A stretch of DNA of 64,000 bases from a virus, in IMG/VR virus record IMGVR_UViG_3300041411_000129, positions 62,001-126,000 of that record; one strand, written 5' to 3'. A program made the position numbers and the translations under genes. This document shows positions 1 to 64,000 of this stretch, in pieces. Below the pieces are notes generated by a model. It was not told the origin of the DNA and did not search any database. It saw only the letters and a list, made by a program, of their open reading frames with translations. The stretch's first letter is position 1, and the number at the start of each line of letters is the position of its first letter.

Positions 1-3
1 TAC

Positions 4-486
4 ATGTCTAACTTCGTCTTCCTGAAAGAAGAAGGCGGTAAGTTTGGTTTCGAAGGTAACGACCGCAACTACGCGCTGTCGCTCTGCCCTGACATCAAAC
101 TGCAACGGACCAACGTTCGTCAGAAGTTCCGCGAGAACCCACGCCTGCAACACGCGGCTTACATTCTCGTAACCCTGTACTGGATGTTCACGTACTGGAC
201 TGAGTTCGATGACGGCCTACGCTGCACTCCGGCGCAGTTGTATGAAGAAATCAAGGCCATGGGGTACGATTGGGATGCGCTGCTGGATTCTCGCTATTGG
301 TTCATGCCAATCGAAGCCGGTAAGGACATTCCGTTCACATCCGCTATGGACCTCCTTCGTATCCGGGCCGGTCGGTATCACCCTTACTGGTATCCAAAAT
401 CACGTAAAGAAATGGGACTCCCAGAGCCAGTTGACATTGCCGTAGTCGCTGAGTGTGTGGTTCCAAAGGAATCAACAGGAAAATAA
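4..486 (+). CDS. hypothetical phage protein
   Basis: Encodes 160 residues from an ATG three bases inside the window. The ribosome-binding site is outside the window, so the true start could lie upstream. The protein is rich in aromatic residues (several Tyr-Trp pairs) and has no family signature I recognise. It is followed after 4 bases by the next gene on the same strand, so it is probably part of an operon running to about 2.7 kb that includes an RNA polymerase beta fragment. No function is proposed. Confidence 0.7.
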   Translation: MSNFVFLKEEGGKFGFEGNDRNYALSLCPDIKLQRTNVRQKFRENPRLQHAAYILVTLYWMFTYWTEFDDGLRCTPAQLYEEIKAMGYDWDALLDSRYWFMPIEAGKDIPFTSAMDLLRIRAGRYHPYWYPKSRKEMGLPEPVDIAVVAECVVPKESTGK

Positions 487-490
487 CATC

Positions 491-772
491 ATGGCCAATT
501 CACTGGTTACGAAGGTCAGCGACCTGCTGTCTAATCAGAACGCGAAACTCGCGGCTAACTTTAATGCCACGTTCCATGTGAACGCGGAGACAGAAGAAGA
601 CGAACTCCGGGCACTCAACAAATACTTCCGTCACGAGTTGAGCAAGATCCGGATCTCTACACTGGACGAGTGTGAGTGTCTGCGAAACGATATCGCGCCA
701 GTGTATTGGCTGAAGTATTTCGAGACTCACGTCCTGCCGACTCTGGTGCGTTTCAATCTTCCCGAGGGCTAA
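491..772 (+). CDS. small hypothetical protein
   Basis: Encodes 93 residues. The ATG at 491 is preferred over an upstream in-frame GTG because AGGAAA lies about 10 bases before it and the reading frame of the previous gene ends at 486. The product is acidic and probably helical, with no recognised domain. It sits directly upstream of the RNA polymerase beta C-terminal fragment, separated by 6 bases, and is likely co-translated with it. Confidence 0.7.
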   Translation: MANSLVTKVSDLLSNQNAKLAANFNATFHVNAETEEDELRALNKYFRHELSKIRISTLDECECLRNDIAPVYWLKYFETHVLPTLVRFNLPEG

Positions 773-778
773 TTCCAC

Positions 779-1516
779 ATGAACGCTAAACGTAAGAAAG
801 TCACGGAAAAGATGTTGGAGCGAATCGCGTCCATCATTCCCGGCGACGATACGAACGTGAAGATCTTCAGGGAAAAACTCGAGGCAATGAATGATGACGA
901 GTTTGAATCTTACTTGCGTAAGCTCAAGCCCGTCAAAACTCAGGAAGACATCGCTAACCGCGAGTGGATTCCATTCTACGTTCCTAACCTCTCAGGTAAG
1001 CGGGTAAGTATTGCCCGCAACTACCAGATTGCGAAAGGCATGGGACGTAGCTTGGATCACCGTCTGGTAATGACTGACCCTTCAACGGGTTTGCAGTACG
1101 TCACTCCGCACGCATATCCGGTTCTCGATCTTCCAGTGCGTCGACAGGCTCAGACGGTCGCTAAGAAGCGATCTATCCCTGAGCATAACCAACGTATCGA
1201 CGACCTGACCGAACAGCCTACAAGCGAGTCTAAGGGCAGCCGTATCTCCTCTCCTGAGGGTGTGGCGCTCTTGTCTCGTGGTCTTGACAACACGATGCTT
1301 GAATTCGTGAAGATCCGTGGTGGTGACACCGCAGGTTATCGCGAGTACAAACGTCTGCTTATCGAGACGGGTGAGGTCAGCTACGCACAGTTGGATGGGT
1401 TGGGTATCGCTAAATCTACCAAGACTGCATCGATTATCTTTAATTGCATGCACATTGGTAACAACCTCGATCCAAGTACTAAGGTGCCTGCCGATGCCAT
1501 GCCCGACACGCTCTGA
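779..1516 (+). CDS. RNA polymerase beta subunit, C-terminal fragment
   Basis: Encodes 245 residues that I align by eye with the last part of bacterial RpoB. Residues 111-133 (HAYPVLDLPVRRQAQTVAKK followed by RSI) match the RpoB stretch before its final conserved block. Residues 144-170 (TEQP, then a Gly/Ser segment, then SSPEGVALLSRGL) match the [20 protein letters not shown] region, and GGDTAGYREYKRLL matches the SDDVNGRTKMYKNI segment. It lacks everything before that region, which is supplied by the 1424-residue gene at 16312-20586. phiKZ-type phages split beta and beta-prime in this way. Because it lies near the virion polymerase genes it is most likely the virion-enzyme piece (phiKZ gp149-like). 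Assignment to the virion rather than the non-virion enzyme is inference. Confidence 0.62.
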   Translation: MNAKRKKVTEKMLERIASIIPGDDTNVKIFREKLEAMNDDEFESYLRKLKPVKTQEDIANREWIPFYVPNLSGKRVSIARNYQIAKGMGRSLDHRLVMTDPSTGLQYVTPHAYPVLDLPVRRQAQTVAKKRSIPEHNQRIDDLTEQPTSESKGSRISSPEGVALLSRGLDNTMLEFVKIRGGDTAGYREYKRLLIETGEVSYAQLDGLGIAKSTKTASIIFNCMHIGNNLDPSTKVPADAMPDTL

Positions 1517-1517
1517 A

Positions 1518-1985
1518 ATGATGAAGCTGATTACCGATATCGTGTTCAGGTATTGCAGTACGCCTGAACGCATCGGTTCGATGCTGACTCTCGCCACTGC
1601 TTCGAAGCTACAGATCAACTTCCGGACTTCCCTGCACTCTAAAACAGGCTGCTTGAAGCTTTGGGATTTCATCGAGGTCCAAACGGACGTCAGTGATCCT
1701 GAGTTCATGGAAGTTCTGATGAACATGGTTGGCGAGTTTATGTTCCTTGCCGAGGTGGATGACACCGCCTTCAACACTGAAATCGCCGGTCCTCTGGCCA
1801 GAACTCTGGCGTGGGTGAAAGACGCTGCCGGTACGCCTGACTCACTACGTGAGATGGCTGCCAATGTCGAGACGTATCGTGAGATGCTCAACTTCAACAA
1901 GTGGGCGGCTTTCGTCTACCTGATGTCGATGACCGATCTGATGCGCGTATTGACAGCGTTAAAGAACGAAGCTGCTAAAGGTTAA
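1518..1985 (+). CDS. hypothetical protein, helical
   Basis: Encodes 155 residues. ATG-ATG at 1518/1521 follows the upstream stop at 1516 by one base, so translation is probably coupled to the polymerase fragment. The sequence looks largely alpha-helical, with hydrophobic segments near the C-terminus (KWAAFVYLMSMTDLMRVL). No known domain was recognised. Longer in-frame extensions upstream overlap the polymerase gene and are not needed. Confidence 0.65.
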   Translation: MMKLITDIVFRYCSTPERIGSMLTLATASKLQINFRTSLHSKTGCLKLWDFIEVQTDVSDPEFMEVLMNMVGEFMFLAEVDDTAFNTEIAGPLARTLAWVKDAAGTPDSLREMAANVETYREMLNFNKWAAFVYLMSMTDLMRVLTALKNEAAKG

Positions 1986-1999
1986 CTCCGAGGTTCTCA

Positions 2000-2725
2000 A
2001 TGAGACAAAGGGCGCTTATCGACATCGATATGATCCTGGATACTCGGTACGGCACACTCAAGCGCATCGACGAAAAACTCGCCGATGCGCTCGTGCTTAC
2101 CAATCTGTATCGTGACCGGACGGATGATCATTTCGACCTAATTACCAACGGGGCTATTGACCGTGAGCAGTACAAAGCTCTTTATGCTGCTCGCGACACA
2201 GAAACCCTGTTCAACTCGAAGATGACAGACTTCGTCTATCATTTCCGAAAAGACATCAATGAGGGGTTGACCCGCATCGATCGTAAGGTAGACATCGAGT
2301 CCATCGAGGTGGATATCAACGTCTATCCCTACAATCTGGAAGCCCATGAAGCGGATGTTATCCGTGCATCGATGGAACATTACTTCCAGTGGCCGGCTGT
2401 CGTCAACATCGTAAGACTCGCTCCTGAGGATTTGAGTGCACCGTATGTCGACAACAGTTACGAGCTGATGGCGTATTACAACCATGAGGATTGGCTTGGT
2501 CCAAACACTCAGAGCGTAATCGACAAACGCATTCCACTGGTGACGCTGATCACGCCTCGAATCTCGACGTCAGGTAATGTGCCAAAGCCAGATCAACAAA
2601 TCAGAGACCCATTCGCTACACGGTCTGCGTATCTGGTTAAGTTCCTGGCCTTGCACTTCATCCCAACGTCGTGGGCTTGTTACAACCCGTTTATTCTTCA
2701 GCAGTTACAAAGTTCGAGATGTTGA
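2000..2725 (+). CDS. hypothetical phage protein, possibly virion-associated
   Basis: Encodes 241 residues from an ATG preceded by CCGAGG at good spacing. The N-terminal half is charged and helical; the C-terminal half contains many Asp, Asn and Tyr residues (EDLSAPYVDNSYELMAYYNH). The last 35 bases overlap the end of the convergent gene at 2691-3149. No family is recognised. It is last in the 0-2.7 kb operon that contains the RNA polymerase beta fragment. Confidence 0.65.
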   Translation: MRQRALIDIDMILDTRYGTLKRIDEKLADALVLTNLYRDRTDDHFDLITNGAIDREQYKALYAARDTETLFNSKMTDFVYHFRKDINEGLTRIDRKVDIESIEVDINVYPYNLEAHEADVIRASMEHYFQWPAVVNIVRLAPEDLSAPYVDNSYELMAYYNHEDWLGPNTQSVIDKRIPLVTLITPRISTSGNVPKPDQQIRDPFATRSAYLVKFLALHFIPTSWACYNPFILQQLQSSRC

Positions 2726-3149
2726 GGATGTTCTCACCCTGAGCATCTTCACCTTCGATGAACGATACCGCTGGGAGTGCGTTGACATCCAGTGGCGAAC
2801 GGGTACGTGGTTTGACTGGGCGGTTATCTGCGTCTTGACCCATCATCTGTTTGAGTTGACGGAAGGTGTCGATAACCAGACGACCGTCAGTCGAATCACT
2901 TTCAGCGATGTCGAGTTCACGGGTGGTCAGGGCTGCCTTGTCCATGTCGCGAAGAACGCTGGTCAGGTCTTTGATGTCAGCCGGGATACGGCGTTCTTCG
3001 CCGAGTAGGTCATCGACGATCCGATAACGAAGTCCTTGAGTAAACTTGAGGACATCGCTTGGGTCTGTCGATGCCGAGGTTACTGGAACTTTGGCGTGGA
3101 GCAGCTCGCCTTCAAGGATCTCTCCATCACTTACAAAATCTTCTTCCAT
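2691..3149 (-). CDS. hypothetical acidic protein
   Basis: Encodes 152 residues on the minus strand. A near-perfect ribosome-binding site (AGGAG, 7 bases before the ATG) supports it, although convergent and divergent plus-strand genes flank it closely. The product is acidic, with a predicted helical middle (LTSVLRDMDKAALTTRELDIA) and a basic patch (NRPVKPRTRSP). A role such as a small DNA-binding or terminase-like protein is conceivable but nothing specific is visible. Confidence 0.7.
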   Translation of the reverse strand: MEEDFVSDGEILEGELLHAKVPVTSASTDPSDVLKFTQGLRYRIVDDLLGEERRIPADIKDLTSVLRDMDKAALTTRELDIAESDSTDGRLVIDTFRQLKQMMGQDADNRPVKPRTRSPLDVNALPAVSFIEGEDAQGENILNISNFVTAEE

Positions 3150-3180
3150 TTCTATCTCCTTTACCCTCTAAGGAGGGGTT

Positions 3181-3690
3181 ATGTTTCTCAAACGATTAAA
3201 GACATGGTTGTTAGGCGAGGAGGTGTTACTACCCACACAATGGCCTGAAGATGCGTGGGACCGCATGTTGATGATGGCTCACTACGCACAGGACTTTAAG
3301 CTTGGTCCGATCGGTGTCCATCATTACGATATCACCGTTGAGGTAATGTCGACGAATGTGGATGAGCTTTTCGCTCAACTTGAAACATTGATCCACTGCA
3401 CTGCCAACGAGGAGGACGTTCCTGACGGCTGGAACGACCGTGATCGTACGAAGTGGATCGATCCTTTACCAGATTACTATTTCAGCACTAAGGCCGGCTA
3501 CAGGCAGCCACAGGACGTTCTGGGTATAGTGATCGAAAAGGTCATGGTCATACATAACCTACTTGAATCACATGAGATAGTAGTTATCCATCCGTACTAC
3601 AGTTACATGCGGAGAGAGTTCTACTCTGTTGTTTGTGATGTTGTTGAAGTGCTGAACGCCAGTTACGAGTTGCACAAGCTGGCAAAGTAA
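3181..3690 (+). CDS. hypothetical protein
   Basis: Encodes 169 residues from an ATG preceded by AGGAGGGG. Divergent from the minus-strand gene starting at 3149, with only 31 bases between the two start codons, all occupied by the two ribosome-binding sites. No domain is recognised. The C-terminal half has several Tyr and His residues and ends in Lys-Leu-Ala-Lys. Confidence 0.7.
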   Translation: MFLKRLKTWLLGEEVLLPTQWPEDAWDRMLMMAHYAQDFKLGPIGVHHYDITVEVMSTNVDELFAQLETLIHCTANEEDVPDGWNDRDRTKWIDPLPDYYFSTKAGYRQPQDVLGIVIEKVMVIHNLLESHEIVVIHPYYSYMRREFYSVVCDVVEVLNASYELHKLAK

Positions 3691-3758
3691 TAACCATCTG
3701 TCCTCATTGCCGATCCATCGCTCCCGCGTAAGGTCGGACACGCCCAAAGGATACATTG

Positions 3759-4232
3759 ATGCCAAAGCCTCCGAAGAACTCAACGTTCAGGGAATTGCTA
3801 CGAGATCCAAACAAGAAGTACGATGAGACTTCTCATGCGTTGGCTAAGCTACTCCGCGATATGCTTGCTAACAGTGGGATCGGTCCCGGTGAATGGGACA
3901 AGCTCATCGAGCGTTACTATAAAAAGATGTACACGAATCGTAAGGGTGAGATCGATCTGATCAAGGTTAACCAAGAGAAGTCTAACCTCACCCGTGCTCT
4001 GGCTAAGGACAAGGTGCCTTGGTATCGACTCGATACAGCGATCCAGATTCTTGGATCGGCGAGCTACACAATCTCGATAGAGCGAGAAGATGCACGAGGC
4101 GTGAAGTTCACCAGTAAGCTGAAGATCAAGAACCGGTATGTAATCATGCCTGAGATGAATGAGGGGGAAGATGACGGCATTGACGTACTCACCTCCGACA
4201 ATCAGAAGGGCGATGATAGCGATGAAGACTAA
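3759..4232 (+). CDS. hypothetical protein with acidic C-terminal tail
   Basis: Encodes 157 residues. The ATG at 3759 is chosen over a TTG at 3756 because AAAGG ends 8 bases before it. The protein begins with a basic Pro/Lys segment, has a helical central region and ends in a strongly acidic tail (KGDDSDED). The tail overlaps the start of the next gene by 11 bases. Charge segregation of this kind occurs in nucleic-acid-associated phage proteins, but no family was recognised. Confidence 0.7.
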   Translation: MPKPPKNSTFRELLRDPNKKYDETSHALAKLLRDMLANSGIGPGEWDKLIERYYKKMYTNRKGEIDLIKVNQEKSNLTRALAKDKVPWYRLDTAIQILGSASYTISIEREDARGVKFTSKLKIKNRYVIMPEMNEGEDDGIDVLTSDNQKGDDSDED

Positions 4233-4668
4233 AGTTCCTGATCCCATGCTGGATGGTGAAGATCACATCAACGTCTGGACCAAGGCCAAGACGCGCTTAG
4301 GGCGACTCCTGACCAATCCAGCGGACGTTGCAGTAACCCATCCTACGTACGGTCGCTTTCGTACGATGGAAGGGTTACATTTCTATCTGAAGACGGGGAT
4401 GATTTACGAAGACCTTCGCTCCATGAACGGCTATGAGGCACGTCGTTTTGGAGGCACGTTGAAGACGGTCTGGTTCCCTAACTTCATGGAAGAGATCAAG
4501 ATTGGCATTCGATGTAAGATTGATCAACATCCTGAGCTGAAAGAACTGATGGAGGAATCCATCTTGCCTTTCGAACATTACTACGTGTACCCGACGAACG
4601 TGGTGGTGCCAAAGAGCTCTAAAGCTTTCTGCCAGTTGCTTGAAGAGATACGCGCAGAGATGCGTTAA
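4222..4668 (+). CDS. possible NADAR (YbiA-like) domain protein
   Basis: Encodes 148 residues; the ATG at 4222 follows AGAAGGG by about 11 bases and overlaps the upstream stop. Residues 41-60 (PTYGRFRTMEGLHFYLKTG), 65-77 (LRSMNGYEARRFG) and 85-110 (FPNFMEEIKIGIRCKI, then DQHPELKELM) follow the order of conserved blocks of the NADAR fold: Y.SvEHyfQa.K, then p..Ak..Gr, then k..vM...l..KF.Qn..l...L. NADAR enzymes act on ADP-ribose-linked substrates, and some phage members reverse DNA ADP-ribosylation by DarT. The usual C-terminal Trp-Gly motif is not evident, so this is a by-eye family suggestion only. A hairpin terminator follows. Confidence 0.42.
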   Translation: MKTKVPDPMLDGEDHINVWTKAKTRLGRLLTNPADVAVTHPTYGRFRTMEGLHFYLKTGMIYEDLRSMNGYEARRFGGTLKTVWFPNFMEEIKIGIRCKIDQHPELKELMEESILPFEHYYVYPTNVVVPKSSKAFCQLLEEIRAEMR

Positions 4669-4669
4669 A

Positions 4670-4713
4670 TAATGGGAGACTTCGGTCTCCCATTATCCCC
4701 ACTTCTTTTTTTT
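4670..4713 (+). terminator. hairpin terminator
   Basis: A perfect 11-bp stem (4670-4680 with 4685-4695) closed by a TTCG loop ends the operon of the NADAR-like gene. A run of eight T lies at 4706-4713, ten bases after the stem rather than immediately after it. A TATG motif, the phiKZ late-promoter core, follows at 4717-4720. Confidence 0.8.
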
Positions 4714-4749
4714 GTCTATGGTGTGACAGTTACACTCAGGATGATGACC

Positions 4750-5790
4750 ATGGCCGCTTCATTAGCTAACACGATTTTCCAAGGCAACTCCCGTGACGCG
4801 ATGGTTGTTTCCGACGCGTACAAGATCTCAAAGAACGAGACTCGCAACAGCATGTACGATTCCGTTAAGGGGATCTACAGTGGTGCAGTCGACGGGCTGT
4901 TTGCTAACAAGAGTTCTATCACGACTCTCGCAGGTTTGGTTAAACAAGCCAAAGGCGGGAACATCGATAAGATCGGGATGCTCAACACAGCTCTCGGTGC
5001 GATGGGTTCCAGTCTGCCAAGTCTGCTCGGCACTCTAGGTGGTTCTCTCAAGAATGTCTTGGGTGATGCCGCTGGGTCGTTGATCGGTCCAGGTGCTACG
5101 AAGGGTATCGAGGTACTCTACAAGAACGCCGGTATGCTTATCGGTGCTGCTGATATCGATAGCACTAGCGATCTGTTGAAGTTCGTGAATGCGATGGCTG
5201 GCGATAGTGAGCTGACTCAGTTCATCAACATCGAAGCCGAAAGCGCAATCATCGGTGGTATCGCCAAGAACCTGATGGACTACGGTCTGGACGATCTTGT
5301 CGATGAAGCTATCGAGATGGGTCGTACCGAACAGGTCAGACAGAATGCCTTCGCTTACATGTCGGTGGCTGCTGTTAATGGACCTCTGGGTTCTGGTGTC
5401 GGTGGTTCTAACCTCGACATGATCAACAAGGTCATCGATAACATCGGGATCACCAAGTTCCTCGAATACAACCCTGATGCCGTGGCCTCCATTATCGCAG
5501 GCTACAACTTCGATCCGACTTACACCGTTGCCGATTACCCAGCGCAACGTACGAAACTTCTCGACACACTGGTTCGTATCAATGCTAACTGGGATAAGAA
5601 ACTTCGTGGTGCTGAATACATTCCGAACTTGGGTCCTTTCCTGAAGCAAAGCGCTTCATCGAAAACTTTGTTCTGCATGTCTCCTCCACTGCGTACTCTC
5701 TCACTGGCAGCCACCGGTAAGGCTACCGCTAACGTCGGTACAGTCGTGAAGACACTCTACCCGAATGCTTACATGCCGGGCATCAAGTGA
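4750..5790 (+). CDS. probable virion structural protein
   Basis: Encodes 346 residues. The ATG at 4750 is preferred over ATGs at 4741 and 4744 because AGG at 4738-4740 needs about 9 bases of spacing; an in-frame ATG at 4672 lies inside the terminator hairpin. The sequence is rich in Gly, Ala and Ser with helical stretches (LGTLGGSLKNVLGDAAGSLIG). It faces the transglycosylase-protein gene cluster convergently. Function is not identified; a tail or baseplate role is inferred from the neighbours and from the preceding TATG element. Confidence 0.6.
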   Translation: MAASLANTIFQGNSRDAMVVSDAYKISKNETRNSMYDSVKGIYSGAVDGLFANKSSITTLAGLVKQAKGGNIDKIGMLNTALGAMGSSLPSLLGTLGGSLKNVLGDAAGSLIGPGATKGIEVLYKNAGMLIGAADIDSTSDLLKFVNAMAGDSELTQFINIEAESAIIGGIAKNLMDYGLDDLVDEAIEMGRTEQVRQNAFAYMSVAAVNGPLGSGVGGSNLDMINKVIDNIGITKFLEYNPDAVASIIAGYNFDPTYTVADYPAQRTKLLDTLVRINANWDKKLRGAEYIPNLGPFLKQSASSKTLFCMSPPLRTLSLAATGKATANVGTVVKTLYPNAYMPGIK

Positions 5791-5821
5791 CATAAGGCCG
5801 GGGTTTCCCCCGGCCTCTATG
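5791..5821. terminator. bidirectional hairpin between convergent genes
   Basis: GGCCGGGG (5796-5803) pairs with CCCCGGCC (5808-5815) around a TTTC loop. The stem is flanked by CATAA on the left and TATG (5818-5821) on the right, the same layout as many other intergenic hairpins here. It separates convergent genes ending at 5790 and 5826. Confidence 0.75.
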
Positions 5822-5825
5822 CTGT

Positions 5826-7772
5826 TTACGAACGATCCGTCGGATTGGATAGCGCTTTGATGAGATCCCCTGACAGACCAGACATGAGTCCAGATGCCAT
5901 GCGATAAGGGGAACGCCATTGAGCGGCTTCCGCACGGCTACGCGCCATGTTGAGTTGCCACTTCCGAGTACCGTTGATCTGCACGTCCAAAGGAATGGAC
6001 GCCATCACCGCCATGAAGTCGGTCCACTTGTTATCTTCACCGTAGGTTGCCTTGGTCAGTGCAGCCGCAGTAGCTTCACCAGCCGATCCGCCCAATGCGC
6101 TAGCCACGGCACTAATAGCACCAGTGACGCCACTCACGTTCGGGTTGATAGGAACCGACAGTACGTTGGATAGGTCATCGATAGTAACGTTAACGTCAAT
6201 ACCAAGAACCTTACCGCCCTTAGCGTAACCAACGTCACCCACACCACGTTCGATACTGATCGAGGAGATCAGACCTTCACGGATGATAGTACGACCTTGG
6301 TTGTAGACTTCCAACAGGAACGGACCGTCATACGAAGCACGACCAGTTGCACGAGGAAGACCCAACGCCAAGATAGCGCCCAACGGAATGAACAGGTTCT
6401 GCAAACGAACCCAGTCATCTGCTGCCCACGATCTCAGGTGGATAGTGAACGTGGTACGGCCAATATCAGCCGAGGACGTTTCATACACCTTTTGAATGTC
6501 AGCGAAGGCGTTACCAGCCAGAGCGATGAACCCTTCTACCTGAGCAGCATTCAAGATACCCTTGGCGACGTCTCCGACGATATCCATAACCGCACCGATA
6601 GGTCCAGCGATGTTACCATCAGCGATGTTGAATCGCGCCATACGAGCCTTGGATGACATCGCGTTGATTTCGGTCTTGATGGACGGTTCAGTGATGGCGT
6701 TGTTGAAGCTATCGGAGTTAGTGCCAGTGTTGTTCACACGGAACGTCACAAAGTCAGCACCCATCCGCGCTTCAGCTTTCGCCTGCTTCGCCATTTTAGT
6801 GACGTAGCTTTCTTCACTGGAATCCTCATCCGTCTTCGGTGGTTTGCTTGCATCGTACTCACCACCAAACGCCATGTACGCTTCTTCGTACTCAGCCAGA
6901 GAGAAGCCTGGGTCACTGAGTTGAATCGTACCTGTCTCGATGGCTTGACCCATCATCTTCTGGAACTGCTCAGCCCGTTGCGCAGGATCAGCAGTCAGAC
7001 CAGACATTGCGTTATCCATCATCGCACGATACTGGTTAGCCAGACGCTGTGCTTTGGTAGAGAACGCAAACACATCGATACCACCAGCCGACATTACAAT
7101 GTCAGGCATGATGCGGTGCATCGAATCGGAGTCAGCCTTATCCGGAACAGCCAGCGGGTCAAAGAACCGTTTCTGTTCATCGTTAACGAAGTGAGGAGAC
7201 AAACCCAAGTTAACGAACATGCCGTTTACGAAACTACTTACCGCCCACCAGTACGGGTACATGGTTGGTTTCAGATAGTAATACTTCGAACGTGGCATAC
7301 CGGCAAAGAAGTCAACCATCTGTCCAGCGAGAATGAACGGCTGGAAAGGGATCGTACCGATGAAGCCTGCAACCTCACCTGCTTTAAACCACACAGACGG
7401 AGCACGACCTGTACGAGCCATCGAGCCTGCGTACACGTTGTAGAAGTTACCGAAGAAGTTCGTCATCGAGTTGAACTTCGGAACACCTGCCCGAATGTGG
7501 ATCTGTTGAGAGTTGTCGTCAAGCACCTCACTCCACCAACGACCTACGCCGTAAGATTTGGAGTAAAGGGATTTGTGCTTCAAGTCACAGTTGCCTGTAA
7601 ACTGAGGCAGAGGGTTTACTTGGAAATGTCCTCCCATCGAGGTGTCGATGAACTTGCGAGAAGAAGTGGTGTAGTAACGTCTGGTGTTGTTCGTGGCATC
7701 GGACAAAGCGCTGGCAGGAGCCAGGAACGCATTACCCGCCCACGTTCTATCGAGGATATATTTCCGAGCCAT
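5826..7772 (-). CDS. large virion structural protein, phiKZ gp182-like by position
   Basis: Encodes 648 residues. The ATG at 7772 is used because AGGA lies 8 bases upstream; an in-frame GTG at 7814 falls in an intergenic hairpin. The N-terminal half is rich in aromatic residues and contains a Trp/Tyr/Pro-rich section (PTMYPYWWAVSSF). The C-terminal third looks like beta-strand (DGPFLLEVYNQGRTIIREGL, then SSISIERG). It lies just downstream of the 2243-residue transglycosylase protein on the same strand, as gp182 follows gp181 in phiKZ. A tail or baseplate role is likely, but the precise function is unknown. Confidence 0.6.
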   Translation of the reverse strand: MARKYILDRTWAGNAFLAPASALSDATNNTRRYYTTSSRKFIDTSMGGHFQVNPLPQFTGNCDLKHKSLYSKSYGVGRWWSEVLDDNSQQIHIRAGVPKFNSMTNFFGNFYNVYAGSMARTGRAPSVWFKAGEVAGFIGTIPFQPFILAGQMVDFFAGMPRSKYYYLKPTMYPYWWAVSSFVNGMFVNLGLSPHFVNDEQKRFFDPLAVPDKADSDSMHRIMPDIVMSAGGIDVFAFSTKAQRLANQYRAMMDNAMSGLTADPAQRAEQFQKMMGQAIETGTIQLSDPGFSLAEYEEAYMAFGGEYDASKPPKTDEDSSEESYVTKMAKQAKAEARMGADFVTFRVNNTGTNSDSFNNAITEPSIKTEINAMSSKARMARFNIADGNIAGPIGAVMDIVGDVAKGILNAAQVEGFIALAGNAFADIQKVYETSSADIGRTTFTIHLRSWAADDWVRLQNLFIPLGAILALGLPRATGRASYDGPFLLEVYNQGRTIIREGLISSISIERGVGDVGYAKGGKVLGIDVNVTIDDLSNVLSVPINPNVSGVTGAISAVASALGGSAGEATAAALTKATYGEDNKWTDFMAVMASIPLDVQINGTRKWQLNMARSRAEAAQWRSPYRMASGLMSGLSGDLIKALSNPTDRS

Positions 7773-7795
7773 AGATACATCCTGTTGGGAAAGAA

Positions 7796-7819
7796 GCCGG
7801 GTGAGTTTCCCCACCCGGC
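7796..7819 (-). terminator. intergenic hairpin on the minus strand
   Basis: GCCGGGTG pairs with CACCCGGC (7796-7803 with 7812-7819), giving an 8-bp stem between the 2243-residue gene and the next minus-strand gene. On the minus strand TTCTTTCCC follows, so it may attenuate or process the transcript rather than fully terminate it. Confidence 0.55.
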
Positions 7820-7823
7820 ATTG

Positions 7824-10800
7824 TTACGTCACAGCGTTAGCACGCGTGTTGTCCAGAGGAGTCCGGCGCGCTGGTTCTGCTTTCGGTGGAGTTGGAGCGC
7901 CAGCTTGAGGAGTCCCACCACCAAGGTTATCCAATTTAGCCAAGATACCGTGAAGTGTGGTGTTAGAGTCCTGGTTGACTTCCAGCAGTTTCTGCATCAC
8001 ACCGCTGAGGTCAACGTTAGCTGCTTCCTGCGTCTTCATTGCAGATTGTTGCGACGCAGTGGCTGCCGCTGCCGAAGCAGACGGCTGAGGGATCATTGGG
8101 GATGGCGTGGTTACAGCAGGAGCGCCTGTACCTGCACCATTACCACCTTTGATCTCAGCGATAGCTTCTGCCGATGTGCTACCAGTAGCAATAGCGCTAG
8201 GAGCCGCGCCACTACCAGCCGCTGAAGAGGATGCTGCTGCTGCTGCATTAGCACTTGCGGTAAGACCACCCGCTGCGGCGACAGCACCACCTACCGAAGT
8301 AGGACCTTCAGCTTCCTTAGGTTCATTGGCTCCAGCTGCACCACCGGTGCCTGGCGTGGCCGTTGCAGCCGTTGCAGTAGCAGCCATGTCAGCCGCACCA
8401 ACGTCCTTAGCGATACCCGATTGAGTAGTTGTAGACGACTGCCCGGCTTTCTTACGACCGATATCTACACGACGATCCAGTTCAGCAATCGTTTCACCAA
8501 CCGTACGCATCCGCCCGCCTTTATCACGGAATACCGATGCGTTATTCTTGATAGCAGCCGCACTGGCGTGCTGGTCAGCAGAAGCATCACGAGGAGCGGA
8601 GAGGAACCTACGTGCCCCGCCAAGACCCAAGAAGTGAGCTGCATACAGATCGACGTCAGTTACTTTACCGCCAAGAGTTTTGCTAAGGCCGTTGTAGTTC
8701 TCTTTCAGGTAACACATACCCAAGATGGCGTTAGCCCGAGGATCTGTGATCGGCGTATTGGGAGCGATCCCATATGTCGCGCCGTACTTGGTCATCATAT
8801 CGCCCCAAGTACCTTTAACGAACTGATACAACCCATGCGCAATACCGCTAGACGCATTCGGATCGAATCCGGACTCAACACCAGCTACAGCCGCAGCGAT
8901 CTTAGGATCGAAACCAACCATCTCAGCCGCAGCTGTAATGATCGGACCCATCGCAGCCCAACCTTTACCACTACCATTAGGGAGCTTGTTGATATCCCCG
9001 CCAGTACCACCACCTGGATGCACGACCTCAGCACCGTACTTGCCAGACATCAGCAATGCACCAGTACCTTGGCCAGCCGGAGCTTGACCCGCTACACCAC
9101 CAGCGACTTGTTGGCCACTGAACACCTTACCCATGTTCGACAGAGTAGGACCGGTTACCCCGATGTTTCCACGGTTGCCGTTAGCCGAGGTGTTACCCAT
9201 GGCAATGTTGCTCAGCTTAGTGCCGTAGTCCTGACCCGATGTACGCTTCTGAGTTTCCATCCCGTCTACGTTAAGGACCTTGCTCTTATCACCAGTATCA
9301 ATGCCGTCAAGATATAACGTCACTGACCCAGGAAGAGTTTCCAACTCATAACCAACCCAAGGGCTGTTAGTGATGGACCACACACTCACCGAAGACATCA
9401 TGGTGGCTGTAGTAGTCTGGACGGTCTCTTGTAGAACCTCCTTCATCAACACACCCGTAAGGTTACGGGATGCATCTTTCGCAGCGCCATTGAAACGACG
9501 ACGAGACGAGATGCAGTATTGGAGGAAGGTTGGGATGAAACGGTAGTTCAGCCATCGCGTAGCATCTTCGTAGGCTTGACCATCAGCAGGCTTGAAGATA
9601 ACCATGGCCTTTTGAGCCAACTCTTCTTGATTGCCGCCAATCATCGCTTTGTCAGTGCCTGAATACTGCACTGCTTCCCAGTAGATGTCTTCCAACGCTT
9701 GGAGCTGCTGAGCTTTATCCAGCGACATCTCTTTCAAACCGTACGTCTTGAAACGCACTGCTGTTGGGATATCGAGGTTCTTCTTCGCAGCGCTGGCAAC
9801 GCGGTTACCCACTTGAGCAGCTGCACCGAAACCACCTACAACACCAGGAGCGATAGTCAACCCCTTAGCGATGTCGTTTGGAGCCTGACCGTTAGCAGCC
9901 ACACCCAACGTGGTATTCTTAGCAACCTGAGCGGCTGCACCTGTAGCGATACCACCTGCTACGGCAGCGGCTTTATTCTCAGCCTTCTGCTCCTTACGAT
10001 CACGAACCATTTTGATCGCATCTTCAACATCATCCGCATCGCAATCGAGATCGCTATCGAATGGAGAAGTATCAGTATCGTCGTAAACCTTCTGCATGTT
10101 AGCAAGGTCAACGATCTGAAGGAATGCAGAGAGGTCACCGTTACCGATACCTTCATCGGCACTCACCAGATCCGTAGTACCACGGATAGACTGCATGGCA
10201 GTACAGTGAGCCAAGAATACTGGACGGAAGCGAGTAGCGATCCAAGACAACAGGTTGTGCTGTTCTTCAGGACCTTTGGTTGGGAAGAGTTTCAAGAATG
10301 CATCGGCGTCAATGGCTTTAGGGTCCATCGAAGCCTTACCATCACGAGTGACAGTTACAGCACCTTTACATAGGCTCTCAAGAGCAAGCACCTGTTTCAC
10401 TCGATCCTCATCGGTAGGAGCCACCCCGTACTGCGTCATCCGAAGATAGAGCAGAGGGAACTTCTTCGCCTGAGACGATTTGTAGTAGCGATACCCTAGA
10501 TAAGCAATACCACCAACTGCAACCGCACCAAGGATCAATGGCATCCCGAGAACACCAACCACAGCACTACCAGCAGTAGCCAAGGCTCCACCGACAGCAG
10601 TAGCACCGGTCATCAGCGCACCACCTACTGCGGAAGCACCAGCTCCGATCGTAGCCATACCCGGCATCATTCCAGCAGCGGCAATAGCGCCACGACCGAG
10701 CCAACCAGCTGCGCGACCCATCGCACCAACACCTGGGACTTTATTCAGACCCCGACCGACTTTACTGGCGGCGTTACCGATCTTCCCACGGACTCCACGG

Positions 10801-13800
10801 CCAGACCTGAATCCTTTCTTAGGCCGACCCTTCTTCCCACGTTTACCATCGCCACCATCACCACCACCCAGATCAGAAAGATCTGCGGCATCTTCCAGCA
10901 AGCTTGACTCGCCGGCTTCTTCAGTGACTTCAGCAAGGTTATCGAACTTCTTGTCCATGTCCTTGTTCATGGTTTTGATGGCATCTACGATAGCTTCGCT
11001 ACCAGCACCACCCTTACCGGCCATCTTGCTTTCTTTCTCTTCCTTCCTACGCTTCAGGATGTCAGCCCACGAGTTGTCCCGGTCACCGTCACCATCAACG
11101 TCACCGTGAACACCTTCAGGATCAAGCTTCTTCTTCAGGAGGTTGAAGATCTGGCCTTGTACTTTCAGTTGTTCAACACCGATCTCGATAGAGGCAGCAG
11201 CCATCTCCTCATCGAGCATCCCGATACCGCCGTTCTTACCGAACCGCCCAGCCACGAACTTGTAAGCACCACCAACGACTTTGCCAATTCCTTTAGCAAC
11301 GCCTTTGTACATCTTGATAGCAAACTTACCGTACGCCAATGCAGCCTTAGCTGCGAGCTGTGCAGCTTTCACACCGACTTGAGCAAAGCCCTTACCGATG
11401 GTGAACAGTAGCGAACCATTACGAGTATAGAACGACTTGTACTTATCGATCTCTTCCTGAGAAACGATTTCGTTCATCTCGCCCTTCTCGGACATCTCAA
11501 AGACTGGGCCTTTGATTTCCTTGAGGGACATGATTGGGGAACCGTCAGCGTTACGGTACTTACCCTTCTTCATGAGGTTCGAGCGGATACGTGGTTCGGT
11601 GTCGCCTGGGAAGTAAGCATCGAACTGAGTGAATTGGTTGACGGCGAAGTTACTCGCCATCTTGATACCTTTCCACATCAAGCCGTACGTACCACCGATG
11701 TAAGCAGCGCCAAGTTTAGCAGCGATACCACCGGCCTTAGCTCCCAGCTTCAAACCGTAACTAGCGAGGGATTCACCTTTACCGTTGTAGAGCCCTTTTT
11801 CGAACTCTTCATTGGTAATGATTACGTTCCCTTCCCGGTCTTTAACTTCACCGGTAATGTCCTTGATGGACATGATGGTCTTCTGAGTCGCAACGTCGAA
11901 GTACCACCCCTTCTTAATGCCTTTCGCCAGCAGCGATGGTTCTTCATCACCCATGACGTGAACGTCAGATACACCAAGACCGCTGATGCCTTTGAACGGA
12001 AGCTTAGCTGCACCAAAGCCAGCCTTCGCACCGAACTTACCAACCTTCCACATCGCGCCGTAAGTACCCTTGATGTAACCGAGGATACCTTTACCAGCGA
12101 CGGCTGTAGCCTTAGCGCCATGAGCTGCGGCGTTACCGATGGAATAGTCTCTCCACCGACGCTTCTTCGGACCATCAGAAGGACCAGTACCACCATCACC
12201 TGGGACTTCAGTGTCGTCACCCATCGCACCGGACGCTTTGTGCGCCAAGTAATCGAGGAAGCCGTTAGCCGCGCCAGCAGCTGCTACTAATGCATCGAGG
12301 CGTTTGTGCGTCTCTTCATCAGAAGCTTTGAAGAGTTCTGGGAACTCAACGATTGCCTTGATGGACTCCGGCATTACGACGTTGGCTTGAACCTGCGCTG
12401 GAAGCGGAGGGGCGAGATCAGGACGGTTCTTCTTCGGACGATTCGAGCTGCTACTCTTACGTGGAGGACGAGGACCTTTACTGTCACCATCTTGATAAGC
12501 ACGAAGATCATCATCGTCTTCAAGGTCAACAGACCCTCGCTCACGAATCTGGCGCTTCTCTTCTTCAGCCTTCAGACGTTGCAGCTTCTCCTTAGCGGTT
12601 TCCTTCTTGTCCTCTTTCTTAACGATGTCGGTCTCATCACCAGCCAATAGCGCTTGGTAGAGTTCTTTCATCTGGATCGAGTCAGATTGGTTACCGTTAT
12701 ATCGAGTCAGCCCAAGCTCACGCCAAGTACGACGACCAGTGGCGGATGTAAGCTCGCCCATTGCCTTACCGAAGTCAGGCAAACTGTTCGATACGTCGAT
12801 GAACTTATCACGCACGTCGTTGTGGAACGACAGGTTATCCTGGTCACCGATGTGTTGCTTGGTTTCCTTATCCAGTTTGAACTTGTCATGGAAGAAGTCC
12901 ATGATTTCGCTCGCGACGGATGGATCTGTCTTATCCCACGTATTCTTCTCGACGTAACGCTCAGCCTTGAAGTCCATGCCTTCTTGAAGGTCGCCAGTCA
13001 ACTGCAAGCGCAGAGCACGACGGGCTTCGCCGGAAAGTTCACCTGCCCCCATCTCACCAAGGATCTCATCCACCATGCCACGTACGTTCGGCAAGTTTCC
13101 TTTAAGCGTGAGCTTGAGGTGCTGACTCTTTAGCGTGGAACGTGAAACCAAACTACCGGTGTAATGACTGAACGCAGTCTCTTCCTGATCCTGACCGGTC
13201 GCCATGGTTTTAACCCAGCGGTCGATGGAAGCCAAGTGAGCAGGGATGATCTCCACTACCGACTTGTGGAAGATGTTGTCGAACTGCGCAGGCTTATCGA
13301 GATCCATGATCCCGTTACCATTCACGGTACGAGCAGTCTCGTGCGTATCGATCAGGCCTTTAGCGCCCTCATGAAGTGCCCAATACTTGTTATCGTAATC
13401 CGTGTCAGACTTCGCGTAGTCGTTAATCCGCTGGAAGATCCCGCCGAACAATTGACGCAGAATGTTATCGCCAGCTTGTACGCCAGCCATCTTGCCCAAC
13501 TTAGGCTTGATCTTCTTCGCTGCCCAGTTACCAGCGTCTTCAGCTTTATCACCTACCCAGTCTGCTGTAAGAGAACCGAGGATGCTACCAGCCATCTGAG
13601 CGCGGTTAACGCCCATCTCGGAACCTTCATTCAACGACTGGTTAAACTGAAGACCTTGACCGAGCATATCGGAGGCATTCTGTTTGATCCCACCGAAGAA
13701 CTTCTTCGCAGATCCAGCAACACCCTGCATGGCAGCGCCAGCAAGACGTTGTTTCAATTGTTGCTCGACCAATTCGGTCGTTCTCATCTTCAGGAAGTCT

Positions 13801-14555
13801 GGCAAGCCAGTGTTCTTGAGGATGTCCTTCAGCAACATCTCACTCGTGTGATAGTGCTGTTGGTGAAGCTTTAAGGTACGGATACCGACGTCGAGTTGAC
13901 GATAGCCAATCTCGATGCTCTTCCGATGGTAGTTAACCAGAACAGTGTCCTGATAGCCAACCAGTCGACCGATACCTTTAGCTGTTGCTGTGGAGACTTT
14001 CATCTCCGCAGTAAAGCGTTTCTTCTCGCGAACGTCTTTTACAGCTTCGCGGTAATCGCCTTGCATCTGCTGCTTGGCTTGGAAACCAAGAAGCTTATCA
14101 ATGCCGTCGATGTTCTGAGTAAGTTCATCAGGACCTTCGTCGTGGCGGTACGGTTCGTCTGCTGCGTCAACGGCATCGCGGATGGACCCAGGAATCAATC
14201 TCCGAAGAGTTGGATTCATCCGGTCCATCTTTTGTTTTGATTTGATCAGGTAAGGATTCAGCTCGGAAGCGTTATCCTTCATGATGTCGGCAATCGTCGA
14301 GTCTAATGCATCGTATGCATCAAAGGCTTGGACGTAGCCTTTACCGACGACTTTCTTGATCATCCGCTTGATGAAGCCGGGATCGGTTAACTTCGATTTA
14401 ACGTTGGTCTTAAACGTGTCTTTGAAATGCTCGACAGGTTTGCGACTGTCTTTCATCGAGTCTTCGCCGAAATCCATATCGTCGAAGTTGAGATCATCGA
14501 AGTTCAAGTCGTCTAAGTCGTCCTTCCCTAAATCGAATTCGTCTTTCTTGGCCAT
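7824..14555 (-). CDS. giant virion protein with lytic transglycosylase domain, phiKZ gp181-like
   Basis: Encodes 2243 residues, close to the recalled size of phiKZ gp181. A soluble lytic transglycosylase (SLT/goose-lysozyme-like) domain lies at about residues 1870-2015. Its catalytic Glu is near residue 1894 (AGVESGFDPNASSG), followed by GIAHGLYQF and the AAHFLGLGGARRFL segment typical of phage SLT domains. The N-terminal part is highly charged. Gly/Ala-rich hydrophobic stretches occur at about 1300-1370, and long Ala/Gly/Thr-rich linkers near the C-terminus. Two regions are internally duplicated: about 865-935 with 980-1055, and about 1362-1465 with 1595-1692. Length, position and domain suit a tail-length or DNA-injection protein that cuts host peptidoglycan. 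That role is inferred from the family. Confidence 0.82.
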   Translation of the reverse strand: MAKKDEFDLGKDDLDDLNFDDLNFDDMDFGEDSMKDSRKPVEHFKDTFKTNVKSKLTDPGFIKRMIKKVVGKGYVQAFDAYDALDSTIADIMKDNASELNPYLIKSKQKMDRMNPTLRRLIPGSIRDAVDAADEPYRHDEGPDELTQNIDGIDKLLGFQAKQQMQGDYREAVKDVREKKRFTAEMKVSTATAKGIGRLVGYQDTVLVNYHRKSIEIGYRQLDVGIRTLKLHQQHYHTSEMLLKDILKNTGLPDFLKMRTTELVEQQLKQRLAGAAMQGVAGSAKKFFGGIKQNASDMLGQGLQFNQSLNEGSEMGVNRAQMAGSILGSLTADWVGDKAEDAGNWAAKKIKPKLGKMAGVQAGDNILRQLFGGIFQRINDYAKSDTDYDNKYWALHEGAKGLIDTHETARTVNGNGIMDLDKPAQFDNIFHKSVVEIIPAHLASIDRWVKTMATGQDQEETAFSHYTGSLVSRSTLKSQHLKLTLKGNLPNVRGMVDEILGEMGAGELSGEARRALRLQLTGDLQEGMDFKAERYVEKNTWDKTDPSVASEIMDFFHDKFKLDKETKQHIGDQDNLSFHNDVRDKFIDVSNSLPDFGKAMGELTSATGRRTWRELGLTRYNGNQSDSIQMKELYQALLAGDETDIVKKEDKKETAKEKLQRLKAEEEKRQIRERGSVDLEDDDDLRAYQDGDSKGPRPPRKSSSSNRPKKNRPDLAPPLPAQVQANVVMPESIKAIVEFPELFKASDEETHKRLDALVAAAGAANGFLDYLAHKASGAMGDDTEVPGDGGTGPSDGPKKRRWRDYSIGNAAAHGAKATAVAGKGILGYIKGTYGAMWKVGKFGAKAGFGAAKLPFKGISGLGVSDVHVMGDEEPSLLAKGIKKGWYFDVATQKTIMSIKDITGEVKDREGNVIITNEEFEKGLYNGKGESLASYGLKLGAKAGGIAAKLGAAYIGGTYGLMWKGIKMASNFAVNQFTQFDAYFPGDTEPRIRSNLMKKGKYRNADGSPIMSLKEIKGPVFEMSEKGEMNEIVSQEEIDKYKSFYTRNGSLLFTIGKGFAQVGVKAAQLAAKAALAYGKFAIKMYKGVAKGIGKVVGGAYKFVAGRFGKNGGIGMLDEEMAAASIEIGVEQLKVQGQIFNLLKKKLDPEGVHGDVDGDGDRDNSWADILKRRKEEKESKMAGKGGAGSEAIVDAIKTMNKDMDKKFDNLAEVTEEAGESSLLEDAADLSDLGGGDGGDGKRGKKGRPKKGFRSGRGVRGKIGNAASKVGRGLNKVPGVGAMGRAAGWLGRGAIAAAGMMPGMATIGAGASAVGGALMTGATAVGGALATAGSAVVGVLGMPLILGAVAVGGIAYLGYRYYKSSQAKKFPLLYLRMTQYGVAPTDEDRVKQVLALESLCKGAVTVTRDGKASMDPKAIDADAFLKLFPTKGPEEQHNLLSWIATRFRPVFLAHCTAMQSIRGTTDLVSADEGIGNGDLSAFLQIVDLANMQKVYDDTDTSPFDSDLDCDADDVEDAIKMVRDRKEQKAENKAAAVAGGIATGAAAQVAKNTTLGVAANGQAPNDIAKGLTIAPGVVGGFGAAAQVGNRVASAAKKNLDIPTAVRFKTYGLKEMSLDKAQQLQALEDIYWEAVQYSGTDKAMIGGNQEELAQKAMVIFKPADGQAYEDATRWLNYRFIPTFLQYCISSRRRFNGAAKDASRNLTGVLMKEVLQETVQTTTATMMSSVSVWSITNSPWVGYELETLPGSVTLYLDGIDTGDKSKVLNVDGMETQKRTSGQDYGTKLSNIAMGNTSANGNRGNIGVTGPTLSNMGKVFSGQQVAGGVAGQAPAGQGTGALLMSGKYGAEVVHPGGGTGGDINKLPNGSGKGWAAMGPIITAAAEMVGFDPKIAAAVAGVESGFDPNASSGIAHGLYQFVKGTWGDMMTKYGATYGIAPNTPITDPRANAILGMCYLKENYNGLSKTLGGKVTDVDLYAAHFLGLGGARRFLSAPRDASADQHASAAAIKNNASVFRDKGGRMRTVGETIAELDRRVDIGRKKAGQSSTTTQSGIAKDVGAADMAATATAATATPGTGGAAGANEPKEAEGPTSVGGAVAAAGGLTASANAAAAASSSAAGSGAAPSAIATGSTSAEAIAEIKGGNGAGTGAPAVTTPSPMIPQPSASAAAATASQQSAMKTQEAANVDLSGVMQKLLEVNQDSNTTLHGILAKLDNLGGGTPQAGAPTPPKAEPARRTPLDNTRANAVT

Positions 14556-14620
14556 AAATCCGTCTCTCTATAAGGGAGGCAATCGTTCATACAACTTTGT
14601 TTCTAAATGAGGTGAGCGTC

Positions 14621-16291
14621 TTGAAACCTGACATGCTACCCGCGTTGCTCTGGATTCTGCATGCCTCGGATGCAGACCTTAAGCACATCGCTCCAATTAC
14701 ACGACTTGACATCACCGAGGGCGCTACTAGCGACTTCCACGATGACGGTCTTTATTCCACTCGAATCTTCGGGATGGTTGGTTCTACCGAACGTGATGAG
14801 ATTTACGGCAAGATTGATCTTAAAGTAAACATCATCCACCCCAAGGTCTATCGTGACTTGGTAGGTCAGCGTGATCTGTACAAGACTATTCTTGACGGCA
14901 CCCGCATGGCTAAGTTCGACGAGGCTGAAGGTGACTTCGTTGCGAGCATTGACGAGGATGCTGAAACTGGCTTCTCGTTCTTCATGCGATACCTCGACAA
15001 AATCCAGCTGAAGACTAACAAATCTCCAGCGCGTAACGAGCGGATCAAGTTCCTTGAGAAGTGGCGTCACCGTTGGTTGATGAAGAACCTCATCGTTATG
15101 CCTGCTGGTTTGCGGGACGTGGAGATGGGTGAAGATGGTCGCGTGACTAAACACGAGATCAACGAGTATTACTTCAAAGCGATTTCCATCACCAACACGA
15201 TTACCCGCTCAAGCGACATGGAGTCGTCGGCGTACGATCAGGCACGTCTTTCCCTGACCTTGATCATCAACGAGCTGTACAAGTACCTGGAGCGCTTCCA
15301 GGGCGGTAAAGATGGCTTCCTTAAAGATAAGTGGGCATCCCGCCGGGTGCGTGAAGGTACTCGTAACGTATTGACCTCCATGAACACCACCGGTGTCAGT
15401 TTGGACTCCCCTAACGTACCGAGCTTTGACAGTACGGTGCTGGGTGTTTACCAGACAGCAGTGGGTCTTGCGCCGTTGGTCATACACTGGCTCCGCACAG
15501 GATTCCTGTCGAAGGTCATGGCGGCTGGTGAAGGTGACGTTTCTCTGATTGATCCGAAGACTCTCAAACGTACGTGGGTTTCCCTCTCGGCGTATGAGCG
15601 TGACCGCTGGATCACTGAAGATGGTCAACGCGATGTCATCAACCACTTGATCGATAACGAAGCTCGTGGTCGTCCTATCATGATCAACGGCTGCTATCTG
15701 TCGTTGGTTTATCTGGGCGAAGATACCTTCAAGGTGTTCGACTCCATCGATGAGCTGCCGGCGGGCTTTGATAAAGCCAATGTCCACCCAATGACGTTGA
15801 TCGAACTGATTTACCTCTGCGGCTATTCCAAGTGGAGCAAGTACTTCACGGACATCGTTCGTTATCCGGTTACCGGTGATGACTCGACTTATCCGTCTCG
15901 CATCTACGTTAAGTCCACATCCGTTGGCGAAGTTCGCTGGGAGCTGGATGAACATTGGGAGAAGCAGACTGGCGATGAGTTCATGGCCGTTGAGTATCCA
16001 AAGTTCGGCTTGACCACGTATCACGATTCTGAATCACCACACCCTAGCCGTCTTAGCGGCCTTGGCGCTGACTTTGACGGTGACACCGGTTCGTCCACCA
16101 AAGTCATGATGAAAGAATCGCTCGAAGAAACTGAGCGGTATCTCGGAACGCGAGCTGCATGGGTGAAGCCTTCTGGCGCTCCTCGTGCGTCTGTTGTTTA
16201 CGATACCTCCGAATTGGTCATACGTAACCTGACCAGTCGATTCAATCATGTCGTTCAGAACGCTGACACTATTCGTAAGTCGGTTGACTGA
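14621..16291 (+). CDS. virion RNA polymerase beta-prime subunit, N-terminal part (phiKZ gp180-like)
   Basis: Encodes 556 residues from a TTG start. A perfect GAGGTGA (14609-14615) lies 5 bases before TTG 14621, whereas the first in-frame ATG at 14633 is too far. Recognisable beta-prime blocks in order are DDGLYSTRIFG, KIDLKVNIIHP (compare GHIELASPVAHIW), LIVMPAGLRDV (compare VLPVPPPDLRP), and the catalytic GADFDGD at 482-488, whose three Asp bind the active-site magnesium. No zinc-binding Cys cluster is present at the N-terminus. The polypeptide ends 68 residues after the catalytic loop, so the rest of beta-prime must be encoded elsewhere (phiKZ gp80-like, not seen here). In phiKZ this enzyme is packaged and transcribes early genes. 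Confidence 0.88.
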   Translation: MKPDMLPALLWILHASDADLKHIAPITRLDITEGATSDFHDDGLYSTRIFGMVGSTERDEIYGKIDLKVNIIHPKVYRDLVGQRDLYKTILDGTRMAKFDEAEGDFVASIDEDAETGFSFFMRYLDKIQLKTNKSPARNERIKFLEKWRHRWLMKNLIVMPAGLRDVEMGEDGRVTKHEINEYYFKAISITNTITRSSDMESSAYDQARLSLTLIINELYKYLERFQGGKDGFLKDKWASRRVREGTRNVLTSMNTTGVSLDSPNVPSFDSTVLGVYQTAVGLAPLVIHWLRTGFLSKVMAAGEGDVSLIDPKTLKRTWVSLSAYERDRWITEDGQRDVINHLIDNEARGRPIMINGCYLSLVYLGEDTFKVFDSIDELPAGFDKANVHPMTLIELIYLCGYSKWSKYFTDIVRYPVTGDDSTYPSRIYVKSTSVGEVRWELDEHWEKQTGDEFMAVEYPKFGLTTYHDSESPHPSRLSGLGADFDGDTGSSTKVMMKESLEETERYLGTRAAWVKPSGAPRASVVYDTSELVIRNLTSRFNHVVQNADTIRKSVD

Positions 16292-16311
16292 TCCACGGGG
16301 ATATCTCAATC

Positions 16312-19300
16312 ATGTCTGAAATGTTAAATCAAGACGTTTATTACAGACAGTTTAGTTTGTGGCGGCAATCGGAGATCAATGCTCCTAAGTTGTATCCGAT
16401 TGCCAAACTCTGTCTGCCGAAGTTGGCGATCTTGCATTACGCCAATGTTGACGGTGTGTCCGTAGGTCCTCAAGCGTCTGACCAGATCTTTCTGACTCGT
16501 CAGGCACTCCTGTACATCGATCACATGCGTCGCTATGTCGATCCGATTGGGAACCCTGTGAAGACCCTCAGCAACATCGAGGGTATGATCACTGAGTACC
16601 GCCGTCGGAACCGTGCGTTTCGTCCTATGCGTAAGCTGGAGCGCTTAGAGACTGATAAACAGTCGCTGATCGTCTTCAACTATTCCATGTTGGCGCACAT
16701 CGTCAAGTATTCGGCATCATTCCGCGCTTCGTACTTCATGTGGTACAACATCTACCACGAAGTTATTCTGAACATGAACCATTTGGCAAAGGTTAGTAAC
16801 CGCCAACAATTCATCGAGATTGACCTCCCTGATGTCATCCCTCCTCTCGCTGCATTGCGTGAGTATCAGAGTAACCTCACCGCACAGACGCTGGCTAAGT
16901 TCCGCACACCTGAAGCTAAGCTCCTGGCTGACCTCTTCATGTGGGCTGGTCCTGAACGCTCCAAGAGTCTGTTCGGTAAACTGGAGTACGACAACCTCAG
17001 CAAAATCAACTTGATCGTTCGTCGTTTGAATGGCTGGGTGGTGATCAACCTCGGTTGGTTGGATTCGTTCCGTTCTGAGAAGAACCTTCCTGCGGACACA
17101 GATCCAAAGGAAAAGAAGCAGCGTGAGAAAGGTGAAGAACCAAAGACCTTTGCTCTGCGCTTCCTGAAGCTCATGACCACGATCCATCAAGGTACTACTC
17201 CTATCGCCACTGAAACTGGCGACGCTGTACTGGAAGAGCCTCTGGTTGAAGTTAACCCAGATGACGCGAAGATCGACTCGCAAGACTTCGACCTCGAAGA
17301 CGAGATGACCGCACTGGGTGATTCCAATCAGCTGATGGACGACGACGTTGAACTCTCCAAGCTTGAGAAAGAACTGGAAGAGCTCGACAAGCTGAAGGAC
17401 ATGTACGCCACTTCCGAACAAGTCGACGAAGAAGGTGACCTGATTGAACAGAAGGTTATCAACGTTGACCTCATGGCCCAGAAAGCAGGTGTCGCCAAAG
17501 AAGGCGAGGCAATGCTCAACAAGGCCGATGAGTTGTACGGCAAGGGGTTGCTTACCCAAGGTGAGTATCGTCGCTTAGAGCGCCTCTCAACCGTCTACGA
17601 GACACTCCCTAACCCCTACGGTGGTGAAGGTAGCTTCGTTGACGCGATGAAGATCACTCGTGAAGATGTTTTGGTCGATCCTAAAGAGTTGACCAACGAT
17701 TCCGTGGTGACCGATAAGTCGCTGGCATTTAGCCGTGTGGATGCTGTTGATCAGAAGTACATCAAGTCTGTACTGAAGAAAGACATCATGCGTGCTGTGT
17801 CTTCGATGCAGAAGGGCGCCGTAGCGATTACGAGTTACGTGGTTGATCGTAAGATCGATGCCGTGAACGATCGTGAGATGCACATCGTCAAGTTTGCGCC
17901 GGCTGTGGGTGTTCCTTCCACGGTTAAGTTCGAGCTTCCGACTATTCGTGAAGATGGCACGTTCCTGTATAACGGTACTGAATACCGCATGCGGAAACAG
18001 CGTTCCGACTTGCCGATCCGTAAGGTAGGTCCTAACCGAGTGGCGCTCTCCAGCTACTACTCGAAGATCTTCGTTGAACGGTCGAACCGTAAGAAGTTCG
18101 ATTACGGCAAATGGCTGTTGGGTCAACTGACTGTTAAATGTCTTGATCCAGACGATCCGCACATCAGCAACGCTGTACTGTCTGATGCAACCAACTTCAA
18201 AGCTGACGTACCGATGGTCTACTCGACTATCGCCGGTAGCATTGCTGGATTCACGGTTGATAAGCTGGATCTGTACTTCGATTACAAACACCGGATCAAG
18301 AAGTTCAACTACACCAAGGAAGAACTGTCGCTCGAGAAAGGCGGCTACGTTCTCTGTGGTCGTTCCAAGATGGGTCCGCTGGTCATGGCGCCTAACGGCA
18401 TGATCTACGTTCATTGGAAGAATGAGCTGCAAGACCTGGGTACGGTTGAGTCTCTGTGCGGTATCGAGATTGGTCCTGATTCGACGCCGATGTACATGGC
18501 TGAGATGAAGATCTACTCGAAGACCATTCCGGTAGGCTTTGCACTGGCTTACCTGTTGGGTATCGACGAACTGCTGAAAGTGCTTAACGTCGTTCCACGA
18601 CGCGCATTGGTTGGCGAACGTCTGAACCTTCAGGCTGATGAGTACGCAATCCGCTTTAAGAACGAATCGCTGATCTTCAAGCGCAGCGACGTAATGGCGG
18701 GTATGTTGCTCAGTGGCTTTAACCTTTACCATTCCGTCATCCGGAACTACGACATTGAACTGTTTAACGACAGGGATGTGTACGCTGCTGTACTTGAGCG
18801 TAGTGGTGTAGGTTCGCGCTATGTTCGTGAGTTGGATGCGTTGAACACTTTGTTCATCGACCCGATTACTCAGGACCTGCTCGAATGGATGAAAGAACCT
18901 ACGACCTTTACTGGTCTTCTGGTTCGTGCTACAGAGATGCTCCAAACCAACATGGTGCGTGTGCGCCGTGAAGATAAGGATCGTCTGGTAGAAGGTCTGG
19001 AAAGGGTTCGTGGTTACGAACGTGTGGCGGGTGTGGTTTACGAGACACTCTCGAAGGCTATCCGTTCTTACACTACTCGTTCGGCTACTGGCCGGGCATC
19101 TGTGGTGGTTAACCCGAACGACACCATCAACGCGCTGGTGCAAGATCCAACCACATCTCCAGTAAACAACATCAACCCGATCCACAGTCTGCGGGAACGG
19201 GAAGTTATCACCTTTGGTGGTCGTGGTGGTCGTAGCCGTCGTGCGATGGTTGCAAACACCCGTCTGTTTACTGATGAAGACATGGGCTTTATCTCGGAAG

Positions 19301-20586
19301 GTACGGTTGACTCCGGTGACGTGGCAATCATCACCTATCTGTCTCCGAACTCCAACCTGACCTCTGTACGTGGTACGGTTCGGATGTACGACGCAGAACG
19401 GGATGGTGCATCTGCATTGTTCTCTACCGCAGGCTTGCTCAGTTTCGGTGCGGACGGCGATGACCCTAAACGTCTGAACTTCATTCAAGTACAACACGGT
19501 CACGGTATCATGACTGTGGGGTCGGAAGTTCAAGGCGCTCGTACCGGCATGGAGCGAGTTATCGCTTCTCGGATGAGTCCTGAGTTTGCTGTTACCGCGA
19601 AGCAAGATGGCGAGGTTACTGAGATCGCCGCTGATGCAATCACCGTTACCATGAAGGACGGTACTACTGCTAAGTATCCGCTTGGATTGGTTCACACGAC
19701 TGCCGAAGGTTCTGTCTATCCGAACACCATCGCCACTACCCTTAAGGTTGGTGAGAAGGTCAAGGAGTTCGACGTCATTACCTACAACCAAGGCTTCTTC
19801 AAACCAAGCCTGTTGGACAAGCGTCGCGTTGACTACATGAACGGTTGCATTGGTCGCATCGCACTTCGTGAAGCCACGTATACCGTAGAAGACAGTAGCT
19901 CCATCTCTGTTGATTTCGCCAAACGTATGGGTACTTACGTTAGTAAGCTCAAGACGATTGTAGTCGACTTCCATGACGGCATTAGTGGGTTGGTTAAGGT
20001 GGGTGATAAGACTGACCTTGACACAATTCTATGCACGATTGAAGGCGCGGTTTCGTCTGCTGCCGGGCTTTATGACGACGCTACGCGGGAGACACTCCGT
20101 AACTGGGCAGCGATGACGCCTAAGGCTAAGGCCGTGGGTGAGGTTGCCAAGGTCGAGGTCTTTTACAACGGTGAGATCGACTCGATGTCCGACAGCCTGA
20201 TGGAAATCGTGGCTGATTCGGAGAAAGAGCGCAAACGCTCTGCCAAACGTCTGGGTAAGGAATACGTTCCTGCTCGCGTAGGACGCAACGTTCGTATCGA
20301 CGGACACACGCTTGAAGACCGTCAGGCAATCATCATGATTTACATCACCACCCCGGTGGGAATGGGCATCGGCGATAAGCTGGTAATTGCCAACCAGATG
20401 AAGTCTACAGTCGGTGAAATCCTCATCGGTAGCAACCGGACACTTGAGGGTGAGTTCATCGACGCGATCTTCGGTGCCAAGTCGGTTATTGACCGGATCG
20501 TAACAAGTCCGTTCGATATCGGAACGACCAATACCGTCCTGCGGTTTATCGGTGAAGAAGCATACGCCGATTACTTTGGCGAGTAA
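16312..20586 (+). CDS. virion RNA polymerase beta subunit, N-terminal and central part (phiKZ gp178-like)
   Basis: Encodes 1424 residues, 20 bases after the beta-prime piece. Clear RpoB landmarks are near residue 1050 (DDPKRLNFIQVQHG, compare DDANRALMGSNMQRQ), RTGMERVIA (compare GTGMERAVA) followed by AVTAKQDGEVTEI, LKVGEKVKEFDVITYNQGFF (compare the LGEPVERGDVLADGPS block), and GDKLVIANQMKSTVG near 1352 (compare GDKMAGRHGNKGVIS). It ends soon after that block, exactly where the separate C-terminal fragment at 779-1516 begins. An acidic, coiled-coil-like insertion at about 300-410 is unusual. It is followed by a hairpin and a TATG motif. Confidence 0.88.
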   Translation: MSEMLNQDVYYRQFSLWRQSEINAPKLYPIAKLCLPKLAILHYANVDGVSVGPQASDQIFLTRQALLYIDHMRRYVDPIGNPVKTLSNIEGMITEYRRRNRAFRPMRKLERLETDKQSLIVFNYSMLAHIVKYSASFRASYFMWYNIYHEVILNMNHLAKVSNRQQFIEIDLPDVIPPLAALREYQSNLTAQTLAKFRTPEAKLLADLFMWAGPERSKSLFGKLEYDNLSKINLIVRRLNGWVVINLGWLDSFRSEKNLPADTDPKEKKQREKGEEPKTFALRFLKLMTTIHQGTTPIATETGDAVLEEPLVEVNPDDAKIDSQDFDLEDEMTALGDSNQLMDDDVELSKLEKELEELDKLKDMYATSEQVDEEGDLIEQKVINVDLMAQKAGVAKEGEAMLNKADELYGKGLLTQGEYRRLERLSTVYETLPNPYGGEGSFVDAMKITREDVLVDPKELTNDSVVTDKSLAFSRVDAVDQKYIKSVLKKDIMRAVSSMQKGAVAITSYVVDRKIDAVNDREMHIVKFAPAVGVPSTVKFELPTIREDGTFLYNGTEYRMRKQRSDLPIRKVGPNRVALSSYYSKIFVERSNRKKFDYGKWLLGQLTVKCLDPDDPHISNAVLSDATNFKADVPMVYSTIAGSIAGFTVDKLDLYFDYKHRIKKFNYTKEELSLEKGGYVLCGRSKMGPLVMAPNGMIYVHWKNELQDLGTVESLCGIEIGPDSTPMYMAEMKIYSKTIPVGFALAYLLGIDELLKVLNVVPRRALVGERLNLQADEYAIRFKNESLIFKRSDVMAGMLLSGFNLYHSVIRNYDIELFNDRDVYAAVLERSGVGSRYVRELDALNTLFIDPITQDLLEWMKEPTTFTGLLVRATEMLQTNMVRVRREDKDRLVEGLERVRGYERVAGVVYETLSKAIRSYTTRSATGRASVVVNPNDTINALVQDPTTSPVNNINPIHSLREREVITFGGRGGRSRRAMVANTRLFTDEDMGFISEGTVDSGDVAIITYLSPNSNLTSVRGTVRMYDAERDGASALFSTAGLLSFGADGDDPKRLNFIQVQHGHGIMTVGSEVQGARTGMERVIASRMSPEFAVTAKQDGEVTEIAADAITVTMKDGTTAKYPLGLVHTTAEGSVYPNTIATTLKVGEKVKEFDVITYNQGFFKPSLLDKRRVDYMNGCIGRIALREATYTVEDSSSISVDFAKRMGTYVSKLKTIVVDFHDGISGLVKVGDKTDLDTILCTIEGAVSSAAGLYDDATRETLRNWAAMTPKAKAVGEVAKVEVFYNGEIDSMSDSLMEIVADSEKERKRSAKRLGKEYVPARVGRNVRIDGHTLEDRQAIIMIYITTPVGMGIGDKLVIANQMKSTVGEILIGSNRTLEGEFIDAIFGAKSVIDRIVTSPFDIGTTNTVLRFIGEEAYADYFGE

Positions 20587-20597
20587 ATAAAAGCACA

Positions 20598-20628
20598 CCA
20601 CTCCCGGAAGACCGGGAGTGGCTGTATG
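20598..20628 (+). terminator. hairpin followed by TATG
   Basis: A 10-bp perfect stem (CCACTCCCGG with CCGGGAGTGG, 20598-20621) with an AAGA loop lies behind the polymerase operon. TATG at 20625-20628 may be a late promoter for the head-gene operon that starts at 20651. No T-run follows the stem. Confidence 0.65.
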
Positions 20629-20650
20629 TATATAGTCGAGGTATTTCCTG

Positions 20651-20842
20651 ATGTCTCCCAACGAAATTAAGAATTTGCCGATTCTGGCAACCGCCATCCA
20701 ATTGATCGGCGATGTCGCGCTGAACGTTATCGGCAACGACGTTGCTGCTGAAGTTGACGGCGTGAAGATCACCCAGTCCTCGGTCAAAGTTCTGGCCGTT
20801 GCCTCCCTGAACAAAGTACTGAGCGAGAAATGCCATGCTTGA
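20651..20842 (+). CDS. small hypothetical protein
   Basis: Encodes 63 residues from an ATG preceded by GAGG about 10 bases upstream. The product is mostly hydrophobic and aliphatic (LPILATAIQLIGDVALNVIG) without a clear signal peptide. Its last codons overlap the start of the next gene by 8 bases, which indicates coupled translation with a head-operon protein. Not recognised. Confidence 0.65.
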   Translation: MSPNEIKNLPILATAIQLIGDVALNVIGNDVAAEVDGVKITQSSVKVLAVASLNKVLSEKCHA

Positions 20843-22226
20843 GCCTAGCGCTATTGCCGCAGCAATTCCCCTTTCCCAGATGTTGGCTGAGAAAGGCATC
20901 TCGCTGGATGCCCACGCTGACACTCCTCTCGCCTGCATCGTCCGTGACGCTCCGCTGATTGGTTTCAATCCGGGTGAAGCGAGCTACGATGCAATCAGTG
21001 CTGCATTGCTGAATGCAAGCCGTGGCGAAACCCACGCCGCTCTGCTGTCCGAGTGCATCGAGTTGGTGACCACTTCGGTTCGCCGTACTCTGGACTTCTC
21101 CCGTAACACCGTGATCCCTCACGTTCGCCGTGTACTGGAGTCGTTCACTGCCCGTCTGGAAGGTCTGGACATCGTTCCTTTGCCGTTCACGCTGAAGTTC
21201 AACTACCTGCCTGAGATCTACAAGCTGGCTCCTGGCTTGCAGTTCGTTGAGCGTTGGGAAAACAACCCAATGGCTAGCATGCCGGGTGCGTTGACTCTGG
21301 GTACTTACTCCCCAGCTGAAATCGAAACCCTGGCGCAGCTGACCGACGAAGGTGGTTTCAACGAATCCCTCAAGGAACTGTTGAACGCCGAGGAAGGTCG
21401 TGGCCTGTCCGCAATCGCTGACGTCCTGAGCGGCCGCGTAGGCATCGCCAATATGCCGGTAGAGTTCTCTCTGCCGTTGGCTATTGTTCTGCGCAACATC
21501 GAAACGCCGAAAGAAGGCGTACAGTCTTCGCTGACTGCGTACAACGATGCTCGTTCGGTTCTGTCCAACGTCGCTGCCAAGCGTGCGCTGAGCCTGATCG
21601 ATCAACTGAACATCCAGATCAAGAACAAGTCCCTGTATAAGGGTAACTTCGTTAAAGAGCTGGGCGTGATCGAACTGACCGGTGAGGTTTACAAGATCCT
21701 TCTGAACGAAGGTCTGACCTCTGAAGCCGTGATCGGTAACGAACTGATCGGCCGGAAGTACATCGGTGGGCAGATGCTCAACCCTGAGATCATTGCTGAA
21801 CTGACTGACGTCTATGCTCGCGATTACGCTACACGCAAGCAGGCTGTCAGCATCAGCAAGCACGAACACACCCGTAAGGCTCTGCAAGCTGTTCTGCGTG
21901 AAGACGTGAACATGATCGCAGAGAAGGGCGAGTTCGTGATCGAAGGTGACAACGCCGAGAAGGCGTGGGGTCGTCTGCGTCAGTTCATCGACGCTCTGTA
22001 CGAACACAACGGTCTGCAATTCGAACCGTCGGGTATCATCACTGCGGCTATCTGCGTGGTTTGGTACGCCCACACCGACGCGGCCCGTGTGATCGACATC
22101 ATGTTCAAGGTCGAGAAAGAGCAGCCTGGCCTGCCGGCGAAAGAAGTAGCTACCCTCGCCACCATTCAGTATCTGAGTGAGTGGGTTGGCAGCATGATGC
22201 TTCCTACGAAGGCTGAAGCTGCTTAA
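20835..22226 (+). CDS. conserved virion protein, phiKZ gp177-like by position
   Basis: Encodes 463 residues, predominantly helical, with codon use rich in CTG and CGT as in well expressed genes. It starts inside the end of the preceding small gene. In phiKZ-type genomes the genes between the virion polymerase beta gene and the prohead protease encode virion proteins in the same order, and on that basis this is a probable structural protein. No enzymatic motif is visible. Confidence 0.6.
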   Translation: MLEPSAIAAAIPLSQMLAEKGISLDAHADTPLACIVRDAPLIGFNPGEASYDAISAALLNASRGETHAALLSECIELVTTSVRRTLDFSRNTVIPHVRRVLESFTARLEGLDIVPLPFTLKFNYLPEIYKLAPGLQFVERWENNPMASMPGALTLGTYSPAEIETLAQLTDEGGFNESLKELLNAEEGRGLSAIADVLSGRVGIANMPVEFSLPLAIVLRNIETPKEGVQSSLTAYNDARSVLSNVAAKRALSLIDQLNIQIKNKSLYKGNFVKELGVIELTGEVYKILLNEGLTSEAVIGNELIGRKYIGGQMLNPEIIAELTDVYARDYATRKQAVSISKHEHTRKALQAVLREDVNMIAEKGEFVIEGDNAEKAWGRLRQFIDALYEHNGLQFEPSGIITAAICVVWYAHTDAARVIDIMFKVEKEQPGLPAKEVATLATIQYLSEWVGSMMLPTKAEAA

Positions 22227-22245
22227 TCATCAAGGGGCGTGACGT

Positions 22246-22968
22246 ATGCTTTCATCGGTATATAAACGCTCGAAGGCCCGTGTGGATGCTTGTCTCAAGA
22301 AGGCAGGCACCACATTCATCGCGATGGAACCTTTGCGGATTCATATCCCTGAACGGTTTGCTGAACGTGGTCTGGCTGTGATCGAGGATGTCTCGTACAT
22401 CCTCGGTTGTTTGGCCATTATCACCGAAGACAACTATTACGCTCCATCCACTGTTACGGCTATGTTGAAGACAGAGCCTGACCGTGTGGGTCGTATCGTG
22501 ATCGATGACGTCGGGTATATCGAGCTCAGCTACAACAAAGGTTCAAAGGTCATCGCGTCTACGGAACCGGTCGTGGTGGATAACCTACCTCACCGCATCT
22601 ATACCGAGCTTCTAGGTAAAGGTCGTATTCCGTGGTATTACGATTACACCGACATTCCGTTCATCTTCCGCGAATCCCTTAAATACAATGGTGTGCGTTT
22701 AGGCGCGGATCTTGCTATTTGGGAATACATCGCAGCGCAACTGTGCCGTGACCCGGATAACCCGACCAGATACTGGCGGCAGGTTCCGAACGCCAAAGCT
22801 CTGCTGGCAACTAAGTCACCGTACTTTGTGGCTCTTCGTAACGTGAGTATTGGCTCAACCAACATGACGGCCCGTCTGGGCGGCTCTTATTTCGACCCAG
22901 GTATGACCAGTACGTTGGCGAATCCATCCGATCGTAATGAACGGTTCGAGACGGTATTGCGTCGATAA
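22246..22968 (+). CDS. conserved phage protein, phiKZ gp176-like by position
   Basis: Encodes 240 residues from an ATG after AAGGGG. A mixed alpha/beta sequence with Tyr/Trp-rich middle (GRIPWYYDYTDIPFIF) ends shortly before the prohead protease on the same strand. Position between the beta subunit and protease genes matches phiKZ gp176, which is conserved but uncharacterised. A role in head or tail assembly is inferred from context only. Confidence 0.6.
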   Translation: MLSSVYKRSKARVDACLKKAGTTFIAMEPLRIHIPERFAERGLAVIEDVSYILGCLAIITEDNYYAPSTVTAMLKTEPDRVGRIVIDDVGYIELSYNKGSKVIASTEPVVVDNLPHRIYTELLGKGRIPWYYDYTDIPFIFRESLKYNGVRLGADLAIWEYIAAQLCRDPDNPTRYWRQVPNAKALLATKSPYFVALRNVSIGSTNMTARLGGSYFDPGMTSTLANPSDRNERFETVLRR

Positions 22969-22979
22969 GGAATAGAATC

Positions 22980-23786
22980 ATGGGCATGCCTTCCATTCAA
23001 TTGCCGAACTCCAGTCAGGTCAGCTCCTACAGTAGCATCGCTTTGGCGAATAGCGGCAAGAAGGGCGTTCTGAAGGATGTAGGTAACGGCTATAAAGAAA
23101 TCCTGCTGGGGGCATTCGGTGCCTTCGGTAACGGCGGCTGGCTTTATGACACCGCCTCTGCAATGCGTTATCTGGAGAACGACCAAGAGTTCCTGCGTAT
23201 GATGCAGGCTGGTCGTATCCGTGGCGAGTGGGGTCACCCAGTTCGTCCGCCAGGCATGAGCGACCAAGATTGGTTCGTTCGTATCTGTACGATCGTTGAA
23301 GCCAACATGTGCTGCCACATTCGCCGCGTTCGTCCTTCGTTGGATACCGTGGTTGACGAACGTGGCCGTAAGGTCATCGCCCTGATCGGCGAAGTCAAGC
23401 CTTCTGGTAAGGAAGCCAAAGCGTTTGGCGACATGCTGGACAATCCGGATGAAGACGTAAACTTCTCCATCCGTTGCTTCGCGAAGAAGAACTTCGGCAA
23501 CATGACCAAACACATGACCAAGATCATCACTTGGGACTTCGTGTTTGATCCGGGCATTGCCCTGACCACAAAGTACAACACTCCGAGCATGGAGTCGAAG
23601 AGCGTGACTCGTCAGCTTGACGAGGCTGAGTTCAACCTCGAGCGTCTGCGCAATGGTTTCGACCACACGCGTCAGAACAACTCCGAAGAGAGCTTCGAAA
23701 GCGTTGCTCCAGCGGTAGAGATCCTCGGTTCTCTCTATGAGAAGACCAAGTCTCAAATCTTCGTCCCTACCTCTCTCGGCTGGTAA
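22980..23786 (+). CDS. prohead protease, phiKZ gp175-like
   Basis: Encodes 268 residues. The fold family is the herpesvirus/T4 gp21-type serine protease. The likely catalytic His is H86 in RGEWGHPVRPPG and the likely Ser is S163 in EDVNFSIRCF. Between them lies the ALIGEVKPSGKEAK strand-turn typical of this group. The enzyme trims propeptides from capsid and inner-body proteins inside the immature head. In phiKZ it cuts after Ser/Ala/Gly-X-Glu. It lies immediately before two genes whose products carry a matching STE site. SD is AAGGA 9 bases before the ATG. Confidence 0.82.
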   Translation: MGMPSIQLPNSSQVSSYSSIALANSGKKGVLKDVGNGYKEILLGAFGAFGNGGWLYDTASAMRYLENDQEFLRMMQAGRIRGEWGHPVRPPGMSDQDWFVRICTIVEANMCCHIRRVRPSLDTVVDERGRKVIALIGEVKPSGKEAKAFGDMLDNPDEDVNFSIRCFAKKNFGNMTKHMTKIITWDFVFDPGIALTTKYNTPSMESKSVTRQLDEAEFNLERLRNGFDHTRQNNSEESFESVAPAVEILGSLYEKTKSQIFVPTSLGW

Positions 23787-23813
23787 TTAGCCAACACAAC
23801 TAGGATTGCATCC

Positions 23814-25178
23814 ATGAGCAAAGATCTCCTGCTTCAATACGGCATCGAGTCTGGTGAAGTAGCGCCAGAACCTGAGCTGGCCACCCAGACCGCTGAAGAA
23901 GTTCTGACCGAAGTGTTGGTCGAAGAAGTAGCCGCTGGCGACGATACCCTGTCCAGTCACATGGAGCAGGTTGAAGAAACCAAGGACATCGCCGAACAGC
24001 TGGAAGAACTGGCTGAACGTACCGAAGCTCTGGCTGATGCTCAGGAAGAAAATCCTCCTGCCGCTGAAGTCGTAGCAGTGTCCACCGAATCCGCCAATCG
24101 CGAATTCCGCACCATCATGCGTGCCAATCGTCTGCCTTTCGTAGCGTCCAGCTTCGAGGCCAACGAATCCGGCAACCGCCTGCGCGATCTGGCCTCCGAC
24201 GCCCGTCGCGTACAGCGTATCGCTGAAGGTCACCGCGCCAACCTGTTGGATCTGTCCAACGAAGGTGCCATCTCGCGTTTCCTGAACCGTGATGAAAGCA
24301 AGATCGCCAAAGGCATCAACGCACTGGGCGCTGCCGAAGCTTCCCTGTCGGGCAGCCTGCAATCCCTGAAAGACCACCCGGTCATCATCACTCATGACGG
24401 GATTGCTGGGTTCCTGACCCAAGGCGATTCTCCTGTCATGAACTTGAAGCAGGGTGTCGAGAAAGATGCTGCGCATCTGTCCCATTGCCACGACGCTGTC
24501 ACCAAGTCCCTGGCTACCATCGGTTCTCTGGCTAACGGCCTGAAGGCTAATGGCGCTACCAAGGGTTCGGCTGTATCGAAGATCCTGGGCGGTAACTTCC
24601 TGGGTGATCTCAGTGGCTGCGCTACCAAAGGTCCTGCTCTGATGGGCAACCACGCGTTCCTGGTTGACGGTGCTGCCGAACACGGCGTTCCTAAACTGAA
24701 ACGCGTTCGCGACACCGCGAAGAAAGATGCCAAAGGTACTGGTCGTCACATCGCTATCGGTGTTGCTGTCGGCGTTATCGTCGGTCTCGCAGTCGGTGCA
24801 GTAGTAGGCGGCGTTGTCGGCCACCTGGCCGGTAAACAAGTCAACCGTGAGGGTAGTCAAGCCAAGTCCGCAGCTTCTGCTGCCGATCTGGTAAGCGCTA
24901 TCAACACCGTAAAGGGCTTCAACAAGATCACCGACTACAAGGTCGACACCGACGCGATCGACAAGGCACTCAAAGACGCTCGTGCTTCGATGGGCGAATT
25001 GTCGGCCGAAGACAAGGCTGCTACCAAGAAAGCGATCAGCGCTCTGGAAGACGCAATCTCCCGTCTGGTGATCATCGCCGACTGCGCTTACGAGCAGGCG
25101 TTCTACGACATCACCACCATGGCATCTGTTGTTACCGCAGTGGCCAAACAAGCTGGCAAACAAGCCGGCGACGAATAA
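23814..25178 (+). CDS. inner-head (inner body) protein paralogue 1 with cleavable propeptide
   Basis: Encodes 454 residues. Residues 1-92 form an acidic Glu/Ala-rich propeptide-like region ending in VAVSTE, followed by SANREF; STE fits the phiKZ protease rule (Ser/Ala/Gly-X-Glu), so cleavage after Glu92 is predicted. The next part (FRTIMRANRLPF, SSFEA) is shared with the neighbouring paralogue. A glycine-zipper hydrophobic segment (GVAVGVIVGLAVGAVVGGVV) near 320-345 could insert into a membrane. The C-terminus is helical. phiKZ-type phages pack several such paralogues in the proteinaceous inner body and eject them with DNA. Codon use suggests high expression. Confidence 0.7.
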   Translation: MSKDLLLQYGIESGEVAPEPELATQTAEEVLTEVLVEEVAAGDDTLSSHMEQVEETKDIAEQLEELAERTEALADAQEENPPAAEVVAVSTESANREFRTIMRANRLPFVASSFEANESGNRLRDLASDARRVQRIAEGHRANLLDLSNEGAISRFLNRDESKIAKGINALGAAEASLSGSLQSLKDHPVIITHDGIAGFLTQGDSPVMNLKQGVEKDAAHLSHCHDAVTKSLATIGSLANGLKANGATKGSAVSKILGGNFLGDLSGCATKGPALMGNHAFLVDGAAEHGVPKLKRVRDTAKKDAKGTGRHIAIGVAVGVIVGLAVGAVVGGVVGHLAGKQVNREGSQAKSAASAADLVSAINTVKGFNKITDYKVDTDAIDKALKDARASMGELSAEDKAATKKAISALEDAISRLVIIADCAYEQAFYDITTMASVVTAVAKQAGKQAGDE

Positions 25179-25187
25179 GGGGCAGTC

Positions 25188-26597
25188 ATGCGTGAATTCA
25201 AGGATCTCATTTCAACTGAATCCAGCGTAGTAGTTGCTGAATCCAGTGATGGTCCTGAAGTCAGCGTATCTGACGTATTGGTGGAAGACACCGCTGCGGC
25301 ACCAAGCGTTACTGAGCACTTCGATCGCATCGAAGAAACTCAAGATCTGTCGTCCCAGCTCAATGAGTTGGCAGATCACGCTGATGCCGTGGCGCGTGCC
25401 GAAGAGAATGGCGAAATCAGTTCTGAAGCAGCCTTCCTCTCCACCGAATCGATGAATCGTGAGTTCAACTCTATCATGCGTTCGGCTAAGCTACCTTATA
25501 CTGCTTCGAGTTTCGAAGCGGCTGGTAGTGAGGCTGAGCGTCTGTCGGGTATTGCTCGTGATGCTCGTCGTGTCAGCTCTATCGCTATGGAGCATGTGGA
25601 TTATCTCAGGGACTACACCGAAGAAGGTGCGCTCCTGAGTTTCCTGCGTCGGGATGAAAGTAAGCTTAACAAAGCTCACGATCAACTCGATCAAGCTGCC
25701 AAACGACTTCAGAAGAACATCGACAAGTTGTCCGATCGGCCAGTGAAGATTCGTAACCAAGGCTTTGCCCGGTTCATGACTCGGAACAACCGTCAGGTCA
25801 CCGACCTGGCTGCGGCTATCGGCTCCGAAGCGAAGTACCTGTCCAATGCTCACGATCAGATCGAATCGGCTATTAAGGCAATGGGCGTAATGTCCAACAA
25901 CCTTCGTGGTTCTGGCGTTCTGGCTGCACTGAACGGTCTGTCCAATGCACGGCCATTCGCCGCTGCATCCAACTTGGGTACGGATGAAGGTTACCTCATG
26001 GGTAACTGCACTATCGAATCCTCAGAGACCGAAGGTCCTTATCCGCACCTACTTATCCCTAAGTACACTCGTACTAGCGGTATTCGGGTTCAGGGCAAAT
26101 CCATCGGTTGGGCTGCATTGGGCGCTGTTGGTGGTGCCTGGGCTGGACTGGGCTGGACTACGATCATCGCTATCGGTGGATTGGCCGTAGGGCTTCCTAT
26201 AATCACCGGTGCGGCGTATGCAGCTCGTAAGGTTGTGATAGCCGGCATGGCTATCCGCGGGGCTGTAAACACCTATAACGAGACGCAGGACGAGAGTAAC
26301 ACTCGTTCACAAGCATCTGCTGGCGATATGAAGAAAGTCGTTGAGATGGTGCTGGGCTACACCCGTTACACCAACTACAGCGTTGATGCTGATTTGATCC
26401 GTGCAAACCTGAAGGCTGCTCGCAAGAACACCGACGGGATGAGTTCTGATCAGAAGAAGCAGTTGGTGGAAGTAACCTTGGCTCTTGAAACGAGTCTGGA
26501 CCGTTTGGTGCGGCTGGCTAGCCAGACGTATGAGCAAGCGTACTACACGACCACACTGTCCGCTGCGATTATCACAGCGGCATGCAACAGGTCGTAA
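25188..26597 (+). CDS. inner-head (inner body) protein paralogue 2 with cleavable propeptide
   Basis: Encodes 469 residues; AAGGGG precedes the ATG. It is a diverged duplicate of the upstream gene, sharing the acidic N-terminus (EETQDLSSQLNELADHADA), the STES-NREF segment (STE at 85-87), the FMTR/FLTQ block, the C-terminal KKxVSALE-like region and the final YEQAxY segment. A hydrophobic Gly/Ala segment lies at about 305-345 (GAVGGAWAGLGWTTIIAIGG). It is the last gene of the head operon and is followed by a hairpin. A virion inner-body or ejection role is inferred from homology to phiKZ paralogue families. Confidence 0.68.
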   Translation: MREFKDLISTESSVVVAESSDGPEVSVSDVLVEDTAAAPSVTEHFDRIEETQDLSSQLNELADHADAVARAEENGEISSEAAFLSTESMNREFNSIMRSAKLPYTASSFEAAGSEAERLSGIARDARRVSSIAMEHVDYLRDYTEEGALLSFLRRDESKLNKAHDQLDQAAKRLQKNIDKLSDRPVKIRNQGFARFMTRNNRQVTDLAAAIGSEAKYLSNAHDQIESAIKAMGVMSNNLRGSGVLAALNGLSNARPFAAASNLGTDEGYLMGNCTIESSETEGPYPHLLIPKYTRTSGIRVQGKSIGWAALGAVGGAWAGLGWTTIIAIGGLAVGLPIITGAAYAARKVVIAGMAIRGAVNTYNETQDESNTRSQASAGDMKKVVEMVLGYTRYTNYSVDADLIRANLKAARKNTDGMSSDQKKQLVEVTLALETSLDRLVRLASQTYEQAYYTTTLSAAIITAACNRS

Positions 26598-26609
26598 GCA
26601 GCATACATC

Positions 26610-26633
26610 GCCCGGCCTTCTTGGCCGGGCTTT
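26610..26633 (+). terminator. hairpin terminator
   Basis: GCCCGGCC pairs with GGCCGGGC (26610-26617 with 26623-26630) around TTCTT, followed by TTT. It ends the head operon, and GCATA precedes it at 26601. Confidence 0.7.
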
Positions 26634-26667
26634 GTGCCGTATAAATCGTATTCAAAATAATTACAGT

Positions 26668-26680
26668 CACACATTGTTGG
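26668..26680 (+). promoter_or_regulatory. candidate early promoter (CACACATTGTTGG)
   Basis: An ACATTG core follows an AT-rich stretch, 60-70 bases before the next gene. The same core recurs before at least six other small-gene units. It resembles the AT-rich early promoter element described for phiKZ (TATATTAC), so recognition by the virion polymerase is inferred. Confidence 0.45.
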
Positions 26681-26739
26681 AGTAGATAAACACTACGATA
26701 GCCATTCCGGTTATCTATCTAACGACCGTGGAGGTCACA

Positions 26740-27186
26740 ATGTCCAACGCAATCAAAACCCTGCAAGCTGCTTTCGATCGTATTGAAAACGTTGTTGAAT
26801 ACAACGAAGAGTTCAACAACGGTACTGGCTACTTCGACCATCTGGTGAATCACGACACCGGGCTGGAAGTTGGTCAGCGCTTCAAGATGCAAACTCCAAT
26901 GCCGAACAACCGCAAGGTCATCGGCGTGGTTACTCCTGTCGGTAACGCAGTGTTCTTCGAACGCTATACCGGTGGCGAGCGCGGTATCGTTGCACGCAAC
27001 ATCCCATCGTCCTTCAGCGGCATCTTCATTGAAGGCCAGGTTTCCGATGAGCTGCTTTCGATGGCAATCGGTTCCGCTGAAGGCTACAATCGCAACATCG
27101 GCCACATGCTGAAAGCCGTAGTTATTAAAGCTACTGGCAATGGTTTCATGGAAGCTAAGGCTGAGAAGCCAGCAGACCTGAACTAA
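26740..27186 (+). CDS. hypothetical early protein
   Basis: Encodes 148 residues. The ATG at 26740 follows GGAGG at 5-base spacing, so the in-frame GTG at 26728 is not used. Codon use is biased, suggesting good expression. No family is recognised; the central region looks beta-rich (KVIGVVTPVGNAVFFERY). It begins an island of short genes, each with its own ACATT motif, placed between the head operon and the tail genes. Confidence 0.7.
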   Translation: MSNAIKTLQAAFDRIENVVEYNEEFNNGTGYFDHLVNHDTGLEVGQRFKMQTPMPNNRKVIGVVTPVGNAVFFERYTGGERGIVARNIPSSFSGIFIEGQVSDELLSMAIGSAEGYNRNIGHMLKAVVIKATGNGFMEAKAEKPADLN

Positions 27187-27198
27187 AAGATTTATAGC

Positions 27199-27210
27199 TA
27201 CACATTGTAA
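27199..27210 (+). promoter_or_regulatory. candidate early promoter (TACACATTGTAA)
   Basis: ACATTG core preceded by TTTATAG, about 52 bases before the ATG at 27262. It matches the motifs before the genes starting at 26740 and 41648. Confidence 0.45.
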
Positions 27211-27261
27211 ACTCGCAACACACCTAACCTTTCGAAACAATTTGTTATTTGGAGATACACC

Positions 27262-27510
27262 ATGTCTGCTGAAATCGCTCAAGTTGCTGCTCAATCCGTT
27301 TCTTACCTGCAACGTCTGAAAGACCTGGCTACCGCTCACCCAGTGGGTGCAGTAGTCGCTGGTACTGTCGTAGCCACTGTTGCAGTGGTCGGCGGTTACA
27401 AGCTCGCCACCAAGGTCTTCGGCGAAAAGAAGAAAGAGCCGCACGCTGACGTAACTGTCAACGTTGATGCTCGTCCTGCTGCGGATGCGACTGCCAAACC
27501 GGCAGCGTAA
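27262..27510 (+). CDS. small single-pass membrane protein
   Basis: Encodes 82 residues with one transmembrane segment at about residues 27-46 (PVGAVVAGTVVATVAVVGGY), followed by a positively charged stretch (GEKKK) and an Ala/Pro-rich tail. The charged C-terminal side suggests an N-out, C-in topology or a simple membrane anchor. GGAGA precedes the ATG at good spacing. It has its own upstream ACATTG motif and a strong terminator behind. Early membrane-targeted phage proteins often modify the host envelope or exclude other phages, but no family was recognised. Confidence 0.7.
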   Translation: MSAEIAQVAAQSVSYLQRLKDLATAHPVGAVVAGTVVATVAVVGGYKLATKVFGEKKKEPHADVTVNVDARPAADATAKPAA

Positions 27511-27517
27511 CCTCAGT

Positions 27518-27563
27518 CATCAGATCGGTCGGCCAACGGCCGATCTGATGATTTCTTTTTTTT
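27518..27563 (+). terminator. intrinsic terminator
   Basis: An 11-bp stem (CATCAGATCGG with CCGATCTGATG, 27518-27550) with a partly self-complementary loop is followed by a ten-T run at 27554-27563. Confidence 0.85.
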
Positions 27564-27584
27564 GTATTTAAATCAAACACAAAC

Positions 27585-27602
27585 CTACATTACCACATTG
27601 AG
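27585..27602 (+). promoter_or_regulatory. candidate early promoter with two ACATT cores
   Basis: CTACATTACCACATTGAG carries two overlapping-type copies of the recurring core, about 110 bases before the ATG at 27710, leaving a long untranslated leader. Confidence 0.45.
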
Positions 27603-27709
27603 AATCAGCTGCAATCACAGCCTCGGTTTCTGTAGATAGTTACATTCGTAGTAAACCCTGTGTTCGAAAGTCGAATACCCCTAACCCGTGTAATACAAGG
27701 AATCGCAAC

Positions 27710-28168
27710 ATGAGCAAAGAATTGAACCCAGCCGTACGCGCCCTGGCCGATGACCTGAAGCCGATCATCGTTCTGGACGAAACCACTGGCGTGGCCGAAG
27801 CTACTGGCGCCGAAGACGTATTCGCCAAGCATCTGCCTGAAGGCATCACCCTCGACACCGTGAAATCCGTTCAGGACAGCCTGCTGACCTACGCTGCTGC
27901 TCACACCCTGGCCAACGGCGAAGTTCAGCGCGATGCAATGGTCAAGAACAAAGACCTGGCGTCCGGCTCGCTGTCGACCAAGATCGGCTACAGCAAGATC
28001 GAATCCAGCTACCACCGCAAGAAGTCCGGCACCGCCATGGGCAAGCCGTGGGAGAAGTTCGGCGTTTCCAATACCGACGTTACTCTCGGTGTCGGTCGCA
28101 AGGGCTCGGATCTGAAAGCTGTCGTGAACTACCTGAGCGAAGATGCGGCCTCCGTATTCGCCAACTGA
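27710..28168 (+). CDS. hypothetical protein, likely highly expressed
   Basis: Encodes 152 residues. Codon choice (CTG, GCC, ACC, AAG) is the most biased of the small genes and resembles the candidate ChmA gene, which suggests abundant production. AAGG lies 9 bases before the ATG. The N-terminal half is acidic and helical; the C-terminal half has a basic patch (SSYHRKKSGTAMGKPWEKFG). It stands alone between its own promoter-like element and two hairpins. No family is recognised. Confidence 0.7.
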   Translation: MSKELNPAVRALADDLKPIIVLDETTGVAEATGAEDVFAKHLPEGITLDTVKSVQDSLLTYAAAHTLANGEVQRDAMVKNKDLASGSLSTKIGYSKIESSYHRKKSGTAMGKPWEKFGVSNTDVTLGVGRKGSDLKAVVNYLSEDAASVFAN

Positions 28169-28190
28169 TTGCACTGCCTGGGCACCGTGA

Positions 28191-28260
28191 CTGGAGAAGG
28201 GGCCAACACTTCTCCAGTGGTAGCCGATCGTAAAGCCGGGGGTTCGCCTCCGGCTTTATG
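28191..28260 (+). terminator. tandem hairpins
   Basis: A first 9-bp stem (CTGGAGAAG with CTTCTCCAG, 28191-28217) is followed by AAAGCCGG paired with CCGGCTTT (28232-28257), ending in TATG and then CCCCTTTATTTTTTC. The second hairpin has the usual intergenic TATG at its right foot. Confidence 0.7.
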
Positions 28261-28278
28261 CCCCTTTATTTTTTCTTA

Positions 28279-28291
28279 GTATACATTTCAC
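28279..28291 (+). promoter_or_regulatory. candidate early promoter (TATACATTTCAC)
   Basis: A TATACATT core 30-40 bases before the ATG at 28319, related to TATACATTACCG upstream of the candidate ChmA gene. Confidence 0.45.
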
Positions 28292-28318
28292 TTTCTCACA
28301 ACCCGTAAGGACTAAAGC

Positions 28319-28642
28319 ATGATCCTCCGCACTTCTGATTTCAAGAACCTTGGCACTCTGGCTGATGCTCTCTTCCGTGAGAGTAAGATCCGCATTGTGT
28401 TTCAGGCTGACGCAGATACACCTCTGCTCAAAGTTCCACACCGCGGGCGTTATGCCTTGCCTATTCTGACTGGCAACATGACTGTCGCTGCGTACGTCAG
28501 CATGATCCGCGGCCCTCTGCGTACTCGTGGTCTCAATGCTGGCGATGATCACATTCTCGCCAATGTAGGGATTACCGTGATCAGTAAGACGGGTAATATC
28601 CCGGCTGGACAAACCCTCATCAAGAATATTGGTTTCGAATAA
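28319..28642 (+). CDS. hypothetical protein
   Basis: Encodes 107 residues with TAAGGA 8 bases before the ATG. The sequence looks like a compact alpha/beta domain (KIRIVFQADADTPLLKVP; DHILANVGITVISKTG). It is followed 10 bases later by another gene, forming a two-gene unit. Function unknown. Confidence 0.65.
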   Translation: MILRTSDFKNLGTLADALFRESKIRIVFQADADTPLLKVPHRGRYALPILTGNMTVAAYVSMIRGPLRTRGLNAGDDHILANVGITVISKTGNIPAGQTLIKNIGFE

Positions 28643-28652
28643 GGATTCATCG

Positions 28653-29177
28653 ATGGATCGTGAACTTGTAGAACTCGTCAGCGAGCAAATGCCGAAGTAC
28701 GAGATTCCAAAGCAGCACTGCGGTCTCATGATCGTAGATACTCCTGAACGTGTTGATGAGCTGTACGAACAGTTCGGGTTCAACGGGACCAAGTTCATTC
28801 AGATCACTCACGGTACACTCTGGGATCGTGCCATGTACCGCAATGAACATTCTGAAGATATCCATGTGGTCGTCATGGACCTCATCGATATTAATGAACT
28901 TCATCGTTTCGGTCCACCATCGCTGGCTTGGGTAGAGTCGTGTATCCGCAACATCTTCGCTCGGTATTACTGCCGGGATGAGAAGTACTTAGCTGCCGAA
29001 GGCGATGAGCGTATCTCTCTGATGCGCCGTCAGAACGGTGGGAAGAACATCGACACCGAGTTTGATATCGTTGCCATGGGCACTAAGGACTTCATCTACA
29101 AACACAAGCATCGAGGTGTGGTCGGTCCTGCTCAGGTATTTGTAACGAAACCTTATCCAAACCAAACTACTGATTAA
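28653..29177 (+). CDS. hypothetical protein
   Basis: Encodes 174 residues. The ATG at 28653 is selected because AAGGA (28642-28646) is 6 bases upstream; an in-frame upstream start at 28629 has no such site. The product is acidic with a His/Asp-rich middle (HSEDIHVVVMDLIDINELH) and no recognised motif. It ends the two-gene unit and is followed by a strong hairpin. Confidence 0.65.
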   Translation: MDRELVELVSEQMPKYEIPKQHCGLMIVDTPERVDELYEQFGFNGTKFIQITHGTLWDRAMYRNEHSEDIHVVVMDLIDINELHRFGPPSLAWVESCIRNIFARYYCRDEKYLAAEGDERISLMRRQNGGKNIDTEFDIVAMGTKDFIYKHKHRGVVGPAQVFVTKPYPNQTTD

Positions 29178-29180
29178 CAG

Positions 29181-29228
29181 CATAAAGACCGGGGCGTAAT
29201 GCCCCGGTCTATGCCACTTCTTTTTTTT
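29181..29228. terminator. hairpin with CATA/TATG feet and T-run
   Basis: AGACCGGGGC (29186-29195) pairs with GCCCCGGTCT (29201-29210). CATAA lies to the left and TATG at 29210-29213; CCACTTC then leads into eight T (29221-29228). It separates convergent genes. Confidence 0.8.
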
Positions 29229-29229
29229 G

Positions 29230-29547
29230 TTACCGTTTGGAGGTTATCCGGTACTTGGTGCTCTTCGGCAACACAAGCTTACCAACCATCGTCCCAATCA
29301 TGATCTCCCCAGTCATGCTTATGGACTCCAAACGATAGTCACTTCCTTCCAGAAAGCGGCTATCTACACAATTCTGACTGTAGTGGATGACTCCACCCAG
29401 TTCCCGTAGGGCTTCCCCGACCCTACGAACCTCATCCCTGACGTTTTCTTTGTCTAGGTATACGATGCCACAGGTCCCCACACCTTGCAGCCTCAAATCG
29501 CTTTCCAGCTCCTTGAGCGACTCAAGTATTTTGTGTTGTGCTGGCAT
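29230..29547 (-). CDS. small hypothetical protein
   Basis: Encodes 105 residues on the minus strand, downstream of the tail tube gene and convergent with the early island. The N-terminal half is a charged helix (ILESLKELESDLRL) and the C-terminal half beta-rich and basic (GKLVLPKSTKYRITSKR). The ribosome-binding site is weak (AGAG). It lies behind a hairpin that follows the tail tube gene, so it may be only partly co-transcribed. Not recognised. Confidence 0.55.
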   Translation of the reverse strand: MPAQHKILESLKELESDLRLQGVGTCGIVYLDKENVRDEVRRVGEALRELGGVIHYSQNCVDSRFLEGSDYRLESISMTGEIMIGTMVGKLVLPKSTKYRITSKR

Positions 29548-29581
29548 AGTGCTATCTCTTTTAGTACTTCACGGTATAAAG

Positions 29582-29611
29582 CCTGGACTCAACCTTTCGG
29601 AAGAGTCCAGG
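29582..29611 (-). terminator. hairpin behind tail tube gene
   Basis: CCTGGACTC (29582-29590) pairs with GAGTCCAGG (29603-29611). On the minus strand it lies just after the tail tube stop codon and would reduce readthrough from the abundant tail transcripts. Confidence 0.6.
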
Positions 29612-29621
29612 AGTAACGGTG

Positions 29622-30482
29622 TTACGGAGTTACCAACGAGCCTTTGATCGCATTGATCTGCTCGGTGAAACCCGTTGCAACGGCCGATACGTTGGAATCA
29701 ACGCCGGTGACGAAGTTGGCCTGGTACTGTGGGTCCATACCGCTTACGCGGACGGCATCCATGAAGCCCTGAGCCAATTTGTCAACTGCGTAACCAACCT
29801 TCTGCCAGCCAGTCCAGGACAGGTTGTAGGTGGCAAGCTCACCATCCTGCTGAAGCTGACGGTTACCGATGTTCTCACCAATTTCCTGATGGAGCCAGAA
29901 GTTGGTGATCAGCCAGGAGTTCTCGACGTAACGGAAAGTCTTGTCGGGCTCGAAGGCGATGATGGTGCCGCCGTACACGTCCGCCAGCTGGTCAGTGAAT
30001 CGATCACTTACACCAGTGAGGAGTGGATGGCCGGTATCCGGGTCCATGAACAGGTAACGCACCATGTCTTCCATGAAGCGCATGATTGGACGACGATCCT
30101 TGTCCACCACAGTGGAGGTGATCTGCGACCGCGCACGCGATACACGGGATGGGGTCTGGAAGACCTCACCGGCGTTACCCAGCTGAGTTTCCTGGGTGTT
30201 AACAGTCAGGGTACGGTTGAAGCCGTTCCAGGACTGCATCCAGTTTTCGATGAAGTTCTTGTAGGCAGCTACGTACAGCTGCCCATTAGGAAGCATCATC
30301 AGACCGGCGGGCGCTTGCAGCACTTTGATGATCAACGGTTTACGGATGTAGTCCGTAGCCGATGGGTAGTACTGCATGTCGGTCAGGTAGCCTTGTTGGC
30401 CCTGTACCGCCATGTTCAGCACTGTCATCTGAGCGCGTTCGGCGTACGCCTTATTGGTCAGAGTATCTGCATACCGTCCCAT
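29622..30482 (-). CDS. tail tube protein, phiKZ gp30-like
   Basis: Encodes 286 residues, 3 bases downstream of the sheath gene, with GGAG 9 bases before its ATG. Sheath followed by tube is the standard order in contractile phages, and the size fits the phiKZ tube. The sequence is beta-rich with Gly/Tyr/Asn composition (AGLMMLPNGQLYVAAYKNFI; DPDTGHPLLTGVSDRF). The tube forms the inner conduit through which DNA and virion polymerase pass. Identification rests on position and composition. Confidence 0.75.
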   Translation of the reverse strand: MGRYADTLTNKAYAERAQMTVLNMAVQGQQGYLTDMQYYPSATDYIRKPLIIKVLQAPAGLMMLPNGQLYVAAYKNFIENWMQSWNGFNRTLTVNTQETQLGNAGEVFQTPSRVSRARSQITSTVVDKDRRPIMRFMEDMVRYLFMDPDTGHPLLTGVSDRFTDQLADVYGGTIIAFEPDKTFRYVENSWLITNFWLHQEIGENIGNRQLQQDGELATYNLSWTGWQKVGYAVDKLAQGFMDAVRVSGMDPQYQANFVTGVDSNVSAVATGFTEQINAIKGSLVTP

Positions 30483-30485
30483 TTA

Positions 30486-32552
30486 TTAAGTCTCCGAAGA
30501 ACGACGGTTTTGCGCGATGATCGCCAGGTTCTCAACGGTGCGAGCGTTGTCACCAGCCATCTCGATATTCAGGTGCCACGAGAAGTTGCTCTGAGTATCG
30601 AACGCATCGAAATAAGCGTCCGGAGTCACGTCGACGCGGCCGTCGTACTTACCAGCAGTACGAGCGGTAACCTTGTCGTTTACCATGTCCAGGAACTGCT
30701 CATCGGTGAGCTGCGAATCACCGGACATTTCACGCCAGGTGATGTGCCCGATCCGCGTCAGGTTGCACGCGATGCACACGTTGATGTACGCATGCAGAAT
30801 CGAGGTTTGCTCTTCGTAGATCGACTGGATGCCGGCCCAGAAGAGGCGGCCCATATCGAAGTACTCGGCGTAGTTCATCCCGTTGTCCCAGTCGACCTGA
30901 CGCACTTCAGGCTCTTGGGTCACGACGTTGTGGTCGCGATAACGAGTGATGGTGTTCTGCTCACCACGGCCGAACGATTTCTCGTTCTTCATCTCACCAC
31001 CTTCAGCGCCCATGTACTCGGTGCCGAGGATCAAGATGTATTCCAGGAATGGAACGATGCCGTCGTACAGATCGTCGATCAGATAACCAGCCTGACCGAA
31101 TACGCAGAAGCGCAGCGCCTTGGTGCCGAACTCGGACGATTCTTGCTGCGCACGGAAGTGCGAACGCAGGGTGATAGCAATCGAGGAGTCTTGCGCCGGA
31201 GTGTTCAGCGGCTTCATCACGTCCTGGGTGCAGGTGTGAACGTAGACGTCTGGACGCGCGGTGTGGAATGCCGAGAACTTCAGCTTGGTGGCAACCGGGA
31301 AACCCGAATCCCAGACGGAGTCGTACGGCATGCGTGCGATGTCTTTGTATGGGACGCCATTGCTGCTGAGGTCGGTCAGGACGGTGTCCATCACGGCGTT
31401 GAAGCTGTCGTTACCCAGTTCACCGTCTGCGCCGCCAGTCATCCACAGGTTGGACAGTTCGCCCAAGAGGATGCCGCCGTCAGCAGGACCTTCAATGACG
31501 AAGGTATGGTAAGGGTTGCCGTTGATGTCGGTGCCTGTCAGGAAGTTGAACAGGTTGACATCTTTGAACTCTTCGGTGGTGTAATCCGACTCGGCCGTAG
31601 CCAGAGTGGTCAACAGCGCCTGGATGTTCGCATCGTAGAACGCGAACTTCTCGCAAGGACCCCAACCGGTGAAGGCTTGTGGATTGCTTGCTTCGTAGTT
31701 CTTCTTGATAACCTTTCCACCGTAGTACTCGGTGGAGGTCGCCAAGTCGATCGTGCCTTTCTTGAACGAGAAGTCCAGGAATGGCTGGCTACGCAGCGTG
31801 CGCTGCAAAGTAGCGGTCGAAGACTTGTTGGCGCGGTTCACGAACTGAACGCGATAGAGTCGAGCGCCCAGAGTGTCGGCCAGATCTTCATCAGCAGGCT
31901 GCTGCGACTTGGTAGTCGGAGCGATCAGACGCAGACCGATGTTGTTACCCTTCTCGCCTTCGAAGCGAGCCAGGCCGTCCCAGATTGGGATCTCTTTCGA
32001 GACCGCACCGTCGACGGTGGAAACCAGCAGGCCTTCTGCTTCAGCAGCAGCGCCGAAGGTCGATTCGCCTTGAGCGGTTTTGCTAACAGGCTTCCAGCGC
32101 CATTGAGCGCGGTGACCGGTTGCAGTTTCGCCAGTAGGAATCTTGGCGCCTTGGGCATCGAGCTTCAGGCTACCGTCGGTGTTCCGCTCGTAGAGAGGAA
32201 TCAGGTCTTCGACGACATCGAGAGCCAGGCGGAAGGACGCTTGTGCAGCACCCGGCGCAGGCAGACGAACGAAGATCGCTTTACCGGAAGCTTCGAAATG
32301 GCTACGGATGAACTGCGATTGGTGAGTGAAGAACGGAGACAATGGGTCCGTTACACCCGAACCGAACAGCAGGCTCAAGCCCGAGTCGTTTACGTAGCGA
32401 CCGTTACCGTACTCACCCCAAGGTGCGAACGATTGGAACAAAGGAAGACGAATCGGAAGGTTCTCGACCGGAAGGGTCAAGTTCGTTACCGTCTCGTCCT
32501 TAACGCCCCGGAACTCAGTCCGTGGCACGGAACTCAAACGACTTACAGACAT
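30486..32552 (-). CDS. contractile tail sheath protein, phiKZ gp29-like
   Basis: Encodes 688 residues, close to the phiKZ sheath length. The N-terminal third (ENLPIRLPLFQSFAPWGEYG; LLFGSGVTDPLSPFFTHQS) and the presence of a C-terminal domain ending near LAIIAQNRR fit phiKZ-type sheaths. GGGAG lies 7 bases before the ATG. Next to the tail tube gene and divergent from the virion genes. The sheath contracts to drive the tube through the host envelope. Codon use is strongly biased, as expected for an abundant virion protein. A TATG motif on the minus strand about 83 bases upstream is a candidate late promoter. Confidence 0.8.
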   Translation of the reverse strand: MSVSRLSSVPRTEFRGVKDETVTNLTLPVENLPIRLPLFQSFAPWGEYGNGRYVNDSGLSLLFGSGVTDPLSPFFTHQSQFIRSHFEASGKAIFVRLPAPGAAQASFRLALDVVEDLIPLYERNTDGSLKLDAQGAKIPTGETATGHRAQWRWKPVSKTAQGESTFGAAAEAEGLLVSTVDGAVSKEIPIWDGLARFEGEKGNNIGLRLIAPTTKSQQPADEDLADTLGARLYRVQFVNRANKSSTATLQRTLRSQPFLDFSFKKGTIDLATSTEYYGGKVIKKNYEASNPQAFTGWGPCEKFAFYDANIQALLTTLATAESDYTTEEFKDVNLFNFLTGTDINGNPYHTFVIEGPADGGILLGELSNLWMTGGADGELGNDSFNAVMDTVLTDLSSNGVPYKDIARMPYDSVWDSGFPVATKLKFSAFHTARPDVYVHTCTQDVMKPLNTPAQDSSIAITLRSHFRAQQESSEFGTKALRFCVFGQAGYLIDDLYDGIVPFLEYILILGTEYMGAEGGEMKNEKSFGRGEQNTITRYRDHNVVTQEPEVRQVDWDNGMNYAEYFDMGRLFWAGIQSIYEEQTSILHAYINVCIACNLTRIGHITWREMSGDSQLTDEQFLDMVNDKVTARTAGKYDGRVDVTPDAYFDAFDTQSNFSWHLNIEMAGDNARTVENLAIIAQNRRSSET

Positions 32553-32570
32553 GTTGTACTCCCAGGAGCT

Positions 32571-32586
32571 AGTTCTGCGCAGAACT
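32571..32586. repeat. perfect 16-bp palindrome in the sheath leader
   Basis: AGTTCTGCGCAGAACT reads the same on both strands and lies 18 bases upstream of the sheath start codon. It could be an RNA hairpin near the ribosome-binding site or a protein-binding site. Confidence 0.6.
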
Positions 32587-32634
32587 TCGAGGAATGGTAT
32601 GGTCAGCGAACTTCAGCCGAAACGCCGAAGTAAG

Positions 32635-32660
32635 CATACTATTTTTATTCCCGCTTTATG
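32635..32660. promoter_or_regulatory. divergent TATG late-promoter candidates
   Basis: CATA at 32635-32638 gives TATG on the minus strand, facing the sheath gene. TATG at 32657-32660 on the plus strand faces the virion operon starting at 32706. TATG is the reported core of phiKZ late promoters. Both lie in the 153-bp gap between divergent structural operons. Activity is inferred. Confidence 0.45.
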
Positions 32661-32705
32661 CAAACGAATGTAACTTTTAACTCACATAAGTAGGAGACGC
32701 GAACA

Positions 32706-33605
32706 ATGTTCGAGACCCCATACCAGACCACTCCATGTTCGCGGTTCTCTTTGGACGAAACCGCTGCTGCGATTCGGAAGCTGGAAATCAATGAAGAACT
32801 GGTTGGAACGGACTTCAGCACCCAAGGTGTGTTGCTTATTCCACCGGGTGTTATTGACATCAAACCATTCCAACAAGTGTTCACTCGCGTCCAGATTCCA
32901 TCCTTGCAAGCACCGGCTGTCATTGATGGCCGCTCGTTGATGCGCGCAGACGGTCGCTTCATTAAAGATGATGCTGCTAAGCACGCTATCTTGGTTGCTG
33001 ACTTGGTTGTGATGTGGTACACCCAAGAAACTTCCTTCAAGCGTGACATGTTGAACGTCGGTGATTTCCCAGCCAAGGTTTTCATCTCCTGGCTCAACGG
33101 GGCAATCAGTCAACGGATTGGTCTCGACCTTGGTCAAAGCACTTTGGTTCGAGCGATGATCGCAATCTACTACGTTCAGCTCTTTGGCCCACTGCCGGAG
33201 AATGCATCTGAGAACGACGTTGATCGTTTGATGGTTCGTGCATCCCGTCTGCTGCCGGCGATGGACCCTACAACTCTCCGCGGCGCACTGGGTGAGATTC
33301 CTTCACTCAATACGTTTAAAGATCTGATTTCATGGATCGTAAGAGTGTTGGATTCTCCACGAACTCACGACTTGACAGTGGCCTACGTCTACACTGCATT
33401 AGGAGCAAGCTTCGGCCCACTCCATCGTGAAGCCGTCGCCGTCGCCGTCGAATACCCGCCAATGTTCTTGGCGATGCTGTATTCCACCTGCAAAGAACGC
33501 AGCTATACCCGCACAGGACTTGGCCGGGTTATCGAAGCGGTAATCCGTCAGGGTTCCGATAAAGAATTCGTCAAGAGCATGAACCACCTTATCGGTCAGA
33601 GGTAA
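32706..33605 (+). CDS. probable virion or assembly protein, phiKZ gp28-like by position
   Basis: Encodes 299 residues from an ATG with AGGAGA about 9 bases upstream. Mostly helical in its second half (TVAYVYTALGASFGPLHREA). It is first in the plus-strand operon of virion proteins that runs to the terminase and is divergent from the sheath. The phiKZ equivalents in this position are structural. No specific motif seen. Confidence 0.6.
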   Translation: MFETPYQTTPCSRFSLDETAAAIRKLEINEELVGTDFSTQGVLLIPPGVIDIKPFQQVFTRVQIPSLQAPAVIDGRSLMRADGRFIKDDAAKHAILVADLVVMWYTQETSFKRDMLNVGDFPAKVFISWLNGAISQRIGLDLGQSTLVRAMIAIYYVQLFGPLPENASENDVDRLMVRASRLLPAMDPTTLRGALGEIPSLNTFKDLISWIVRVLDSPRTHDLTVAYVYTALGASFGPLHREAVAVAVEYPPMFLAMLYSTCKERSYTRTGLGRVIEAVIRQGSDKEFVKSMNHLIGQR

Positions 33606-33609
33606 GCAC

Positions 33610-36228
33610 ATGGTTAGTTCAACCGACTTTCTGGTTGATCACGCCTACCGGAATGCTTGGTGCAGTCCACGGCAAGATCGCCAGCACATCGTAGCACCGA
33701 CGCGGGTAACTAAACGCCAAGGTGCTATCGGTAACGTCAAGCTCGGGATGAAGACTTACAACCTTCCTTCGCTGGGCCAGTGGTATCACGTTTTCAACAT
33801 CGGCGACCTCCCACCTATCTTGGTGGGGATGAACACAATCGTCGATAAATGGGTATCGGTAATGGGGCAGTGTAATGCCACTTCATTACTGGTAGATCTG
33901 TATACCGAACTCGGTTTACACATCCCGGCCCACAGAGCATATTGGCTGTACACACATACCGGGCAGTTGGTCATCGCTATTTTGGATACCAAGAAGATCG
34001 CAAACCTCGGTATTGAGCAGCCGTATATCCGTTGGAGAAGCAACGCTTACTTCGACGAGGGTATCACGTTTCAGAATGACGGCGTCGAGATCGCAGGCCT
34101 TACGCCGACCACTCAGGCTCAGTATTCGCTATTCCAAGCGAAATGGCGCGATGCCAAACTGAAGCCTGGTTATGCGTGGGCTTTCGTCAACGGTGTGCGC
34201 GTTAAGGACATCAACCTGACTACCGCGAAGGTCGGGGATATCCTTGAGTACACCTACGACGCTTCGGTTAAGGTTGTTACTGAACTGAAGATCAAGGACC
34301 TCAAGTCGTTCTTGAGTATCCTCGATACCAAGGGTAAGTATCTGGTTCCGCGTGCTGGTGTTTCTGACATCATCGATTATTGCGATGACATCGACATCTA
34401 CATGCTGCGCTACCAATTGGCGCAAGCCTACACCGGTCACTATTACCACCAGAACCAACCGGACTCTGTTCGGATGGTGACTCATCGGGATTACTCGATT
34501 CCGCAGACCTATCTCCAACACTTCATCGATAACATCGACGGGTGGATCTGGAACGATGATCTGCGTCTGGAAGTGATTGTCCGGAATAGCGGCTGGACGA
34601 ATCGCCCTCTGGTTAACGAGGCGCATCGGATCAAGGAACTGTTCAAGCTTTCTGAGACTAACCGTCTGAAGGCAATGATCGGTGAGCAGTCTCTCGATAT
34701 CTGGCATGCAGCCGAACTCGAGAACAGCTTCTATCCGAAGATCATGCGCGCTGAGTTTGGTGGCATTGATCGTCCGATGGTCGAGAAGGCTTATGGGTAC
34801 AACGCGATCTCTAAACTGATCTGCGACGTGCCTTACAAGATTGCTGTGAATTCGCCATGGGTGGATCTTCCATTCGCAGTGACGCAGTTCTCGACTGTGT
34901 TTGAATACGACGCTTCCGGTCTGTTGCTCGGATGGTACGTTCACGATAACTCGATTCAGTATCCGGTCCACAATGCTGGAACGATGTACATCGAGAGCTA
35001 CGTTGGTCGTGGCGGCACCAAGTTGTCGACGGTTTACGATACCGACATGGTTAAGCTGGACTACGGCGTTGACTACCGGTTCTACGTTTGTGACATCTGG
35101 AACGGCGTTTCCAAGAACAACTGGAAGGACGTAACGGGTGACGATGAGTACTACACCATCTCTAACCGGGTGGTTAGTTGGCACATCGATCAGACGAAAC
35201 ACCACACGGCAATCCGTGACAGTAGAGACTTCCTGTGTCACACCCTCCAGTTGAACTATCGGGATGACCTGCTGACTCTCACCGTGAATATCGATGAAGT
35301 GTTGAGTGGACGTGTTCCGGTTACCGACGTGATGCGTGTTCCGCCTGGTCAGTTCGACGTGATCCTCAACAAGTACACTCTGGTGCCTGATATCGACTAC
35401 TACGTCGAATGGCCTGAGGTCTGCATCGTCAACAAGATGTATCTGAAACCGGGTATCATGCAGGACGTGACCATTCGTGGTCGTGGGTTCTGTAACCCTG
35501 ACATGACTTTGGAAGCGGTCGGTGATTCTGGCTTTGTTGCTTACGAGCAGCTCAGTCACAACGCTCGGTTTAACGTACGTGACGATAAGGTCTGCCGTAT
35601 CTCCATTGCAGGTCAGTTGTATACCCGTGAAGAAGTTGCTTTCAGTGAAGACGGGACAGTGCTTGCCACTGGTGTGAAGAACGGCACGCCGTACCTGATC
35701 ACTCACCCGGTGATTCCGATGATGGGCGTAACGGATACCGACACCTACACATTGAAGGCTGTTTCTGATGCCATCGATGAGAAAGTGGAAGGGTATCTCA
35801 CTCAGTACAGACCAGAACCGGTGCAACCTTTGCCGTCTGGGATGCCTGCTTGGTATTCGGTCTTCAGTCCTTTCTGCGCAAAGCTTATCTACGACATGCT
35901 TAACGGCATTTTGTTGATGGATGAGTTCATGGGTACTTATACCTTGCAGCAGGTGAAGGAGAAGTTGGTTGGTTACGAATGGATTCTCAAATACGACCCA
36001 GCTGTACGGGGCGTGAATGATGAATACGTCAAGATCGATCCGCATCCTGAAGCCGATGTCCTTGAGCTCAACATCTACCAGTATCGGTTCTTGGATCGGG
36101 CGGTCGAAGCTTTCCTCGACGGTAAGGTTCCTCTCAACCACCACTTGGTGATTGTAGAGCCTGGCTACGAGCATGAGCAGGACGATCACCCTCACCCGCA
36201 TCGTTCTTGGGACGAAGTGTCGGCATAA
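33610..36228 (+). CDS. large virion structural protein, phiKZ gp27-like by position
   Basis: Encodes 872 residues with AGAGG 7 bases before the ATG. The protein is rich in Tyr, Asp and Trp and appears largely beta-structured (LDYGVDYRFYVCDIWNG). The C-terminus ends in a His-rich acidic tail (EHEQDDHPHPHRSW) that could bind metal. Position between the sheath and terminase genes, together with size, suits a baseplate or head-tail protein. Function is not established from sequence. Confidence 0.6.
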   Translation: MVSSTDFLVDHAYRNAWCSPRQDRQHIVAPTRVTKRQGAIGNVKLGMKTYNLPSLGQWYHVFNIGDLPPILVGMNTIVDKWVSVMGQCNATSLLVDLYTELGLHIPAHRAYWLYTHTGQLVIAILDTKKIANLGIEQPYIRWRSNAYFDEGITFQNDGVEIAGLTPTTQAQYSLFQAKWRDAKLKPGYAWAFVNGVRVKDINLTTAKVGDILEYTYDASVKVVTELKIKDLKSFLSILDTKGKYLVPRAGVSDIIDYCDDIDIYMLRYQLAQAYTGHYYHQNQPDSVRMVTHRDYSIPQTYLQHFIDNIDGWIWNDDLRLEVIVRNSGWTNRPLVNEAHRIKELFKLSETNRLKAMIGEQSLDIWHAAELENSFYPKIMRAEFGGIDRPMVEKAYGYNAISKLICDVPYKIAVNSPWVDLPFAVTQFSTVFEYDASGLLLGWYVHDNSIQYPVHNAGTMYIESYVGRGGTKLSTVYDTDMVKLDYGVDYRFYVCDIWNGVSKNNWKDVTGDDEYYTISNRVVSWHIDQTKHHTAIRDSRDFLCHTLQLNYRDDLLTLTVNIDEVLSGRVPVTDVMRVPPGQFDVILNKYTLVPDIDYYVEWPEVCIVNKMYLKPGIMQDVTIRGRGFCNPDMTLEAVGDSGFVAYEQLSHNARFNVRDDKVCRISIAGQLYTREEVAFSEDGTVLATGVKNGTPYLITHPVIPMMGVTDTDTYTLKAVSDAIDEKVEGYLTQYRPEPVQPLPSGMPAWYSVFSPFCAKLIYDMLNGILLMDEFMGTYTLQQVKEKLVGYEWILKYDPAVRGVNDEYVKIDPHPEADVLELNIYQYRFLDRAVEAFLDGKVPLNHHLVIVEPGYEHEQDDHPHPHRSWDEVSA

Positions 36229-36234
36229 ACCCAT

Positions 36235-36256
36235 AGGGGGCGGGCAACCGCTCCCT
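36235..36256 (+). terminator. weak intergenic hairpin
   Basis: AGGGGGCGG pairs with CCGCTCCCT (one G-U pair) around GCAA. No T-run follows, so it may act in RNA processing or partial termination between two virion genes. Confidence 0.45.
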
Positions 36257-36272
36257 CTACTGAGTCGAAATT

Positions 36273-37991
36273 ATGGCTGAGAATATCATCCCGTTACCGA
36301 ACGGTTATACGGTGATCACTGACCAAGATCGCGAAAAGGCGTCGGTGTTCAAACTCGCTGACCTCTACTCCTACAGACTCGTGGACGATGGCAGCGATGT
36401 TATTAAAGGCGAAGGCAAGTACGTACCGAACGTCGATGACCTGGTCATCATTTATGACCTCGGTATGTTTCGTGTTAGTCGGGTGGATTACACCAGTTAC
36501 GTCGCTGACCTAGAACTCTGGGAACTCCCCAAGTCTGGTGGTGATGTTGGCGTGGTCGATGTTCTGCTCGGTGTTGGCACGGGCTACACCAGCGAAACTT
36601 GGCGGGCAATGCTGGACACCCGCAAGCTGCCGTACACTCTGGACGTTGATGGTCGACTCCACATGTACAGCGATCTGGCGAAAGAATTCCGTGTCTTCAA
36701 AGGCATTGACATCACCCAGACTGGCGAAGTCATCAGTGCGTATTACAACGCATCGAACGAATACGTCAATGACGCTATCCCGCTGAAGACAGTTGGTACT
36801 GACGTTGTTACTAACCTCAATATCAAAGCTCCTACAGCAGGCTACAGCACCGTTGAGCTCGAAGATGGTGCATTGGTGACTGCTGTATTCTACAGCTTCA
36901 CTGGCGCGATCCTGAGCATCGCTAAGCTGTTGATCCACAACACCAACGTGGTCCGTCATCCGGATGATTCTGTCAAACGAATCAAATCGATCGAGATCAT
37001 CAGTCCGTATCTGTCGACGACTGAGCCGAACGTCCTGAACATCTCCATCTCTGCAACTGTGGCCACTCTGGCACTGCGCGGTAAGGTGACGTACATCGAT
37101 GGCTCGACTTCCATCCAAGACGTTGTGGATGAAGACTCGAACGGCAAGATGAAGTTGCTGGGCCTGAAGTACTGGTCCCCAACCATCACCGGTCGTTACG
37201 CCGACGTTACTCTGAGCTATGCTCCGAGTGAAGGTGAGGAATTCTCTTACAGTCAAGGCACCACATATGCCGGTACTGTGACTGTTCCTTATCAGATCCG
37301 TGGCCTGCCAGCAGATCCATCCTACAGCCTCAAGCTGTTCGTGTTCCCATCGTGGATCTCGAACCTGCAAGGCTACACGTTGGAATACTGGCTGTACGAT
37401 CTGAACCGTCAAGTCGCTCGTCGTGTGCCGAAAGCTGCGGTGGAATTGCACGAAGAGTCCATGCCGTTCGACGGACTGGAATACACTTCGGTGCAGACTC
37501 TGAAGTTCGGTGTGAACCTCAGCGTTGTCGATACCAGTTACGGCAGCAACCGTCATGTACAAACCGTGCAGATTGCGTTGCAGCGTGATGGTGGTCTTCG
37601 GGCTACCAACTGGAAAGTCAAGTTTGCGAGCAACCAACCGGGTTACTACGGTACTGGTGTCGAAGCAATCATCCGTGCTGGCAGCAGCGGCCTGAGTACT
37701 GTCAACTTGAAGTGCGGTGCTGTTGATAAGGATGCATGGCTGAAGTTGGTCTTCGAACCACTGCAAGCTCTGTACGATCCGCAAACTGAAGTGTCGGCTC
37801 CAGCTCCTACTCACTTCATCGTGACTACGAAGACTCGCGTCTACGAATTCCCGATCAGTCAGTGGGCGAACGACCTCACATTCATCAACGATCTGCTGGA
37901 AGGCGAGACTCTGTACGTTAAGTTCCTCAAACGTAACGTCTCTGGCGATCTGCAATTGGCTGTGGCTGGTTTCCCTACGCACTCGGTCTAA
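36273..37991 (+). CDS. virion structural protein, phiKZ gp26-like by position
   Basis: Encodes 572 residues. It appears beta-rich throughout, with repeated Thr/Val/Tyr strands (TVTVPYQIRGLPADPSYSLK) as in tail fibre or baseplate-wedge proteins. The ribosome-binding site is weak (TGAG). Placed between the 872-residue virion protein and the terminase on the same strand. Identification as structural is from context and composition. Confidence 0.6.
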   Translation: MAENIIPLPNGYTVITDQDREKASVFKLADLYSYRLVDDGSDVIKGEGKYVPNVDDLVIIYDLGMFRVSRVDYTSYVADLELWELPKSGGDVGVVDVLLGVGTGYTSETWRAMLDTRKLPYTLDVDGRLHMYSDLAKEFRVFKGIDITQTGEVISAYYNASNEYVNDAIPLKTVGTDVVTNLNIKAPTAGYSTVELEDGALVTAVFYSFTGAILSIAKLLIHNTNVVRHPDDSVKRIKSIEIISPYLSTTEPNVLNISISATVATLALRGKVTYIDGSTSIQDVVDEDSNGKMKLLGLKYWSPTITGRYADVTLSYAPSEGEEFSYSQGTTYAGTVTVPYQIRGLPADPSYSLKLFVFPSWISNLQGYTLEYWLYDLNRQVARRVPKAAVELHEESMPFDGLEYTSVQTLKFGVNLSVVDTSYGSNRHVQTVQIALQRDGGLRATNWKVKFASNQPGYYGTGVEAIIRAGSSGLSTVNLKCGAVDKDAWLKLVFEPLQALYDPQTEVSAPAPTHFIVTTKTRVYEFPISQWANDLTFINDLLEGETLYVKFLKRNVSGDLQLAVAGFPTHSV

Positions 37992-38001
37992 GGGATACGA
38001 T

Positions 38002-38032
38002 CTAGGGAGGGCGACCTCCCTAGGTCACTATG
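38002..38032 (+). terminator. hairpin followed by TATG
   Basis: CTAGGGAGG (38002-38010) pairs with CCTCCCTAG (38015-38023) around GCGA. TATG at 38029-38032 is 19 bases before the terminase start, so a terminator-promoter combination is plausible. Confidence 0.65.
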
Positions 38033-38050
38033 CCGCATTGAGGACCAATC

Positions 38051-40237
38051 ATGACTCTTTTGTATTTAGACGACTGGGATAACAAATATCCCAACGCGAT
38101 TGCCGATACCCTAACGCGCCGTAAGACGTGGGTTCAGTTGGCAGCAAAGTACCAGAAGATGGGGGTGAGTAACTATTACTTCCACTTGGCTTTGCATAAC
38201 CCTCTCTTGCAGGGGGTCGATCCATATTCGGATGACTTGACTCCTGCGCAACAGCAGATGATCTTGCTCGAGTGTTCCGAGAACTTCTGGTACGCTTTAC
38301 GTGAGGTGATTCGTTTCCCGGATGCTGGTGGTGATCAGTATTTCCACTTGGATGCGAACCGTGGCAACATCGCCATGTTCTGGTGTATCTTCAACGCCTT
38401 TGTTACTTACGTACAGCAGATTCGTCAGACTGGTAAATCGCTGAACAGTCGGGCAATCATCATCCTGTTGCACATGTTTGCAGCTCAAGGTTCTGACTCC
38501 ATCCTCTTCACCAAGGGTGACTTACGTAAAGGCGAGATCAAGAACTACAAGGCTTATCGGGACGCTCTTCCGAAATGGATGTGGTACAAGGCGGACAAGG
38601 ACACGGATAACCAGTACGAATTCACCACGATGATGAATAAAAACATCACGTACTCGTACGTTCCACAAGGTTCTCCTGAGGAAGCGAACAACGTGGGTCG
38701 CGGTAAGACCCCTCGCTTCATCTACGGCGACGAGATTCCATTCTTGCCGTACGCTGCAATCTCTCTTCCTGCATTGATCGCATCCACCACGGACTCCTTC
38801 GATAAGGCGAGAGCTCAAGGTCTGTTCCACGGTGTTCTCTACACGACTACGGCCGGTGACTTGTCCACCGATTCTGGTAAGTACGTTTACGAGAAGATCA
38901 AGAAGAAGGCCATGTTCTTCAGTGAGGCTCTGTACGACGCCCGTAATCGTGCAGAAGCTATCGACATGATCATGGCGAACAGTAAGTGTGAATCCCGCGA
39001 TGCACCGTTCGTGGATATCTCGTTTAACCACTTGCAACTCGGTAAGACGAACGAATGGCTCCGCGGTAAGATCGCGATGGTTTCTGCATCTCGTGACCAG
39101 ATCGAACGAGACTTCCTTGGACGTTGGACTTTCGGTTCTGAGAGTAACCCGATTCCTGAGAAGATCCTCAACAAGATCCGTGACCACGCAACGCAAGCGC
39201 CACACGTTCAAGTTGAAGAGAAGTACAAGTACCACATCAAGTTCCAACTTCCACCTGAGGAAGTAAGGGCTCGTAAAGCTGTGATGGGTCTCGATACCTC
39301 TAACGCGGTTAACCGAGATGCCATTACTGGCGTGATGATCGATGTGGAGACCGGTGAGACGTTGATGACGTTCATGGTGAGTGAGATCAGTCTGTCTTAC
39401 TTCGCTTATTGGTTGGCTCAATTCATGGCCGACTTCCCGAACTTCACCCTGATTCCTGAGAACAAGTCCTCGTGGCTTGGTATGTTCGACATCCTTAACA
39501 GCCGTCTCCCGATGTTGGGTGTGGATGTGGGTCGTCGTATCTACTCGGATATCGTGGACAATGCTTACGGCTCTGATGCTGAGAAGCGCACCTACCGCGA
39601 CTACACGTCTGGTGGTAGTTCTGAGCGTAAGTACTTCCCGTTCCGTAACGACTTTGGTTTCATGACTACGGCCGGTAGTCGGGGCGATCTGTACATCGAC
39701 ATCTTGAAGTTGGCTACTGTTCAACAGGCTGAACTGATCCGTGAGCCTGCGCTTATCGATGAGCTGTCCAGTCTGGTGGAACGTCGCGGGCGAGTTGACC
39801 ACAAAGCCTCCGGGCACGATGACCATGTAATCTCATGGCTCATGGCTAACTGGTTCCTTCGTTTCGCTCGTAACTTGGATCACTACGGAATCGATCCGCG
39901 TAAAGTCTTGTCCCGTGTACGTTCTGTTACTGCCGGTAATGATCCTAAGGTCGTCGCCAAGAATCGTAAACGTGAGAAGCATGCGATTGATGTAGAGATC
40001 CTTGAAGCACGCATCGAAGGCGCGGCTACTCTGATCGAACGTCGTTACTTGGAAGCCAAACTCAAGTCTCTGATGTCTGAGGCTATGGGTGAGGAAGAGT
40101 CCGACGTAGTTTCGGTTGACCGGGTTGCTGTTAGTGAGAAGAACATTCAAACAACTGCTGCTCGTGGGATGAACCGAGATGGTCTGTTCGCAGCCGCTCG
40201 CAACATGCCTTTCCGTCCAGGCTTCAATCGTCGTTAA
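38051..40237 (+). CDS. terL: terminase large subunit, phiKZ gp25-like
   Basis: Encodes 728 residues with GAGGA 8 bases before the ATG. ATPase motifs are Walker A RQTGKS at 125-130, Walker B FIYGDE at 223-228 and the coupling motif TTTAG at 265-269. The RNase H-like nuclease begins at VMGLDTSNAVNRDA (Asp415), with acidic residues in LIPENKSSW and the C-terminal SGHDDHVISW. The enzyme pumps DNA into the prohead and cuts concatemers. In a nucleus-forming phage, packaging takes place at the outside of the protein shell. It is preceded by virion genes and followed by a convergent terminator. Confidence 0.9.
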   Translation: MTLLYLDDWDNKYPNAIADTLTRRKTWVQLAAKYQKMGVSNYYFHLALHNPLLQGVDPYSDDLTPAQQQMILLECSENFWYALREVIRFPDAGGDQYFHLDANRGNIAMFWCIFNAFVTYVQQIRQTGKSLNSRAIIILLHMFAAQGSDSILFTKGDLRKGEIKNYKAYRDALPKWMWYKADKDTDNQYEFTTMMNKNITYSYVPQGSPEEANNVGRGKTPRFIYGDEIPFLPYAAISLPALIASTTDSFDKARAQGLFHGVLYTTTAGDLSTDSGKYVYEKIKKKAMFFSEALYDARNRAEAIDMIMANSKCESRDAPFVDISFNHLQLGKTNEWLRGKIAMVSASRDQIERDFLGRWTFGSESNPIPEKILNKIRDHATQAPHVQVEEKYKYHIKFQLPPEEVRARKAVMGLDTSNAVNRDAITGVMIDVETGETLMTFMVSEISLSYFAYWLAQFMADFPNFTLIPENKSSWLGMFDILNSRLPMLGVDVGRRIYSDIVDNAYGSDAEKRTYRDYTSGGSSERKYFPFRNDFGFMTTAGSRGDLYIDILKLATVQQAELIREPALIDELSSLVERRGRVDHKASGHDDHVISWLMANWFLRFARNLDHYGIDPRKVLSRVRSVTAGNDPKVVAKNRKREKHAIDVEILEARIEGAATLIERRYLEAKLKSLMSEAMGEEESDVVSVDRVAVSEKNIQTTAARGMNRDGLFAAARNMPFRPGFNRR

Positions 40238-40240
40238 CAG

Positions 40241-40270
40241 CATAAAGCCCGGCTCACGCCGGGCCTTATG
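40241..40270. terminator. bidirectional hairpin between convergent genes
   Basis: GCCCGGC (40247-40253) pairs with GCCGGGC (40258-40264), with CATAA at the left foot and TATG at 40267-40270. It lies between terminase (plus) and the unknown gene ending at 40276 (minus). Confidence 0.7.
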
Positions 40271-40275
40271 TTCGC

Positions 40276-41532
40276 TTACTTCTCGTTGTGGTGCTTTGTG
40301 AAGGCACGCAGAAGAATGTAAAGAAGTACGGCGTTACGTACTGATGAGATCAAAACCTTGTTCTTGGACTTGATCGCAATAGTCGTAATCTCTTCAGTCA
40401 GCTCCCGCATCTCCAGAATCATCGGGTTGTTCGTACGAGACGCTTGATACAACGAGCGCATCTTACGCAACAGTCCTGGGATGTCAGAACTGGAGACCAT
40501 GGTCGATGGATTCTTGTTCAAGTAGTCGAACGCATGTTGCAGCGTAATCTCACAGATCCGCTGTACGCGCTTGTCAGCTCGAGGAGAGGCATTGTTGGAC
40601 ATGTACGACAGTGTGTTCACCAACGCGCTCTTAGGCATCGTAGGGACTGTCTTAACGATAACCTCGACCAACTCCGGGATGATGAAGTTGTTCTTATCGC
40701 TAATGATCTCCAACAGGTAACGGATGTAGCTCGAATACAACCGAGTCTTGTCGCGGATCTTGAGCTCACCATCGAGTTCGATCTGCGCATCCGAGTTACG
40801 GATCTGAAGAGTTGGATCATGCAGCACGGTTTCGAAGACATCCCGGATGTTCTTCAGGATGTCCTTGATACGGCCTTGGGTATCGTTGGCGATCTTGTCG
40901 ATGTCCTTATCGAACTTGACTAGGTGGTTGTACCACAGCGTCCCCGGACTCACGATATCCGCAGCACGTTGCTTAAGCAACTCACCCCAACTACCTGCTA
41001 CCTTAAGACCAAACCGTTTTGATAGCTGAGCGTAGGTCGCTTGGGCGACGATGGGATCGGCGTCCCAGGTAAACCAATTAGCGAGAATAGATGTGATATA
41101 CTTGTACTGGAGAACGAGAGCGCAAGCCATAGCGCCAGAGTGCCGATCGCCTTCATTGAGTTTATCTGCCGTCAGAAATTTATGGATCATCCAGAGGCAT
41201 GCCAAATTCATAACGTCGCTGGATACGTGCCGGTGAGTTACCACTTCTGGAAGAGCGTGTAGATCATCCTCGAGGGAATCCTCATCCACGTCCATCACTT
41301 CATCGAACCACTTGTTCCGGTCTTCATCTTTGAATCGAACCGGGTCAACGCCCATCAGGTTCCCACCGAAGAATCTGATGTGTACGTCATTCTTGTTTAC
41401 GAACCGCTGTTCGTAATCCATCACCTTCCGGAGAAGCTTCTGATCAAAGACAAGGTGGGAGCAATGTTGCTCAAACACTTCTTTGATATTGCGACCCGGC
41501 GCTGTGGATGGTCTGAGAGAATCTTGAATCAT
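40276..41532 (-). CDS. hypothetical helical protein next to terminase
   Basis: Encodes 418 residues. The ATG at 41532 is used because GGGTGGGGA lies 6-7 bases upstream; a GTG at 41544 is inside that site. The protein appears all-helical with a basic C-terminus (SKNKVLISSVRNAVLL, ending HHNEK). A phiKZ gp24-type position beside the terminase suggests a late or assembly role, but no motif supports a specific function. Confidence 0.6.
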   Translation of the reverse strand: MIQDSLRPSTAPGRNIKEVFEQHCSHLVFDQKLLRKVMDYEQRFVNKNDVHIRFFGGNLMGVDPVRFKDEDRNKWFDEVMDVDEDSLEDDLHALPEVVTHRHVSSDVMNLACLWMIHKFLTADKLNEGDRHSGAMACALVLQYKYITSILANWFTWDADPIVAQATYAQLSKRFGLKVAGSWGELLKQRAADIVSPGTLWYNHLVKFDKDIDKIANDTQGRIKDILKNIRDVFETVLHDPTLQIRNSDAQIELDGELKIRDKTRLYSSYIRYLLEIISDKNNFIIPELVEVIVKTVPTMPKSALVNTLSYMSNNASPRADKRVQRICEITLQHAFDYLNKNPSTMVSSSDIPGLLRKMRSLYQASRTNNPMILEMRELTEEITTIAIKSKNKVLISSVRNAVLLYILLRAFTKHHNEK

Positions 41533-41594
41533 CGAAGTCCCCACCCTGTTAGGGTTCTTTAGTCACAGGATACCTAACGCAAATTATTATAGTC

Positions 41595-41605
41595 CTACAT
41601 TGTAG
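41595..41605 (+). promoter_or_regulatory. candidate early promoter (CTACATTGTAG)
   Basis: An ACATTG core after TTATTATAG, 43-53 bases before the ATG at 41648. It heads the 41.6-47.3 kb operon of small proteins. Confidence 0.45.
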
Positions 41606-41647
41606 AATCAGTATAACAACACTAACCGACCGTAGGAGGTCAACGCA

Positions 41648-41827
41648 ATGAGTAATCAAGCAACTAATAAGCCGATCTTTCTGCGTTCCGGTGATGATCT
41701 TGACTGCGATTGCGGTCGACGGGGAAGCGTAAAGATTCCGTATCAAACAGCTCCAGGCAAAACCTCGTACCACGTTTTCTGTGATGATCATTACGATGAT
41801 TGGAAGGAAGACAACAAAGGGTCTTAA
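41648..41827 (+). CDS. 59-residue Cys/His protein
   Basis: A 59-residue gene with GGAGG (41635-41640 region) upstream of the ATG. Cysteines sit at 20, 22 and 45 (LDCDCG; HVFCDDH) with nearby His42 and His48, so a small zinc site is possible. Its stop codon overlaps the next start (TAATG), indicating coupling with a second Cys-rich small protein. An ACATTG motif lies upstream. No family is recognised. Confidence 0.65.
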   Translation: MSNQATNKPIFLRSGDDLDCDCGRRGSVKIPYQTAPGKTSYHVFCDDHYDDWKEDNKGS

Positions 41828-41829
41828 TG

Positions 41830-42018
41830 ATGTCTCAGCAAGAACCTGCAAAGCTCCAACCGGTTTGCTCTCAGTGTGGGAAGCAGGTCGATACGTTGTT
41901 CACCACAACGTTAAACACAGGTGGGTACAGTTCGATTGTTGCGAACGTGTGTCCTGCTTGTATTTCTTCTAAGGGTGACGTTAGCAAGCATCTTGCCGAC
42001 TACTCACCAGAAGCATAA
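41830..42018 (+). CDS. 62-residue zinc-ribbon-like protein
   Basis: Encodes 62 residues with two CxxC knuckles (CSQCG at 13-17 and CPAC at about 41-44), as in a zinc ribbon. AAGGG is 9 bases before the ATG; an ATG at 41827 overlapping the upstream stop is an alternative start. Small zinc-ribbon proteins of phages often bind nucleic acid or host transcription proteins. That is only a general possibility here. Confidence 0.65.
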   Translation: MSQQEPAKLQPVCSQCGKQVDTLFTTTLNTGGYSSIVANVCPACISSKGDVSKHLADYSPEA

Positions 42019-42049
42019 GGACTTGCCGGGGCGTTCCCGGCGCTTATGC
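42013..42049 (+). terminator. two-tier hairpin with CATA/TATG feet
   Basis: GCATAAG (42013-42019) pairs with CTTATGC (42043-42049), enclosing GCCGGG/CCCGGC. It overlaps the preceding stop codon and places TATG 39 bases before the next ATG. Confidence 0.65.
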
Positions 42050-42086
42050 CGCTAAGCACGATTTCTAACTTCTTAAGGATTCCAAG

Positions 42087-42878
42087 ATGATCACCACTGA
42101 CACTACACCAGTATCCGCTCTGCAAGCTGCTTTCGCTCACGTTCAACAGGAACATCTGGTAACTGCCGCTGACTTCCCAGTCGTTTGGTGTAATGCGCCA
42201 GAGTCCGAAGTTCTGAAAGCATACACCGTAGACAACGGCAAGATGTTCCTCACCGAGGCTGAGTTCCAGGAGATCATGGCCAACTCCGCTAACAACAAGA
42301 ACGTAGTCAATATCTTCAGTACTCCGGTCAGGCAAGACCTCACCGTCGATCTATACCGCAACAAAGACGTTAACAAGGTCGACCTGTCTAACAGCAAGTA
42401 CATGGTCCGAGGTGACCTCGACTCTATTCCAGTTGATGAAGTGGTTGACAAAGACGCCAAGCTGCGTTACGTCCTGTCTGCCGCCGATATCTGGCCTGAA
42501 TCCGAAATCCCTGTCGAAGTTGCTCCAGCTCCAATCGAAACCGAAATGGGGCTTAGCACCCCACGTACGTACATGCAGTCGATCGCTGAAATCAAACCTC
42601 TGGATGAACCTATCATCTGGAACCAAACCGATGGCATCATCGAATACCTGCACATCTTCAAGAACCTCCCGACCAAAGAGCTCGACAAGGAATGTGCCTC
42701 GCCGTGCTTCCGTAGCATGATGGTTGCATTGAAACGCAATCTCTGGTTCAACGAAGGTATCAACGTAGAACTGGCGCGCCGTCTCCGCAAGGAAGGCTTC
42801 ACCGTGAACTACGTGACGTACCGTAATGAACTGACCGTCATCGTACACCCTGATGGACCTTTCGTCTGGAAGGTTTAA
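42087..42878 (+). CDS. hypothetical protein
   Basis: Encodes 263 residues with AAGGA 9 bases before the ATG. A Pro/Glu-rich linker (VPVEVAPAPIETEMG region) separates an N-terminal alpha/beta part from a C-terminal part that looks like a small domain (RRLRKEGFTVNYVTYRNELT). The C-terminal strand pattern may suggest a nucleotide- or RNA-binding fold, but this is weak. Function unknown. Confidence 0.6.
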   Translation: MITTDTTPVSALQAAFAHVQQEHLVTAADFPVVWCNAPESEVLKAYTVDNGKMFLTEAEFQEIMANSANNKNVVNIFSTPVRQDLTVDLYRNKDVNKVDLSNSKYMVRGDLDSIPVDEVVDKDAKLRYVLSAADIWPESEIPVEVAPAPIETEMGLSTPRTYMQSIAEIKPLDEPIIWNQTDGIIEYLHIFKNLPTKELDKECASPCFRSMMVALKRNLWFNEGINVELARRLRKEGFTVNYVTYRNELTVIVHPDGPFVWKV

Positions 42879-42895
42879 ACTGAGTCCCCTTTAGT

Positions 42896-42938
42896 CCGGC
42901 GTCTTTACTGTTCCCTTGGGATGCCGGGCTCTTTTTTT
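42896..42938 (+). terminator. long-loop hairpin with T-run
   Basis: CCGGC (42896-42900) pairs with GCCGG (42923-42927) and is followed by seven T at 42932-42938. The long loop makes it weaker than the other terminators here. Confidence 0.5.
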
Positions 42939-42962
42939 CTTTGTCCAACGTTGGAGTTTCTC

Positions 42963-43514
42963 ATGCCCTTAAGATCTGAACGCGATAAACTGCTACTCCT
43001 CTACATCTCTTCTGATGTTCCGATCATCACTCTCGAGAACTACGAGAAGTGGTACAACATCTACGTCGTTTTCCCAGGTGACGTAGTAGAGACAGTTCCA
43101 GGTGATCTCGTGATGGAAGCTTCTGGAAATGATGGCTTGTGGGTTGACCATGACTATCACCCTCAACTACTGCACAACTTGGCCAAGATCTACTGCGGTC
43201 AAGTCGATCATCTGGCTCTAGAAGTGGCCGCTGGTCGCTGGGTTCTTTCTGGTCATGGCAGTATCGGCGATACAGGCTACATTGTCGATCAGGAAGTTGA
43301 AGACACGATGTTCGAAGCCGCCGATGATACTTCGTTCGAGATGGAACGTAACGTTCGTTGCCATTGCTGCGTCAAAGTAGCACGGGAGCAGTTCAAGGTT
43401 TCCCGTCGGATCGATCCTGTCGGTGAGCACAAGCTGTTCCGCTTCTGCGGTGAACACCTCAAGGAGTTCAACGAACACCGTTTCAACTGGATCTCTAAAC
43501 ATTACAACGGCTGA
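42963..43514 (+). CDS. hypothetical Cys/His-containing protein
   Basis: Encodes 183 residues. The ATG at 42963 follows TGGAG by 7 bases; an in-frame ATG at 42921 lies inside the terminator and is rejected. The C-terminal part contains a likely zinc site (NVRCHCCVKVAREQ and RFCGEHLKEFNEH). The N-terminal part is acidic with many Tyr and Val residues. Coupled to the next gene with an 11-base gap. Function unknown. Confidence 0.62.
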   Translation: MPLRSERDKLLLLYISSDVPIITLENYEKWYNIYVVFPGDVVETVPGDLVMEASGNDGLWVDHDYHPQLLHNLAKIYCGQVDHLALEVAAGRWVLSGHGSIGDTGYIVDQEVEDTMFEAADDTSFEMERNVRCHCCVKVAREQFKVSRRIDPVGEHKLFRFCGEHLKEFNEHRFNWISKHYNG

Positions 43515-43524
43515 GGAAGTCACG

Positions 43525-44256
43525 ATGTTCACTATTACAGCGCTGCACGTTATCGAAGAATTGGGCCCTAAGTTCAGTGAGTTCCTGAAGAAGAACCAAC
43601 TGATTGAGTTTGTCACCGACCCTACTGGCTATCTGGATGAGAAGACCGTTATCGGTACTATCTTCACTTTGGCTTATGGCAATGGTGTCCACTCGGCGCA
43701 GTTCGAAGAATGTAGTAAGCGCCTTGTTTCATTGTTGGGTGGCCATGTGCCTGAAGAACTGGTCGATGAGATCCTTTCGCAGGCACTGGGTTATCGGGAT
43801 AGAGCTCAACTTCGTTCTAAGGCTGTAAAGCTGAAGTTCAAGTCGAGAACGTATTACTACCCGAGCGTTTGGCGTCACGGGATGACTGGCCGGAAACAAA
43901 TCTTCGAGCCGGACTCCATTGCTCCAATCGACGTAAAGGTTAAGGTCATCGATTACTGGTCTCTGTTCCTAGAGCGAGGCTACGACATTCAACCAGCGAC
44001 TTACTACACTCCGGTCGACTACATGGTGAAGGTGGCATTCCACTATAACCAATGCCGTAAGACCTTGAAAGAGTGTGCGCGGGATATGCAGATCCTGTCG
44101 TCTGGTCAATTGACCCTCGGTGACTCTTACCGACTCCTAGCTAAGGCGATGGGGTACGAATCTTGGTATCACGCTAAGGTGTCGTCTGCTCCTGACGAAC
44201 ATATCGAAAACCTGAGAAACCCACGTCCCTCTATCGGCGATTACGCCCAACTTTAA
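43525..44256 (+). CDS. hypothetical protein with two short LGY-type helical repeats
   Basis: Encodes 243 residues. The ATG at 43525 follows GAGGA; longer in-frame extensions overlap the upstream gene. Two segments share the pattern of a short helix pair ending in xALGYRDRAQL (about 85-100) and KAMGYESWYHAK (about 210-221), similar to motifs found at the N-terminus of some small glyoxalase-superfamily-associated domains. The relation is by eye. Function unknown. Confidence 0.55.
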   Translation: MFTITALHVIEELGPKFSEFLKKNQLIEFVTDPTGYLDEKTVIGTIFTLAYGNGVHSAQFEECSKRLVSLLGGHVPEELVDEILSQALGYRDRAQLRSKAVKLKFKSRTYYYPSVWRHGMTGRKQIFEPDSIAPIDVKVKVIDYWSLFLERGYDIQPATYYTPVDYMVKVAFHYNQCRKTLKECARDMQILSSGQLTLGDSYRLLAKAMGYESWYHAKVSSAPDEHIENLRNPRPSIGDYAQL

Positions 44257-44268
44257 GGAATACCTATC

Positions 44269-44634
44269 ATGGGTGAATTGATTATTTGGTGGATTACTGG
44301 CGAGCAAGTAAAAGAGATCTTTGCTCGTTACGCTAAACATGAGAAAGGTGAGTTTGACCGAGTAACTTTACCCGATGGTCTTCCGAATTACCTGAAGGAG
44401 GAGCTCGGTTCTCGTAATGGCCGGCCTGGACGTTGCCGTCTGTGGATCAATCATAAGTTTGAATTCCAGGGCTGTAACTGGGATCAGGCTAAAGCTGACG
44501 AGTTGTTCGAGGGTATTGATCAGGCAGACATTGGCGGTATCGTCATGTGGCGTCACGATATCCAGCGTCTGTTGGATTTCGATTTCCCTAATCTCTTCAC
44601 AGACAAAGATCTGAATAAGATCGAAGAAATCTAA
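44269..44634 (+). CDS. hypothetical protein
   Basis: Encodes 121 residues with AAGGAA 9 bases before the ATG. The sequence has a hydrophobic N-terminus (MGELIIWWITGEQV) that is too short and interrupted to be a secure membrane span. The C-terminal half is acidic. Member of the 41.6-47.3 kb operon. Not recognised. Confidence 0.6.
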   Translation: MGELIIWWITGEQVKEIFARYAKHEKGEFDRVTLPDGLPNYLKEELGSRNGRPGRCRLWINHKFEFQGCNWDQAKADELFEGIDQADIGGIVMWRHDIQRLLDFDFPNLFTDKDLNKIEEI

Positions 44635-44638
44635 ACTA

Positions 44639-44656
44639 TACGGCGTTTATGCCGTA
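44639..44656 (+). terminator. small hairpin with TATG in the loop
   Basis: TACGGC (44639-44644) pairs with GCCGTA (44651-44656); TATG at 44648-44651 spans the loop and stem. It is 21 bases before the next ATG and could be a promoter or RNA-processing element rather than a terminator. Confidence 0.4.
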
Positions 44657-44676
44657 ACCGATAAGAGTTAAGTCCC

Positions 44677-46155
44677 ATGACTATCCGCGAAGAAGTTATC
44701 GCTTTGAAACCAACAACAACCGAACGTGAAGTTCCTACCCGTATCTTCGGCGAAGCTGAAGTGCGTCAGACGTACATCGACAAGGCTAAGTACGAGAGTG
44801 CTGGTCGAGGTTCTTTCAATCCGTTATTGTCGCTGATTGGACCTAATGCTGACTTCGATGGTAATGCCTTGAATATAAAACCGGGGCAACTAGAGCAAGT
44901 GCTCTTTACACGAGGTTACGCTACAGATATAAATTCCGACATCTCTCTCACTCCAGATGCGTTCGCTGATTATCAGCGGTTTATGGCTGAGTCACAAACA
45001 GCGATGGTTCTCGAGACAGGTGACGCGACTAAAGCCCTGATCATGGAGAACAAACCGCTGGACGAGAGCGAATACTTCAACCGTAAAATGTTGGCTAAGG
45101 CTGAAGCGGTTGAGCAACGTATCTTGAAGTTGATGGAAGAAGGGATGACTCGTGTTGAGGCTACTCAAGTAGTTGCTTATAACGCAGATCAGCTCAACAA
45201 AATGCGCCAGAAAGAATGGCGCGCACACGTCAACGGTTATGAACTCTTTGGTCCTGATGATCCTAATCGCCGGCCTATTAAGGACCCGACATCTTACGAT
45301 GACGATCTGATCGCTCGTCAATACCGTGATCCACTCTTTAAGGTCCGAGCTATTGAGGATCACATCGAGAGCATCATGATGTTCAAAGATCCTGGTTGGG
45401 AAGCTCGGATTATCCGTCTGCGTAAAGAACAAGCGATGTTGATGGCGCCGGTTGCAGAACCTGTAGTCGCTGAACCGGAAGAGCCACCACCTCCACCGCC
45501 TATTCTGGACTTCACCACCGGTGATCTGGAAATGCCTGAGCGATTCATCATCAAGGATCTCAAAGGCTTCGAGTTCAATCCAGATACCAAGTTCGATGGT
45601 CTGCGCCTGCCTTACGATTCCTGCCTGTTTGTATTGGGTGATGAACTGAAGGCTGTTGTTCTGGCTACTCAAGAAGATGAGGACGTAATCACTCTGAAGC
45701 TTCTATCTGAGACCAAGAAGGATATCCCTTGGCACGCCACTGCAACGCTGTACGCGCGTCTTCAAGGCGATAAGGTTAAGGTTCGTTGGGGTAACACTAA
45801 ACGCAGCCTGGATAAGCGTTTGGGTATGGTGTCTTCTGTTCTTGCCTTCATCGCTGGTGAGCAGCTTAGTGAAGTTGAGATTGAAACCGTTATCACCGCC
45901 CCTGAGCAAGATGTTCCTCCACCTAAGCCTGGCAACTGCTACAATGTGGTTAGTCTGGTGCAAGGTCGTCGCGGTAAACGCACTGACTGGAAAGGTGGCA
46001 CTCACGCCTCTCCTCGCGAACACAAACGTAAAGGTCACTGGTGGCCTGGCAAACACGGTCCTATCTGGATCAAGGCTACTATCGTGAACAAAGGCGTTCT
46101 CGGTAAAGTCGATAAAGAATATCACGTCACTAAACTTGAAGGAACAAACGCATGA
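44677..46155 (+). CDS. unknown protein with RNA-polymerase-like NADFDGN motif and basic GHWW C-terminal motif
   Basis: Encodes 492 residues. Residues 51-63 read LSLIGPNADFDGN, closely matching TLVAPNADFDGDYM around the catalytic loop of the non-virion polymerase encoded at 62343, but with Asn in place of the last catalytic Asp. The rest does not look like beta-prime: there is a charged helical middle, a Pro/Glu hinge (EEPPPPPP region at about 265-275), then a C-terminal domain ending in HKRKGHWWPGKHGPIWIKAT, a motif type common at the C-terminus of assorted phage proteins. The next gene overlaps its stop by ATGA. A polymerase relative, decoy or coincidence are all possible. Confidence 0.6.
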   Translation: MTIREEVIALKPTTTEREVPTRIFGEAEVRQTYIDKAKYESAGRGSFNPLLSLIGPNADFDGNALNIKPGQLEQVLFTRGYATDINSDISLTPDAFADYQRFMAESQTAMVLETGDATKALIMENKPLDESEYFNRKMLAKAEAVEQRILKLMEEGMTRVEATQVVAYNADQLNKMRQKEWRAHVNGYELFGPDDPNRRPIKDPTSYDDDLIARQYRDPLFKVRAIEDHIESIMMFKDPGWEARIIRLRKEQAMLMAPVAEPVVAEPEEPPPPPPILDFTTGDLEMPERFIIKDLKGFEFNPDTKFDGLRLPYDSCLFVLGDELKAVVLATQEDEDVITLKLLSETKKDIPWHATATLYARLQGDKVKVRWGNTKRSLDKRLGMVSSVLAFIAGEQLSEVEIETVITAPEQDVPPPKPGNCYNVVSLVQGRRGKRTDWKGGTHASPREHKRKGHWWPGKHGPIWIKATIVNKGVLGKVDKEYHVTKLEGTNA

Positions 46156-46781
46156 AACTGATTACCCGCCGTGCATTCAAACTGTTGGAAGGTGAAGTAC
46201 TGTTCTCGAAATACTCTCCGATGGTCTTCGAAGGATTTGAGATCAAACTCGAAAACTGCGGCAACAACGATTGGGTTACCGATCCGATCCGACCTGACAA
46301 CATCATGAACGAAGGCTCGGAGGACATGTACCTGAAGTTGGATGTAGCGGAGCAGCTGAAGGATGATCCTAATGCCCCACATCTGGAGATGGATTTCGAC
46401 TACTCTGGCCGTGACGGTCTTTACGAAGATGACGATTCTCTGATCGCTATCTACGACGAGGCCGATATCCTCAAGTTGGCGGAGCGTCTTGTACGTCTGC
46501 TGCCAAACCACGAGCTGGTGCTTAAAGCCCCCGAGGTTGAGCCAAAGACGGTGGATCTCGACGATGGGCTAACGAAAGAAACTGCTCCAGATCCTGAACG
46601 CTGTAACGATGACGTTTACAAACACGGCGTTAGCCTTGGTTTCCACGACATGACCAAAGACGAGGCGGAAGCCTGGTGTATCGAACAAACCAAGGTAACC
46701 GGTCGTAAGCACGACTGGCACTACGTTGGTGGTCGTGTTCACATCAAGGCTATGCCAGAAGTTAAGGGAGGGGAACAGTAA
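46152..46781 (+). CDS. hypothetical acidic protein
   Basis: Encodes 209 residues, overlapping the previous gene by 4 bases (ATGA), with AAGGA 8 bases upstream. Strongly acidic in the first two thirds. The C-terminal segment (MTKDEAEAWCIEQTKVTGRK) is followed by HDWHYVGGRVHIK. Translationally coupled both upstream and downstream. Function unknown. Confidence 0.65.
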   Translation: MKLITRRAFKLLEGEVLFSKYSPMVFEGFEIKLENCGNNDWVTDPIRPDNIMNEGSEDMYLKLDVAEQLKDDPNAPHLEMDFDYSGRDGLYEDDDSLIAIYDEADILKLAERLVRLLPNHELVLKAPEVEPKTVDLDDGLTKETAPDPERCNDDVYKHGVSLGFHDMTKDEAEAWCIEQTKVTGRKHDWHYVGGRVHIKAMPEVKGGEQ

Positions 46782-47296
46782 TGGGTGCGGATTGGCATGG
46801 TGCTTCCGTAAAACTGAAACCTCGGACGATGCTTAGCGATACTCCGAATACTTTCCTTACGGGGATGTTCGGGCGGGATGTATCTATCACTGACATCGAA
46901 ATCGCCATGGTTCCTAAAGAGGTGGATCTAGGCCGAAACTATCGGCTGTTCTCTTGGTTAGCTGGCGTCTGCGGCGAAACACCACCTCTCCATGAGAATC
47001 TCGAAGAACGGGGTGAAAAGGTTCTGGAGTTACTCGACTGGTTGGGGATCGATAACGACTACAATAAGACTGGTGATTTCTGGATCGGCGATTCCAACTG
47101 GAACTACGTCAGCGTAAAGGAGTTGGTTGAGTTCAATTACGATGCTGAGTCTGTGCCGGGTGGTGATACTTACCGTGAGTTATTCATGGTGCGTGGTGTT
47201 CCTGAAGAGCAGCGTGACGAGTTCTTCAAGTTCATCCAGTGGTGTTCTGAAACCGGGCAGGATTGGATTGTGTTCGGCTTCTACGACGCGTTCTAA
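46781..47296 (+). CDS. hypothetical protein
   Basis: Encodes 171 residues; the ATG shares a base with the upstream stop and follows GGAGGGG. It starts MGADWHGASVKLK and is acidic with many Trp and Tyr residues towards the C-terminus (SETGQDWIVFGFYDAF). The last gene of the operon; a strong hairpin and T-run follow. Not recognised. Confidence 0.65.
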   Translation: MGADWHGASVKLKPRTMLSDTPNTFLTGMFGRDVSITDIEIAMVPKEVDLGRNYRLFSWLAGVCGETPPLHENLEERGEKVLELLDWLGIDNDYNKTGDFWIGDSNWNYVSVKELVEFNYDAESVPGGDTYRELFMVRGVPEEQRDEFFKFIQWCSETGQDWIVFGFYDAF

Positions 47297-47300
47297 GAGT

Positions 47301-47337
47301 AGCCTCCCTTCGGGGAGGTTGCTTCATTCTTTTTTTT
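47301..47337 (+). terminator. intrinsic terminator
   Basis: CCTCCC (47303-47308) pairs with GGGAGG (47313-47318) around TTCG, extended by AG/CT, and eight T follow at 47330-47337. Confidence 0.8.
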
Positions 47338-47338
47338 G

Positions 47339-47683
47339 TAAGAAATAACTTCGACACTTCTCTTATGCATCACACTTCACTCAGCTTGGGAAAGAGGAGG
47401 AAGGGTGGTGTTTACGAAGTAAACACCGGGTTGGTGGTGAATGGGATAGACTAGACTCCGTAGCGAAATGAGTGAAACGATATTGAGTAGGAGTATCTTT
47501 ATAGCGAGGAACTCGCTAAGAGGAATTAAAAATTAACGAAATGTCCTAATGATATTTATAGGGCGTGTAAACAGGATAGGCCTATTGCCTATCCGAGTGA
47601 AAATCCTTTTATGCTCTTTACTTAAAAAAAGCCCTAATGAAATGTAAGCAACTGCTCTTAATTGTTTTTCGAGGATTTCACCG
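47339..47683 (+). ncRNA. structured non-coding region, candidate RNA
   Basis: A 345-bp stretch without a credible gene. It contains a 9-bp hairpin with GAA loop (47407-47427), a 7-bp hairpin with GAA loop (47502-47518), an 8-bp hairpin with 5-base loop (47574-47594), and a longer-range pair TAGGGC (47559-47564) with GCCCTA (47631-47636) that encloses the third hairpin. ACTCC near 47455 can pair with GGAGT near 47490. The last part also holds the ribosome-binding site of the next gene. No known RNA family, and no clear group I intron core, was recognised. Confidence 0.45.
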
Positions 47684-48190
47684 ATGACTGAAGCTGAAGA
47701 GAAAGAAAAAGCCAAGAAGCTGGTAGAGGAAACTCAACCGGGCATGCACCTGCGATCTATGCCTGACGCTCGCGAGTCCGGTGAAGTCATGATCGAACTC
47801 CCAACCACCATGCCGTTTGACGATGGCGTGAATGGGATTATCGAAAGTCTTGAAGCCAAGGGTTTTAAGGTTAGCTGGCGCCGCGAAGGCGACGCTTCTT
47901 TTGAAGACGCGTCTGAAGGTATCGACACAGGTCGTCCTGTGGCGGGTACTGCATCTGGGGATAACAACATCATCAATGGCGTAAGCTTACCGAAGGTAGA
48001 CGACCACTCCGTCTACAAGGTGGTAAAGCTGGTGCGTCCTGAAGATACCGTCAAGGATGGCGAGAGCGGATTGCTCTACCTGATGAATGGTAATGGTGAT
48101 GTAAAGGAATACCTTCAGAATGAAGGATTCCTCGTGGTGGATGAAGAAGAGCAGTTGCACACTGCGATTCTGGAGAATGGTGAAGCTTGA
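47684..48190 (+). CDS. hypothetical acidic protein
   Basis: Encodes 168 residues with GAGGA 9 bases before the ATG. Very acidic N-terminal helix (TEAEEKEKAKKLVEETQPG) and a C-terminal acidic tail; the middle looks alpha/beta (VMIELPTTMPFDDGVNGIIE). It follows the structured non-coding region and precedes a hairpin. No family recognised. Confidence 0.62.
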   Translation: MTEAEEKEKAKKLVEETQPGMHLRSMPDARESGEVMIELPTTMPFDDGVNGIIESLEAKGFKVSWRREGDASFEDASEGIDTGRPVAGTASGDNNIINGVSLPKVDDHSVYKVVKLVRPEDTVKDGESGLLYLMNGNGDVKEYLQNEGFLVVDEEEQLHTAILENGEA

Positions 48191-48208
48191 TCATGCGGCA
48201 TAAAGACG

Positions 48209-48226
48209 GGGTGGGATTACCCACCC
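48209..48226 (+). terminator. hairpin
   Basis: GGGTGGG (48209-48215) pairs with CCCACCC (48220-48226) around ATTA. GCATAAAG lies just upstream, the left foot seen at other intergenic hairpins; the right foot lacks TATG and a T-run. Confidence 0.55.
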
Positions 48227-48245
48227 TATCCTAAACCTCTACGGT

Positions 48246-48256
48246 CATACATTACC
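48246..48256 (+). promoter_or_regulatory. candidate early promoter (ATACATTACCA)
   Basis: The strongest form of the recurring core, nearly identical to ATACATTACCG before the candidate ChmA gene. It lies about 31-41 bases before the homing endonuclease start. Confidence 0.5.
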
Positions 48257-48286
48257 ACTTCGATATACATTCGCTGAGGTAATGTC

Positions 48287-48883
48287 ATGGGATCTAAATC
48301 AACTCCTGGGTTCTATGTGATTAAGCATAAACCATCAGGTCATTACTACGGCGGTTCTACCCATTCTGTAATTCAGAGGATCGGCCGCCATAAATCGTTC
48401 CTAACTCGTAGAGAACATCCTAACGAGAAACTGCAAAGTATTTTTACCTCATGGGAAGATATCACTATCACCGTGACGGCTACCGATGATCTTGAAGAAG
48501 CTCAAAGATTGGAGCAAGAGTTCATAAACGAACATTTGAATAAAGAACTGTGCTGCAATGTCGGTACTGGCTCCTCTAGCGTTTGGGCTAAAGGTAAAAT
48601 GCCAGAACACATGAAGGATAAAATCCGTAAGGCTAACACCGGTCGGATATTGTCTGATGAGCATAAAAGAAAAATAGTTGAATCGTTCAAAAATAGTACA
48701 GGGTATGTCAACGCTAGGATCGCAGCTAGAGAGGCATGCGGAAAGAAAGTAAGCATACGCGGTGTAGTTTACCCTAGCGTCAAGGACGCCTCCGTTAAAT
48801 TAGGACACACCCGGCCGACTATCACTAGAAGAATAAATTCCGGCAACCCAAAATACAGTAATTGGTTCTGGGTTGCCGGGTAA
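48287..48883 (+). CDS. GIY-YIG homing endonuclease
   Basis: Encodes 198 residues. The GIY-YIG nuclease core occupies about residues 8-90: GFYVIKHKPSGHYYGGSTHS with RIGRHK, then EEAQRLEQEFINEH carrying the likely catalytic Glu. A NUMOD3-like segment (KGKMPEHMKDKIRKANTG, then LSDEHKRKI) and a C-terminal NUMOD1-like DNA-binding region (KKVSIRGVVYPSVKDASVKL followed by THR-like PTITRRINSG) follow. Such free-standing genes spread themselves by cutting alleles that lack them. GAGG precedes the ATG. No intron is evident in flanking genes. Its lysine-rich, AT-richer sequence fits recent acquisition. Confidence 0.88.
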   Translation: MGSKSTPGFYVIKHKPSGHYYGGSTHSVIQRIGRHKSFLTRREHPNEKLQSIFTSWEDITITVTATDDLEEAQRLEQEFINEHLNKELCCNVGTGSSSVWAKGKMPEHMKDKIRKANTGRILSDEHKRKIVESFKNSTGYVNARIAAREACGKKVSIRGVVYPSVKDASVKLGHTRPTITRRINSGNPKYSNWFWVAG

Positions 48884-48902
48884 CGCTAATTACCGACGTG
48901 TA

Positions 48903-49742
48903 TCAGTATCGAGGTCTTGCACCGAGAGACAGCTTAAGGATTTTACGCTTAAGCTCTTGGTCTGCAAGCATCCCGACTTTCTTCCAATCCACGTTGAGGT
49001 AATCCATGTACATCTGGTCAGCATCTGCGTAGCTGTCGATAATCTCCCGGATACGTCCGAGACTTGCGCCAGCTCGAATCTGACCTTCATCCAGATCAAT
49101 GATCAGGTTGTTGTAGATGTACGCCTTGACTGCACGGAAGACGAGTTCCGCAAACTCTGAGTAGTACATCGGGTCGAGGTTGTTAAAGTTCGCCTCGTGG
49201 GACACACGACACCGTACTGCACCGTCACCGACCAACTGGTTGATGTCGTTGACTAGGATGGTGTTAATTCCTACGAGTTGAACGTATGCTGTACCCATTA
49301 CGGTACTGCCGCTAACGGCCCGCATGATGTCACGACCAACCATGAGCATATCGCCAGCACGACGATCGAAACCTGAGTTAGTACTGCTACTCAGGCCTTG
49401 AGTCAAACCGTAGATAAGTTCATGGACAGTTGTGATGTTCCGACCACCCAATGCTTCACGGGGGAATCGGTACACTACGTTGTAAGCATCGATGAAATCA
49501 ACTTCCGCAAAACACAACGGAAGGAACATTTCAGTACCAGAGTTCAGGTTGACATCGATTGCGACACGAGCCTCAATAACGAGTTCGCGGATACGCTGAT
49601 CAATAGACAGCCCATTGACGTTATCGAAATAACGCTCTTGGCGTGTTGGGTCGTAACGCTTTGGCATGAATGCTTGCTTCAAGATATCCGGTGGAATACC
49701 GTTCTTGACACGCATGATCGCCACTGTAACCGGATCTGACAT
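48903..49742 (-). CDS. probable virion protein divergent from PhuZ
   Basis: Encodes 279 residues. The ATG at 49742 follows GGAGGG by 7-8 bases; an upstream in-frame start at 49757 lies before that site. The sequence has alternating strands and helices (TEMFLPLCFAEVDFIDAYNVVYRF region, then a helical C-terminus) and a basic tail (LSLGARPRY). Divergent from the tubulin gene, as are genes around phiKZ gp38-gp39. It looks like a tail or neck component, but nothing specific supports this. Confidence 0.5.
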   Translation of the reverse strand: MSDPVTVAIMRVKNGIPPDILKQAFMPKRYDPTRQERYFDNVNGLSIDQRIRELVIEARVAIDVNLNSGTEMFLPLCFAEVDFIDAYNVVYRFPREALGGRNITTVHELIYGLTQGLSSSTNSGFDRRAGDMLMVGRDIMRAVSGSTVMGTAYVQLVGINTILVNDINQLVGDGAVRCRVSHEANFNNLDPMYYSEFAELVFRAVKAYIYNNLIIDLDEGQIRAGASLGRIREIIDSYADADQMYMDYLNVDWKKVGMLADQELKRKILKLSLGARPRY

Positions 49743-49787
49743 AACGAATCCCTCCAATAGGACTCAAGTGATTTCGCTTGAAGCCTC

Positions 49788-49800
49788 TTACCATTGTTGC
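49788..49800 (+). promoter_or_regulatory. weak candidate early promoter before phuZ
   Basis: TTACCATTGTTGC resembles CACACATTGTTGG at 26668 but has a CCATTG core instead of ACATTG. It is 26-38 bases before the PhuZ start. Confidence 0.3.
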
Positions 49801-49825
49801 ACCAACCATCCATTAGGAGCTGTAC

Positions 49826-50833
49826 ATGTCTGAAGTAATCAACACTGGCCTGATCAACGTTCGTCCTCGCACTATCCGTTTCTACGCCTGTGGTGGTACT
49901 GCAATCAACCAACTGCGAGCATACCGCGATAACCATCCTGGTGAACCGCGTCTGCATGGCGACGAGAAATACAGCTACATCGATACCAGCTTCGCCAACC
50001 TCGATGGCGCGCTGATGTCCGAAACCTTCACCCTGAAAGAAGCCGATGGTTCGGGTTCCGACCGGAAGAAGAACGCCGCGCGTATCGTGGGGGTACTTCC
50101 TGAAATCATGTTGGCTCACCAGCCTGCTGACTTCAACGTCGTTATCTTCTCCCTGTCTGGCGGCACTGGCTCCGTGGCCGGCCCGATCATCCTGAAAGAA
50201 CTGCTGGCCAAAGGTCACAAAGCTGTCGGCGTTACTTCCGCAGCATTCACCTCCGGCAAGAAATCCTCCAACGCCATCGATACCCTGACTGGCCTGGAGT
50301 TGGCTGTTGCGTCCGTCGGCCGTCCGGTTGTTCTGAGCTACACCCCGAACGATCCGAACAAAACCGATTCCGACAACAACATCAAACCACTGTTCGTTCT
50401 GCAAACCCTGGCCAAACTGGCGAGCGGCAAGAACGGCCATCTGGATTCGTCCGACGTGGCGAACCTGTTCGACTTCCACACCGTAACCAACTACAAGCCA
50501 TCGCTGGCTCTGCTGGATGTGTACGCTGGTGAAGAACAGTTGAAGTCTGACGTTACCAGCGCCATCGGCATTGCCGGTCTGCTGAAAGATCGCACCAGCG
50601 TCATGCCGGCTATCAATGCCGCTTATGACACTGTCGGCTACCTGCCTGAAGACAATCGTGAATTCGCCAACTCCTTCTACTTCGTCGTGTCCATCGAGAA
50701 GCTGAACGGCGTTGTCAAAGACATGAACGATCGTAAAGCTCAGGCTGAACTGAAAGAACGCGTCACCAACACCGTTTCGACCCTTGCTACCGCAGGCGTT
50801 ATGGTAGATGAAGCAACCGGCCTGGTCTTGTAA
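49826..50833 (+). CDS. phuZ: PhuZ, tubulin-like spindle protein
   Basis: Encodes 335 residues with TAGGAGC before the ATG. The tubulin/FtsZ signature SGGTGSVAGP lies at 111-120 (GGTGS phosphate loop), and an N-terminal CGGTAIN at 22-28 matches the first nucleotide-binding loop. The C-terminus is helical and acidic. Family members hydrolyse GTP and assemble three-stranded filaments that push the phage nucleus to mid-cell and carry capsids to its surface. Codon use is highly biased, consistent with abundant expression. A strong hairpin with a TATG foot follows. This gene marks the window as a phiKZ-type nucleus-forming phage. Confidence 0.9.
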   Translation: MSEVINTGLINVRPRTIRFYACGGTAINQLRAYRDNHPGEPRLHGDEKYSYIDTSFANLDGALMSETFTLKEADGSGSDRKKNAARIVGVLPEIMLAHQPADFNVVIFSLSGGTGSVAGPIILKELLAKGHKAVGVTSAAFTSGKKSSNAIDTLTGLELAVASVGRPVVLSYTPNDPNKTDSDNNIKPLFVLQTLAKLASGKNGHLDSSDVANLFDFHTVTNYKPSLALLDVYAGEEQLKSDVTSAIGIAGLLKDRTSVMPAINAAYDTVGYLPEDNREFANSFYFVVSIEKLNGVVKDMNDRKAQAELKERVTNTVSTLATAGVMVDEATGLVL

Positions 50834-50849
50834 GACCTGAGCCGTTAAT

Positions 50850-50881
50850 AAACTGCGGGGCCAAGTGCCCCGCAGTTTATG
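50850..50881 (+). terminator. hairpin with TATG foot
   Basis: AAACTGCGGGGC (50850-50861) pairs with GCCCCGCAGTTT (50867-50878); TATG at 50878-50881 follows at once. It ends phuZ and lies 27 bases before the next gene. Confidence 0.75.
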
Positions 50882-50907
50882 CCCTATTCGTAAAGAGGTT
50901 CACCATC

Positions 50908-51129
50908 ATGGCTGTAAATCTGAACATGCGTTTTGTCTGTGACCATTGCGGTAACGTAGACGACCTGCATTACACTCATCAATCTGGCGGTAATGGTTTC
51001 GAATGCCATCGTTGCAAGTTTGGTACATGGCACGGCTATTTCAGCGAAGATAAATACGATGAAGTCCACCACGTCTGCACCAACCGCGTCAATCCATATT
51101 TCAATGAAGACGGCTCCCCTAAATTCTGA
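50908..51129 (+). CDS. 73-residue zinc-ribbon-like protein
   Basis: Encodes 73 residues with two CxxC knuckles (CDHCG at 11-15 and CHRC at about 33-36) and a later His-His-Val-Cys. GAGG lies about 10 bases before the ATG. A small zinc ribbon of this sort usually mediates nucleic-acid or protein contact. It stands between phuZ and the run of small overlapping genes. Confidence 0.68.
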   Translation: MAVNLNMRFVCDHCGNVDDLHYTHQSGGNGFECHRCKFGTWHGYFSEDKYDEVHHVCTNRVNPYFNEDGSPKF

Positions 51130-51140
51130 TAGGGGTCACG

Positions 51141-51190
51141 AACGCTAGGAGATCCGTAAAACGATCTCCTAGTGGCGTTCTTTCTTTTTT
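51141..51190 (+). terminator. intrinsic terminator
   Basis: CTAGGAGATC (51145-51154) pairs with GATCTCCTAG (51163-51172), with AACGC/GCGTT extending the base, followed by TTTCTTTTTT. Confidence 0.85.
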
Positions 51191-51243
51191 GTTATCACGG
51201 TATTCATTTGTATTCGAAACGGCTTCTATGCAGCTCGTAGAGC

Positions 51244-51268
51244 CTTGTAGATGTATTTATCTACAAAA
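51244..51268 (+). repeat. small hairpin in leader
   Basis: TGTAGAT pairs with ATCTACA around a short TATTT-type loop, 30-55 bases before the next start. It may affect translation or be a transcription start region; TATTCATTTGTATTC upstream loosely resembles the early promoter core. Confidence 0.35.
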
Positions 51269-51300
51269 CGACCTAATCATGTAGGCTATAGGGGACACGT

Positions 51301-51693
51301 ATGTTTGAGAATCTACGACTGCCGGACAAAATCTTAGATGAGCGAAACTTCACTGTCGTTGATATCAGTGAACAAGTGGAGTTGCTCAAGCGTCATGGTA
51401 ATTTCCATCCAGATGTGATGGAAGCATGGATGGCCCGTGGATACGCCAAGAATCATGGTGTCGCCACTGTAAGCGCCAGCCTGTTCGAAAGACCTGGACA
51501 ACAAACCGCGTTCGAAAGAATGCAATTGAGCGTAACGGCGACAGAGATCGGCCTGCGTCCAGTTGACTTCCTTCCAGAGCCGGAAGACGATTGGCTAGAT
51601 GAGTGCGGTGTTTGGTTTTACGTTCGTGGATCGTACTTAGCAATGGGGAATAGCCGTGCTATTGAAAAATGTTGGCGACGACTGCGTAATTGA
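51301..51693 (+). CDS. hypothetical protein, first of an overlapping small-gene run
   Basis: Encodes 130 residues with AGGGGA 8 bases before the ATG. Near the N-terminus it has NFTVVDISEQVELL, a pattern (hydrophobic-Val-Asp-Ile-x-Asp/Glu) that recurs in several of the following genes. Its end overlaps the next gene by 38 bases. No known domain. Confidence 0.6.
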   Translation: MFENLRLPDKILDERNFTVVDISEQVELLKRHGNFHPDVMEAWMARGYAKNHGVATVSASLFERPGQQTAFERMQLSVTATEIGLRPVDFLPEPEDDWLDECGVWFYVRGSYLAMGNSRAIEKCWRRLRN

Positions 51694-52108
51694 TTTCTCA
51701 GAGATCAGCGACAATTTCTTCGGCGAGGCTACAAGGTTCACAAAGGAGCCGACGTCTCGAGATAGACGGAATGTCGAACGTGTAGTGGGTGAGATGTTCG
51801 ATGACTACATGACGAAGAGCATGACTTGGACCAAGGCGTTCCACGACTTCAATGAAAGTTACTTCATCAACCGGCTGCCTAAGTGCTGTCGCGATCATCC
51901 AAATATCCGCACGGTCATCATCGATGTTTACGATGAGATCTCTGAAGTGTTGGCTGAGGTGATGGCGTTACCTACATGGTACGATGTATCAATGCGCGTA
52001 TCAGGAACTGCTATCCATCTGTCAGTGGGAGAAGACCAACGTATAGTCCAGTGGACAAAAGAGCACGCCCATGAGTATTCGACTAACTACAACGGCAAGG
52101 GATGGTGA
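51656..52108 (+). CDS. hypothetical protein (GTG start)
   Basis: Encodes 150 residues from GTG 51656, with GGGGA 7-8 bases upstream. It overlaps both neighbours by 38 bases. RTVIIDVYDEISEVL in the second half matches the VDI-type pattern of its neighbours, and two Cys sit in KCCRDH. Function unknown; the start could instead be a TTG two codons on. Confidence 0.55.
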   Translation: MLLKNVGDDCVIDFSEISDNFFGEATRFTKEPTSRDRRNVERVVGEMFDDYMTKSMTWTKAFHDFNESYFINRLPKCCRDHPNIRTVIIDVYDEISEVLAEVMALPTWYDVSMRVSGTAIHLSVGEDQRIVQWTKEHAHEYSTNYNGKGW

Positions 52109-52562
52109 TGTAATCGTCCATGCTGTGGACGAATGGTACTCACGGTTCAAAGATACCCTTGACCTTGATAATACAGAGCTGCGGGGGATGGATACAAAAG
52201 TTAGGACGTTGATCGTGAATGTCGTTGACACAATCATCAACCCTACCGAGTCCTCCATTTATCAGCTAGCGGTCAGAGCAACCAATTCTCGAAAGGCGTA
52301 CACCACGCTTCTAGAACAGTTGGTCGAGTTCGACCACGAAATGCGTGAGCTGGTTAAGATGTGTCACGATCGTAAATGCGACGTGACTGGTGTAACCATC
52401 CCACATGACAAACTTATACTTGTCTTCCATATGGAAGATACTCGGAGGCCAGATGAAACTGGATTTGAAACTTATATCGAATCTTGTCGAAGAAGCGGTG
52501 AATACGTCCACCCAGAACTCGACAAGCAACTCAGGCTCTGGAGAAGTATCCGCGGCGCCTAA
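52071..52562 (+). CDS. hypothetical protein
   Basis: Encodes 163 residues. The ATG at 52071 overlaps the upstream gene by 38 bases and has only a weak AAAGAG site, so coupling is likely. KVRTLIVNVVDTIINP resembles the recurring VDI-type strand. The last 110 bases overlap the next gene in another frame. Confidence 0.55.
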   Translation: MSIRLTTTARDGDVIVHAVDEWYSRFKDTLDLDNTELRGMDTKVRTLIVNVVDTIINPTESSIYQLAVRATNSRKAYTTLLEQLVEFDHEMRELVKMCHDRKCDVTGVTIPHDKLILVFHMEDTRRPDETGFETYIESCRRSGEYVHPELDKQLRLWRSIRGA

Positions 52563-52992
52563 CTATTCGTATAAGTACGTGATCGTTGACGTCGGTGACT
52601 TCAACATGACTGACATATCCGAAAGTACGCTGATCGATCCGGGTGCTCTGCTGAAAGCTGTATTGAAGTACGAGTTCTGGGACGATGACTTCGACTTCAA
52701 GCATCTGTCTCAGGACATCCCAGATCCGTCTGAAGGCAACGTATCGCTGGCACTCGACACTTGGTACGCCGAGAACGTAGAACGCCTGCATGACACGTTT
52801 GAGTTCCTGCGTGATGTTCGCCCGGCTGTCGTTAGCGACTGCTTGATTGTACACGGCCAATGCCTGATCGAAATCTGTAAGGCATTGTCTCCTGAGGCCC
52901 AACTCGAATTGGACGACCCAGATCTCCACCTCGAGCCAGCCACTGATCTGGACGAAGAAGATCTTGACGTTCCGGAAGATGGTGATGAATGA
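52453..52992 (+). CDS. hypothetical acidic protein
   Basis: Encodes 179 residues. GGAGG four bases before ATG 52453 supports this start despite a 110-base overlap with the upstream gene. A Ser/Thr/Asn linker (NTSTQNSTSNSGSG) separates a short helix from a domain beginning YKYVIVDVGDFNMTDI. The C-terminus is extremely acidic (DLDEEDLDVPEDGDE). A start after the overlap would remove the linker helix; the ribosome-binding site favours the longer form. Confidence 0.55.
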   Translation: MKLDLKLISNLVEEAVNTSTQNSTSNSGSGEVSAAPNYSYKYVIVDVGDFNMTDISESTLIDPGALLKAVLKYEFWDDDFDFKHLSQDIPDPSEGNVSLALDTWYAENVERLHDTFEFLRDVRPAVVSDCLIVHGQCLIEICKALSPEAQLELDDPDLHLEPATDLDEEDLDVPEDGDE

Positions 52993-53396
52993 AGCTAGGC
53001 AAGGGGACAAGACGTACCCTTATCGTGGATATCGACAATGAGTTCCACGAAGCGCTGATACGTCTTGGTGACCATGTCCCCAACTATGAGCGCAACCAGT
53101 TCATCCAGTACACCGCAAGCATTCTGTTAATGTCGTTGTTGATGTGCGATAGAGATGGTGCCGTTGATGCATTTGAACGCATCACCTCTCTCGCCCACAT
53201 CTCTGACATGAAGAAGCATGCGACTATCTGGGGTGAGTTCTTAGCCCTGGCCAACTACTTCCACAACCACTACTATCACCATGACGAATTGATCAGAGAT
53301 CTTGAAGACATGATGCCGAAGCATCCCAAGGAATTCCCTGAGTTGATCTTCGAAGTAGAGGTTGCGGACAAAGGTGGCTATCTGAAGGTGAGTTAA
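52989..53396 (+). CDS. hypothetical protein
   Basis: Encodes 135 residues, overlapping the previous stop by ATGA. It begins with a basic segment and RRTLIVDIDNEFHEALI, the VDI-type pattern. A His-rich part (YFHNHYYHHDELI) could bind metal. It ends one base before the next ATG, so the run is tightly coupled. Confidence 0.6.
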   Translation: MKLGKGTRRTLIVDIDNEFHEALIRLGDHVPNYERNQFIQYTASILLMSLLMCDRDGAVDAFERITSLAHISDMKKHATIWGEFLALANYFHNHYYHHDELIRDLEDMMPKHPKEFPELIFEVEVADKGGYLKVS

Positions 53397-53834
53397 ATGA
53401 CTACCGAAAATGATTCAATCAGGATTATTGCTGAGATTGATTCACACGGCAGCCATTACTTATTCAAGATCGCTGATGACTTGCAGAAGATGCCAGACTT
53501 TGAGGGCGAATGCTCTGATTATCTGGCATCGCTGGTTCTCAGCTCGATCATTGATTATTGGTGCTTAGCGGATATGGACGAACTGTCCTACATCCTAGGC
53601 GCTTGCGATGAGTACGACGATCAGGAAATAGGTCGCCGAACTAAGCGCAATATAATGGATCTGTCGAAAGCCGATCTGGATGACTTCCCAGATTTCTACA
53701 ACACCAAGTTAACTCTCATCGACATTGCACAGGAACAAGAAAGGAAGGGTTGGAAGAAGTATCGGTTCACTGAACCAGAAGTTAACCCCAACCGGAAGTT
53801 CTTTGTAGTCTGGATGGAAAAGATCTTAGATTAG
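53397..53834 (+). CDS. hypothetical acidic protein
   Basis: Encodes 145 residues starting directly after the previous stop (TAAATG). RIIAEIDSHGSHYLF is the equivalent of the recurring N-terminal strand. The body is acidic and helical (LASLVLSSIIDYWCLADMDE). Function unknown. Confidence 0.6.
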   Translation: MTTENDSIRIIAEIDSHGSHYLFKIADDLQKMPDFEGECSDYLASLVLSSIIDYWCLADMDELSYILGACDEYDDQEIGRRTKRNIMDLSKADLDDFPDFYNTKLTLIDIAQEQERKGWKKYRFTEPEVNPNRKFFVVWMEKILD

Positions 53835-53843
53835 GGAGGTCAG

Positions 53844-54161
53844 ATGTTGGAAGCGGAACAGTTTGTTATTGAGATTACACATACCCACGGCGTATCTGAC
53901 TCCGCCGTGGGTTTTATGCTGTCTAATTGGGTATTGGACTCAGCTTCTCGTAAAGAATGGTTGAGTGCTGACACGCTCATTACCCTTACCCATGACTACA
54001 ATCTCAGTATTAAAACCATTGAGAAGATGTCAGGTGACGTACTCGACGCACTGGAGGAGTGCGGGTTATATGCGCAACTGATGACCGACGATCGCAGACT
54101 CAGCTCAGTATCATGCAGGGTTAAGCGCGATGTGGCGTTAATTGATCTGGAGTGGACATGA
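53844..54161 (+). CDS. small hypothetical protein
   Basis: Encodes 105 residues with GGGAGG before the ATG. FVIEITHTHGVSDSAVGFML near the N-terminus again has a hydrophobic strand followed by an acidic helix. Its stop overlaps the next gene's ATG. Not recognised. Confidence 0.6.
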   Translation: MLEAEQFVIEITHTHGVSDSAVGFMLSNWVLDSASRKEWLSADTLITLTHDYNLSIKTIEKMSGDVLDALEECGLYAQLMTDDRRLSSVSCRVKRDVALIDLEWT

Positions 54162-54529
54162 AAGCAAATACGTTACCAGCAATCGCTACAAAGAGCTTGA
54201 TTGCCGTTCATAACGACTCCCTCAACAGTTTCATTAACACCGAGGATCTGTCGGAACACATCAAGGTTCTGTCTGGAATCGCGTTTGATTTCGTGCAGGC
54301 TATGCCAATCTGTCAATATGTTTATAACTGGCCGCCTGCTGAGATCATTCTTGATCGCTGCACCGGGAAGTCAAAGCTTTCCACGCTGTACAACGCTTTG
54401 TTCGATGAACTGTCTGAGAATGGATACCCTGTATCTGTCCTTATGACCATGCAGGTTGTCCAACATGTCCCAAAACGATATACCGTGCTTTCCGTCCCAC
54501 TTGCGGCGAGACTCGGGAGGCTCCACTGA
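54158..54529 (+). CDS. small hypothetical protein
   Basis: Encodes 123 residues; ATG 54158 overlaps the upstream stop (ATGA) and follows CTGGAG. A slightly longer in-frame GTG at 54152 is possible. No domain recognised. The C-terminal 65 bases overlap the next gene in another frame. Confidence 0.58.
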   Translation: MKANTLPAIATKSLIAVHNDSLNSFINTEDLSEHIKVLSGIAFDFVQAMPICQYVYNWPPAEIILDRCTGKSKLSTLYNALFDELSENGYPVSVLMTMQVVQHVPKRYTVLSVPLAARLGRLH

Positions 54530-54896
54530 TAAGGAGTTCATCGTTGTAGATATATCCGATACGGTACGGGCATTCTGCAATGAAGTTGACCGAGAAGTGG
54601 AAAGTCTTTCGTACGACATCGATGCCATCATCAGGCAGTATTCAGCTTATCGCCATGTAGGACGGTATGATGAGATCGTCACGGGTCTGTCAAACAAGTT
54701 CCTAGAACATGGTTGTGTAAAAATTGACGACGATGGACCAATAATAGCAAGAGCTGCCCTTGGTACGCTTTACCGTGGAATCACCGAACATATCCGTGAC
54801 TTAGGGTACATGATCGGAGCAGTCCACGATGTGAAGCTGAAGTTAAATAGTATCAACCGGCAGATAAGATGTAACGCAATCATGATGGTTATCTAA
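54465..54896 (+). CDS. hypothetical protein
   Basis: Encodes 143 residues from ATG 54465, with GCAGG about 10 bases upstream. KEFIVVDISDTVRAFCNEVD is the clearest copy of the VDI-type pattern found also at 51301 and 52989. The remainder is helical with many Tyr and Arg residues. Overlaps the previous gene by 65 bases. Confidence 0.57.
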   Translation: MSQNDIPCFPSHLRRDSGGSTDKEFIVVDISDTVRAFCNEVDREVESLSYDIDAIIRQYSAYRHVGRYDEIVTGLSNKFLEHGCVKIDDDGPIIARAALGTLYRGITEHIRDLGYMIGAVHDVKLKLNSINRQIRCNAIMMVI

Positions 54897-54914
54897 CCAG
54901 TACGGAGCTGCTTC

Positions 54915-55280
54915 ATGAAAAACCACTGTATCGTAGGCTACAGTCCGGGATTCTACGATTACCTGCAATCAGTGGGGTATCGTGAAGTCCCGGAACAGGT
55001 GTCCGCTGATGAACCAGACTCCCCACTGGCTTCAATCGACACACAGTTCGTAAACTGGGAACGCATTGAGTTTCTGGATTACCTGACCAATTGCATGATC
55101 GGTATCGAATCTATTGATCCGGATTATCTGGCTACCGTCGAAAGTCTCTATGAGGCTATTGATGACGATGATTTGAGACAACTGGTCGAAGAAGGTTCGA
55201 TCGAAGATTTGATATTTAATGACCGAGGCTATTACTTGGCTCGGCTGGAGAGTGTAAATGCCCCTCAACGAATCTTTTAA
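54915..55280 (+). CDS. hypothetical acidic protein
   Basis: Encodes 121 residues with CGGAG 8 bases before the ATG. Strongly acidic (ESLYEAIDDDDLRQLVEEGS). Its end overlaps the next gene by 23 bases. Not recognised. It closes the run of overlapping unknown genes together with the next gene. Confidence 0.6.
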   Translation: MKNHCIVGYSPGFYDYLQSVGYREVPEQVSADEPDSPLASIDTQFVNWERIEFLDYLTNCMIGIESIDPDYLATVESLYEAIDDDDLRQLVEEGSIEDLIFNDRGYYLARLESVNAPQRIF

Positions 55281-55653
55281 AGGGAAGACGCTCAGTTTCG
55301 AGCTGAGCTCTGGTATCCGGTACACGAACTACAAGCTGCTGGCCCTGCTCGATGTGGGGACCGTTGTAGCGGTGGGGTTCCAAGCGGCTGGTGAACACCA
55401 TCAGAACTACCCGTACATGCCATCCGATTCTCCAGACGACTTCACGGCGTATGCGTATGCCAAGTTCGTCGATCCGGAGAATAAGATCCTGTATGTTGGC
55501 GTACCGTGGATCAAGGAAGGTTCCATCACCGTCCTCGACAACGTCAACTACAACTGCCTTCTCCTGAACCCAACCTCCGCCGAGCTGGAAACATTCCGCT
55601 CGATCCTGGTGGCCTCTGGGTTCGAAGGACGATTCAAGCTCACCGTAGCCTGA
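55258..55653 (+). CDS. hypothetical beta-rich protein
   Basis: Encodes 131 residues with GGAG 7 bases before the ATG. Beta-strand rich with a Tyr-rich middle (EHHQNYPYMPSDSPDDF); the codon use is more biased than in the preceding small genes. A strong terminator follows. No family recognised. Confidence 0.6.
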   Translation: MPLNESFKGKTLSFELSSGIRYTNYKLLALLDVGTVVAVGFQAAGEHHQNYPYMPSDSPDDFTAYAYAKFVDPENKILYVGVPWIKEGSITVLDNVNYNCLLLNPTSAELETFRSILVASGFEGRFKLTVA

Positions 55654-55658
55654 TCACG

Positions 55659-55708
55659 CACTCCTGCCAGCCGTAAAAGGTTGGCAGGAGTGTAGCGTCT
55701 TTTTTTTT
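55659..55708 (+). terminator. intrinsic terminator
   Basis: CACTCCTGCCA (55659-55669) pairs with TGGCAGGAGTG (55682-55692); nine T follow at 55700-55708. It ends the small-gene run before the DNA polymerase. Confidence 0.88.
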
Positions 55709-55768
55709 GTTTTGTTGAAAGATACAAACCGTACTAACAATACGTAGAGTACCTCAGAGGTTTGATTG

Positions 55769-57898
55769 ATGGCTAACGATAACCCGTTCCTCTTACCAGT
55801 AGAGGAATACAAACGTGACATCGATGTCAAGAAAGGCTATATCCAACAAGTAGCCAAGTATCTTTCACTTCAGCTCAAACTCCCTTACGAGAACACGCTG
55901 AAGTACGTCCTTAAGAAAGTAGCTAAGGGCGGCATGTTTGCATTCAAAGATCCTGCAATGCAGCAGTTGATCAAGAAAGCACGCGGTCACCGAGTTGAGG
56001 ATGAAACTACCTTCCTCGGTTACATCGAAGAGATTCGTGAGTCTGGTCGTATTGTTTCCCCATCGCTGGTGGTTTACGAGCGTCCAGAAGTAGAACGTTC
56101 CGTTACAGCTGAATGGCTGGACGATAACATCGCGGCTCGTAAGAAGTCGAAGAAAGCGATGTTTGAATTGAAACAGATCGGTGAACTGATGAAGTCTGCG
56201 CTTGCGGACTATGACCAGAACGCCCGTAAGATCCGTATCAACTCCGTATCCGGTATGCGTGGCTTTGAAGGTAACCCAATCTTCTTGGCAACCGGTCACT
56301 CCAGTCTGACATCCATGTGCCGGGCAGCAGCGGGGTACGGTAACGCCACTGTTGAAAGATTCATGGCGGGGTCGAAGCATTACCATACGCCAGAGATAGC
56401 CAAAGCCAACTTGACGGCCATCACGACTATCGAACAGATGAGTCGGGTTCAGTTGGTGATTGACGAATACAACCTCGTGTATCCAACTGTGGATGACGTG
56501 GTAGCCATGGTTGAGCGTTCTACCAGTCTGTACTGGGATATCCCTCACGAGATGGCTTTGATCCGTCAGATGGCAGAAGGGATGACTCCACTGGAGCGTG
56601 CCACCGTTTGCTACTCGGGTGACATGTACCACTTGGCTAAGTTCAACCCTGAAGTTGTTAAGAACCTGATGGGTGAGATGATTGCCATCAATATCGAAGA
56701 CATGGAAGACGTTGATACTGACGCCATCTTGATGACTGTCGATACCACGGCCATCGCTTACATCAACGCCCTGTGCGCAAACATCCTGAAAGGTAGTACG
56801 CACAAGCTGGTTAAAGAGAATAACCCGGCAGGTTGGCAGGTTATCGGTCGTACAGCACAACGCTTTAAAGAAGCCTCTGCGAAGTACGCAACCCTGATCA
56901 CTAACCTATTTGCGCCTAAGCATCTTCCGCCGACTGTAGCCGCTCTCAAGGGCATTCAGCGCCGTGTATGTCTGGCAGCAGATACCGACTCCTCCATCTT
57001 CAGTACCGAATACTGGGTTGAGTGGTATACCGGCAGCATGAAGCGTGGGGAAGTAGAGGACCGTATCTGGTATCTCGCCACCTACATGTCTTGCCAGTGC
57101 ATTGCGCACAGTCTGGCAATGTTGTCGGCAAACGTCGGTGTGGAGCGTTCGCAACTCTTCCGTCTGGCAATGAAGAATGAGTACGCCTTCCCGGTGTTTG
57201 CTCTGACCAACCTTGCTAAGCACTACTTCTCCTTCATGTCCATGCGGGAAGGTAACGTTTACGAAGAGAACGAGCTGGAGATCAAGGGTGTAGAGCTGCG
57301 CGGTTCTACTGCACCTAAGCATATCTTGAAAGCGGCTGAGGAGATGATGGAGAACATCGCTACTCACGTCAACGAAGGTCGGAAGATGAATGCGGGTAAA
57401 CTCCTGCGGTTCGTTGCCGATCACGAGATTGAAACGATCCAGTCCATTAAGCGTGGGGAATACAAATACCTGCGTTCCGCTCAGATCAAGCCGGACAGTA
57501 ACAAGATGCTTCACCACGTACTGTGGCAAGAAGTGTTTGCTCCTAAGTACGGCGAGTCTGTTAATCCTCCGTATCCATGTGTTAAGATCACTTCCGAGCT
57601 GTCTAACAAGACGAAGACTCAGGAATGGTTGGCGGGTATGGAAGATCAGGAGCTGGCCAAGCGAATGGCTGCGTGGATGGTCAAGTGGAACCGTAAAGAG
57701 ATCACTACCTTCTATCTACCAACCATGGTGATCAAGAACGGTGGTCTTCCTATCGAACTACAGGAAGCTGCAAACGTCCGGAAGTTGGCCTATCAGATCA
57801 ACTCAGGCTTCTACAGGATCTTGGAGTCTACTGGTCTTCATCTGGTGGATCGGAATAACTACCGTCTGATCTACGATTTCTTGGGACTCACTGCATGA
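55769..57898 (+). CDS. family B-like DNA polymerase, palm/thumb part (phiKZ gp44-like)
   Basis: Encodes 709 residues; ATG 55769 follows CAGAGG by 8 bases (a TTG one codon earlier is rejected). Motif B reads RKIRINSVSGMRG at about 153-165 (compare KxxxNSxYG), and motif C reads AADTDSSIF at 404-411 with the paired catalytic Asp. About 240 residues separate motifs B and C, longer than usual, and motif A is not obvious upstream. There is no 3-prime to 5-prime exonuclease domain here, so exonuclease and N-terminal parts must be separate genes, as known for phiKZ-type phages. It replicates the phage genome inside the nucleus-like shell. Confidence 0.8.
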   Translation: MANDNPFLLPVEEYKRDIDVKKGYIQQVAKYLSLQLKLPYENTLKYVLKKVAKGGMFAFKDPAMQQLIKKARGHRVEDETTFLGYIEEIRESGRIVSPSLVVYERPEVERSVTAEWLDDNIAARKKSKKAMFELKQIGELMKSALADYDQNARKIRINSVSGMRGFEGNPIFLATGHSSLTSMCRAAAGYGNATVERFMAGSKHYHTPEIAKANLTAITTIEQMSRVQLVIDEYNLVYPTVDDVVAMVERSTSLYWDIPHEMALIRQMAEGMTPLERATVCYSGDMYHLAKFNPEVVKNLMGEMIAINIEDMEDVDTDAILMTVDTTAIAYINALCANILKGSTHKLVKENNPAGWQVIGRTAQRFKEASAKYATLITNLFAPKHLPPTVAALKGIQRRVCLAADTDSSIFSTEYWVEWYTGSMKRGEVEDRIWYLATYMSCQCIAHSLAMLSANVGVERSQLFRLAMKNEYAFPVFALTNLAKHYFSFMSMREGNVYEENELEIKGVELRGSTAPKHILKAAEEMMENIATHVNEGRKMNAGKLLRFVADHEIETIQSIKRGEYKYLRSAQIKPDSNKMLHHVLWQEVFAPKYGESVNPPYPCVKITSELSNKTKTQEWLAGMEDQELAKRMAAWMVKWNRKEITTFYLPTMVIKNGGLPIELQEAANVRKLAYQINSGFYRILESTGLHLVDRNNYRLIYDFLGLTA

Positions 57899-58098
57899 GA
57901 CAGAAAGCTGCTGCATTTATCACAGGTATCACAATCAAACGCGGTAAGTTTGGTCATGGTGAATGCGGCAGCATTTCGTTCCATGTCTTTGACGAACCGA
58001 TGACTATGGCAATGGCGTCTTGTCTCGTGTTCATTCGCGAGAAGATGATCCAAAGCGTTTACGGCAGTCTGGTGTCGGGTGAATACAATGGCGATTAA
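57895..58098 (+). CDS. small hypothetical protein
   Basis: Encodes 67 residues starting within the polymerase stop (ATGA). Rich in Gly, Met and Ser, with GKFGHGECGSISFHVF in the middle. Tight coupling to the polymerase suggests a replication-linked role, but nothing in the sequence supports it directly. Confidence 0.6.
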   Translation: MRQKAAAFITGITIKRGKFGHGECGSISFHVFDEPMTMAMASCLVFIREKMIQSVYGSLVSGEYNGD

Positions 58099-58525
58099 AA
58101 CAATGGTTGGCTTTGATTTCCCAGTCGGTGGGTTCAAACCAAATGAAGGTGGGTTACAGTTCAATTCTACCCCTCCAGCAAATATACATTGGGGGCAGCA
58201 AACTGTATACGGTCCGATGTTCTCAGGTAAGAAATTGTTCGAGCTGAAAGCAACACACGGCTTACCTCTGGATGTGGCTATCAGCAAGATCTTTGATGAC
58301 AGCCTGCAAACTCGCATCGATTGGGCTGAATTCATCGAGACTGCCCGATCTAACGGCTGGTGGGATTATCAGACAATCGAGGTTATTGAAATAGCCTTGA
58401 CCGATGCCGATGTCCGTCGTGAATATCGCGACGAGGTATTGCAAAGGGCCAAGATGTATATGCTGGCCAATCCAATCGACATAGCCACCGCTTTGGTGGC
58501 CAAGGGTGATAGCAATGATCGGTAA
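58088..58525 (+). CDS. hypothetical protein
   Basis: Encodes 145 residues. GGGTGA six bases before ATG 58088 decides the start. The first 60 residues are Gly/Pro/Phe-rich (GFDFPVGGFKPNEGGLQF); the rest is helical and charged. It overlaps both neighbours. The first part may be an extended or beta segment. Function unknown. Confidence 0.58.
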   Translation: MAIKTMVGFDFPVGGFKPNEGGLQFNSTPPANIHWGQQTVYGPMFSGKKLFELKATHGLPLDVAISKIFDDSLQTRIDWAEFIETARSNGWWDYQTIEVIEIALTDADVRREYRDEVLQRAKMYMLANPIDIATALVAKGDSNDR

Positions 58526-58646
58526 TATCCTTATCGGTACTAATAGTCTTCCATTGGGCGCTCCTGTGCCCGGCGTTACTGAAGCTATCCCAGAACCGGA
58601 AGTAGCTGAAGAACCTACCGAAGAAGTTGAACCGGTAGACGAGTAA
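58515..58646 (+). CDS. 43-residue acidic peptide
   Basis: A 43-residue gene with AAGGGTGA 5 bases before its ATG, overlapping the end of the previous gene by 11 bases. The N-terminal half is neutral and Gly/Pro-containing; the C-terminal half is almost all Glu, Pro and Val (EPEVAEEPTEEVEPVDE). Very acidic short phage peptides can mimic DNA or bind host enzymes, but no function is shown. The excellent ribosome-binding site is the main evidence that it is real. Confidence 0.62.
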   Translation: MIGNILIGTNSLPLGAPVPGVTEAIPEPEVAEEPTEEVEPVDE

Positions 58647-58653
58647 ACGGCAT

Positions 58654-58686
58654 ACAGAGCGGGGCAGTGCCCCGCTCTGTTTTATG
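58654..58686. terminator. hairpin between convergent genes
   Basis: ACAGAGCGGGGC (58654-58665) pairs with GCCCCGCTCTGT (58669-58680); CATA precedes and TATG follows at 58683-58686, overlapping the end of the minus-strand gene. Confidence 0.75.
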
Positions 58687-59767
58687 CTGCTGGCAGTCTT
58701 TCCACAACCATCCTTACAAGGCGCTCAGACAAGTAACCCGAGGCAGCCCCAGTAAGGCCATTGTCAAATGTCTTCTCTTCCTTGATCTGGATGAGAGTGC
58801 GTCTGAGGATAGTTGTTTCCTTGAGGATGCGGTCGTAACCACTCTTCTCAGCAAACGCCAGCATTACAGCTACAGCATCCATCTTCTGCGCCATCAGTGC
58901 CCACTCTACCTGATAGGTAGGAGTCATGGATGGGAGACAAACGGTGTCGAGATAGTTGCTGCCGAAGATAGCTGGAATAGAAGCCATCATCTGCCCACCA
59001 GTCATGGCTTTAGCCGAGACTTTACTGTAGACATCAACAACAATAGCTTGAGCTGGGTCATTCACAGAGGTTTGACCGAATGGCAGGTTGGTCTTGACAT
59101 CGCAGCTTTCACGAATACCCAAGTGAACCATCAACTTATTGAACAGAGCCACGTTAAGGTGACTCTTAATCAGGTTGAGCAGAACAACCTGGGTCAGGAA
59201 GGCTTCGATCAACTTACCCGGATTAGCCGCCTGCCACATCTTCCATTGAGCAGCCAACAGAGGGATGTCGATATTGATGACCGCTAAGTCTGGCTTCTCG
59301 ATATCGATGGAGTTCATCACACCGAGTTCGACCATCGTCATATCGCTGATCGGGTGGTTGACTACGGTGACCGGCTCAAGGTCATGCCATCCACGCCAAA
59401 GGTCCATGATCGTGTACGACTCATCGCGAGAATACATAATGATCTCAGGGCAGCCCGGATAGAAGACGCCTTCTGTGAATAGGGTCCCTTTGCTGAAGCT
59501 GGCCGCAATGCCCAGTCCAGAACACATCCGTCTGGCCGCTATCTCGCAGTCAGCCATGTACTTGACCAGATCCCCTGTGAACTCGACATTGAGGTTCAGA
59601 AGGATCTTAGCTAATAGATGAGAGCTGTCGACACGACCTGGATAACTACCGCGTTCGGTTACGTACTTCTTGTAGTTCTCGCTAACCCTCCCACGCAGAT
59701 AGTCCATCCGGGGGAATTGGAAAGGCGAATTCTCAAACCGGGTTGTCCGATTAAGTAACTGATACAT
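58682..59767 (-). CDS. hypothetical protein upstream of the chmA region
   Basis: Encodes 361 residues on the minus strand. It is mixed alpha/beta with a helical C-terminal section (LMAQKMDAVAVMLAFAEKSG), ending in a basic Arg-rich helix and VVERLPAA. GGGA before the ATG is a poor ribosome-binding site. It faces away from the candidate ChmA gene across a 476-bp gap that holds promoter-like elements on both strands. Not recognised. Confidence 0.6.
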   Translation of the reverse strand: MYQLLNRTTRFENSPFQFPRMDYLRGRVSENYKKYVTERGSYPGRVDSSHLLAKILLNLNVEFTGDLVKYMADCEIAARRMCSGLGIAASFSKGTLFTEGVFYPGCPEIIMYSRDESYTIMDLWRGWHDLEPVTVVNHPISDMTMVELGVMNSIDIEKPDLAVINIDIPLLAAQWKMWQAANPGKLIEAFLTQVVLLNLIKSHLNVALFNKLMVHLGIRESCDVKTNLPFGQTSVNDPAQAIVVDVYSKVSAKAMTGGQMMASIPAIFGSNYLDTVCLPSMTPTYQVEWALMAQKMDAVAVMLAFAEKSGYDRILKETTILRRTLIQIKEEKTFDNGLTGAASGYLSERLVRMVVERLPAA

Positions 59768-60243
59768 TTTAATGTCCCGGATAGATGGTTGCGTAAAAAG
59801 TTACACATGTTCACTATTATATAGTAGATCCCTCGAAGACATTCGTAACCCGAATGTCTCGACAGCGTCTGCTACCCCAGTACGCTGTTTAGAGTCATTT
59901 CATTTGGACCGCGACCAACAAATTTCTGGTGATACATTATCATCGTGCATATAGAAACACGCTGATGGAAATGAATCTAAAAACATTACAGGTATACATT
60001 ACCGTAGTGAATATAACCAGTGGATAAGGAAAGTCGAAGTGATCTAAGTAAAAAGTCACACAGCAACAGAATCTTAAGACCCGTAGCGTAAAGCCGGTTT
60101 AGTGCAACCGGTTCAAGCCCGTGCTATTCACGACGGTGGGTATTGCCGGGAATCCCTGATAGCGATAAGGGTAATAGTACCGTAATTGCCAGTTAGGCAC
60201 CATCGCAATAAATGTGTACACAAAATCTTTAGGAGTAGCACCA
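59768..60243. promoter_or_regulatory. long leader and promoter region of the candidate chmA
   Basis: A 476-bp gap without a credible gene. TATACATTACCG at 59993-60004 is the best promoter-like element in the window, giving a leader of about 240 bases. The leader contains an AGCCGGTT/AACCGGTT hairpin (60092-60113), a TGCC/GGCA hairpin near 60187-60200, and complementary GTGAATA (60007-60013) and TATTCAC (60125-60131) that could close a 125-base domain. An ACACATGTTCACTATTATATAG stretch near 59801 may serve the minus-strand gene or an upstream start. A short frame at 59772-59954 has no ribosome-binding site. Confidence 0.5.
59993..60004 (+). promoter_or_regulatory. candidate early promoter of chmA (TATACATTACCG)
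   Basis: The recurring core in its fullest form, located about 240 bases before the GTG start of the candidate ChmA gene. It differs by two bases from the phiKZ early element TATATTAC as recalled. chmA is an early gene in phiKZ. Confidence 0.5.
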
Positions 60244-62262
60244 GTGAGCAAAGAAAACGGTAACGACGGCTTCGAAATGAAAGATGACGCCCCAGCCCCA
60301 CGCGCCGAAGCTCCAGCATCTGAGCGCCGTGAAGAACGTCGCGAAGAGCCACGTCGTGAAGAACGCAATACCCGCCGCGATCGCGATGAGCGTGAAGAAG
60401 GCGAAGAACGTGCGTTCACGATTGCGGACATCGGCCGTACCCTGAACGTCCGTCCATCCAGCGGTGGCCTGAGCGATGCTGCTCTGTCCGCACTCATGGC
60501 TGCGTTCGAGAAGAACAAGGCGTTCGACAAACCGAACCTGCCTGATGCAATCAAGCGCGACCGCTTCAAAGTGATTCCGCTGGACGGCTCCCTGGCCAAG
60601 TCCTCGCTGAACTCGCTGCTGGTAACTCTGCCAATCGTCATCGGCGCTGGCAAGGCAACTCTGGTTTACGTTCTGACCATCGAACCGGCCGGTGGCCACG
60701 GTACTCGCAGTCAGGTCGATCGCGGCACCACTTACGATGCGATCGTTCTGCCTGAAGACCAACTGGCTACCAAGCCGTACAAACGCGCCATCGAAGATCA
60801 GGTCTCCGGCCTGAACAAAGATGCCAAGGTTGTGGTGATCGGTTCGCAGGTTCTGCTGTCGTCGGTTGTAGCGAAGCTGAACAAAGAAGAAAACAGCGCC
60901 GTCGTCGATCGTATCTTCGACAACGCCCTGGATGCACTGTGCGGCTACCGCGAAAACCTGGTCGACAAGGCCGGTGGTTCCCGCAACAGCGCCTTCCGCA
61001 TCAGCCCGAAAATGATCGGCCGCACTGGCCGTCTGGAAACCACCTGGAACTACAGCGGTCAACCGGGCGAAGATAGCTCGGGTCAGCCGATCCGTTCCGA
61101 CTGCACCGGTAACCTGTTCTACAGCGAAGCCAGCAACGAAGACGATAACCAGTACGACCGTACCCCAATGGGCGAAATCCGTGCAGGTATCGACCTCTTC
61201 CTGGCCGACAACCGTGAACAGTCCAGCGGTCCATCCTTCTCGCGTCGCCGCAAGTCGCAAGAAGAAGGCGAACCGTTCATCCAGGCCGTTCTGAACATCA
61301 CCTCGATCGCTCCAGCGCCGAACTTCCCGTTCTCTCTGGAACTGGCACTGCTGCTGTTGGCTCAGGCCAACCTGCAATCGAACGACTACCGCTGGGCTTC
61401 CCAGCTGCGTCCTCGCACTGCAATCAGCAACCCAGACGGCACCGGCGTGATGAAGCCTACCAGCAACATCAACTGCCTGCACCTGCTGAACCCGAACCGC
61501 GACTTTGCCAAGATCTTCGACGACGTGTCTCCGAACATGGACGACAACGATCTGAGCGATTACCTCGCGTTCACGGTCTTCCCGAAACTGGCCATCGGCA
61601 TGATGATCCCAAGCTCGGGCGAGAAGTCCTCGGTTCTGTCGATCTTCGAAAGCATCGCGACCACTCGCGATACCGACGTTGCTCGTCGCCACACCAAGAC
61701 GCTGTTCGAAGCTGCCGACGTTCTGTCGGGCAACCGCTTCAGCCGCGCCTACAAGGACCTGGCTGGTTCCACCGACGTAGCTCCAGTGCGTTCGATGGGT
61801 ACTCGTCAGCTGATCGGCACCTGGGTTGATAACCAAGGCAACGTGCGCGACCTGCGCGAATGGAACGTTCAGTCTCTCCTCACCGAAGTTGGCGAGAAGA
61901 ACATCGATCTGGTTACTGACTTCCAGTACACCTACGAGAACGATCGCAACACCGTGGACTTCTGCCTGGCAGAACGTCTGGGCTACCTCCAGAAGGTTGT
62001 TCCGGGCATCCGCGTTACCACCACCGCTCCGCTGCTGGGCTTCGAGCCCGACTTCCTCGAGGCGCTGTCGCGCTCCCTGGACGCAGCTGACATGTCGAGC
62101 TACATGACTGCCGAAGGTGGTCTGAACACTCGTCGTCACGTTGGTGGTAGCAACTGGTCGCAGCTGGCAACTTCCGACATCGGCATCAGCCGTCGTCGTG
62201 GTTCCGACCGCACCACCGCTGATCGTGGCCGTGGTGGTCTGTTCGACACCATCGACTACTAA
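60244..62262 (+). CDS. chmA: candidate ChmA (chimallin), nuclear shell protein
   Basis: Encodes 672 residues from GTG 60244, chosen because AGGAG (60231-60235) lies 8 bases before it; an in-frame GTG at 60214 precedes that site. The protein has a strikingly Arg/Glu-rich N-terminal region (residues about 26-60), a globular body with strand and helix blocks, and an Arg/Gly-rich C-terminal tail (SRRRGSDRTTADRGRGG). In phiKZ the shell protein gene gp54 lies directly before the non-virion polymerase gene gp55, exactly the order here. Length is similar to known shell proteins (about 600-650). Codon use is the most biased in the window, as expected for a very abundant early protein. I did not match individual residues to known ChmA, so identification rests on synteny, size and expression features. 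Confidence 0.7.
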   Translation: MSKENGNDGFEMKDDAPAPRAEAPASERREERREEPRREERNTRRDRDEREEGEERAFTIADIGRTLNVRPSSGGLSDAALSALMAAFEKNKAFDKPNLPDAIKRDRFKVIPLDGSLAKSSLNSLLVTLPIVIGAGKATLVYVLTIEPAGGHGTRSQVDRGTTYDAIVLPEDQLATKPYKRAIEDQVSGLNKDAKVVVIGSQVLLSSVVAKLNKEENSAVVDRIFDNALDALCGYRENLVDKAGGSRNSAFRISPKMIGRTGRLETTWNYSGQPGEDSSGQPIRSDCTGNLFYSEASNEDDNQYDRTPMGEIRAGIDLFLADNREQSSGPSFSRRRKSQEEGEPFIQAVLNITSIAPAPNFPFSLELALLLLAQANLQSNDYRWASQLRPRTAISNPDGTGVMKPTSNINCLHLLNPNRDFAKIFDDVSPNMDDNDLSDYLAFTVFPKLAIGMMIPSSGEKSSVLSIFESIATTRDTDVARRHTKTLFEAADVLSGNRFSRAYKDLAGSTDVAPVRSMGTRQLIGTWVDNQGNVRDLREWNVQSLLTEVGEKNIDLVTDFQYTYENDRNTVDFCLAERLGYLQKVVPGIRVTTTAPLLGFEPDFLEALSRSLDAADMSSYMTAEGGLNTRRHVGGSNWSQLATSDIGISRRRGSDRTTADRGRGGLFDTIDY

Positions 62263-62285
62263 GTCGGCAGATGCGGTAAACTGAC

Positions 62286-62322
62286 ACAGGAGGAGGGGCA
62301 ACCCTCCTCCTGTTTCTTTTTT
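62286..62322 (+). terminator. intrinsic terminator behind chmA
   Basis: ACAGGAGGAGGG (62286-62297) pairs with CCCTCCTCCTGT (62302-62313) around GCAA and is followed by TTCTTTTTTC. It separates the abundant chmA transcript from the polymerase gene, whose start is only 21 bases further. Confidence 0.85.
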
Positions 62323-62342
62323 CTTTATCTGCGAGAAGCGCC

Positions 62343-63833
62343 ATGGATTTGATTAATTACGATATCTACGAGCCACGTCAGCGTTATCCGGGGCGTAAGG
62401 GTATCTATCCAGTCATTGAAGACTTCGACCTGATGTTCAAGAACTTGAGCATTAAGCCGATGTTGGCAAACGACCTGGATCTCGAAACAGATGAAGGTAA
62501 ACAGCGGTTCAACGATCTGGTCTACACCAAGTACGATGGTGACGTGTTCTCCAACGTGCCGGCGTGTCCATGCCGTAAGACTTCTGGTGGTAGCCGTATT
62601 CATGACAACTGTATTCACTGCGGTTATGAAGTACTGCCAATTACAGAGCAAACTATCGAACCTATCGTCTGGGTAAGGGCACCTGACGAAGTTCCTGGGT
62701 TCATCAACTTGACAATCTACCGGTTGCTCAAGGCCCGATTCACCAAGTCCTCATTCAGCGTCTTCGACTACATCCTTGATCCAAAGTACCGCCCTCCTAA
62801 GCTTAACAGCAAAGAAGAGCGTCTTATTGAAGCGATCGTACCTACTCGTGGGTTGGTCTACTTCCATAAGCACTTCGATGAGATCATGTCCAAGTTGTGC
62901 GCAATCAGGCACTTCGTAACAGCGGCCAAAGCTGCTAGCACGATGCGTTTCATTGATATCCACAAACACCTGATCTTCTGCCGCTACATGCCGTTCCCAT
63001 CCAAGATTGGTTTCATCGTCGAAGATGTGGGCGACCGTACGTACGTCGATCCAAAGATGGCACCCGCACTGGATGCGCTCATCTGTCTTGGCAAAGTAGC
63101 ATCGGCCAAGCGCATTTCTCTGTACGATCTTGAATCCCGGATCGCACGGTCAAGCAATAAGCTCTGCACCTATTACTCGGGTAACGAGCATCTCAAGATC
63201 TTTGACAAGAAAGGAGTATTGCGAAAACTGGTTTACGGTGTATCGCCGCACTTTACGTTCCGTACGGTAATCACCTCGAACCACAAACCTCACGATCACG
63301 AGTCTCTCGAGATTCCATGGGGTTCAGCAGTTCTGACGTTTAAGCTCCACATCGCGAACAAGCTACGGAAGGAGAAGTATACTCCTAACGAAATCTTGAC
63401 GCTGGTCTACGATAACGTTCTTCGGACGCACCACCGCATTGAGAAGATCTTCGACGAGCTGATCGCCGAATCTCCAGGCGGTCGAGGGATGATGGCAGGC
63501 TTTACGCGGTTCCCATCGCTTAAGCGTGGTTCTACGCAAGGCTTCTACATCGATACGATCAAACGCGATCCTACCCAATTGAGTACATCCATCTCTGTAT
63601 TGACGCTGGTAGCACCCAACGCCGACTTCGATGGTGACTACATGTCTGGACAATTGGCACTGGATAACGTGACAGCAAGGGCTTTCGAGCGCCTGAAACC
63701 AAGTACTGGGTTCATGGACCTCAAGAAGGTCTTCGGAGTGAGTAACCACGCAAACATACCTGCGCCGGTTATCTCTACAATCAACGCACGTATTGAGGAA
63801 GGAAACGACCTATCAGTACCCATGGGAGATTGA
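62343..63833 (+). CDS. non-virion RNA polymerase beta-prime subunit, N-terminal part (phiKZ gp55-like)
   Basis: Encodes 496 residues. A zinc-binding cluster is visible (C75, C77, C90, C93: ACPCRK and NCIHCGYE). The catalytic loop PNADFDGDYM has Asp residues within 426-432. The protein ends soon after that loop, so the rest of beta-prime is a separate gene, as in phiKZ (gp55 with gp74). The enzyme is made after infection, works inside the nucleus-like shell and transcribes late genes. The gene follows candidate chmA after a strong terminator, with a weak GAGAAG ribosome site. It differs from the virion beta-prime at 14621 in keeping the zinc ribbon. Confidence 0.85.
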   Translation: MDLINYDIYEPRQRYPGRKGIYPVIEDFDLMFKNLSIKPMLANDLDLETDEGKQRFNDLVYTKYDGDVFSNVPACPCRKTSGGSRIHDNCIHCGYEVLPITEQTIEPIVWVRAPDEVPGFINLTIYRLLKARFTKSSFSVFDYILDPKYRPPKLNSKEERLIEAIVPTRGLVYFHKHFDEIMSKLCAIRHFVTAAKAASTMRFIDIHKHLIFCRYMPFPSKIGFIVEDVGDRTYVDPKMAPALDALICLGKVASAKRISLYDLESRIARSSNKLCTYYSGNEHLKIFDKKGVLRKLVYGVSPHFTFRTVITSNHKPHDHESLEIPWGSAVLTFKLHIANKLRKEKYTPNEILTLVYDNVLRTHHRIEKIFDELIAESPGGRGMMAGFTRFPSLKRGSTQGFYIDTIKRDPTQLSTSISVLTLVAPNADFDGDYMSGQLALDNVTARAFERLKPSTGFMDLKKVFGVSNHANIPAPVISTINARIEEGNDLSVPMGD

Positions 63834-63834
63834 C

Positions 63835-64000
63835 ATGGCTTACATCGTAAGTGCTGATGATGACGTAATCCATGCTGCCACTCACGGTATCATGGACAGG
63901 GATGACTTGAGCTTCCTGCGAGATCGCATGGACAGCGCAATGACATCTGCTGGCGGATATGCATCCAGCTTCTTAAAGGCGGCTAGCGACAGGCTGGCTA
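63835..64000 (+). CDS. hypothetical protein, truncated by the window end
   Basis: An ATG one base after the polymerase stop (TGACATG) opens a frame that stays open for 55 codons to the end of the window. The visible part is acidic and helical (MAYIVSADDDVIHAATHG region). By position it corresponds to a gene next to phiKZ gp55, but there is too little sequence to say more. Confidence 0.5.
   Translation, partial: MAYIVSADDDVIHAATHGIMDRDDLSFLRDRMDSAMTSAGGYASSFLKAASDRLA

Follow-up and report, generated by a model that had tools for sequence, protein, structure and literature searches.

Integrated decoys of immune receptors carry an imitation of a protected target that is fused to another domain. 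In phages that build a nucleus the non-virion RNA polymerase (nvRNAP) is made early and resides inside this nucleus, from which the virion RNA polymerase (vRNAP) is excluded (PMC10612078). The anti-CRISPR protein AcrVA2 has been reported to recognize nascent Cas12a and thereby to cause decay of the Cas12a mRNA (PMC13131331). The protein ORF43 of a Shewanella phage (OQ927986) matches the AcrVA2 structure 7CI1 (E 1.5e-72) and was published as AcrVA2-like (PMC10846135). We have very little doubt that the product of the phage gene described here consists of an array of nvRNAP motifs on a C-terminal domain (CTD) from a family related to AcrVA2.

Results

The NADFDGN block is related to the catalytic loop of nvRNAP

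The window, that is, the whole stretch of DNA that was analyzed, comprises 64,000 nucleotides of a virus record of 253.9 kb. The four large nvRNAP subunits (P0002, P0011, P0012 and P0013) are all encoded in the record, as are subunits of the virion RNAP; an intact gp74 (E 2.7e-152) is present alongside the 492-aa protein under study. The phage is nucleus-forming, because it encodes a homolog of the nuclear shell protein chimallin. The relevant genes of the window are:

14597..16291, + strand: virion RNAP subunit, ortholog of Noxifer gp196, with a GADFDGD loop at about 16064; not a source of the array
44677..46155, + strand: whole gene of the 492-aa protein, with the array at residues 1 to about 265, a proline hinge and the CTD of an AcrVA2-like family
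60214..62262, + strand: homolog of the nuclear shell protein (chimallin); phrog_4795 E 1.4e-34, PhuN in the PDB E 0.009
62343..63833, + strand: nvRNAP β' N-subunit, ortholog of phiKZ gp55 (E 2.9e-68), with an intact NADFDGD at 63618-63638

Residues 51-63 of the 492-aa protein read LSLIGPNADFDGN, with NADFDGN encoded at 44845-44865; the corresponding stretch of the gp55 ortholog reads TLVAPNADFDGDYM. The original prediction, that NADFDGN is a near-copy of this nvRNAP loop in which the last Asp is replaced, proved to be right as far as the link to the catalytic loop is concerned. Two sites in the window fit a degenerate DNA pattern for NADFDG exactly, one in each of these two ORFs; with up to two mismatches four sites were observed where 0.63 are expected. 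Across 2.9 million viral contigs the string NADFDGNA occurs in 10 stretches. Since 8 of the 10 fall in homologs of the 492-aa protein, the block is not a product of chance, which is also ruled out by the pattern counts in the window. Among these contigs NADFDGNAL is almost exclusive to the family of array proteins, and 7 of the 8 homologs keep NADFDGN as a block.

The N-terminal half is made of pieces from four nvRNAP subunits

For the analysis of the N-terminal half we used HMMs of the four nvRNAP subunits, each from 4 to 7 phages, and scored the matches against 200 shuffled sequences. The pieces are labeled by letters: A from β-N; B from β-C with GESExR; C and D from β'-C; E, the β'-N loop; F from β-C with NRxNxGxLLE; G from β-C with YxxLEK. 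The gene is organized as follows:

44713..44769, + strand: piece B, TTTEREVPTRIFGEAEVRQ, residues 13-31; β C-subunit motif RExPxRxxGESExR, HMM positions 625-643, 0 of 200 shuffles as good
44791..44823, + strand: piece A, YESAGRGSFNP, residues 39-49; β N-subunit P-x-GR-x-x-INP, the weakest piece here
44845..44871, + strand: piece E, NADFDGNAL, residues 57-65; nvRNAP β' N-subunit catalytic loop in which Asn replaces Asp7
44875..44946, + strand: piece C, IKPGQLEQVLFTRGYATDINSDIS, residues 67-90; β' C-subunit upstream of the bridge helix, 57 bits, HMM positions 185-284, 0 of 200 shuffles
45013..45117, + strand: piece D, ATKALIMENKPLDESEYFNRKM..., residues 113-147; β' C-subunit, bridge-helix region
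45118..45471, + strand: helical variable stretch of unknown origin, common to the window protein, L008 and L009 only
45472..45501, + strand: proline-rich hinge EPEEPPPPPP, read from the sequence, which joins the array to the CTD
45541..46152, + strand: CTD, residues 289-492, from a large unannotated phage and plasmid family
45994..46041, + strand: GGTHASPREHKRKGHW, the R-x-H-x-(R/K)-(R/K)-G-H motif that AcrVA2 also has at its C-terminus

The expectation that the remainder of the protein would be unlike β' was wrong. Residues 67-146 match the β' C-subunit (phrog_3015 E 3.7e-10; phiKZ gp74, PDB 7ogp_D, E 7.5e-4); the likeness is local to these residues, which, going by the E. coli equivalents, comprise the bridge-helix region and the segment that precedes it. 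The motif of piece B and EY[FV]NRK of piece D were present in 8 of 8 homologs. Piece A is clear in L009 and in Pseudomonas phage Noxifer and was not detected by the HMM in the window protein. The phage's own β' C-subunit P0013 (G000:C1:139300-141276) reads EYANRK and the array keeps EYFNRK; every other nvRNAP β' C-subunit compared has EYFNRK or EWFNRK.

Homologs were found by scans: L008 (82% identity), L009 (591 aa), Noxifer gp262 (405 aa), L036, L037, L039 and L040. L006 and L007, two near-identical copies, are additional to this set, and a match in Delftia phage PhiW-14 turned out to be an unrelated protein. The C-terminal ~200 aa are common to all homologs, and the N-terminal half of each holds pieces of β-N, β-C, β'-N and β'-C, usually of all four. 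The picture of a loop in a non-polymerase therefore stands with respect to its nvRNAP origin and falls with respect to a single stray loop.

The same HMM windows recur in these N-terminal halves: 483-519 of β-N, 428-451 and 624-646 of β-C, 386-427 of β'-N and 165-294 of β'-C. For the β-C, β'-N and β'-C pieces mostly 0 of 200 shuffles were as good. The β-N piece scores best in L009 (21.5 bits, a strong match) and is also clear in Noxifer and L039; elsewhere it is weak or undetected, and in L036 and L037 it fell short of significance by HMM and is recognizable from its motif alone. Ranked by conservation, the segments represented in the arrays stand near the top within each subunit: NADFDGD and EYFNRK are first, RGYVTDINSDIF second and RENPMRSAGESE fourth. 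With the four subunit HMMs of the virion RNAP, the only signal in the arrays was a weak one at the DFDG loop that both polymerases have; the vRNAP, whose loop reads GADFDGD, was therefore rejected as source of the pieces.

A background screen covered 1,126 ORFs from this phage and Noxifer. At lenient thresholds gp262 alone matched all four subunits, and the window protein at full length passed for only two. A 123-aa ORF at G000:196301 passed for three; it has none of the motifs on inspection and was taken as chance.

The order of the pieces is permuted between phages

The order of the pieces along the N-terminal half is:

Window protein and L008: B-A-E-C-D
L009: (G)BFAD, without the β'-N loop
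Noxifer gp262: A-B-F-C-D-E
L036: G-B-D-C-A-E
L037: G-B-D-A-E
L039: ABBDE
L040: A-B-C-F-D-E

Pieces of four subunits together with the CTD were thus found in 8 homologs, with the exception of the loop in L009 and with the β-N piece recognized by motif only in L036 and L037. A folded domain cannot be permuted in this way and linear peptides can, which argues that the array is a series of linear peptides. Fixed peptides in a free order suggest, therefore, that these stretches have a reader to which they are linear motifs. A β' subunit would carry the third Asp of NADFDGD and have colinear full-length order; here all 7 members holding the loop read NADFDGN, and segments of four subunits are permuted between phages. 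Two of the origins proposed in the original prediction can be judged on this basis. With four separate genes as donors of the pieces, the array cannot be a displaced fragment. The free order, together with the different neighbors of the loop in different phages, makes structural reuse of the loop unlikely.

The peptides are conserved while the DNA of the array recombines

The codons for NADFDG are synonymous variants in almost every homolog and in the nvRNAP genes. Because the synonymous codons vary freely and the peptide is fixed, selection must act on the peptide. A role at the DNA level, for instance as copy of a homing-endonuclease target, was rejected for the same free variation of codons; near-identical DNA occurs in L009 only. 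Piece E must descend from one ancestor, even though it has moved within the array, since the D-to-N exchange and the following AL are common to all seven members.

In L009 the β-N piece agrees with the phage's own β-N gene at 35 of 37 nt, with a run of 12 identical aa, and is hence a recent copy, which indicates that pieces are recopied. At residues 66-104 of L009 a β-C piece runs into a β-N piece through an R-L-L stretch common to both (NRMNHGRLLEKHLTEMGGYKNQPKNNPDGR), which suggests joining at short homology. The β' C piece of the window protein has its closest counterpart in gp74 of the Erwinia type and is closer to this nvRNAP than to that of its own phage (score 146 vs 110).

The window protein and L008 are otherwise very close, but the N-terminal half has a dS of 0.74 and a dN of 0.20, compared with a dS of 0.16 and a dN of 0.002 in the CTD. 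L036 and L037 differ by loss or gain of one whole piece. Because both dS and dN are raised, recombination is a better explanation than point selection; the C-terminal half is nearly frozen and the N-terminal half recombinogenic. The variable stretch begins upstream of the array gene, because the short gene just before it (44337-44486) also diverges from L008 (67% DNA identity, dS 0.67). On the other side, the adjoining gene 46152-46781 has indels relative to L008, and gene 46781-47296, two downstream, has about 40% DNA identity; the neighbors are mostly at 93-99%.

The C-terminal domain belongs to a family related to AcrVA2

A search of Pfam and NCBIfam gave no useful match for the 492-aa protein or for its plain relatives, meaning proteins with the CTD family and no apparent array. 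In hhalign the CTD matched a profile of 25 plain relatives with a probability of 99.7% (E 3.7e-25), and with 91% when the C-terminal motif was left out. An AF2 model of the CTD reached pLDDT 78 and pTM 0.76; modeling without an alignment had given an unusable pLDDT of 40. Foldseek of the modeled CTD against the PDB found no relative, none below E 0.1, and the plain family, compared with PDB sequences, gave chance matches only.

In hhalign the profile of the AcrVA2 family (eight relatives) matched the CTD with 87% (E 4e-6), and its match to the plain family reached 95.8% (E 7e-9); six unrelated controls all stayed at or below 0.5%. Without the C-terminal motif the AcrVA2 and CTD profiles did not match (0.1%), and the N-terminal and central peptide-holding domain of AcrVA2 was not recognizable. 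Since removal of the motif abolished the match, the AcrVA2 relation is supported for the C-terminal motif only.

The plain family occupies at least 80 IMG/VR loci in temperate phages and conjugative plasmids (IncI, Burkholderia, Agrobacterium, Xanthomonas). Its members (L064-L143; L010:1697-2707, L011:1685-2737, L012:2213-2806) carry SPREHLRRGHIRR...WVN...VN, profile-related to the AcrVA2 C-terminus. Two proteins of Erwinia jumbo phages (L161 and L163, Alexandravirus) are AcrVA2-like, are annotated as hypothetical and had no RNAP pieces on inspection.

Discussion

Our leading guess, a tentative one, is that the array acts as a decoy or bait. It would work as a set of short peptides and not as a fold, presenting those stretches that a factor recognizing nvRNAP would encounter in subunits still being synthesized or not yet assembled. 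A candidate for such a factor is a nascent-chain-recognizing, AcrVA2-like protein of a resident plasmid, a prophage or a competing phage. The peptides may divert this factor from the genuine subunits or deliver it to the CTD to which they are fused, and the D-to-N exchange would keep the epitope without the metal-binding triad. We count in favor of a decoy that the HMM windows recur, that their order differs, that the pieces lie on conserved windows, that selection is at the peptide level, that the N-terminal half has diverged far more than the CTD between close phages, that pieces are recopied, that gp262 alone matches all four subunits in the background screen, and that the CTD is related to a large family of mobile elements and has a C-terminal motif in common with AcrVA2. 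Against it count the pieces of the window protein that are not closest to the phage's own nvRNAP, where closeness to the own polymerase is expected, the weakness of several single pieces taken alone, and the background screen, in which the window protein passed for two subunits only and an unrelated ORF for three. The confinement of the AcrVA2 relation to one C-terminal motif also counts against a decoy, as does the absence of a PDB relative of the modeled CTD in Foldseek, and we know of no factor that recognizes nvRNAP peptides. That a renewable epitope array of the phage's own essential polymerase, recopied and reshuffled from four subunit genes, misleads or recruits readers of nascent or unassembled polymerase subunits is possible, if doubtful.

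After the decoy we would rank feedback control, then interference with the nvRNAP of other phages, then a role in import or assembly. The CTD could, like AcrVA2, read nascent nvRNAP peptides and lower the mRNA under translation; the array would then subject its own mRNA to this control as well or fill the CTD as an internal pseudo-ligand. The profile relation to AcrVA2, the conservation at the peptide level and the sampling of nvRNAP alone, never of vRNAP, are consistent with this regulator. We nevertheless consider it unlikely: the motifs sampled from β-N, β-C and β'-N are central in these subunits or close to their C-terminus, which is late for control of a nascent chain, and the peptide-holding domain of AcrVA2 is not recognizably conserved in the CTD. 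It is rather more unlikely that the peptides replace partner segments in the assembling nvRNAP of competing phages, the inactive loop contributing to a dominant-negative effect. The invariant D-to-N exchange in the catalytic triad and the closeness of the window pieces to Erwinia-type nvRNAP would fit such interference, but the L009 piece is identical to its own β-N, and isolated pieces of 10-30 aa in any order make poor structural competitors.

The array might instead copy peptides by which nvRNAP subunits are recognized when they enter the phage nucleus or are assembled. A gene for a nuclear shell protein is present in the phage, and the nuclear location of nvRNAP and exclusion of vRNAP (PMC10612078) fit the sampling of nvRNAP only; the sampled motifs, however, are active-centre segments that are buried once assembled. 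This makes a localization or chaperone factor quite improbable. Nor do we know of an import receptor that reads these motifs. A functionless N-terminal extension, formed as recombination debris of nvRNAP genes, would agree with the recombinogenic N-terminal half and with one piece being a recent DNA copy; such a relic is very improbable given that the motifs are kept in several lineages with synonymous drift, that the D-to-N exchange is invariant and that dN/dS in the N-terminal half is about 0.27 in the closest pair. One could finally regard NADFDGN as a diverged pre-bridge-helix segment (GNSIIEGL in gp74) within a continuous β' C-subunit fragment, its likeness to the loop being accidental; HMMER does align residues 45-146 to gp74 182-281 in one stretch. 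We give this hardly any credence and rejected it because NADFDGNAL lies elsewhere in the permuted homologs: it is unlinked, mostly after EYFNRK, in Noxifer, L036, L037, L039 and L040.

A reader of these motifs, if found, would expose either a way in which the transcription of jumbo phages is attacked or a control of polymerase synthesis that acts on nascent chains. If the epitope array is read as suggested, there would be an unseen layer of conflict over the nascent phage polymerase, fought with AcrVA2-related proteins. A large unannotated family of phages and conjugative plasmids is now tied to AcrVA2 through the C-terminal motif; to our knowledge peptide-guided mRNA decay, the mechanism reported for AcrVA2, has so far been a single case among anti-CRISPR proteins.

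A close known protein is gp262 of Noxifer (MF063068, ARV77427.1, annotated as hypothetical protein), which has the same four-subunit array and CTD and differs in being shorter and in the order A-B-F-C-D-E instead of B-A-E-C-D. The plain family (alignment A3) shares the whole CTD with the array proteins, including RLPYP and SPREHxRRGHxR...W(V/I)...VN; its members differ in having about 250-350 aa and a typical start M-x-x-x-N-Y-x-R, and the starts inspected had no RNAP pieces. AcrVA2 (PDB 7CI1, 7CI2) and the CTD are alike in the C-terminal R-x-H-x-R-R-G-H-W...W-x-P-x-x-V-N; the window protein has the RNAP array in place of the N-terminal helical domain, and the match is confined to this C-terminal motif. 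The source of the pieces is represented by phiKZ nvRNAP (gp123, gp71-73, gp55 and gp74; PDB 7ogp) with its conserved β and β' active-centre segments. In the array, pieces of 7-100 aa stand permuted in one protein with the catalytic Asp lost, and the phage retains intact subunits. We know of no protein that is built of short, order-free motif copies from all large subunits of one enzyme. The putative parallel to integrated decoys would be a conceptual one: the array presents many short linear motifs of four proteins, and not one domain.
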